A stretch of DNA of 27,162 nucleotides, taken from a virus. Positions 1 to 27,162 of this stretch are shown piece by piece. The notes beneath the pieces are model-generated. The model did no database searches and was not told where the DNA came from. It was given only the letters and a program-made list of their open reading frames with translations. The translations under genes were made by a program, and so were the position numbers. How positions within the stretch are numbered: position 1 is the first letter of the stretch; every line of letters starts with the position of its first letter. The stretch lies in IMG/VR virus record IMGVR_UViG_3300021389_000126, positions 1-27,162 of that record; one strand, 5' to 3'.

Positions 1-124
1 GTCTAAAGTCTGTAAATATCTTACCTATATCTCTAGAGTTTTGAATAGAACTTGTTACACTAATAGTCTCATCAGCAAATAAGTCCATTCTTTGACCCTG
101 TATGTATAACTGAATTATGTTCAT
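1..124 (-). CDS. Tail protein, 5' part only (gene runs off the window)
   Basis: The ATG is at 124-122 and the frame is open to base 1, giving 41 codons of an unfinished protein. The N-terminus has the segment RMDLFADETISV followed by TSSIQNSRDIGKIFTDF. From memory, this kind of opening is seen in long tail proteins of Bacteroidota phages, where a 'DLF-DE-I-vt-SIQNsRDigKIFTDFS' stretch starts the protein. It begins 1 nt after the stop of the 361-aa tail gene and so continues the tail operon. Only the first 41 residues are visible, so tail baseplate or tip identity is an inference from position and this motif. Confidence 0.7.
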   Translation of the reverse strand, partial: MNIIQLYIQGQRMDLFADETISVTSSIQNSRDIGKIFTDFR

Positions 125-1210
125 TTATCTGATTAGGTTTACCTCGTTAAATGCGTAGTCAAATTCTACTGTGAAATTAATTAGCTTATCATTAAGACTT
201 GTTTTGTATGCTAAGGAACTTGTCTTAGGTACTATTGGTGTAACTTCTCCATCCTCGTGAATCCAAGCGTGTTCCGTTAATAGTAACTGTTGTATCACTT
301 CATTTAACTGCTCATCTACAAATCCTGTATTCATTGTAAATGACTTTTGAGTTTTAAAGTTATATGGAATCTTAGTAGCTTCATTCAGAGAGTAATTAAC
401 TACACTTGTAGTCTGTAAGGTATTCTCTTTATACTCCTCTTTGCTTATAGCTACATTATCTGTTCTCTTTTTAAAGAACCAAAGGTCTTGTATTACTCCG
501 AACTTGTTTACAAAAGCAACTTTATAAGGAGTATATTTTGGCTCGCAGATACAGAATATCTCTAATGTTATAACTGTACCATTTGTAGTAGTTAATACTA
601 CTTTATTATATGGCTGACTAGGAGCTGTAGGATTTACAACTACATTACTGCTTGCATTTTTTAAGAATGTCATATCTGCTTTTAAAGCAGTAGTACTTGC
701 TCTATATTCCGTAGTATCTACTGATAGCTTTTCTATCTCATTACCGAATGTAGTTTCAGAAATTAAATTAGCACCATCAAAATACTCTACTTTAAAAACG
801 CCATTTGCTCCAGTAAGTATTGGAATATTTAAAGGCTCATTACAATTATGATATATCTTAGTATTGCTTTGTAACAAGTCTTGACTTAACTCAGGGTTAA
901 TCGCATCTTGAAAGTACCCATAGCCTGAGAATGCAATTCCCTCACCTACTAAGTCTCTATCTGTTGTATCATCGTCATATGTCCGTATAACCTCCCAACG
1001 TACCCAAGCATTTTGTTGAATATTATAATAGTCTCCTGTATAAATTATATCTACATAATCCTTGACTAATTCCCCTATCTCAAATACTATAATATCCTGA
1101 CTAGAGGATTTTTCTTTAAATAGAGTATAAGTAGGATTCGTTGGTTCGTTTGTACCATAGTTTCCTGTATATACCCATAGTCTTAAAGTTGCACTAACTA
1201 AATTTGCCAT
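125..1210 (-). CDS. Tail structural protein, function unknown (361 aa)
   Basis: 361-aa protein, start ATG at 1210-1208. Composition is that of a beta-rich virion protein: many Thr, Asn, Val and Tyr, no membrane segment and no Cys cluster beyond a CIC in the middle. I see no enzymatic motif. It lies between the vWA-domain tail protein (ends 1221) and the next tail gene (starts 124), spaced by 10 nt and 0 nt, so it belongs to the tail transcription unit. A role in the distal tail or baseplate fits the position, but nothing in the sequence proves it. Confidence 0.6.
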   Translation of the reverse strand: MANLVSATLRLWVYTGNYGTNEPTNPTYTLFKEKSSSQDIIVFEIGELVKDYVDIIYTGDYYNIQQNAWVRWEVIRTYDDDTTDRDLVGEGIAFSGYGYFQDAINPELSQDLLQSNTKIYHNCNEPLNIPILTGANGVFKVEYFDGANLISETTFGNEIEKLSVDTTEYRASTTALKADMTFLKNASSNVVVNPTAPSQPYNKVVLTTTNGTVITLEIFCICEPKYTPYKVAFVNKFGVIQDLWFFKKRTDNVAISKEEYKENTLQTTSVVNYSLNEATKIPYNFKTQKSFTMNTGFVDEQLNEVIQQLLLTEHAWIHEDGEVTPIVPKTSSLAYKTSLNDKLINFTVEFDYAFNEVNLIR

Positions 1211-1220
1211 ATTCTATTTT

Positions 1221-2768
1221 TTAAGGACAAGTTATACTAAATCCTAACTCGTTAAATACTTGTATTATCTGGTCTCTGTAGTAATTAGGGGTTATATTAG
1301 CTGGTAGTATATTTCTTTTAATAATATACTTTCCTGCCATATCTAAAAGATTGTTTTCACTAGGAGAATACGCACCAGTTCCATTTTCAATAACATCTAG
1401 GAATTGCCCAAAAGCTGTTACGTAAGTTGGTGTAGCTATTTGAAATAATACAGGAGTAACATATCCTGTGCTATTGGTATTAATAATATTTTTAAATAAA
1501 TACATATCGCCTATCCAACTTTGAGTTATATAACTTGCGTTTGTAGTATTACCAAATTGATATGTTCCTCCGACCTCATCTTGAAAAACTAAGTTTATAC
1601 AATTAGTCGCATCTACAATATCAGGCTGCCAAGACATCACAACAGGGAATCTTTCATTAAATTGATAATAAAGAGGGTTGTTACTAGATATACCACCATA
1701 TTCCCTAACTGATACAAATTTATTATAAGCAGCTTCGTCATTGCCATAAAACTGTATTAAGCAATCTTTTAATTCATTTTGTACCATATTTTGAAGATAC
1801 GGCAACGTGCTTCCCATAGAGCCTGAATCATCAAACCATACATTTATTTGTGTTGTTGGTATTATCTGTATAGGAGCAGGAACAGGGCAATTAAAATCTA
1901 AAGAATAATTATCATTAACCAATGGAGCATCTACTATTAACTCCACTAATTCAGGATTTTGTGTTGCTTTTGTTATTTGTACTGAATTACTTGCTTTAGT
2001 ACTAGGGTTGCCTGTCGCTATTTCTCCTATTGGAACTCCTGCATCTAGCAAGTCTTGGTCAAACGCATTATGACCTATATAATTTGTTGTTGCTTCATTA
2101 CCATTCCATTTTAAAGTAAATTTAGCAGGAACTTCGCTACCACTTATATCCACACTAAACACTCCTGTCTCAGGTGTATTGACTTGGTATGTTACAACTC
2201 CTACATCAGTACCTACGTTTACAGTATCTCCACAATTCACTTGCTCAGTCTGAGGTGCAATAGGTGGTATTATAACAGGACATCCTGTCTCTCCACGTAT
2301 TATATTTACATAACCTATTTTAGTACCCTCAGAGGCTTCAGCTTCTCCACTTACTGTATAGTAATCTCCTCCAAATTCTACTCTTTGACCATCCTCTAAA
2401 GTAGTATCAGTAGTTTTTTGAAAAGATAAAAAAGTAGTATTTGAGTTAGGGTCAGTACATTTGATTAACTTATAAAAAAGGTCTGCAGGTGGTATTACGC
2501 ATCCAACTTCTCCTGTATCAGATATTAAACCTACTGAGGTATAAGTACCCTGAGTTATATCTACTCTACCAACTACTGTATATTCATTTAGGCTTGCATC
2601 CTGAACTCTGTCATTGTTTTCTAATGTAGGGGAGAAATCTCCCACCTCTTGCTCACTCACATAGCCTGTACTTGAATCACTACACTTTTGTAAAGCGTAA
2701 TACAATGTAGGCTTTTGCACTTCATTAACTTCAATGTAGTAAGGACTGCGTACGTTTATTTTTCTCAT
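1221..2768 (-). CDS. Tail protein with two N-terminal repeats and a C-terminal von Willebrand A-like domain (515 aa)
   Basis: 515 aa. The N-terminus holds two similar modules, about residues 20-92 and 95-168. Each starts with a Y-x-L-x-K-C-(S/T)-D element, has a central 'L-(E/D)-(N/D)-x-(D/Q)-R-V' followed by a YTV strand, and ends with G-C-(V/P)-x-IPP. A middle Thr/Asn-rich beta region follows. At about residues 306-316 there is a hydrophobic strand ending in WFDDSGSM, the DxSxS metal-ion (MIDAS) motif of von Willebrand A domains, with about 200 residues after it, enough for the domain. vWA domains bind protein ligands through a divalent metal. The gene's stop is 10 nt before the downstream tail gene and its start overlaps the upstream stop by one base. 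Tail location is inferred from context; an adhesion role is possible. Confidence 0.7.
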   Translation of the reverse strand: MRKINVRSPYYIEVNEVQKPTLYYALQKCSDSSTGYVSEQEVGDFSPTLENNDRVQDASLNEYTVVGRVDITQGTYTSVGLISDTGEVGCVIPPADLFYKLIKCTDPNSNTTFLSFQKTTDTTLEDGQRVEFGGDYYTVSGEAEASEGTKIGYVNIIRGETGCPVIIPPIAPQTEQVNCGDTVNVGTDVGVVTYQVNTPETGVFSVDISGSEVPAKFTLKWNGNEATTNYIGHNAFDQDLLDAGVPIGEIATGNPSTKASNSVQITKATQNPELVELIVDAPLVNDNYSLDFNCPVPAPIQIIPTTQINVWFDDSGSMGSTLPYLQNMVQNELKDCLIQFYGNDEAAYNKFVSVREYGGISSNNPLYYQFNERFPVVMSWQPDIVDATNCINLVFQDEVGGTYQFGNTTNASYITQSWIGDMYLFKNIINTNSTGYVTPVLFQIATPTYVTAFGQFLDVIENGTGAYSPSENNLLDMAGKYIIKRNILPANITPNYYRDQIIQVFNELGFSITCP

Positions 2769-3277
2769 TATGTCGTAAATTCTAATAAATTATCTATGTC
2801 TAATCCAAACTTCTCTATAAGCTCAGTTGGTAGATTATCAAATGCTTTCTCAAAAGGCTTAGTAAAAAACAAAGAAGGCTTGATGCCTTTCTCATATATA
2901 CTCCTCTGTAATATAAACCCTATTGTTCTATAGTTTCCTTTCTTGTATTTTCCTTTCTCGTCTCTTAGTCTTATATTCCTAGCCTTTGCCCATTCCATTA
3001 ATGGTTGCATAGGTGGCTTCTTATTAGTGTACTCGTATATGGTGTTATATCGCTTCTTAGTACCACTTACTCCTTTGTCTATAAACTCTCCATAAGGTAG
3101 CATATAGAACTCTAAAGAGAATGAGTTAGGACTAACATTCAAATCATATCCTAAGCTACCATACAAATCACTAGAGACATTCTTTTTCTGCTTAGACAAA
3201 TTGCTCCTAGATTGCTGAATAACATATTTAGCAAAAGCATTAAGAGCTGATTGTGTTTGTTTAAAACTAGCAGACAT
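2768..3277 (-). CDS. Tail completion / neck protein candidate, HK97 gp10-like (169 aa)
   Basis: 169 aa. The centre has YGEFIDKGVSG, which matches the 'Y-a-x-x-v-E-f-G' core of HK97 gp10-like head-tail joining proteins. A basic stretch with KKPP and EWAKARNIRLRD follows, then FILQRSIYEKGIKP, also typical of this group ('rAi..kGikp..F...af'). The protein ends with PFEKAF and an acidic helix. Its N-terminus overlaps the stop of the 155-aa gene by 11 nt, and its stop overlaps the next start. The order chaperone, 155-aa protein, this protein, large tail proteins suits a neck or tail-completion role. The family assignment rests on motif recognition only. Confidence 0.55.
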   Translation of the reverse strand: MSASFKQTQSALNAFAKYVIQQSRSNLSKQKKNVSSDLYGSLGYDLNVSPNSFSLEFYMLPYGEFIDKGVSGTKKRYNTIYEYTNKKPPMQPLMEWAKARNIRLRDEKGKYKKGNYRTIGFILQRSIYEKGIKPSLFFTKPFEKAFDNLPTELIEKFGLDIDNLLEFTT

Positions 3278-3734
3278 TTATATCATTCTCTATTATTACA
3301 TCAAATGTAGCTGCCCATCCTGCTACTTGGTTCTCAAACCTATCTCTAAATGGCTCTAATGAAGCGTCTCCTAGTACTTGGTACTTCTCTCTGTATAACT
3401 GTCCGATTCTTAGTTTCTGAATAACCTTGTTAAGAACAGATAGTTGAGTGTTTAGCACATCTTGCTCATTGTCATTACCTACAAATATATCTGTCTCTCT
3501 TTCTTTAGACTGGTCTACTATATCCATAGCCAAGATACTGATGTTAAATGTCAGCGTGTTCTCTGATGAGGTTACACTATTAACTATCATATGAGACAAA
3601 GGAAAGATAGTCTGCTTACTTAGGTCTACTTCTGTTAAGTCTCCTGTGGTTACAGTATTGACATTGACATCACTTAGTAGCGTGTCTTTAATGGTGTCTG
3701 TTAGTAAGTAGAATCCTCTTATTGATGTGTTCAT
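3267..3734 (-). CDS. Tail terminator-like protein candidate (155 aa)
   Basis: 155 aa, predicted alpha/beta. It opens with a helix containing LLTDTIKDTLLSD, has a hydrophobic strand FPLSHMIVNSV, then TFNISILAMDIV, and ends with AGWAATFDVIIENDINVC. This 'short helix, strand about a measured property, strand, helix, final strand' pattern resembles tail terminator or minor-tail proteins that cap the tube. Its ATG overlaps the TGA of the -1 frame tail-chaperone extension (ATGA, 3734-3731), so translation of the two is probably coupled. Function is inferred from gene order; no catalytic residues are visible. Confidence 0.5.
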   Translation of the reverse strand: MNTSIRGFYLLTDTIKDTLLSDVNVNTVTTGDLTEVDLSKQTIFPLSHMIVNSVTSSENTLTFNISILAMDIVDQSKERETDIFVGNDNEQDVLNTQLSVLNKVIQKLRIGQLYREKYQVLGDASLEPFRDRFENQVAGWAATFDVIIENDINVC

Positions 3735-4467
3735 TTCATTTTGCTTTTTAGTCTGTTTGCTTCTATCTCTGCTTTCTCTTTCTCAAAGGATAGCATCATA
3801 AAACATTTATGTACACTTAATTTAGTGATATCTTCAAATCGTCTAATATCTCCTTGAGCGAGTGCGTAAACTGATTGATACCAACCCCACTTGCTTCCGA
3901 ATTGAGATATTGCACTAAACTCGTCTCCTCCTGCTCCTCCAAATAGTTCATCATAGCTTGTGATAAGTCTATCCCTAAATGGTAAAAAAAAATAATGGAA
4001 CTGATGACTGCATCTAATGGCATATCCTTCATTACTTCTCCATCTCCTGCTTCATAGTCCACTATAGAGTATTTGTCTCCATATTTGCTCTCTATTGGTC
4101 TATATAGAACTGCCATAGCTCTGTGCATATTTTCCCAGTCTCCTAAGAACGCATCTAAGTCAATGTACTCTCCTAGACTAATATCATCTAGCTTAGGTAT
4201 AAATCCATACTCTACACCTTTCATTTTGAACTTAGTTACAAGCTGAGGTTTCTCATTGAACATATCCACCAATATATTGCAGATACCATCCACATCAGCG
4301 TACTTCATTTTAAGAGTATCTGATAGCTTTACTCCACAGAATATCTCTATCATCTTAGAAGCTAGAAACTTCTCATCTTGGTTATTGTCTTGTATTTTAA
4401 GATACCTCTGATACTGGTCTAAAGTAACCTCTGATAAAGAGTCAGGTATTGTAATCTCTACTTTCAT
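3731..4467 (-). CDS. Tail assembly chaperone, long form made by -1 ribosomal frameshift (245 aa)
   Basis: Predicted product of a join of 4467-3985 and 3985-3731. Frame 0 contains ATT TTT TTT TAC at 3993-3982, in which the heptamer T_TTT_TTT is a classical -1 slippery site within a T9 run. After slipping behind Phe161 the ribosome would read 84 more residues without a stop, including FGSKWGWYQSVYALAQGD and a basic helical end KEKAEIEANRLKSKMK, finishing at TGA 3733-3731. That TGA overlaps the ATG of the next gene, as many junctions here do. The KWGWY-x-S-x-Y-x-LA-x-GD pattern looks like a genuine conserved domain, not noise. Known parallel: the lambda G/GT pair and similar pairs in many siphoviruses, where the longer form recruits the tape measure and tube subunits. 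A single-base sequencing error is the main alternative. Confidence 0.75.
3817..4467 (-). CDS. Tail assembly chaperone, short (zero-frame) form (216 aa)
   Basis: 216 aa. The N-terminal part (KVEITIPDSLSEVTLDQYQRY) is a strand followed by a helix; the centre has a ferredoxin-like run with KMKGVEYGFIPKLDDISLGEYIDLD. This arrangement is common in small tail assembly proteins that are read in two frames. The zero-frame end after the slippery T9 run is acidic and helical (YLEEQEE, SLKEILDDLKISLN). It is preceded 3 nt upstream by the CGTTATATA element and, further upstream, by a terminator, so it probably starts a transcription unit. Function as tail assembly chaperone is inferred from gene order, size and the frameshift arrangement, not from a catalytic motif. 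Confidence 0.7.
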   Translation of the reverse strand: MKVEITIPDSLSEVTLDQYQRYLKIQDNNQDEKFLASKMIEIFCGVKLSDTLKMKYADVDGICNILVDMFNEKPQLVTKFKMKGVEYGFIPKLDDISLGEYIDLDAFLGDWENMHRAMAVLYRPIESKYGDKYSIVDYEAGDGEVMKDMPLDAVISSIIFFYHLGIDLSQAMMNYLEEQEETSLVQYLNSEASGVGINQFTHSLKEILDDLKISLN

Positions 4468-4470
4468 ATC

Positions 4471-4483
4471 TATATAACGTATT
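4471..4483 (-). promoter_or_regulatory. CGTTATATA element upstream of the tail chaperone gene
   Basis: Minus-strand AATACGTTATATA ends 3 nt before the ATG at 4467. The same core occurs at 6531-6543, 23069-23081 and 25319-25331. A terminator lies just upstream (4508-4541), which fits a promoter that restarts transcription. If it acts as a -7/-10 box, the mRNA would be nearly leaderless. It could instead be a translation signal. Confidence 0.5.
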
Positions 4484-4507
4484 TTTTAAGGCATTTTAGT
4501 TAAAGGT

Positions 4508-4541
4508 ACAAAAAAAGACACCCATTTCTGAGTGCCTCTTT
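4508..4541 (-). terminator. Rho-independent terminator candidate
   Basis: On the minus strand AAAGA + CACTC pairs with GGGTG + TCTTT, a 10-bp stem with a 2-nt GG bulge and a 6-nt loop, followed directly by more T residues. It lies downstream of the 37-aa membrane protein gene (stop 4563) and upstream of the CGTTATATA element of the tail unit. Confidence 0.65.
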
Positions 4542-4562
4542 CATACTAACTAAACTTACTTA

Positions 4563-4676
4563 TTATTCAAACATAGCTGCTAGGGTCATTAAGCATACTG
4601 CTGCAGCTCCAAACAGTATGACAAAGGATATAAAGTAATATAAATTCTCAGGGTCTTTCTTAAGCCAATTTCTCAT
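4563..4676 (-). CDS. Small single-membrane-segment protein (37 aa)
   Basis: ATG at 4676-4674, TAA at 4565-4563. The protein starts with MRNWLKKDPENL, a basic cytoplasmic-like head, and then has one long hydrophobic segment (YYFISFVILFGAAAVCLMTL) to near the end. It overlaps the last 17 nt of the upstream 73-aa gene, which argues for real, coupled translation, and is followed by a terminator. A short membrane protein in this position could be a holin-like, superinfection-exclusion or membrane-anchoring factor; the sequence does not decide. Confidence 0.55.
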   Translation of the reverse strand: MRNWLKKDPENLYYFISFVILFGAAAVCLMTLAAMFE

Positions 4677-4881
4677 AATGGTATATTTTATCTTCTATTC
4701 TATTAATAACGTATTGTGATAGTAAATCTGTGATGTCTGTTTTATGACCATCTAATGTAGTTGAGATAATCTCTATAGAGTCTGGACTAGATGGTTCAAA
4801 GTATCCACCTTCTTCTCCCTCGTCAAACTCGTATTCTACTTCTAGTAAAATGTCATCAATGTTAATTTGTATTGTACTCAT
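4660..4881 (-). CDS. Small acidic protein of unknown function (73 aa)
   Basis: 73 aa. It has alternating hydrophobic strands (TIQINIDDILLEVEYEF), then an acidic loop EGEEGGYFEPSSPDS and a strand (IEIISTTL), and closes with a helix containing LLSQYVINRIEDKIYHYE. The first two thirds look like a small all-beta fold; phage early proteins of this kind ('dyEf..G..-..p..p.e.eI..v...g.dit.ll') are common and mostly uncharacterised. It has a convincing host-type promoter of its own at 4907-4938 and a leader of the AAAAACAGACAG type, so it is probably expressed apart from the terminase genes upstream. No function assigned. Confidence 0.65.
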   Translation of the reverse strand: MSTIQINIDDILLEVEYEFDEGEEGGYFEPSSPDSIEIISTTLDGHKTDITDLLSQYVINRIEDKIYHYEKLA

Positions 4882-4906
4882 AGTCTGTCTGTTTTTAATT
4901 ATGGGT

Positions 4907-4938
4907 TAAAAGTAATATACACATTTGACTTATGCAAA
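4907..4938 (-). promoter_or_regulatory. Bacteroidota-type promoter for the 73-aa gene
   Basis: Minus strand: TTTG (4938-4935), 20-nt spacer, TACTTTTA (4914-4907). This matches the Bacteroidota -33 TTTG / -7 TAnnTTTG arrangement except for the last base. The leader to the ATG at 4881 contains AAAAACAGACAG, also seen in front of the genes starting at 13006 and, in shortened form, 8909 and 14053. Confidence 0.6.
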
Positions 4939-4956
4939 TTATTTAATAACTTTTTT

Positions 4957-5061
4957 TTATTCTTTTCTATAATACCAATAAGCAAAGGCATAGATAAGTG
5001 CAGCACTTATAAGACCTAAGAGTATATCTACATTACTTTTATCTAATAGCATATTTTCCAT
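4957..5061 (-). CDS. Small single-membrane-segment protein overlapping terL (34 aa)
   Basis: ATG at 5061-5059 with a second in-frame ATG at 5052-5050; TAA at 4959-4957. After a short polar start (MENMLLDKSNVD) there is one hydrophobic segment (ILLGLISAALIYAFAYWYY) and a charged end RKE. It starts inside the 3' end of the large terminase gene in another frame, so it is likely translated by coupling. It resembles the 37-aa protein at 4563-4676 in size and topology but not in sequence. Function unknown. Confidence 0.5.
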   Translation of the reverse strand: MENMLLDKSNVDILLGLISAALIYAFAYWYYRKE

Positions 5062-6181
5062 AGTTAGGCTTGCTTAGTACATTGTAAGTTGCATATCTGA
5101 AAGCATCTATTAGGTGGTTGTTTTTATCTATTGGTATGTTGGTCAGCTTGCCAGTCTTATCCTCAGTCCACTTATAGTTTCTCATCTCTTGGATAAAATG
5201 GTCTCCCTCTATTTTTAGCTTGTATCTCCTTAGTACATCTATTCCTGCTTGGATAGAATCCCTGCCTTTTATAGTTGCTCTTACTTGGTTACCCATCCTC
5301 CTAAGCTCATCTATCAATCTAGGCTCTGCACTATCACAATATATCACTCCATTGATATTAGCCTCTCTAAGAAACTTATTTATATCTTGGGTAGTCATAT
5401 GGGTTCTGTAGAGTAATTCTTTAGCATATAGCGTGTCTTGGTCTCTATAGACCTCTACTAAAGTTGTTGGGTCATTAGTATATCCAAAGTCCATACCATA
5501 AGATAAAAACTGAGCTGAGTCAGGTATCTTACCCTCTGAGAAACTAAAGATAGTTGCCTTAGATACTCCTTTTTGTCCTAGACCATATATCTGCCAGTAA
5601 GTCTCATCTGTTTCTTTTAGCCTCTCAATCTCTGTTCTGATGTTAGGGTCTAAGAATGGATTGTCTTTGTAAGTAGTGATATAGAAATCACAATCCTGTC
5701 TAGTTAGCACCTCATCATAAATAAAGTGATACTCGTCTGAAGGGTTGTAATCTAGTATGACTTGTTCCTCTGTTCTAAATATAAGTTGTTGCCAGTCCTC
5801 TTTGTTTATCTCATTAGCCTCATTAATAAAAAGTAATTGTCTTTTACGACCTCTTACCTTCTGAGGTATGTCTAAGCTAATAAACTCTATTAGGTTGTTC
5901 TTTAGATTGTATTCAGAGTTAGACTTATTGTGGTCTGCTTCTGAGTAGATGTTATGCTTTTTAAGGATGTCTAAGAAATCTCTCATTACTGTAGCTCTAA
6001 GAGATGGGAAGGTCTTTCTACAGATTGTTATTGTCTTTCCCTCGTGTCTTGCACAGTAGTCAAATATAATCCACAAAAGGATGTTATAAGTCTTTCCTGA
6101 CCTAGTACCACCCTGATGTGCTATAATCTTATGATTGTTATTTATTAAACTACTATATACCTTATTGGTTTGAATCCTCAT
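5039..6181 (-). CDS. terL: Terminase large subunit (380 aa)
   Basis: ATP-driven DNA packaging motor with headful or end-cutting nuclease. Walker A GGTRSGKT at residues 24-31; Walker B LLFINE at 116-121; coupling motif around YNPSDE at 145-150. The C-terminal RNase H-like nuclease has D231 in MDFGYTNDP, D283 in YCDSAEP and D359 in HLIDAFRY, the expected three acidic residues. Length 380 aa is at the short end of the family (about 400-450), as in PBSX-type (Terminase_3-like) enzymes. Its ATG lies 20 nt inside the small-subunit gene, a normal terS-terL overlap. The gene is not followed by portal, as would be usual, but by two tiny membrane-protein genes and the tail module. Confidence 0.95.
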   Translation of the reverse strand: MRIQTNKVYSSLINNNHKIIAHQGGTRSGKTYNILLWIIFDYCARHEGKTITICRKTFPSLRATVMRDFLDILKKHNIYSEADHNKSNSEYNLKNNLIEFISLDIPQKVRGRKRQLLFINEANEINKEDWQQLIFRTEEQVILDYNPSDEYHFIYDEVLTRQDCDFYITTYKDNPFLDPNIRTEIERLKETDETYWQIYGLGQKGVSKATIFSFSEGKIPDSAQFLSYGMDFGYTNDPTTLVEVYRDQDTLYAKELLYRTHMTTQDINKFLREANINGVIYCDSAEPRLIDELRRMGNQVRATIKGRDSIQAGIDVLRRYKLKIEGDHFIQEMRNYKWTEDKTGKLTNIPIDKNNHLIDAFRYATYNVLSKPNYGKYAIR

Positions 6182-6506
6182 TAGGGTTTATTATTTCAAT
6201 TTCTATTTTAGTTGGATAACCTCCATCTATCTGATGCTCCTGTCTTTCTACATAGCCTCTATTCTTGCCTTTGGTTTTTAAATAGAATAAAATCTCATTT
6301 GTTTTATTAGCATCTATGTTTTCAAATAGCTTGTTTTCTACATAGTCTATTCTAGCCTCATCTATCTCTACTATCCTTTGAGCAAACTCCTCATCATTCT
6401 TTTTCCATTCATAGAAAGTGTATCTTGATATGTTAGCAGATTCACAAGCCTCTGATATTGTTCTAGAGACTTTATAAGATTTTATGAATACCTCTTTGTC
6501 TTTCAT
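6162..6506 (-). CDS. terS: Terminase small subunit (114 aa)
   Basis: DNA-recognition subunit of the packaging motor. The N-terminus has a helix-turn-helix of the terminase type: FIKSYKVSRTISEACESANI, then SRYTFYEWKKNDEEFAQRI. A helical oligomerisation region follows (EARIDYVENKLFENID), then the family hallmark FYLKTKGKNRGYVER. Overlaps terL by 20 nt. The leader of 42 nt carries the CGTTATATA element, so the packaging genes may be switched on with other late genes, separately from the replication genes upstream. Confidence 0.88.
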   Translation of the reverse strand: MKDKEVFIKSYKVSRTISEACESANISRYTFYEWKKNDEEFAQRIVEIDEARIDYVENKLFENIDANKTNEILFYLKTKGKNRGYVERQEHQIDGGYPTKIEIEIINPNEDSNQ

Positions 6507-6530
6507 TTTGTTAGTTTTGTTAGGTTTTAT

Positions 6531-6543
6531 TATATAACGTATT
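6531..6543 (-). promoter_or_regulatory. CGTTATATA element upstream of terS
   Basis: Minus-strand AATACGTTATATA, identical over 13 nt to the copy at 4471-4483, here 24 nt before the ATG at 6506. It lies in the short gap after the DnaA-domain-like gene (stop 6549). The larger distance to the ATG favours a transcription signal over a ribosome-binding one. Confidence 0.5.
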
Positions 6544-6548
6544 GTTAA

Positions 6549-6971
6549 TTAAACCGATACCTCTGCTTGTTTATCTCTTTCATACATCATTGTTACTATT
6601 TTATTTAGCCTCTTAATGTTATTAGGACTTAGGTAGTTTAGGTTTTGTTTTATCATAGACTTTTGCATCTTAGTATGTGGGTTAGTATCTTGGAAAGTTT
6701 CTAACCATTTGTCTATGTTACTATTATATCTCCTATAGGTTTCAAAGTTCTTTAAAGCGTGTAAGGCAGTAGCGTGGTCATATGGCTTGCCGTTTGATTT
6801 ATAGAATCTTGACAACTCCGCTAGAGTAAAGTTTAGATTATTATAGAGTAAGAATGTTAGAGTTGCTCTTACATCTATGTACTCTCTTTGTCTTGTGTGT
6901 CTAAATGGACTTAGTCCTGATAGTTCTTCTAGTTCTCTTGCTACTTCTATAGCGTCTTGTATTTTCTTCAT
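6549..6971 (-). CDS. DnaA domain IV-like DNA-binding protein (140 aa)
   Basis: 140 aa. Residues about 27-80 match the plan of DnaA domain IV: a first helix with R-x-R-E-Y-I-D-V-R-A, a second helix (FTLAELSRFY), and a signature-like PYDHATALHALKNFE, which corresponds to the DHTTV-x-HA-x-K-I motif that reads DnaA boxes. There is no AAA+ domain. Stand-alone domain IV proteins occur in phages of Bacteroidota and may bind origins or antagonise host DnaA; which applies here is not shown. It is the last gene of the replication module, directly before terS. Confidence 0.7.
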   Translation of the reverse strand: MKKIQDAIEVARELEELSGLSPFRHTRQREYIDVRATLTFLLYNNLNFTLAELSRFYKSNGKPYDHATALHALKNFETYRRYNSNIDKWLETFQDTNPHTKMQKSMIKQNLNYLSPNNIKRLNKIVTMMYERDKQAEVSV

Positions 6972-6984
6972 ATCTCCTCTTGGT

Positions 6985-7632
6985 TTAAAACATTGTTAAT
7001 TGTGCTTGGTGTTGTGCTAGTCTCTTAGTCGCTGCTTCATAGTAATCTTTATCTAATTCACAAGCCGTTAAATCAAATCCTAAATTATGGCAAGCTATTG
7101 CTATTGAACCACTACCTAAATGCGTGTCTAATATCTTGTATCCCTTATTAGCATAATTTATTAATAACCATTCATAAAGTTTTACAGGCTTCTGTGTTGG
7201 GTGTATCCTTTGCTCTTTATTTTTCATATCTTGTTGCAACATTCCATTCCATCTCCACTTAAAGTTTCTTACAGATGTTTTAAAACTTGTCCAAGCTAAT
7301 TCACTATCAGCAAAATCGCCTGTATTGTCTTTATCCCAAACAATCCAACAGCTACTATTTGCGTTTGGTATGTTTTCAATAAAATGATTAGCACCCCAAA
7401 TAATCTGCTTTTTACTTACTCTTTTAAGTTCTTTAAAGTATTGTTTTTTTGGTGGTTTGCTATCCCAATTTTTAGCAGTGTATCTTGTTGCTTTTGCAGC
7501 TTTATCTCTACTGTGGTTTTTAATACCATCTTCTCCTATCCCATAAGGCGGGTCTACAATAGCTAAGTCAAAATGATTGTCCTCATACCTTGCCATTAAT
7601 TCCATATTGTCCTCGTTTGTTATCTGTATCAT
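6985..7632 (-). CDS. Orphan DNA methyltransferase, N6-adenine/N4-cytosine type (215 aa)
   Basis: S-adenosylmethionine-dependent DNA methylase. Catalytic motif IV is DPPY at residues 27-30 (FDLAIVDPPYGIG). HPTQKP at 134-139 is the usual motif before the SAM site, and ILDTHLGSGSIAIAC at 157-171 is motif I. The order catalytic motif before SAM-binding motif is the beta-class arrangement. I use the ATG at 7632-7630, which overlaps the TGA of the exonuclease gene (ATGA); a longer frame to 7749 would add 39 basic residues inside the exonuclease gene and is not needed. No restriction endonuclease is adjacent, so it probably protects phage DNA or marks it for regulation. Confidence 0.88.
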   Translation of the reverse strand: MIQITNEDNMELMARYEDNHFDLAIVDPPYGIGEDGIKNHSRDKAAKATRYTAKNWDSKPPKKQYFKELKRVSKKQIIWGANHFIENIPNANSSCWIVWDKDNTGDFADSELAWTSFKTSVRNFKWRWNGMLQQDMKNKEQRIHPTQKPVKLYEWLLINYANKGYKILDTHLGSGSIAIACHNLGFDLTACELDKDYYEAATKRLAQHQAQLTMF

Positions 7633-8402
7633 AATATTCCTTCTAAATAATATCCATCTATATCTACACCATCTATAAAGAATGTCTTGTAGGTTTCTAT
7701 TGCGTTTCTTACTTTCTGTTCTCCACTTAAATAAAAATCCTCTGAGCAATGGTATATACCTATGTCTAGACTTGCTTTGTCTAATGCTATAAATGTAAAC
7801 TGGTCATATGTCTTATCAAATAGCTGACAGTATAGATAGCATTGCATATCATAAGAGTACTTTTGAGCAGAGTATTTGAAAGCTCGTATGTCGGTTGTAG
7901 TTTTAAGGTCTACAATCCTATCTTTCCCTAGTATGTCAGCTTTACCTCTAAATGGGAATCCCATTACTTCTCCTATTGCAGGTACTTCAAACTCACAGTT
8001 AGTGATGTAACCCTTAGCAGTCTCATTCTTATAAAAAGCATCAGCTAATCTCTCAGCATCTCTCTTTTCTTTTTTAGTAAATACCTTGCCGTGTTTCTCT
8101 TTGGCTAACTTGTAAGCCTTAGAGTTCTTAGATTCTACATCTACAAATACTTGTGAATCAAATACCTCAGGTTCTAATATAGCGGTGTGGAATAACCATC
8201 CGTCTCTTAATGCTTGTGATTCAGGAGAACCATACTTAGTAACATAAGTGTATGTCTTTGGACTTCCTATTAACATCTTAGCACTTGAACTGCTTAAAGC
8301 TGCTTTGCTTAGATACCCATAGTAGAACTCATCTGACATCATATTGTCTAGTAGTTCTTGTTTGTCCCATTCTTTTCCGTCTAACAGTCTAATCTTGCTC
8401 AT
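7629..8402 (-). CDS. RecE/exonuclease VIII-like PD-(D/E)XK exonuclease (257 aa)
   Basis: Belongs by motif to the phage PDDEXK exonucleases (exodeoxyribonuclease VIII-like, DUF3799 group). N-terminal LSSSSAKMLIGSP at about 36-48 and G-x-L-F-H-x-x-x-L-E-P at 68-78 are hallmarks. The active site is G-K-A-D156 in FRGKADIL, then D165-L-K167 in IVDLKTTTD; Q187 in MQCYLY is the downstream motif. Such enzymes resect double-stranded DNA ends to give 3' single strands for annealing. No RecT/Beta annealase is adjacent, but SSB-like and NinG-like genes lie upstream in the same module. It overlaps its neighbours on both sides. Confidence 0.85.
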   Translation of the reverse strand: MSKIRLLDGKEWDKQELLDNMMSDEFYYGYLSKAALSSSSAKMLIGSPKTYTYVTKYGSPESQALRDGWLFHTAILEPEVFDSQVFVDVESKNSKAYKLAKEKHGKVFTKKEKRDAERLADAFYKNETAKGYITNCEFEVPAIGEVMGFPFRGKADILGKDRIVDLKTTTDIRAFKYSAQKYSYDMQCYLYCQLFDKTYDQFTFIALDKASLDIGIYHCSEDFYLSGEQKVRNAIETYKTFFIDGVDIDGYYLEGIL

Positions 8403-8601
8403 CTATCTTATTTATTAATTGTTTAAGTATTTCAGGGTTTGATACTACACCTTGTGAGTTAGGAAAGTTAAACATCACATACCATTTGCCATTCCTTGTC
8501 TTATCACTATCACACGATAGTATATCTCCTTTGGTGTAGTTGTAATAGAAATCATAGTCATTCTTAACGAATCCTAGTTCTATTAATAGTTCTTCTGTCA
8601 T
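8389..8601 (-). CDS. Small hypothetical protein (70 aa)
   Basis: 70 aa. It opens with LLIELGFVKND, followed by alternating aromatic strands (DYDFYYNYTKGD, KWYVMFNFP) and a C-terminal helix (EILKQLINKIDEQD). Proteins with a 'L-x-x-LGF.....Y.y' start are frequent small early genes in Bacteroidota phages, generally uncharacterised. It overlaps the exonuclease gene by 14 nt and the upstream coiled-coil gene by 4 nt (ATGA), so it is part of the operon started at the promoter near 8924. Confidence 0.65.
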   Translation of the reverse strand: MTEELLIELGFVKNDYDFYYNYTKGDILSCDSDKTRNGKWYVMFNFPNSQGVVSNPEILKQLINKIDEQD

Positions 8602-8909
8602 AATCCTAGTTTGTTTTTTGTTTCTAGTATCTTAATCTGTTTCTCTAGTTCCTCTATTCTCTCATCAGCTTTCCTAGCTCTCTCTACTGCTCTCACTTTG
8701 TCAGCTAGACTCTCAGATATAATCCTATCAAAAGAGAATCTCTCATCCTCTAGTGCTTGAATGTATCTTAGCTGCCTAAATAAAGCATCCTCAAAAGCCT
8801 TTAACTCTTTACTATCAGACTTCTTAGTCCACTTCATAACAAGTTCTAGAAGCATCTGCATATCTGCATTATTCTGCAGCTCTAATAAGTTTCTGTCTAC
8901 TTTGTGCAT
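8598..8909 (-). CDS. Coiled-coil protein of unknown function (103 aa)
   Basis: 103 aa, almost entirely helical and charged. The last half (VRAVERARKADERIEELEKQ) has heptad spacing of a coiled coil. No enzymatic motif. The gene stands first behind a near-consensus host-type promoter at 8924-8954 and is followed, with 4-nt overlaps, by the 70-aa gene and the exonuclease. A scaffold or accessory role in recombination is possible but rests only on position. Confidence 0.65.
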   Translation of the reverse strand: MHKVDRNLLELQNNADMQMLLELVMKWTKKSDSKELKAFEDALFRQLRYIQALEDERFSFDRIISESLADKVRAVERARKADERIEELEKQIKILETKNKLGL

Positions 8910-8923
8910 CTGTCTATTTTTAA

Positions 8924-8954
8924 CAAAGATATTAAATAATTTTGATAATCCTAA
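8924..8954 (-). promoter_or_regulatory. Bacteroidota-type promoter for the exonuclease operon
   Basis: Minus strand: TTAG (8954-8951), 19-nt spacer, TATCTTTG (8931-8924). The -7 element is a perfect TAnnTTTG; the -33 element differs from TTTG by one base. The leader to the ATG at 8909 is short and ends in AGACAG. Confidence 0.6.
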
Positions 8955-8963
8955 TACATTGTA

Positions 8964-9107
8964 CTATTTTTTATCTCTCCATTGAGTATAGCATACTGCT
9001 AGTCTTTGGTCTTTGCGTGGGTACTCTGTATTCATAGTACTATCACTCATACATCTAGTCATAAAGTCTTTCTGTGTTTCTCCTGATTTTGGTTTTGGTA
9101 ATGGCAT
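8964..9107 (-). CDS. Small conserved phage protein, 'PKPKSGE...RCMSD' type (47 aa)
   Basis: ATG at 9107-9105, TAG at 8966-8964. The sequence has PLPKPKSGE, then FMTRCMSDSTMNTEYP, then QRLAVCYTQWR. This arrangement (P-P-K-SGE, F-x-x-R-C-M, EYP/FP, QR-A-V-C-Y-x-x-W) is a recurrent short module in many phages, often found next to or within prohead protease or head genes, with two conserved Cys. Its molecular role is not known to me. Here it lies 2 nt behind the DUF3310 gene in the replication region. Confidence 0.7.
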   Translation of the reverse strand: MPLPKPKSGETQKDFMTRCMSDSTMNTEYPRKDQRLAVCYTQWRDKK

Positions 9108-9109
9108 AT

Positions 9110-9379
9110 CTATCTTTCTTTATAGTTATAATTGTAAGGACTTACTATTCCCTCTTTTATGTTGTTAGCCTCTTGGTTTCTTTGTTCTCTTACATAAGCT
9201 ATCTCTCTTTCTATATAATCCTTAGCTTTGTATAGGTCTTGTAACTCGTCATCTTTTTTTCCTGCCCTAGCGATGTACTTAATGACATTGCCTCTGTTAA
9301 AGTTTAGCTTATAGTGATTACACACATCTATAATGTCATAATCCCCAGTAGCCTCATAGTGTATTGCGTTACCTCTCAT
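9110..9379 (-). CDS. DUF3310 protein, T7 gp1.7-related (89 aa)
   Basis: 89 aa. The core YDIIDVCNHYKLNFNRGNVI followed by KYIARAGKKDDELQDLYKAK is the DUF3310 signature ('D-v-i-d-v-c-x-h-y-x-L-x-F-x-r-G-N-a-i-K-Y-i-x-R-a-G-K'). The family contains the T7 gp1.7 nucleotide kinase, and members are thought to act in nucleotide metabolism, but this one is much shorter than T7 gp1.7 and may keep only the domain core. The start overlaps the transglycosylase-like gene by 11 nt. Confidence 0.8.
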   Translation of the reverse strand: MRGNAIHYEATGDYDIIDVCNHYKLNFNRGNVIKYIARAGKKDDELQDLYKAKDYIEREIAYVREQRNQEANNIKEGIVSPYNYNYKER

Positions 9380-9746
9380 TTTTAATCTTTAAGTATTTGT
9401 TATAATAATTTTTAGTATCTCGGTATGTGTACCCTTTATATATCCCACCATTCCACATTCTTACTAACTCCTCCTCTGTAGGGAATCTACAATGCTTCTT
9501 TAAGAATACTTCTTTGCCATAACACATATATAGCTTAAATACCTCCTCAGAGGCTTTCTCAGAGAACATCTGCTCGTGGTAGTAATTAGTACCGTAAATC
9601 CTATTAACATCCTTTAAAACGCTTCTCTGTATCTGTAGGATGCCATAAGACCTTCCACCATCTCCTATAGAGTCAGGATTATTATTTGTCTCTACAGTCT
9701 TTAGGATAGTCATTATAGATACCAATGTAGATAGAATATAAGTCAT
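9369..9746 (-). CDS. Lytic transglycosylase-like protein (125 aa)
   Basis: Lysozyme-fold protein. The motif V-E-T-N-N-N-P-D-S-I-G-D followed by GRSYGILQI is the transglycosylase 'E-S-x-x-N-P-x-A-x-G-x-x-G-x-x-G-x-x-Q-I' element, with E19 the expected catalytic residue. NRIYGTNY and the C-terminal MWNGG-x-Y (W-N-G-G-P-x-G in relatives) support the fold. The N-terminus (YILSTLVSIMTIL) is mildly hydrophobic but too short for a confident signal peptide. Such enzymes cleave peptidoglycan. It lies among replication genes, far from the lysis genes at 14972-16339, which is unusual. A start at M12 is possible. Confidence 0.72.
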   Translation of the reverse strand: MTYILSTLVSIMTILKTVETNNNPDSIGDGGRSYGILQIQRSVLKDVNRIYGTNYYHEQMFSEKASEEVFKLYMCYGKEVFLKKHCRFPTEEELVRMWNGGIYKGYTYRDTKNYYNKYLKIKNER

Positions 9747-10210
9747 TAGTATTGTATTTGTTGTACTTCTAGATGTTTAATGTCATCATATCTGCACTTA
9801 ATTAATTGGTCTTTTCTATTCCATTTAGTTCTAGAATAAATCTTTAAAAAATCATATTTACTATCTGTAAACTCAGTAATATTATTGGTAAATAATAAAA
9901 GTTCTTGTCTATTGTAAACACAAAAAGATTTTAATTCTACTACATCAAACACTATAAAATCTGCTTTGCCTTTTAGCCAACCATCATTACCTAATACATT
10001 TATAGTTTCTAACCATATGCAATCTAAATGCCTACTACCTTTTACATCTATACCATATCCATTAACATAGAAATCTATGTGCTTATAAATATCATCTTGC
10101 TTGCTAGATTTAATTACTTTATGACCTCTAGATTCCATTAAACTTTTAAATAAGTCCTCTGTATCTAAACCAACTTTATTTGAATAATCTCTCCTAGCTT
10201 GTGATACCAT
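9746..10210 (-). CDS. PD-(D/E)XK nuclease-like protein (154 aa)
   Basis: 154 aa. The N-terminal helix has GLDTEDLFKSLMESRGHKV; then KHIDFYVNGYGIDVKGSR supplies the D-x(n)-(D/E)-x-K arrangement (D in HIDF, D and K in IDVKG) of the restriction-endonuclease fold, followed by a strand with ADFIVFDVV. This is the layout of phage-encoded endonucleases with H-x-D-F / D-V-K motifs. Target and role are unknown: Holliday junctions, host DNA breakdown or branch removal are all open. One-base overlaps with both neighbours place it in the same operon. Confidence 0.65.
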   Translation of the reverse strand: MVSQARRDYSNKVGLDTEDLFKSLMESRGHKVIKSSKQDDIYKHIDFYVNGYGIDVKGSRHLDCIWLETINVLGNDGWLKGKADFIVFDVVELKSFCVYNRQELLLFTNNITEFTDSKYDFLKIYSRTKWNRKDQLIKCRYDDIKHLEVQQIQY

Positions 10211-10554
10211 TAGTCTATCTTTAAAAACTCTGCTTCACCGTGTTCCTTAAACCACTCTTTGTTCTCGTGGTACTTATCAATGACTGCATCTATCATAACA
10301 AGCTCATCAATGGTTGAGGTAGATATTTTACTTATCAAGTCCTCTAGCTTGTTTAAAACATTAGTAGTCATCTCAGGGTTGTTATCATAGATGTTATTGT
10401 AGTTGGTATTGAATACCTGCTCTAACTCTTTGATGCTTCTGTTCACATTATACTTTACTGACTCCTTATAAAACTTACTGCCTTTTAGTGAGTCCATAGT
10501 CTCAATAAGTAACTGAGATAATAATATTGCCTTTAGGTAATTGATTTCTGTCAT
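10210..10554 (-). CDS. Helical hypothetical protein (114 aa)
   Basis: 114 aa, predicted all-helical. Features are LKAILLSQLLIETMDSLKG, then YKESVKYNVNRSIKELEQVF, and a later helix (MIDAVIDKYHENKEWF). No cysteine, no membrane segment, no known motif. Start overlaps the upstream nuclease-like gene by 4 nt and its stop overlaps the next start by one base, so it is co-translated with two nuclease-like proteins. No function assigned. Confidence 0.6.
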   Translation of the reverse strand: MTEINYLKAILLSQLLIETMDSLKGSKFYKESVKYNVNRSIKELEQVFNTNYNNIYDNNPEMTTNVLNKLEDLISKISTSTIDELVMIDAVIDKYHENKEWFKEHGEAEFLKID

Positions 10555-10979
10555 TCGTTTAAATTTATTATTGTTGCCTGTTCCTCTCTTAATAAGTATA
10601 CTTCTTTATTACTTCTACTCTTAGTCCATAGTGTAGTATCAGGACAGTATAGTTGCTCAGTTGGGTCTAGCTTTAACTCATTAAGCCAAAATATATAGTT
10701 AGCCTTAGGGTCGTTTACAAAGTAAATCTTGACCATATCTGCAGGCATATCCATTAGCTTATCATATTTGAGTTTCTCTAGCATCTTGGTCTCATAGTAC
10801 TTTTTTCTGAACTTCATTTCTACTACGCAGGGATGTCCTTTAGGAGTTTCTCCTACCGCATCATAGTGTTCAAAACCACCACCACACCAATCTAAGTCCC
10901 ACCCATCTAGGTTTAAAATCTGTATTACTGCCTTCTCTAAATTATGTACTTTATTTATATCCATTCTCGTATATTTCAT
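10551..10979 (-). CDS. Putative PD-(D/E)XK nuclease-like protein (142 aa)
   Basis: 142 aa. HYDAVGETPKGHPCVVEMKF contains D, then E-x-K after a strand (VVEMKF), the spacing of a PD-(D/E)XK active site; KIYFVNDPKANYIFWLNEL gives the next strands. Family not recognised beyond the fold-level motif. Together with the 154-aa protein it makes two small nuclease-like genes flanking a helical one. It overlaps neighbours by 4 nt and 29 nt. The nuclease call is an inference from three residues and secondary structure. Confidence 0.55.
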   Translation of the reverse strand: MKYTRMDINKVHNLEKAVIQILNLDGWDLDWCGGGFEHYDAVGETPKGHPCVVEMKFRKKYYETKMLEKLKYDKLMDMPADMVKIYFVNDPKANYIFWLNELKLDPTEQLYCPDTTLWTKSRSNKEVYLLREEQATIINLNE

Positions 10980-11154
10980 TCAGTTGTGTAATCCATCTAT
11001 TAATCTCTTTAGGATTACAAGTACAAGGTTTGTAGAACCTGTGATTGAAATATACTGCGTGTAATTGACATAGCATTTCAAACTCCTCAGGAGCTAGGGT
11101 ATTCTTTTTGTTGTTCCTAAAGTTTGTCCAGTCTATGTAGTCTTGTTTGGTCAT
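10951..11154 (-). CDS. Small protein with CxC pair, function unknown (67 aa)
   Basis: I use the ATG at 11154-11152 (MTKQDYIDWTNFRNN...), giving 67 aa; the same frame is open to a TTG at 11232, but that would overlap most of the 48-aa gene. An alternative ATG is at 11169. The C-terminal part has HAVYFNHRFYKPCTCNPKEI followed by NRWITQLNEIYE, a recurring short element in Bacteroidota phages in which a C-x-C pair precedes an 'I-x-x-W-I-x-x-L' helix. The start lies directly after the stop of the 48-aa gene. Function unknown. Confidence 0.65.
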   Translation of the reverse strand: MTKQDYIDWTNFRNNKKNTLAPEEFEMLCQLHAVYFNHRFYKPCTCNPKEINRWITQLNEIYENGYK

Positions 11155-11155
11155 T

Positions 11156-11302
11156 TTAACTTCTTCCATCTCTGCTAATTGTGATTTTGTTAAGTTTGTT
11201 TTTTCTTTCCTCACACCCACAGTCCTCTCCAAATATCTTTTTGGTAAGCCACTTAATTCCTGTGTAGGTGGTAATCTTTTCTACTAAGTCTCCTAGTCCC
11301 AT
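11156..11302 (-). CDS. Small Cys-containing protein (48 aa)
   Basis: ATG at 11302-11300, TAA at 11158-11156. It begins MGLGDLVEKITTYTGIKWLT, an amphipathic helix, then has FGEDCGCEERKNKLNK, with a C-x-C pair followed by a basic 'R-K-x-x-L-N' segment. Similar short proteins with a G-x-C-x-C-x-x-R-x-x-x-L-N pattern are common beside phage structural and early genes. It overlaps the 43-aa gene upstream by 10 nt and touches the 67-aa gene downstream, so it fits the tightly packed operon. Function unknown. Confidence 0.65.
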   Translation of the reverse strand: MGLGDLVEKITTYTGIKWLTKKIFGEDCGCEERKNKLNKITISRDGRS

Positions 11303-11424
11303 TTTTTTCTTTTTTCTCGTCTACGTTGTTGTTTTAGCATTATTGCTTTGTCTCTTTCTTTTCTATACTCCCATCCTGTAATTGGGTGTATCTGATTTTT
11401 GATAAGTTCTTCAATTCTGTTCAT
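11293..11424 (-). CDS. Small very basic protein (43 aa)
   Basis: ATG at 11424-11422, TAG at 11295-11293. The first half is MNRIEELIKNQIHPITGWEY; the second half is strongly basic and ends QQRRREKRKKWD. The ATG overlaps the TGA of the sigma-like gene (ATGA), supporting coupled translation. A basic tail of this kind could bind nucleic acid, or, next to a sigma-like factor, help it act; neither is shown. Confidence 0.55.
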   Translation of the reverse strand: MNRIEELIKNQIHPITGWEYRKERDKAIMLKQQRRREKRKKWD

Positions 11425-11903
11425 TTGAATAAGTCTTTAAGGTGTTTCTTTACTTTTCTATAGGTGTTATAAAGTGAGTAATAACTTATGTTTGTTTTGT
11501 CGCTCAAAGATTGGAAACTCTCTCCTGAATCTATTATCTCAAATACCTTTCTATCATACCAGTACAAAGATTCCATTTCTTTATTGAGCTTATCATATAA
11601 TACTTGGTAGTCTATATGTAGTTCTTGATGTAGCTCTTTTGTGATTTCTTCTAATCCTAGTACCTCTACCTTAGCTTCTTTTCTTTTAAGGTCTAAGAAT
11701 AGGGTTTGTAGGGTTCTGTAGACATAGTAGTAATTAACCTCCTGTTCATTGTACATTATATCAGTTCCTGCTTTGACTAGCCTGTCAATCTTAATGTACA
11801 TCTCCATCACTATATCCTCTGCGGTGTCAGGATTAACTCCAAAGGATTCCACTATATCACACCAGTCTTGATGCTTTTTAAAGATTATCTCTAATACCTC
11901 CAT
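11421..11903 (-). CDS. Sigma-70-family-like RNA polymerase sigma factor (160 aa)
   Basis: Start taken at the ATG 11903-11901 (MEVLEIIFKKHQDW...); a GTG start at 11933 would add 10 residues and overlap the upstream gene more. Residues about 15-50 contain VNPDTAEDIVMEMYIKIDRL, which resembles region 2 of small sigma factors ('a-E-D-l-v-q-e-v-f-l-k-l'). The C-terminus, DRKVFEIIDSGESFQSLSDK then TNISYYSLYNTYRKVKKHL, is laid out like region 4, a helix-turn-helix in the place that reads the -35 box. It would redirect host RNA polymerase to phage promoters. The CGTTATATA elements are candidate targets, though nothing in the sequence links them directly. Alternative: a general sigma-like HTH regulator. 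Confidence 0.7.
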   Translation of the reverse strand: MEVLEIIFKKHQDWCDIVESFGVNPDTAEDIVMEMYIKIDRLVKAGTDIMYNEQEVNYYYVYRTLQTLFLDLKRKEAKVEVLGLEEITKELHQELHIDYQVLYDKLNKEMESLYWYDRKVFEIIDSGESFQSLSDKTNISYYSLYNTYRKVKKHLKDLFK

Positions 11904-12082
11904 ACCGTTATATGTAAACCAAACAACAGACACATAATTGTAATCTGATGGTAAAAATCGTCTTGGTCTACATCGTCTAGGTCAGGCTCTAAATTAGGAT
12001 TGTAATATAACACTCCTGCTGATAATCCGTATATTGGTATAATCTGTAAATCTACCCCTACACTACCGAAATCTATTTGCAT
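11891..12082 (-). CDS. Small hypothetical protein (63 aa)
   Basis: 63 aa. MQIDFGSVGVDLQIIPIYGL then GVLYYNPNLEPD are strand-like; an acidic loop (LDDVDQDDFYHQ) and a hydrophobic end (ITIMCLLFGLHITVWRY) follow. The end could be a strand pair or weak membrane-associated helix. The gene lies between the helicase (9 nt upstream) and the sigma-like gene, whose ATG it overlaps by 13 nt. Small proteins of this type ('yyp....') follow helicases in related phages, but I know no function. Confidence 0.55.
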   Translation of the reverse strand: MQIDFGSVGVDLQIIPIYGLSAGVLYYNPNLEPDLDDVDQDDFYHQITIMCLLFGLHITVWRY

Positions 12083-12091
12083 ATATTATTT

Positions 12092-13006
12092 TTAAAATGG
12101 TACTTCTGTTTGTTTTTCATTAAAAGGCTCTATTATATTTCTGTGGTTTACCTCAAACCCTACATTATTTATAATGCTTTTTAATCTTATTGGTTCGTCT
12201 AGACTTGTTGGTCTACCTCCTGTATCTATATCTTTTACTTTCCTAACGTGAATGAGTGAATACATCCAATCTCTAGGGTGTTGTATGTATCTGTGAATCA
12301 CTATAAAATCATCAGCTCTATTCACAAACTTACCTCCTCCTTCTACATCACTAGCCATAGGTGGGATAGGATGCTCTGCATACTCGTGATTAGTTCCGTG
12401 CTTCTTTCTTAAAGCCTCAGTAGCTGCGTGAGTATTAAGCCATATTGTTATGTTATTAGTCTTGCAGAATATTCTCATCTCGCTTGTTGCTTGGTAATCG
12501 TACTCGTGTCCACTCAAACCCTTTAATACGTTCTTATCTTTTATAAGAGAGTTGTAAGGGTCTATAAGCAATCCGTCATAGTGCCAAGCGTTCTTAACGT
12601 GTTGAGCTAATTCTAGCACTTGTTTGTAGGTATATAGGTCATTAGGTTCTATAAACTTAAAATGTTCATTTATCCAAGATACTCTCTTATCAAAAATCTC
12701 ATCCTCTATTTTATTAATTGGCTTGGCTTCTATAAACTCTACCAGTTTTCTAATAAGTGCATAAGGTTCATTCTCTGCACTAAATACTAGCCATCTTATA
12801 TTATGTTTTCTAGAGTACAATAACATAAGGTACATTATCACAGTAGTCTTACCTACGTTAGCGTGTCCTAGTATTACGTTAAAGTTCCCTTTCTTTAATC
12901 TAAAGTGTTGGTCTATCTGTGGGATGTCTAATCTGTAACCCTCCTTAATCTTTCCTGACCTAACATTCCTTAGTTTTCCTATTTGTTCTTCAAAATTTAT
13001 AAGCAT
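12092..13006 (-). CDS. DnaB-like replicative helicase, ATPase domain only (304 aa)
   Basis: RecA-fold ATPase. Walker A is GHANVGKTT at residues 47-55; the FSAENEP segment at 75-81 is the DnaB motif 1a region with the catalytic Glu; Walker B LLIDPYNSL has D149; NTHA at 191-194 is the sensor-like motif 3, and a C-terminal SLIHVRKVKD matches the arginine-finger region. With 304 aa it lacks the N-terminal primase-interaction domain of DnaB (about 450 aa) and has no primase domain, so it is either a stripped helicase working with host or separate phage primase, or a RadA/Twinkle-like helper. Leader of the AACAGACAG type; SSB gene directly upstream. Confidence 0.82.
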   Translation of the reverse strand: MLINFEEQIGKLRNVRSGKIKEGYRLDIPQIDQHFRLKKGNFNVILGHANVGKTTVIMYLMLLYSRKHNIRWLVFSAENEPYALIRKLVEFIEAKPINKIEDEIFDKRVSWINEHFKFIEPNDLYTYKQVLELAQHVKNAWHYDGLLIDPYNSLIKDKNVLKGLSGHEYDYQATSEMRIFCKTNNITIWLNTHAATEALRKKHGTNHEYAEHPIPPMASDVEGGGKFVNRADDFIVIHRYIQHPRDWMYSLIHVRKVKDIDTGGRPTSLDEPIRLKSIINNVGFEVNHRNIIEPFNEKQTEVPF

Positions 13007-13024
13007 CTGTCTGTTATTTTTTGT

Positions 13025-13032
13025 CTAAGGTA
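13025..13032 (-). promoter_or_regulatory. Weak -7-like box before the helicase gene
   Basis: TACCTTAG on the minus strand matches TAnnTTTG except the seventh base; no convincing -33 TTTG is found at 19-20 nt. It follows a terminator-like hairpin and leads into a leader ending AACAGACAG directly before the ATG at 13006. Treat as tentative. Confidence 0.3.
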
Positions 13033-13034
13033 AT

Positions 13035-13062
13035 AAAAAAGGGGATAAGTTACCCTACCCCC
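13035..13062 (-). terminator. Terminator-like hairpin after the SSB gene
   Basis: Minus strand: a G-rich arm (GGGGGTAG) and TATCCCC can pair over GGGG plus TA with a 1-nt bulge each side, then TTTTTTATT. It lies 9 nt after the stop of the SSB gene. Stem is imperfect, so it could be a partial terminator or attenuator. Confidence 0.5.
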
Positions 13063-13070
13063 ATTAGTTT

Positions 13071-13421
13071 CTAGAAAGGTAAATCCTCTCTATCAGGAGC
13101 AAATGCCTCAGCAGTTACTGCCTCTTGTTTAGGTAAAGAATCTAATTTATCTACTCTCCAAGATGTTAGGTTAGTAAAGTACTTACCTTGCCACTCTCTT
13201 GAATTTACGTTAAACTCTACTGCTACTAAGTCTCCTACTTTGTTGTATTGTACAAACTTATCTACTGAATCAGCATAGTTAGCACCCTTGTACATATTAA
13301 AAACGTACAGGTTGTTGTACTGCTCCTCTGTCTTTAAGATAAAGTCTAATGACTTAGCTCCATTGTCGTGGATTTTGATTTCTGAAATCTTGTCTATTTT
13401 TCCGTTTACTTTAAAACTCAT
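13071..13421 (-). CDS. Single-stranded DNA-binding protein, DUF3127-like (116 aa)
   Basis: 116 aa OB-fold protein. The start (SFKVNGKIDKISEIK), the middle (KTEEQYNNLYVFNMY) and the segment VAVEFNVNSREWQGKYFTNL with TSWRVDKL match the DUF3127 pattern of Bacteroidota ('v-x-f-x-i-x-S-R-E-x-x-G-k-w-f-t-d-l-x-x-W-k'). The C-terminus ends DREDLPF, the acidic-aromatic tail of bacterial SSB proteins that recruits partner enzymes. This strongly suggests single-strand binding during phage replication. It sits between another OB-like protein and the helicase. Confidence 0.8.
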   Translation of the reverse strand: MSFKVNGKIDKISEIKIHDNGAKSLDFILKTEEQYNNLYVFNMYKGANYADSVDKFVQYNKVGDLVAVEFNVNSREWQGKYFTNLTSWRVDKLDSLPKQEAVTAEAFAPDREDLPF

Positions 13422-13423
13422 AA

Positions 13424-13801
13424 CTAACTGTATATATAATTTACTATTCTTTCTGCGAACTCTAATACCTCATCCTCTGATGATGGTTTGTCTTTGTAAA
13501 AGTTTACTGCACTAGCAACACTTGACTGTCTAATAATAAACTTCTGTACATCATCAGTCTTTTTAACTGGTGCTGATTGTTGTTGAGGTCTGTTAGGGTT
13601 GTATATCAGCTTGGCATTACCATACTGAGCATTAGTTACCTCAAACTCTATCTCATCTCCTACGTTCTTTTTAAAGTCTCCTTTAGAGTTAAACGTGAAT
13701 GTCTCGCCTGTCGCTAACGTAACCTTGTTTCTAGTGAGTATGCTACCATAACTCTCAAAAGTCCCATTAGGCTCTATGTTAGTAATCTTACCTGTTTTCA
13801 T
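13424..13801 (-). CDS. OB-fold-like accessory protein (125 aa)
   Basis: 125 aa. N-terminal half is beta-rich with the repeated strand-turn pattern TGKITNIEPNGTFES, then LATGETFTFNSKG and VGDEIEFEVT, typical of small OB folds. A Pro/Gln-rich linker (NRPQQQSAPVKK) leads to a C-terminal helical part (EFAERIVNYIYS). It stops 2 nt before the SSB gene. An accessory single-strand-binding or recombination role fits, but the family is not recognised with certainty; hypothetical proteins of this design accompany SSB genes in related phages. Confidence 0.6.
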   Translation of the reverse strand: MKTGKITNIEPNGTFESYGSILTRNKVTLATGETFTFNSKGDFKKNVGDEIEFEVTNAQYGNAKLIYNPNRPQQQSAPVKKTDDVQKFIIRQSSVASAVNFYKDKPSSEDEVLEFAERIVNYIYS

Positions 13802-13913
13802 TTTCTAATTGATTTTGATTAATTTCTAGTAATGCTTCTAATTCTTCTATCCTACTTGCCATTGATTCTATCCTTGCTTGGTATAGTCTTATCAAATCCT
13901 CTGTGTAGGTCAT
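13788..13913 (-). CDS. Small coiled-coil protein (41 aa)
   Basis: ATG at 13913-13911, TAA at 13790-13788. The protein (MTYTEDLIRLYQARIESMAS then RIEELEALLEINQNQLENE) is one continuous amphipathic helix with leucine/isoleucine heptads, a typical short coiled coil. Its ATG overlaps the TGA of the 47-aa gene (ATGA), and its 3' end overlaps the OB-fold gene by 14 nt. Function unknown. Confidence 0.6.
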   Translation of the reverse strand: MTYTEDLIRLYQARIESMASRIEELEALLEINQNQLENENR

Positions 13914-14053
13914 ATCTCTAATGATTTAAGCTCCTTTCTAAATAGAGATAGTTGGTATTCAGTTTCCTCTAGCTTTCTAGTGTGGTAATCCTCTGCCCAC
14001 TCTAGGTTTTTGATGTTTTCTTGCAGGATTCCTGCCAGTTGTTCATTTGTCAT
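13910..14053 (-). CDS. Small helical protein (47 aa)
   Basis: ATG at 14053-14051, TGA at 13912-13910. Sequence features: MTNEQLAGILQENIKNLEWA, then RKLEETEYQLSLFRKEL; charged helix likely forming a coiled coil. It is the first gene after a good host-type promoter at 14082-14113 and a leader with AAAAACAGA. It pairs with the 41-aa protein through an ATGA overlap, so the two may form a heteromeric coiled coil. Function unknown. Confidence 0.6.
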   Translation of the reverse strand: MTNEQLAGILQENIKNLEWAEDYHTRKLEETEYQLSLFRKELKSLEI

Positions 14054-14081
14054 AATATCTGTTTTTAAGATTAATATGGTT

Positions 14082-14113
14082 GCAAGATATAAAAAATTCT
14101 TAATAACACAAAA
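14082..14113 (-). promoter_or_regulatory. Bacteroidota-type promoter for the SSB-helicase operon
   Basis: Minus strand: TTTTG (14113-14109), 19-nt spacer, TATCTTGC (14089-14082), close to TTTG-N19-TAnnTTTG. It follows directly on the terminator at 14120-14152 and precedes the ATG at 14053 by about 28 nt, so it probably starts the operon that runs from the two coiled-coil genes to the SSB and beyond. Confidence 0.6.
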
Positions 14114-14119
14114 TAATAT

Positions 14120-14152
14120 AAAAAAAAAGAGATACTAAGTTAATAGTACCTC
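14120..14152 (-). terminator. Rho-independent terminator after ninG
   Basis: Minus strand: GAGGTACT pairs with AGTATCTC, an 8-bp stem with one G-T pair and an 8-nt loop, followed directly by nine T residues. It lies about 50 nt downstream of the ninG stop (14204). The stretch 14153-14203 holds no gene that I can support. Confidence 0.75.
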
Positions 14153-14203
14153 CTTTTCTACAGATTTAAGACAAATGTCAGACAGACACTCCAAATGTAA
14201 CAC

Positions 14204-14587
14204 TTATTGTTCCAACTCCAATAACTTTTTTTTATAAATTTCTATCATATCCTGTAATTCCCAGTCTTTTAGTTTGACCATAGTTCTACTCTTAGCTAAT
14301 AGCTCATCAGCTTTCTCTTGTCCTAAGTGTTTAGCAAATAAGTATTGCTCTCCATATCGGTAAACATTACAAGCCATACATTGGACTTCTACGTTTTCCT
14401 CATCCCATCTAGTAGCATAATGCTTTCTAGACATAAAGTGTCCTGCTTGTAAGTTTTTCCAATGGTCTTTCTTACCACAAGTAACACACTCTGCTATACC
14501 ATTCTTTGCATATCGCTTCCTGATATATTCAGAGAATACTTTGTCTAGGTAGTTTACAATTGTCTTTCTGCTTGGTTTTTTAGGCAT
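14204..14587 (-). CDS. ninG: NinG/Rap-like recombination endonuclease (127 aa)
   Basis: Member of the lambda NinG (Rap) family, structure-specific endonucleases acting on recombination intermediates. Zinc-binding C34-x-x-C37 (AECVTCGK), H50 in LQAGHFMSRKH, then C70-x-x-C73 in VQCMACNVYRYGE form an HNH-like site; the order CVTCGK, W-x-x-LQAGHF-x-SR, N-x-x-x-QC-x-x-CN, G-E-x-x-x-F is the family signature. Lambda NinG is longer, about 200 aa; this is the core domain. Start ATG 14587-14585 follows the 75-aa gene with no gap. A terminator follows. Confidence 0.88.
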   Translation of the reverse strand: MPKKPSRKTIVNYLDKVFSEYIRKRYAKNGIAECVTCGKKDHWKNLQAGHFMSRKHYATRWDEENVEVQCMACNVYRYGEQYLFAKHLGQEKADELLAKSRTMVKLKDWELQDMIEIYKKKLLELEQ

Positions 14588-14815
14588 CTAATATCCGTCT
14601 TGGTGTTGTAAGAGTAGCTTACCAGTATCAAAGTCTAGGTCTTTTATAGCTCTGTAGATTATCCTAGAATTTTTTTTTACTTCTTGCTTCTCAGCCTTAG
14701 TACTGTCTGAACCCAAGTTCGTGTACATAATAGCATCTAACTCTAAGAGTTGGTTAATCCTTTCTACTACTGTTTTCTGATAATCCTCTGCAATTCTTAG
14801 TATTTCTTCTCTCAT
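14588..14815 (-). CDS. Helical hypothetical protein (75 aa)
   Basis: 75 aa, mostly helical: REEILRIAEDYQKTVVERIN then QLLELDAIMYTNL, and a basic segment AEKQEVKKNSRIIYRA. No known motif. It is the first gene downstream of the AT-rich repeat region (14824-14908) and abuts ninG directly, so it is probably co-translated with it. Possibly a partner of NinG; no direct evidence. Confidence 0.6.
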   Translation of the reverse strand: MREEILRIAEDYQKTVVERINQLLELDAIMYTNLGSDSTKAEKQEVKKNSRIIYRAIKDLDFDTGKLLLQHQDGY

Positions 14816-14823
14816 AATTTGAC

Positions 14824-14908
14824 TATAGTATAATACTATATATAGTTTATTATTATTATTAATTATATATAAATATAATATATATTATAGTATAATACTA
14901 TATATAGT
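14824..14908 (-). repeat. Two 23-bp direct repeats in an extremely AT-rich intergenic region; possible replication origin
   Basis: The gap 14816-14971 between the lysis and replication modules is nearly all A and T. Identical 23-nt copies lie at 14824-14846 and 14886-14908, 62 bp apart. Each contains the perfect palindrome ACTATATATAGT (14835-14846 and 14897-14908) and a second near-palindrome AGTATAATACT. Iteron-like repeats with easily melted DNA suit an origin; a regulatory site is the alternative. The strand is nominal. Confidence 0.6.
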
Positions 14909-14947
14909 ATAATAAAAAATAGGGTTTTTGTATATTATAGAAAAATA

Positions 14948-14971
14948 ATAACCTAGAAAGTTATTAACAAC
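14948..14971 (-). terminator. Weak hairpin after the holin-like gene
   Basis: Minus strand: AATAAC, 7-nt loop, GTTATT, then ATTTTTC, directly after the stop of the 141-aa holin-like gene. The stem is only 6 bp and A/T rich, so termination would be weak. Confidence 0.35.
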
Positions 14972-15397
14972 TTATCTATTCTCTTTTTTAGCACTACCAA
15001 AATAGTAACCAAATATAGACAGAGCAACACCCTCTACAATACCTAAGAGGTGTATAAAGATTTCTTTGTTAGACTCAGGTACTTGTGTAGTAACTACTGT
15101 ATAAACCAAGAAAGCAAATGCTAGTAATCCTACAATTCCTGTTGCATTAAACATCCAATCAGTACCATAGCGTCTTAGCTTTACTTCACGATTCCTAGCT
15201 GAATCTCTATCGCTTACTTCTATTCTATAAGCCTCTAGGGACTCGTTTAAGAGCCTTTCTCTATCCTCAGGTGTCAGACTATCATCTCCATCTAGAATGT
15301 CTCTTACAATGCCTAAAACACCATCTTTAGGTAAAATTCCTGATAGCTTCCCTACAATCTTTCCTAGCTTAGTGTCTTTAAAAGGTTTCTTATCCAT
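14972..15397 (-). CDS. Holin-like protein with two membrane segments (141 aa)
   Basis: 141 aa. N-terminal soluble part: LGKIVGKLSGILPKDG, then GIVRDILDGDDSLTPEDRER and a helix with EVSDRDSARNREVKLRRYG. Two hydrophobic segments follow, WMFNATGIVGLLAFAFLVYT and IHLLGIVEGVALSIFGYYFG, with a basic end KKENR. This layout, including the 'R-D-S-A-R-x-R-E' helix before the membrane part, is that of the phage three-helix holin group (GTA-type holins). It would permeabilise the inner membrane. The gene overlaps the M15 endolysin by 8 nt, as expected for a lysis cassette. Confidence 0.75.
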   Translation of the reverse strand: MDKKPFKDTKLGKIVGKLSGILPKDGVLGIVRDILDGDDSLTPEDRERLLNESLEAYRIEVSDRDSARNREVKLRRYGTDWMFNATGIVGLLAFAFLVYTVVTTQVPESNKEIFIHLLGIVEGVALSIFGYYFGSAKKENR

Positions 15398-15746
15398 ATA
15401 CCCAAGTTACATTAGCAGGCTTATTAGGGTCGTTATCAACGTGTATAAATGTCTTAGCTATTCCTATCCTAGTAAATCCTACTTTTAGAAGTGATGTGAT
15501 TATCTTATGTCGCTTCACGCTATCTGTACAAGCTATATCTGCAGCGTGTCCTATAGTGTGAGATGAGTTATCTACTCCTCCTACTTTCTTGTTATGCTCT
15601 AGAGTTCTAAAACCACTAGTAATCCTAAAAGAACAATCAGCAAGAGAGCGTGCTTGGTCAAGTCTACTTAAAAACTCCTTATCCATAGCTTCACCACTTC
15701 CAACCAAATCAGGACTATCAAACTCAGAAAGTTTAAAATATTTCAT
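15390..15746 (-). CDS. Endolysin, peptidase M15-like (118 aa)
   Basis: Peptidoglycan-cleaving zinc peptidase of the M15 (D-Ala-D-Ala carboxypeptidase, L-alanoyl-D-glutamate endopeptidase) fold. ITSGFRT at 42-48 is the entry motif; S62-H63-x-x-G-x-A-x-D70 (SSHTIGHAADIAC) gives two zinc ligands; H102 in FIHVD gives the third. 118 aa is the usual size of the single-domain Peptidase_M15_3 members. No signal peptide, so export depends on a holin. Neighbours are a single-membrane-segment protein and the holin-like gene, both overlapping it by a few bases. Confidence 0.88.
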   Translation of the reverse strand: MKYFKLSEFDSPDLVGSGEAMDKEFLSRLDQARSLADCSFRITSGFRTLEHNKKVGGVDNSSHTIGHAADIACTDSVKRHKIITSLLKVGFTRIGIAKTFIHVDNDPNKPANVTWVYG

Positions 15747-15901
15747 AGAATTTTACCAATTAACATACTCGTTAGAATCATTATAAGCATCCAAAATAAA
15801 CCAAACTCAAACTTGTTCCAAATAGAACCGTTTTTCTTTTTATGTAACCATAGTTTTAATTCTATGTATTTGAATACTACTAAGTCTATATACTTTCTCA
15901 T
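15743..15901 (-). CDS. Small membrane protein of the lysis region (52 aa)
   Basis: ATG at 15901-15899, TGA at 15745-15743. A basic amphipathic N-terminal half (RKYIDLVVFKYIELKLWLHK then KKNGSIWNKF) is followed by one hydrophobic segment (FGLFWMLIMILTSMLIGKIL) that ends the protein. Both junctions are ATGA overlaps, with the 94-aa gene and the endolysin, so it is translated with them. A holin partner or spanin-like role is possible; no lipobox is present. Confidence 0.65.
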   Translation of the reverse strand: MRKYIDLVVFKYIELKLWLHKKKNGSIWNKFEFGLFWMLIMILTSMLIGKIL

Positions 15902-16182
15902 TTTTTTATGATTTCGTTAATCCTCTTTAAATCTTTTCTTACTCTTTCCCTTTCTAACTTAACCTCTAATATCTCTCCTTCAAGTACTCTAATGTCTGGG
16001 AATACATAATTGTTTTGATTGTATCTTAATCCTTGTATCTCGTTTTCTGTGTCTGTTATTCTGCCTTCTAAATGAGTGTACAACAATACTGCACTACCAA
16101 CAAGTATGACTATCTGTATAAGCCATTTTATGTTTATAGATATTCCTGCATCGTCATTTAATTTAGGCAGATTTTCTCCCAT
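15898..16182 (-). CDS. Membrane-anchored coiled-coil protein of the lysis region (94 aa)
   Basis: 94 aa. After a short polar start there is one membrane segment, IKWLIQIVILVGSAVLLYTH, then a charged helical tail with LEGRITDTENEIQGLRYNQ and LEVKLERERVRKDLKRINEI. One N-terminal anchor with a long coiled coil on the other side is the plan of inner-membrane spanins (Rz-like), though many small phage membrane proteins share it. It overlaps the 58-aa holin-like gene upstream and the 52-aa gene downstream. Confidence 0.65.
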   Translation of the reverse strand: MGENLPKLNDDAGISINIKWLIQIVILVGSAVLLYTHLEGRITDTENEIQGLRYNQNNYVFPDIRVLEGEILEVKLERERVRKDLKRINEIIKK

Positions 16183-16339
16183 TAATCTTTTTCTTCAAAA
16201 GGTAGAATAATTCTTTTCCTAATAGACCAAAGAAACCACCGACAAGACCAATCATAGCGGCTTGTGCTACACCCATAATAGTTATTGTTGATAGGGTTGT
16301 AAACATAAACCCACTTATAAAAGATATTTTATTGTCCAT
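16163..16339 (-). CDS. Small holin-like protein (58 aa)
   Basis: ATG at 16339-16337, TAA at 16165-16163. Two hydrophobic stretches, FISGFMFTTLSTITIMG and AAMIGLVGGFFGLLGKEL, are linked by a short turn and followed by a basic tail KKKINGRK: short, two helices, positive C-terminus, the usual design of class II holins. It is the first gene after the tail fibre and the strong hairpin at 16342-16378, and overlaps the 94-aa gene by 20 nt. With the 141-aa protein there are therefore two holin candidates in the cassette; one may be an antiholin. Confidence 0.68.
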   Translation of the reverse strand: MDNKISFISGFMFTTLSTITIMGVAQAAMIGLVGGFFGLLGKELFYLLKKKINGRKSA

Positions 16340-16341
16340 AG

Positions 16342-16378
16342 TTTAAATGGGGGGCTTTTACACCCCCTTTTATTTAAA
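16342..16378. terminator. Strong hairpin between tail fibre and lysis genes
   Basis: GGGGG at 16349-16354 faces CCCCC at 16363-16367, and outside these TTTAAAT (16342-16348) is inverted as ATTTAAA (16372-16378). The run of T residues after the stem is better on the plus strand (TTTTATTT) than on the minus strand (ATTTAAA), although all genes are on the minus strand. It may act as a bidirectional or partial terminator after the tail fibre gene. Confidence 0.5.
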
Positions 16379-19058
16379 ATTGATTAGCAAATGCCATATA
16401 AATCCAATCCTCGCCTATACCATTATATCTAACTGATGTCATAGTGAATCCATTTGAATCAAAATCAGGAGTATTTTCAATTCTTTCAAAATCTGATTTG
16501 TTTGCTAATAACTCTCCATCTGTTCTTTTGTTATCAGCAATAGCCCAATCACTCGTTGCATTTGTCCTTTTTAACATAACAAAAGCTGGTTCAAAACCTA
16601 CGTTTATTGACTGCGTACTACCATTACCACTATAACTACCAAACTTGCTGAATCCTGCAACCTCTGCAAAGCAGTAGGCTATAAATTGCAAAGTACTGCT
16701 ACTTGATATGCTATAAAATAAATTATCTGTTGGTATATAATTTGAAGGATAATCGCCTTTTGCTGCAGTAGTATTTAAAAATAAATAATCAGCAGAACCA
16801 TCAATAGCAGTAGTTAATACTATCCAATCTCCAACAGCATTTCTACCTTTGTAAATAATCATTTTAGGAGCTGAACCTAAACCGTGTCCGACACTTGCGC
16901 CATCTGTTCCATTAGCCGTATAAGAAACAATACTAAACCCAGCAGCAGGATTTGCACTAACAACAGAAGGAATACTACCGTTACTGTTTATAGCAGGTAA
17001 TTCTGCTCCTTTCCAACACCAAGCTACTATTCCGTAGCCACTACCGTTTACGTCATTATCACTACCAACAGTAAAACCATTAGGGTCAAAAGACTGTAAA
17101 GTATCACTTGCAAAACTTTCTGCATTAGTAATGTTTGAAAACAATCTATTTCCAGCACCTCTAATACTATCAAGTAATTGATGATAATTTGTTGTATCTC
17201 TGTTTTTAAACCAAACTAAATCAGGCTGAAATCCTACACTTGTAACACTCTGCGTACCACCATTCCCTGTATAAGTAACAGTATTAAAACTATCTTCTAA
17301 AGTAGGTTCTACTGTTGTAGGGTCAGCAGCAAATGCCATATAGATGTATGAACCTCCGCTTGCATTACAAAATGCTCCACCGTTTAATACCTCAAAACCA
17401 TTTTCTAAGAAATTAACAAAATCTAATGCATCAGTAACTTGAAGGTCTTTTTCGCTGTCAGATGCGTTAGCAAGCAAAAATAAATTATTAGGGTTTGTGT
17501 TGTCTCTTTTGTTATCTAACATAAACCAATTACCCGTGCTATCTGTACGTTTAATCATAACAAAAGCAGGCTCAAATCCTGTTATAATAGTATTACCACT
17601 TGCTCCTGTACCAACATACGAACCAAAAGATGAAAAGCCTTCTACTTCTGCGAAACAGTAGGCTATGTAAGGAGCGGAAGCATTATGTCCTGTTCCGTTG
17701 TTTAAAGTTATTTGAGTTGAATTAGAACCTAACACAGAGTAATTAATAAACGCATCAGTAAGATTTAAAAATCCAACCTTAGTAGGTATTGATGAGTGCC
17801 AAACATTCCAAGATTCAGTTGCGTTTGTTCTTTTAAAAATCATAACACTTGGAGCAACATCTAAACCGTGACCTACCGTTGCACCACTAACCCCATTTCC
17901 TGTATAACTAACAATACTAAACCCTGCTTCTGTATTAGCAGATACTTGACTTGTTATTGTACCGTCTGTGTTTGTTACTGCTGCACCTCCTGCTTTAAAG
18001 TTCCAAGCAACGTATTCCTCTCCAGACTTATTAGTAAGCCTACCTGCTTCTGTTCCTACAAAACCAGTTCCTACTGTAAATCCATCTGAATCAAAAGAGT
18101 CAAGTTGGTCTGTAAAGGTATTTTCTCCATTAGTTAAATTAGAAAATAATTGTGAATTTTTACCCCTTACTGAATCAATCCAAGAATGGTGGTCAACAGT
18201 CCCTGTTCTATTTTTTATCCAAACTAAATCAGGTTGAAATCCTAAGCCTGTTATTGGAAGCGATGAATTTGTCCCTGTATATAAAACAGTATTAAAATGC
18301 TCACTTGGTACAATAGTAGGTGTACAATATTCTTCTGTGTATAACGCTTCTACTTCGTAAGGTCTTAATGCTCTGTTGAATATTCTTACTTGGTCTATTG
18401 AGCCGTCAAAAACATTTCCTACTTGTGAAGTGTTTTGAAAATATGTATGTCCTATTCTAAAAGTTCCTTCTATTGTAGACAATGAAGTATTATTAGCAGT
18501 ATTTGGAGTAGTTAAAATTTCCTCATTATCTATATACATTTTAACAAAAGAACCTGTACCATAAGAACCATTAAAAATTAGCACAAGATTATGCCAATTA
18601 TTGTCGTCATAAGAATCATTACTTGTTAATATATATACAGCCCCGCCGTTATTAGCTTGGTATCCACCATAAATTCTACCGTCAGATAACATTATAGCAG
18701 AAGCCCAAGAATAGCGACCGCTTACTCCATAAGGAGAAACTGTAAATAAAAATTTATAATCTGATTGAGTGCCTCCTTTAAACCATAAACTTACAGTTCT
18801 CAAATTAGCAACTGTTGGTGTATATGTTGTATTTATAGCACTTGTACTACCATTAAAAACACCCGCTTGACCAAACTGTCCTGTACCATAAGTAACATTA
18901 CTTGCAGTACCGTCATAGTTTCCACTTACATCAGTAGCATCGCCATTTAATTGATACAAAGCAACACCACCACCATCTGGAAATGGGTTGTATAAATCTA
19001 CTGTATTAGTACAACCGCCACCGCCTGCGTCATTTGATTTGATTAATCTATTGTTCAT
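16374..19058 (-). CDS. Large tail fibre with LamG-like domain and duplicated beta modules (894 aa)
   Basis: 894 aa. A Gly-rich start precedes a LamG/concanavalin-like domain at about 28-243, with GVALYQLNGDATDVSGNYDG, SLWFKGG, DNNWHNLVLIFNGS, and the closing IDQVRIFNRALRPYEVEALY, typical of Laminin_G_3 domains that bind sugars. The rest consists of modules in the order A-B-C-A-B-C, with starts near residues 252, 378, 472, 587, 704 and 802. A modules have GFQPDLVW-x-KNR and DS(V/I)RG; B modules FSIVSYT-x-NG and VGHGL; C modules GFEPAFVM-x-KRT. This repeat type is known from phage tail fibres. Likely the receptor-binding fibre. Confidence 0.85.
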   Translation of the reverse strand: MNNRLIKSNDAGGGGCTNTVDLYNPFPDGGGVALYQLNGDATDVSGNYDGTASNVTYGTGQFGQAGVFNGSTSAINTTYTPTVANLRTVSLWFKGGTQSDYKFLFTVSPYGVSGRYSWASAIMLSDGRIYGGYQANNGGAVYILTSNDSYDDNNWHNLVLIFNGSYGTGSFVKMYIDNEEILTTPNTANNTSLSTIEGTFRIGHTYFQNTSQVGNVFDGSIDQVRIFNRALRPYEVEALYTEEYCTPTIVPSEHFNTVLYTGTNSSLPITGLGFQPDLVWIKNRTGTVDHHSWIDSVRGKNSQLFSNLTNGENTFTDQLDSFDSDGFTVGTGFVGTEAGRLTNKSGEEYVAWNFKAGGAAVTNTDGTITSQVSANTEAGFSIVSYTGNGVSGATVGHGLDVAPSVMIFKRTNATESWNVWHSSIPTKVGFLNLTDAFINYSVLGSNSTQITLNNGTGHNASAPYIAYCFAEVEGFSSFGSYVGTGASGNTIITGFEPAFVMIKRTDSTGNWFMLDNKRDNTNPNNLFLLANASDSEKDLQVTDALDFVNFLENGFEVLNGGAFCNASGGSYIYMAFAADPTTVEPTLEDSFNTVTYTGNGGTQSVTSVGFQPDLVWFKNRDTTNYHQLLDSIRGAGNRLFSNITNAESFASDTLQSFDPNGFTVGSDNDVNGSGYGIVAWCWKGAELPAINSNGSIPSVVSANPAAGFSIVSYTANGTDGASVGHGLGSAPKMIIYKGRNAVGDWIVLTTAIDGSADYLFLNTTAAKGDYPSNYIPTDNLFYSISSSSTLQFIAYCFAEVAGFSKFGSYSGNGSTQSINVGFEPAFVMLKRTNATSDWAIADNKRTDGELLANKSDFERIENTPDFDSNGFTMTSVRYNGIGEDWIYMAFANQF

Positions 19059-19059
19059 A

Positions 19060-19617
19060 CTATTCAGTTAATGGTTCAACTTCATCTAAACTTGGCTGCG
19101 GATAAAATGCGTGTGTGTATCTTAATACTTCTTCTACTGTTGTTAATGCGTTAATTTCTGTTTCAAATGTATCTGACTTTGTTACTATGTCAAGTCTTTC
19201 GTCTGCTATTTCTTGTGGTATCTCAACTGCTCTTTCAGCAAGTCTTGTAACATACCAATCAGTAGGCGATAATAATTTACCAGCTTCTGTTTTAATAGCT
19301 TGTATCTTGCTTGCTTTTAACTCTGCAATGTCATAGTTAGGTTTTGTTTCAATAACATTTCCTTCTTCGTCTAATACATCGTGTGTACCCTCTAAGTCAA
19401 TAGCAACTACATCGTAAGTAAACTTATCTCCGTCAAAGTACATAGCAGAAAGCCTTTCACTAAACTTGTCGTATTGTGGTGTAACTACATCGTAGAAACC
19501 AAACTCTGTAGGGTCAGCTACTTTTCTAAAGTTTAAGTGTAAACCGTTCTCGTCTTCCCATACGTTAGGAAGCCTTCTAAATGTTTTAATGTTACCGTTT
19601 ATTTCTATTGCTTTCAT
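19060..19617 (-). CDS. Tail fibre assembly-like protein (185 aa)
   Basis: 185 aa. The N-terminal part has KAIEINGNIKTFRRLPNVWE and a beta-rich stretch with FGFYDVVTPQYDKF; the C-terminal half is helical, with ELKASKIQAIKTEAGKLLS, PTDWYVTRLAERAVEIPQEI and VLRYTHAFYP. The motif L-x-x-T-D-W-Y-V-x-R is the helical element typical of tail fibre assembly and small fibre-tip proteins (the 'L..TDWy..R..e.g..ip' pattern). It stops 1 nt before the 894-aa fibre gene. A chaperone role for that fibre is likely but unproved. Confidence 0.65.
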   Translation of the reverse strand: MKAIEINGNIKTFRRLPNVWEDENGLHLNFRKVADPTEFGFYDVVTPQYDKFSERLSAMYFDGDKFTYDVVAIDLEGTHDVLDEEGNVIETKPNYDIAELKASKIQAIKTEAGKLLSPTDWYVTRLAERAVEIPQEIADERLDIVTKSDTFETEINALTTVEEVLRYTHAFYPQPSLDEVEPLTE

Positions 19618-19620
19618 ATC

Positions 19621-20124
19621 TTATTGTTGTTGTGAAATTGATGTCCAATACTCGCCTGTTGCCGTAACAACAACTTGGATAAAGTTAATTCCTGTGGTTG
19701 GTGTTCCTGCTATAATCTTAGTTCCTGTTGGTAATGTAAAACTGTTACCGTCAGCGTTAATGATTAAATCTTTAACCATTCCAACTTGAGCGTTGCTATA
19801 TGTAAATGCAGTAGTTCCAGTTAGTGTCTTAGTAAATACTTGTGCAGTACTAAAATTCACATCAGAAGCACCAATTCCAGCACTTGTTGTAAATTCAGTA
19901 CCTAATTTAGCATAGGTAATAGAATCATCATTCAAACTTACTACTACTGCCCCTGTTGTAGGGGAAGCGGTTAGTCCACCTGAACCTGTTACCGAATTTA
20001 CATCTCCCATATCATCGGAGTATAATTCAGTAAAGTTGTCATTTACTTTGTCAAAAGCATCTCTTAATGGGTCTCCTGTACCATCATTAGCAACGCTTCC
20101 GATATTAATTAGTTGTTGTGCCAT
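19621..20124 (-). CDS. Short tail fibre-like protein (167 aa)
   Basis: 167 aa. The start AQQLINIGSVANDGTGDPLR then DAFDKVNDNFTELY is a widespread attachment motif at the N-terminus of phage fibre and tail-associated proteins ('iN-i-G-x-x-x-N-D-G-t-G-D-x-l-R-x-A-f-x-K-v-N-x-N-F-x-E-L-y'). The rest is Gly/Thr/Ser-rich beta sequence with VVVSLNDDSITYAKLGTEF, another fibre-type repeat element. It precedes the assembly-like gene by 3 nt. Probably a virion-attached adaptor or fibre. Confidence 0.78.
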   Translation of the reverse strand: MAQQLINIGSVANDGTGDPLRDAFDKVNDNFTELYSDDMGDVNSVTGSGGLTASPTTGAVVVSLNDDSITYAKLGTEFTTSAGIGASDVNFSTAQVFTKTLTGTTAFTYSNAQVGMVKDLIINADGNSFTLPTGTKIIAGTPTTGINFIQVVVTATGEYWTSISQQQ

Positions 20125-20138
20125 TTTTTTATTTGTTT

Positions 20139-20330
20139 TTAATTATGAGTTAAGTCTGCGGTTAATATTGTACTGTCTGCAGTATAGTGACCATTGTCTG
20201 CAGTTATTCTCCAACAAGGTGGTGCTGATAAATGGTTTACTGCATTTGCACTCCATATGATGTCCACTCCCCAACTTTCATTGGTAACCATATGACAGTA
20301 AACCTTGCCCCAAGCTATACTATTTGCCAT
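20139..20330 (-). CDS. Small probable structural protein (63 aa)
   Basis: 63 aa. Opens MANSIAWGKVYCHMVTNESW, then IIWSANAVNHLSAPPCWRIT, ending with a beta-like ADNGHYTADSTILTADLT. Two Cys and four Trp in 63 residues suggest a compact fold. The gene lies between the small basic 31-aa protein and the short fibre in the structural operon. I do not recognise a defined family; a minor head-neck or fibre-adaptor protein is a guess from position. Confidence 0.6.
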   Translation of the reverse strand: MANSIAWGKVYCHMVTNESWGVDIIWSANAVNHLSAPPCWRITADNGHYTADSTILTADLTHN

Positions 20331-20415
20331 CTTTTTCTTTTTTGTTTATTTGTTTCTCTAGGTATTTCTTTAGTTTAGTCAAGTTCTTGTCCTTTGGTTT
20401 GTATCTTGCTTTCAT
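20320..20415 (-). CDS. Tiny basic protein (31 aa)
   Basis: ATG at 20415-20413, TAG at 20322-20320. The sequence MKARYKPKDKNLTKLKKYLE is followed by KQINKKEKDGK: thirteen lysines in 31 residues and one amphipathic helix. It starts 2 nt after the stop of the connector gene and overlaps the 63-aa gene by 11 nt. Short, so the coding call rests on the packing of the operon. Possibly a DNA- or capsid-associated peptide. Confidence 0.45.
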   Translation of the reverse strand: MKARYKPKDKNLTKLKKYLEKQINKKEKDGK

Positions 20416-20417
20416 AT

Positions 20418-20918
20418 CTATAATACCCATCCTTGAAATGTCGCATCGTGGTCAGGGTGTATATCATCATTTATGTTAGACGTATATTCAGGATAGCTAG
20501 ACTGGTTAAAAGACATATAGTCAATAAACCTTCTAGTATAGTATTCAGCAATATCTCTCTCCTTAGAAACTAAGTAATCTACCTCGTCTTTTGATACTAC
20601 TTCTGAGTTCTCGCTAGTGTGCTTATATATACCTCCATTTTTAATAGAGTAAGCAGCAAACGGCAAATAGTCCACCATAGCAAAGTGAATAAGCATAGGC
20701 TGAATGTAACTATTTACTAGTGTCAAATAGTCTCCTGATAGCGTTCCTGCTACTATATCTGCAGATATTTTATCATAGAGCTTAGAACCTAGATAGTTTT
20801 TAACGTGTATCTCTTGGGCTATTTTTATAAATTGAATGAACTTGTCAGTATCTACATTACCATCTAGGATGCTATTGCGTACTAAGTCTGTTCTTGTTAT
20901 GAATAGTGCTATTGCCAT
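20418..20918 (-). CDS. Head-tail connector/adaptor protein, DUF6712-like (166 aa)
   Basis: 166 aa. ALFITRTDLVRNSILDGNVD, DKFIQFIKIAQEIHVKNYLG and YIQPMLIHFAMVDYLPFAAY are the conserved elements I associate with DUF6712-type head completion proteins of Bacteroidota phages. It is a helical adaptor like the gp6 or gp15 class that sits under the portal, with 'D-x-D-x-F-x-x-x-I-x-x-A-Q-x-x-x-i-x-x-x-L-G-x-x-L-Y' as signature. It starts directly after the portal gene stop (20919), as expected for a connector. Confidence is good for role class and less for the exact family. Confidence 0.72.
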   Translation of the reverse strand: MAIALFITRTDLVRNSILDGNVDTDKFIQFIKIAQEIHVKNYLGSKLYDKISADIVAGTLSGDYLTLVNSYIQPMLIHFAMVDYLPFAAYSIKNGGIYKHTSENSEVVSKDEVDYLVSKERDIAEYYTRRFIDYMSFNQSSYPEYTSNINDDIHPDHDATFQGWVL

Positions 20919-22721
20919 TTATCTTTTATTTACAAATCCATTATTAGGCATATCAGTAGGTCTAGTAGCTACTTTCTTGTCATTAGTCTCAGGCTTGAAC
21001 CCATCTTTTCTTGCTTGGTTTACGCTTATCTCAGCATTAGGGTTTGTAGCATCAGGATTTACTCCTTTAGCCATATAAGTCTTTCTCATCCAAAAATGAT
21101 GACAAGAACCTCCACCCTTATAAAGCCAAATATCATAAGTATCAGCACCATTTAAACCCCATCCTGCATTAACTGCTCTTTGAGACATTTGCTGAATATC
21201 CTCTTTACGATATATTTTCTTTGCAGCTACCATCTTTCTACAGAAGTCTCTAGATACATTTTCTCCATTCTTTTTAGTAGTCTGTAAAGGAGCGTATTGG
21301 TATCTTACTTTGAATCTTAGATTCTCTATCTCTCCATCTTGCTCACTCTTAGCATTAGGTCTAGCAGAACCAGTAGAAGCTAATCCAATCATCTTGTCAA
21401 GACTTTCCTCTGTATCGTAATCTACAGGTCTCTCATCTACAAGCTCCCACTCGTCAAGATTCTCATCCTCTCCAAAGTCAGTCATAAAATCTGCTAACTC
21501 AGCATCTACCTTAGGTTTGTCGCTTGACATCTTAACCCCAGTTTCTTCTTCTCTAGTTTCCTTATCTACCACATTATCTAAGTCTGTAAACTCTAGCGGT
21601 TGTAAGGTCTTAAAGTATAGATTTAAGGAGATATTATTATAAGCTAGTATTTGGTCAAAGGCATCTATCAAAAGTGTCTGAAATGGTCTAATAACGGTGT
21701 TATCCATTAATGTAGAAGCCGTCTCTATTTCTTCTGCGTTGTTTCCTAATCCTGATGAGTCTTTAATACCCAAAAGCATAGGAGACACAACCCTATGAGC
21801 TACCATTATTTTCTTAGAACTCTCATCAGATAAGAATTGATATTGTTGGTGTGCATCTGATAGTTGTACAGGCTCAATACTAGCAGCAGTCTCAGCATTA
21901 TCATTAAAAGAAAGTATAAACTTCCCTGAGTTGCTAGAACCTGCAAATTTTTGGTGTATCTTGTTTTCTATTAGTTGTCTCTCCTCCTCATTAGGTACTC
22001 CATTATTGAAGTTAATAAGCATAGAAGGTGCAAGACCATTCATAATGTTGTTTAGGTGGTAGTTAGATATTTCTTCTTCTAACTCAGCGTACTGTAAACC
22101 TCCTTGATAGTCTACTGGAGAGTAGTAATAGAATCCTGCTCTGTAAGGCTTTACAAATAAAATCTCAATAGCTTCTTTAGAGAACCCAAATGCAGGTATT
22201 CTCTGAGGCTCATCTGCAGGCTTTATTTTAGTCCAATCCTTAAAGTAGTAGTAAGCCTCTATATCTCCATCCTCATTGCACTTCTCAGCTCTAAGAGTCT
22301 CTACAGGCATATGCTCTACTTGTACAATTTTAGACCTATCCTTAGAATAGATTACTTGCATTGCACATCCTCCCATTAGTTTAAGGTCATATACTAGCTT
22401 TCTAGTACAGTCCTTAGTAAACAAGGTTTTCATTTGTGCATATTGGTCAGGCTTTCTATTAGAATCTGTAGCATCTAATCCCTTACCATATATCATCTCT
22501 GAAATTCCATTGATAATAGCATTATTAGTAGGAGAACCATTATATCTGTCTATAAGAAACTGATAGTAGTTATTGTCAGCACCATACGATACATAGTCTT
22601 TACCCCTAACCTCAGATACTTTAGGAGAAGTGTAAGTACTTAAATTAACAATACTTACCTCTTGCTTCCTATTCTGCACGTTTTTGTTTATAGCCTTAAC
22701 TATATTGTTTGTTCTTTTCAT
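20919..22721 (-). CDS. Portal protein with extra C-terminal domain (600 aa)
   Basis: 600 aa dodecameric DNA gate of the head. The first 420 residues carry portal-type features: WING-like start with DNNYYQFLIDRYNGSPTNNA, IINGISEMIYGKGL, then VKPYRAGFYYYSPVDYQGGL and the stem-clip part around HLNNIMNGLAPSML; SGLGNNAEEIETA marks the conserved region before the crown. After an acidic linker (about 430-470) a distinct C-terminal domain begins, with FKVRYQYAPLQ, RDFCRKMVAAKKIYRKEDI, and YDIWLYKGGGSCHHFWMRKT. This last part looks like a separate domain, also known to me as part of other virion proteins in Bacteroidota phages. Overlaps the 115-aa gene by 4 nt. Unusual position after capsid and tube. 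Confidence 0.82.
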   Translation of the reverse strand: MKRTNNIVKAINKNVQNRKQEVSIVNLSTYTSPKVSEVRGKDYVSYGADNNYYQFLIDRYNGSPTNNAIINGISEMIYGKGLDATDSNRKPDQYAQMKTLFTKDCTRKLVYDLKLMGGCAMQVIYSKDRSKIVQVEHMPVETLRAEKCNEDGDIEAYYYFKDWTKIKPADEPQRIPAFGFSKEAIEILFVKPYRAGFYYYSPVDYQGGLQYAELEEEISNYHLNNIMNGLAPSMLINFNNGVPNEEERQLIENKIHQKFAGSSNSGKFILSFNDNAETAASIEPVQLSDAHQQYQFLSDESSKKIMVAHRVVSPMLLGIKDSSGLGNNAEEIETASTLMDNTVIRPFQTLLIDAFDQILAYNNISLNLYFKTLQPLEFTDLDNVVDKETREEETGVKMSSDKPKVDAELADFMTDFGEDENLDEWELVDERPVDYDTEESLDKMIGLASTGSARPNAKSEQDGEIENLRFKVRYQYAPLQTTKKNGENVSRDFCRKMVAAKKIYRKEDIQQMSQRAVNAGWGLNGADTYDIWLYKGGGSCHHFWMRKTYMAKGVNPDATNPNAEISVNQARKDGFKPETNDKKVATRPTDMPNNGFVNKR

Positions 22722-23065
22722 ATTATAATGTAATCATTATCATAGGTGTCCTCAGAAATGTAAACATTTTTGTTTACTGAGTAGTAGTCATTTGTATCTT
22801 GGTCTATATCTTGGTCTGTACAGAATATCTTGTCTCTGTATATTACGTTTCCTGAAACCAAGACCTTCATATCATAAAACCTACCCTCTGTTAAAGAAAA
22901 TGAATGAGTAAGGCTCATATACTCTCCTGACTTACCCAAATCTACCTCCTCACTAGTCTCTGTATTTGTACTATCATCTCTTAGTAAGAGAGTACCACTA
23001 ATTGCATATTCTCTAGGAATAAACAAGATAGTTTGGTCATCTGTACTTGTGGTTAAGTGTTTCAT
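22718..23065 (-). CDS. Small virion-associated protein candidate (115 aa)
   Basis: 115 aa, beta-rich: QTILFIPREYAISGTLLLRD, then a strand pair around YMSLTHSFSLTEGRFYDMKV, LVSGNVIYRDKIFCTDQDID and the end NKNVYISEDTYDNDYIII. The segments G-x-x-Y-x-x-x-V and KIFCTDQ with the final DNDYIII form a pattern found in small structural genes of related phages. Stop overlaps the portal start by 4 nt. A CGTTATATA element ends 3 nt before its ATG, with a terminator upstream, so a transcription unit for portal and connector may begin here. Confidence 0.65.
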   Translation of the reverse strand: MKHLTTSTDDQTILFIPREYAISGTLLLRDDSTNTETSEEVDLGKSGEYMSLTHSFSLTEGRFYDMKVLVSGNVIYRDKIFCTDQDIDQDTNDYYSVNKNVYISEDTYDNDYIII

Positions 23066-23068
23066 ACT

Positions 23069-23081
23069 TATATAACGTATT
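23069..23081 (-). promoter_or_regulatory. CGTTATATA element upstream of the portal unit
   Basis: Minus-strand AATACGTTATATA, the same 13-mer as at 4471-4483 and 6531-6543, ending 3 nt before the ATG at 23065. A terminator lies about 27 nt upstream. The same order (terminator, element, ATG) occurs before the tail chaperone. Confidence 0.5.
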
Positions 23082-23107
23082 ATTTCTTGCTTTTTGTATT
23101 ATATAGC

Positions 23108-23134
23108 AAAAAAAACCCCACCATAAGGCAGGGT
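23108..23134 (-). terminator. Rho-independent terminator after the tail tube gene
   Basis: Minus strand: ACCCTGCC pairs with GGTGGGGT (8 bp including two G-T pairs) around the loop TTAT, followed by eight T residues. It lies 25 nt after the stop of the 174-aa gene. Confidence 0.75.
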
Positions 23135-23159
23135 CTTAAATATTGTAACTAGATTTTAG

Positions 23160-23684
23160 TTACGCAGTTGGGTCAATAGCAGTATAAGTAGCTAAAGCAG
23201 GTGCAGCATCACAAAAGAATGGTGGTGCAGTTTCCTGAGCAGTAAGTGTTAATGTGAATCCTGATAGGTCTCCCATAGCAGCACCAGTAGCAATAGAACC
23301 ACCAGTTACCTCAGCACCGTGTTCTTTACCTACTAAGAAAAAGTTACCATTGTAATCCTCAATAACTATCTGAGGTCTCCCTGCAGCTAATAATTTGATT
23401 TCTTCTTGTGTTGCTTTGTCTAAGAAAGTGAAAGTAGCACTAAGAGTAGACTCATAGAAAGTAGTGCCATTTTCTCTAGATGAGTTAATAGCAGTCTCTA
23501 AACTAGAGTTCCCTTTGATTTCGTATTTGTAGAACTCCTCTGAACCGTTGAAAGAGATTTCTCCTGCAGTTGGTGTTAAAGAAGCAATATTGGTAGCGTC
23601 ATAGTTAGAGAAGTAGATGCTTTTAAGTCCACCTACTGCACTCTTACAAGGCAATACTCTACCGTTTGTAATTGAACAAGACAT
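23160..23684 (-). CDS. Tail tube protein candidate (174 aa)
   Basis: 174 aa. It starts MSCSITNGRVLPCKSAVGGL then KSIYFSNYD, has the strand FYESTLSATFTFLDKATQEE and KLLAAGRPQIVIEDYNGNFF, and closes with GGSIATGAAMGDLSGFTLTL and TAQETAPPFF. A compact beta-sandwich with the 'G-x-A-x-G-D-l-x-G-f-t-l-t-l-t-g-x-E' end is the usual look of major tail tube proteins. It is flanked by two terminators (23108-23134 and 23709-23748), which suits a gene expressed at a level set separately from capsid and portal. A capsid-associated role is the alternative, given its place after the capsid gene. Confidence 0.6.
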   Translation of the reverse strand: MSCSITNGRVLPCKSAVGGLKSIYFSNYDATNIASLTPTAGEISFNGSEEFYKYEIKGNSSLETAINSSRENGTTFYESTLSATFTFLDKATQEEIKLLAAGRPQIVIEDYNGNFFLVGKEHGAEVTGGSIATGAAMGDLSGFTLTLTAQETAPPFFCDAAPALATYTAIDPTA

Positions 23685-23708
23685 ATTTTTAAGGTTTTTA
23701 GATTAATT

Positions 23709-23748
23709 AAAAAAGGGCAGGCAGGTCTTTTATGGACTTACCTACCCC
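23709..23748 (-). terminator. Strong Rho-independent terminator after the major capsid gene
   Basis: Minus strand: GGGTAGGTAAGTC faces GACCTGCCTGCCC, 13 positions with one mismatch and two G-T pairs, loop of 7 nt, then TTTTTT. It lies about 22 nt after the capsid gene stop, so it probably lowers read-through into the tube gene. Confidence 0.85.
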
Positions 23749-23770
23749 TTATTTTATTTATTTTAACTTA

Positions 23771-24700
23771 TTAAGAGTAAAGAACGATGTCGCTTCCGAT
23801 ACCGTACTCAACACCTGAAGTAAATCTCATAATTACTCTCACATTTTGAGAACCATCTAAGTCTCCCATATCTAAAACTTTTACCTCGTTGTGGTCAGAT
23901 AATAAACCAGTTCCAAAGAATAAGTTAGATTTCTCAGCAGCTACCATAGTGTTGTCAGCTAATCCGTTAGCAACAAAGATTTTTACACCATCAAAAGATA
24001 ATGCACCGTTGTTCCACCATTGAGTTCCCTCAGCGTTCACACCGTTTGCACCTAATCCTGCAGCTCCAAATCCTCCTAAAGCTCTTACATAAGCTCTAGC
24101 TACGTTTTGAGATACATAGATATATAAATCCTCTTTTCCGTATAATGCAGAAGGGATAGCATCTACTACTTTACCCATCTCGTCAATTACGTTAGCAGCA
24201 GTAACAGTAGTTCCTGTAACATCAATTACATCAGCGTCAGCAGACATTTTAGTAACTAATCCATCAAATTCTCCTGTGTTAGCATTAACACCTCTCCAAA
24301 TGCTTTGCTCAGTTTTCTCAGCAACTAATCCTGCAACGTGTGCAACTAAGAAGTCAGAGAAAGAAGGAGGCAAGTTATCATATGTAGACATTCCCATTTG
24401 AGCAGCTTCCCAGTCAGAACGGAAGTCTTTTTTACATAATTCTAAGTTCACTTGGAACTCCTCAGGTTGTAAGATTCTTTCAGTTAAAGTAACTGTAGCA
24501 GTATCAGTAAAATCACAAGATGCGTCTTTGATTACGTTTGAATCAGTAGCAACTTTTTTGATTACTTCTTTGTACTTTACGTTTGGTTTAACTGTGATAC
24601 CACCATTGTTTAAGGTAGCACCTGATAATAACGCAGCAGCAATGTATTCATTTGCAAACTGACCTGCGTATGTAGTTGTAATGCTAGTAGTTGTAGCCAT
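23771..24700 (-). CDS. Major capsid protein, HK97-fold (309 aa)
   Basis: 309 aa. The N-terminus (ATTTSITTTYAGQFANEYIA) and the middle FSDFLVAHVAGLVAEKTEQS then IWRGVNANTGEFDGL correspond to the spine helix and following loop of HK97-type capsids ('f...a..i...e...i..G'). Later segments DLYIYVSQNVARAYVRALGG and FDGVKIFVANGLADNTMVAA ('G-x-p-v-x-x-x-x-g-m-x-x-g-x-x-x-a') and the end VRVIMRFTSGVEYGIGSDIV complete the fold. It follows scaffold and protease genes and is followed by the strongest terminator in the window, as expected for the most abundant virion protein. Confidence 0.88.
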   Translation of the reverse strand: MATTTSITTTYAGQFANEYIAAALLSGATLNNGGITVKPNVKYKEVIKKVATDSNVIKDASCDFTDTATVTLTERILQPEEFQVNLELCKKDFRSDWEAAQMGMSTYDNLPPSFSDFLVAHVAGLVAEKTEQSIWRGVNANTGEFDGLVTKMSADADVIDVTGTTVTAANVIDEMGKVVDAIPSALYGKEDLYIYVSQNVARAYVRALGGFGAAGLGANGVNAEGTQWWNNGALSFDGVKIFVANGLADNTMVAAEKSNLFFGTGLLSDHNEVKVLDMGDLDGSQNVRVIMRFTSGVEYGIGSDIVLYS

Positions 24701-24718
24701 TTTTATTTAGTTTTAAGT

Positions 24719-25315
24719 TTATTTATTAATGTTAGCAATTCTTGCAAATACTCTGTCTTGGATAGACTGTGGTCTGTTTTGACCGAATGTTACTTTCTTA
24801 GTTTCAACATTCCCCTCAGGATTGTGCTTCAATGGAGCAGCAGCAGGTGTAGATGATAACTCCTCTTTTACCTGAGCTTCTACTTCTGCAGTTTGTGCAG
24901 CCATATCCTCTTTATCCTTAATCATAGCTTTGATTTCTTCAATCATAGATTTAACCTCAGCTAGTTCTTCTTTAGTAGCATAGCTTAACTCCTCAGCAGC
25001 TTCTACTTCTTCTTCAGGAGCTTCTTCTCCCTCTAATTCTTTGATTTCTTTGATGATACCTTCAGATTCTACAACTAGAACCATTCCATCCTCTAAAGCA
25101 TACTCTCCAACTGGTAAGGCAATTTTATCCTCCTCAGTTACGATAAATACTTCAGCTTCAGGAGCAAATTCTTCTGCTTCAATGATAGTACCATTCTCTA
25201 GGGTCATTTGAGCTAACTTTGTTTCCTCAGTAGATTGCTCTACTTGAATCTCCTCAGATAATTCAATCCCTAGAACGCTTTTAATTTCTTTTAGCATCTC
25301 TAATGGGTTTTTCAT
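24719..25315 (-). CDS. Capsid scaffold-like protein (198 aa)
   Basis: 198 aa, very acidic (about 50 Glu). The start NPLEMLKEIKSVLGIELSEE is helical; the middle MTLENGTIIEAEEFAPEAEV then FIVTEEDKIALPVGEYALED is a beta domain also found in other phage head scaffolds of this group; residues about 105-150 form a coiled coil (EELAEVKSMIEEIKAMIKD). The end (QSIQDRVFARIANIN) is basic, as in scaffolds that bind the capsid shell. Position between two helical proteins and the major capsid gene, in the order expected for scaffold, supports the call. CGTTATATA-type element just before the ATG. Confidence 0.75.
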   Translation of the reverse strand: MKNPLEMLKEIKSVLGIELSEEIQVEQSTEETKLAQMTLENGTIIEAEEFAPEAEVFIVTEEDKIALPVGEYALEDGMVLVVESEGIIKEIKELEGEEAPEEEVEAAEELSYATKEELAEVKSMIEEIKAMIKDKEDMAAQTAEVEAQVKEELSSTPAAAPLKHNPEGNVETKKVTFGQNRPQSIQDRVFARIANINK

Positions 25316-25318
25316 ATT

Positions 25319-25331
25319 TATATAACGGTTA
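25319..25331 (-). promoter_or_regulatory. CGTTATATA element upstream of the scaffold-capsid unit
   Basis: Minus-strand TAACCGTTATATA ends 3 nt before the ATG at 25315. It keeps the CGTTATATA core but differs from the other three copies upstream of it (C for A before CG). Confidence 0.45.
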
Positions 25332-25372
25332 ATAATTATTATTTTGCATTTTTAAAGATGTACAATCTCTAT

Positions 25373-25657
25373 TTAGCTAAGTTTCTGCTCTAAATCCCTG
25401 AAAAATTTTCCAGCTTGAATTAATTTAGAGTCTAATTGAATACCAAGTTCGTTTGCCTTTTTTTCAAGTTCTCTAAAATCATACTCCCTTTTGGAAGCTA
25501 TATTTATTAATGCTTTTAGTTTACCTTGAGCAATTTCAGCATCTTTTATTAAATCTTGTGCCAAAGCCAGCTCTACCTTTTCAGAGGATAGCTCTTGCTT
25601 AATATCTTGAGTATATAGTTTAGCAAGTCTTTGATTAACATTTTTTTGTGTGTTCAT
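25373..25657 (-). CDS. Helical head-region protein, paralogue of the 114-aa neighbour (94 aa)
   Basis: 94 aa, helical. NTQKNVNQRLAKLYTQDIKQ is followed by QELSSEKVELALAQDLIKDA, and later by REYDFRELEKKANELGIQLD. The element Q-E-L-S-(S/A)-E-K-V-E-L-A-L recurs in the upstream 114-aa protein, as does K-A-(N/K)-E-L-G-(I/V)-x-(L/I)-D-S. Such proteins often lie next to prohead protease genes in Bacteroidota phages and may be internal head or scaffold helpers; the function is not known. 10 nt separate the two genes. Confidence 0.65.
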   Translation of the reverse strand: MNTQKNVNQRLAKLYTQDIKQELSSEKVELALAQDLIKDAEIAQGKLKALINIASKREYDFRELEKKANELGIQLDSKLIQAGKFFRDLEQKLS

Positions 25658-25667
25658 ATCTTGGTTT

Positions 25668-26012
25668 TTAATTTATTATAGAAATCATATTTCTCATAGC
25701 TTTTATATCATCACTAGGATTAAACCCTTTAATTCTTGAGTCAATATCAACACCTAACTCTTTGGCTTTTTGTTCTATTTCACTTTTCTTTTTAATTAAA
25801 GGTTCAAAAGAATTTATATTTGCCTTTATTTTTTGAACTAGTTTATTTTTTTCAGTCTCAAGATTAGCAAAGTCAGTTGTTAATTTATCCATTTCTTTTA
25901 TTGCTTGAGTATATTCTTGCTTAAAATCATCTACTAAAGCTAACTCTACCTTCTCAGCAGATAACTCTTGTTTGGAGAATAGTTTATTATAAACTGTTTT
26001 GTGTGTACTCAT
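25668..26012 (-). CDS. Helical head-region protein, paralogue of the 94-aa neighbour (114 aa)
   Basis: 114 aa, mostly coiled coil. STHKTVYNKLF is followed by SKQELSAEKVELALVDDF and a long charged helix with EMDKLTTDFANLETEKNK, and by KKKSEIEQKAKELGVDIDSR. The first 30 residues and the K-A-K-E-L-G-V-D-I-D-S element align with the 94-aa protein downstream, so the pair came from a tandem duplication, with an extra coiled-coil stretch here. Likely a head assembly or internal virion protein by position. Confidence 0.65.
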   Translation of the reverse strand: MSTHKTVYNKLFSKQELSAEKVELALVDDFKQEYTQAIKEMDKLTTDFANLETEKNKLVQKIKANINSFEPLIKKKSEIEQKAKELGVDIDSRIKGFNPSDDIKAMRNMISIIN

Positions 26013-26034
26013 TATTTATTTATTTAAGATTTAT

Positions 26035-26184
26035 TTATGACTTACGATATATGTTTCCTATTCCTTGAGCCCATAAAGAACCATCACAACACTTTCTAGA
26101 GTAGGTGTTCTCATCTTTACATAGGCAGCCTCTAGAGCTTCCCTTTGGACTTGTTCTACTTGGTGTTTTATCCTCTTTAAGCAT
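26035..26184 (-). CDS. Small Cys-rich conserved protein (49 aa)
   Basis: I take the ATG at 26184-26182, giving 49 aa: MLKEDKTPSRTSPKGSSRG, then CLCKDENTYSRKCCDGSLWA and QGIGNIYRK. Cys at 20, 22, 32 and 33 (C-x-C and CC) suggest zinc binding. The pattern R-G-C-L-C-x-D-x-x-T-Y-S-x-K-C-C-D-G-S-L-x-A-Q-G is recurrent as a stand-alone small protein in Bacteroidota phages. It overlaps the 209-aa gene by 8 nt. A longer frame to 26235 exists but overlaps that gene further. Function unknown. Confidence 0.68.
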   Translation of the reverse strand: MLKEDKTPSRTSPKGSSRGCLCKDENTYSRKCCDGSLWAQGIGNIYRKS

Positions 26185-26806
26185 AGCTTTGTGTTTTTTG
26201 TATAAAGTAAACAATGTCCCATATCTGAGCTGCACCGCCTGTTGCTACTATTTTCCAATTAGACCCATTGTCTACAAAATGTTGGTCTGCATAGTATTGG
26301 AATACTTGGTGGAACTCGTGTGCTACATCATTACCTTTTGGGAATGGTATATCTACTCCTACTCTTTCATATGGAGTTCCATTTGTAGCATCTAACTGAA
26401 GTCTTAAATATGTCTGATTAGCATTAGGTGCAGAACACTTAAAGACAATAGTCATTACATACACATCATTTAGATTGTCTGCCAATACCTTTCTTGTTGT
26501 ACCGTTATAATAATCTATTCCGTTATAACTTCTATAAACATTTTCAGCGTTGTTTGGCATTTCAATAGAAACACCATCAGCTAAAGTCAGTTTGCTTGTT
26601 TCTGTGAAAACATCGTCATCGTATCTTGCCCATCCTAACCCTGAACCTATACCTGATTGAGGATATAATTTAACCCACTCTCCATTATAGACAGTCCATA
26701 CTCCTGACTCAGTAGTAACAAATGCTCCCTCCTCAATGTTATATTGATTCCTGATTGCATCACTATCTACATCTACTTGTACTTTGTATGAGGTGTTCTT
26801 AATCAT
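26177..26806 (-). CDS. Probable head decoration/fibre protein (209 aa)
   Basis: 209 aa. After SYKVQVDVDSDAIRNQYNIE there is a compact segment with VTTESGVWTVYNGEWVKLYP (aromatic beta repeat), then a jelly-roll-like part: DVYVMTIVFKCSAPNANQTY, LRLQLDATNGTPYERVGVDI, HQVFQYYADQHF and ATGGAAQIWDIVYFIQKTQS. A TNF-like beta sandwich of this shape, next to capsid assembly genes, resembles head-fibre or decoration proteins. It overlaps the protease gene by 8 nt and is followed by the small Cys-rich gene. Call is inferred from fold pattern and position. Confidence 0.55.
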   Translation of the reverse strand: MIKNTSYKVQVDVDSDAIRNQYNIEEGAFVTTESGVWTVYNGEWVKLYPQSGIGSGLGWARYDDDVFTETSKLTLADGVSIEMPNNAENVYRSYNGIDYYNGTTRKVLADNLNDVYVMTIVFKCSAPNANQTYLRLQLDATNGTPYERVGVDIPFPKGNDVAHEFHQVFQYYADQHFVDNGSNWKIVATGGAAQIWDIVYFIQKTQSYA

Positions 26807-27162
26807 TAAATAATGCTTTTAGCTTTTCAATAGTTTCACTAGCCTCTTGCTCCTCCTTAGACATACCTACAGAATCCTGTGGTCTTTCCATCTTATCAGC
26901 AAAGTAGCCTTCTATAGAGAACCCTTTTACCTTACCAGTCTTTACATAGTTCTCCCAAACATCATCATTATTAACTTTGACTGCACCCATCCAAGTACCA
27001 ATAGGTAAATCCATACCATACTTTCTAGACTTGTCGTGTACCTCATCCTCTATAATCCAAGATTCTACTAGAGACAATCCTTTTAACTCGTATTGATGCT
27101 CCATAGTAGAGTTATTCTGATTGCCTGCCATTAAGTACTTCTGAGAGGCTTTTAAGACAGTA
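26799..27162 (-). CDS. Prohead protease, XkdF-like, 3' part (gene enters from beyond the window)
   Basis: The frame is open from the window edge to the stop at 26801-26799; an ATG at 27131-27129 exists but lies inside the conserved domain, so the real start is outside. Visible: KASQKYLMAGNQNNSTMEHQ, then YELKGLSLVESWIIEDE, DLPIGTWMGAVKV, DVWENYVKTGKVKGFSIEGY. These match the XkdF-like serine protease pattern ('n-x-n-H-x-x-x-x-x-x-L-V-E-S-W-i-v-e-d', 'G-t-W', 'v-k-G-f-S-i-e-g') that matures capsid and scaffold. The histidine in MEHQ and serine in FSIEG are the likely catalytic pair. It precedes the head decoration and scaffold genes, in normal order. Confidence 0.82.
   Translation of the reverse strand, partial: TVLKASQKYLMAGNQNNSTMEHQYELKGLSLVESWIIEDEVHDKSRKYGMDLPIGTWMGAVKVNNDDVWENYVKTGKVKGFSIEGYFADKMERPQDSVGMSKEEQEASETIEKLKALFND

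Follow-up and report, generated by a model that had tools for sequence, protein, structure and literature searches.

The closest described systems are the gpG/gpGT pair of phage lambda and gp13 of HK97 with its -1 extension. In both, a common N-terminal part leads to a -1 shift at a slippery heptamer, a rarer long form carries a second domain, and the gene lies within a structural-gene cluster. To our knowledge, the known G/GT examples overlap little. A second kind of system is formed by genes that use transcriptional slippage, such as Shigella mxiE, Thermus dnaX and IS elements (PMC1088944, PMC5009743), in which at least nine A or T stand in the overlap of two ORFs, the run and the ORF order are conserved, and RNA structure is dispensed with. 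A third comparison is offered by genes 40/41 of the Nonlabens phages P12024L and P12024S (Inhavirus), whose annotation lists the -1 part as a hypothetical protein of its own and mentions no frameshift.

The gene described here lies in a window of 27,162 nt, the whole stretch of viral DNA that was analysed (IMG/VR record IMGVR_UViG_3300021389_000126), and it shares the properties listed above for lambda and HK97, the rarer long form being a predicted one. It differs from them in its slip site, a pure T9 or T10 run, and in its place after the terminase gene rather than before the tape measure gene. HK97 gp13 has no detectable sequence relation to it, and the zero-frame stop in HK97 comes about 20 nt past GGGAAAA, the putative shift site, compared with a median of 166 nt here. 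The genes with transcriptional slippage share with it the long run in a two-ORF overlap, the conserved order and the lack of RNA structure, yet the run here is also a perfect ribosomal heptamer, and the present case is known from DNA alone; a literature search for transcriptional slippage of such a kind in a phage tail chaperone gene found no report. The Nonlabens phages have a homologous N-terminal part (about 31%) and the same gene order after the terminase, and the sequence of P12024L, as read here, has a T9 run at which the -1 frame leads into the KWGWY domain. ORF 41 of P12024L (4528-4695 in locus L081) corresponds to the last part of the extension of ORF 40 in the -1 frame. Unlike the frame-0 tail of the window, that of P12024L is short and unrelated, and the comparison of the sequences thus marks the long frame-0 tail as a clade feature and the -1 domain as general.

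It is very probable, judging from the sequences compared, that slippage at the T9/T10 run makes two products from one start, as a pair of the lambda G/GT type. From a single start codon two proteins would arise, sharing residues 1-160 and diverging in their C-termini. Most passages would stay in frame 0 and yield 216 aa; a fraction would move back one base at the run (T9, or U9 in the RNA) and yield 245 aa, the last 84 residues coming from the -1 frame. The slip is envisaged as ribosomal, with tandem tRNA(Phe) slippage on U_UUU_UUU; the short form would act as a tail assembly chaperone, and the KWGWY domain would let the long form connect it with the tail-tube protein. The original prediction had described the T9 run with T_TTT_TTT in frame 0, the -1 frame that stays open until a TGA overlapping the next ATG, and the two predicted products. 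All of these coordinates were reproduced (Table 1), as were both product lengths on translation of the sequence, including the fused length. The conserved domain of the extension reads FGxKWGWYQSIYALAQGD.

Table 1. Coordinates of the recoded gene and its neighbours in the window
Feature	Position (nt)	Strand	Remarks
Frame-0 ORF, predicted short (G-like) product	4467-3817	minus	216 codons/aa; residues 1-160 common to both products
Frame-0 stop TAA	3819-3817	minus	
T9 homopolymer at junction	3992-3984	minus	codons 159-162 = ATT TTT TTT TAC
In-frame heptamer T_TTT_TTT (X_XXY_YYZ)	3991-3985	minus	
-1 frame extension (T-like part of predicted 245-aa product)	3985-3731	minus	84 residues (3985-3734) + TGA
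Stop of -1 extension, TGA	3733-3731	minus	overlaps ATG (3734) of next gene
Dual-coding stretch, 166 nt	3985-3820	minus	both frames under selection
Next gene, 155 aa	3734-3267	minus	ATG overlaps -1 TGA; same neighbour in nearly all relatives inspected
Terminase large subunit	5039-6181	minus	PHROG terminase matches; upstream of recoded gene in most relatives inspected

A first scan of viral contigs returned 80 relatives, all of which have the run and both open frames, and in which the -1 domain is conserved wherever the contig reaches far enough. Further scans, seeded with either half, P12024L, a Flagellimonas contig and more distant members, raised the total to 494 loci, which comprise 377 different segments and fall into 116 clusters at below 85% identity. 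Because some of the seed peptide patterns contained FF, this sample is almost but not entirely unselected for the run. Among the loci are a phage in culture, P12024L of Nonlabens, and a Flagellimonas onchidii contig. In 494/494 the frames meet at an uninterrupted T9 or T10 run, and no run shorter than nine occurs. T_TTT_TTT, which has the X_XXY_YYZ form of -1 frameshift sites, is present in every one of them, and so is the arrangement typical of transcriptional slippage, a conserved run of at least nine A/T joining overlapping ORFs. The codons at the junction are NTT TTT TTT followed by TAY, TGG, TTG or TTC, or else TTT TTT TTT TNN, with a single exception, locus L169, which has TTT TTT TTT CTG and keeps nine Ts. 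Codon substitutions account for the difference between T10 and T9 sites, and no frame-joining indel is involved. HMM profiles built on each half place the C-terminal domain in the -1 frame in 386/386 and 108/108 loci, and never in frame 0 or +1. A -1 protein without conservation, named by the original prediction as evidence against itself, is thus not what its proposed alignment to the proteins of relatives returned, the domain being present in that frame throughout. The same frame relation at a pure T9 or T10 in so many relatives places the recoding site far beyond chance. Relatives with the two halves fused in frame were sought by further scans, and none was found. Three BFVD models (A0A516L5A8, A0A6J5MY57 and A0A6J7WDG4), single proteins of 226-260 aa, match the frame-0 part and, weakly, the -1 domain in Foldseek; they may be distant relatives which encode the long form without a shift.

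The pattern of substitution bears on whether both ends of the gene are used. Pairwise differences at the third codon base, compared among 51 sequences of less than 90% identity, fall in frame 0 from 0.575 upstream, where only that frame is coding, to 0.288 in the overlap, and the corresponding values for the -1 frame are 0.457 past the frame-0 stop, where it alone is coding, and 0.268 in the overlap. Codons whose use would interrupt the -1 frame with a stop number 0/627 in the overlap versus 1178/2488 upstream, and those that would interrupt frame 0 number 0/385 versus 1062/1798 upstream and 174/229 downstream, as counted over 68 lineages of less than 75% identity, in which clustered lineages were counted separately and no formal phylogenetic test was applied. 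The last frame-0 block, DLKISLN, varies like frame-0 coding sequence, and the KWGWY block varies like a -1 gene. With neither free wobble nor stop-making codons in either frame, the sequences indicate that both frames of the overlap are under selection in the clade. The earlier estimate of about 170 nt encoding two proteins is thereby refined to 166 nt, and the comparison of synonymous sites that it called for agrees in both frames. On this comparative evidence, the frame shift is programmed.

The programmed shift, the conserved -1 protein and the selection on both frames thus stand as originally read, whereas a ribosomal slip is only somewhat more likely than not and the chaperone label is probable. 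A T9/T10 run is also the signature of RNA-polymerase slippage, and the sequence fits either mechanism. Tandem tRNA(Phe) slippage on U_UUU_UUU is the reading towards which we lean, the perfect heptamer at the run counting for the ribosome. It is possible, with a lower probability, that RNA polymerase slips on the T9/T10 run and that a fraction of the transcripts, with one extra U and ordinarily translated, gives the 245-aa protein. Nine A or T is the run length that was searched for in bacterial genomes as prone to slippage, and in Shigella mxiE, the closest model, two overlapping ORFs are joined through an extra base in a U run (PMC1088944). The run here never drops below nine, with no other heptamer in its place, and L169, alone among the relatives in having a 3' codon that starts with another base, carries an additional T codon on the 5' side and retains its T9. 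The depletion of long T runs in other genes irrespective of codon phase points in the same direction. So does the lack of ribosomal stimulators: among 104 lineages no downstream RNA structure was found (mean MFE z +0.25), and upstream SD-like motifs occur in only 16. A downstream structure or an upstream SD is common, not universal, in -1 programmed frameshifting. TTC as the second Phe codon is absent from the TTT TTT TAY sites, where it would keep the heptamer and both proteins; at an expected frequency of about 12%, this absence has P of about 1e-4 with 70 lineages, 0.003 with 45 and 0.02 with 33. Natural X_XXU_UUZ sites, however, are not known to end in C more than rarely, and the codon UUC may in itself slip poorly in the A site, so that the missing TTC is compatible with the ribosome. 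The flanking residues ([ILVF] before; Y, W, L or F after) almost force a T9 or T10 in any case, and the characterised phage chaperones of the G/GT type known to us use ribosomal frameshifting (PMC5009743). All 104 lineages have a stop in the +1 frame no more than 8 nt from the run. This was weighed as evidence for transcriptional slippage and discarded, since YTA-A/G is forced by the conserved L in frame 0 together with R/K in the -1 frame. There is a small chance that both mechanisms operate, or something else.

The pair probably works like gpG/gpGT of lambda, by analogy with that system. The label of tail chaperone derives from the architecture and from the place of the gene in a conserved structural-gene cluster; the G/GT architecture assumed by the original prediction was recovered, but the label itself found no chaperone match in Pfam or PHROG, and the gene does not adjoin that of the tape measure protein. 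The known chaperone families in Pfam gave no significant match, comparisons with HK97 gp13 and TP901-1 gave none, and searches of the PDB by sequence and by fold returned nothing significant. Weak matches were obtained to PHROG 166, 'tail protein' (27/52 members at E<=1, best 2e-4), which was not relied on, being weak and absent from the HK97, TP901-1, 6H and P12024L records. The significant Foldseek matches are uncharacterised phage proteins only; one match is named tail assembly chaperone, at E 0.34. The structure model of the frame-0 protein is confident from residue 1 up to about residue 170 and of low confidence from 179 on, and the AlphaFold model of the -1 extension consists of two long helices, with a moderate mean pLDDT of 72.

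The conserved order runs from the terminase through the recoded gene and proteins of about 150, 170, 350 and 760 aa to a protein of about 580 aa with tape-measure matches. The recoded gene follows the terminase, with the tape measure gene four genes further on, and is thus in the structural-gene cluster and not in the lambda position, between the genes for the major tail protein and the tape measure protein. Absence of a chaperone family match and this setting between the terminase and small structural genes, away from the tape measure gene, would suit a programmed pair that is real but serves as another kind of virion or assembly protein, of which the long form is the minor one. That is unlikely, as a conserved -1 shift that joins a common N-terminal protein to a rarer long form has the look of G/GT, the gene sits in the structural-gene cluster of a phage which bears a tape measure gene, and no other candidate for the chaperone role was found in the gene lists examined.

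Several neighbouring features were also recorded. A 515-aa tail-region protein (1221-2768, minus) contains the stretch DDSGSMGSTLPYLQNM, which resembles a von Willebrand A metal-binding motif, and its gene is extra with respect to the order in locus L164. The 170-aa ORF at 11421-11933 (minus) may by its position match a P12024L protein annotated with sigma-70 region 2. T runs of at least 8 are rare in other genes of related phages. Across the related loci, coding genes contain fewer long runs than expected, whatever the codon phase: 7 T runs of 8 against 28 expected, and 13 A runs of nine or more against 43 expected. The window has a second nine-base run, an A9 on the coding strand at 14670-14678 inside a 75-aa ORF (14588-14815); both other frames end there within a few codons, and recoding is not suggested.

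The -1 part might instead be a separate protein with its own start, as the P12024L record annotates it for ORF 41; this is very improbable. In 18/104 lineages no more than 2-8 nt separate the start of the open -1 frame from the run. From where it opens to 60 nt past the run, the -1 frame has no ATG in 102/104 lineages and none of ATG, GTG and TTG in 69/104. Conservation of -1 residues sets in immediately downstream of the run. The late opening and the missing ATG place the frame shift at the run, and the -1 part would thus be reached by slippage; separate initiation was rejected, ATG being absent near the run in nearly all lineages. Taken with the frame relation, this lack of an independent start agrees with two predicted products from one start through a conserved -1 change, as in G/GT genes. 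Least probable is a sequencing error, a decayed gene or a phase-variable run in what is truly one ORF, which the error-prone and mutable nature of homopolymers might suggest but which was rejected, since all 494 loci keep the -1 relation and the T9/T10, the run length joining the frames that the original prediction had named as the mark of such an error occurs in 0/494, and frame 0 is itself selected to stay open.

The comparative sequence evidence thus describes a recoding site that is real, programmed and dual-coding, and that departs from the known lambda G/GT kind by its T9/T10 site. About 55 codons of true dual coding lie within the gene, and the 494 loci form a large natural comparative set for one recoding site, which has kept to its slippery sequence although protein identities fall to about 25-30%. 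The finding corrects the annotation of a widespread aquatic phage group, which probably infects Bacteroidota and in which the -1 domain has been missed or listed as a separate hypothetical protein. Conservation of the site across the clade makes the choice between ribosome and polymerase directly testable. If the polymerase is responsible, the ratio of the short to the long form would be set at transcription across the whole phage clade, and both C-termini would still be encoded in the same 166 nt.
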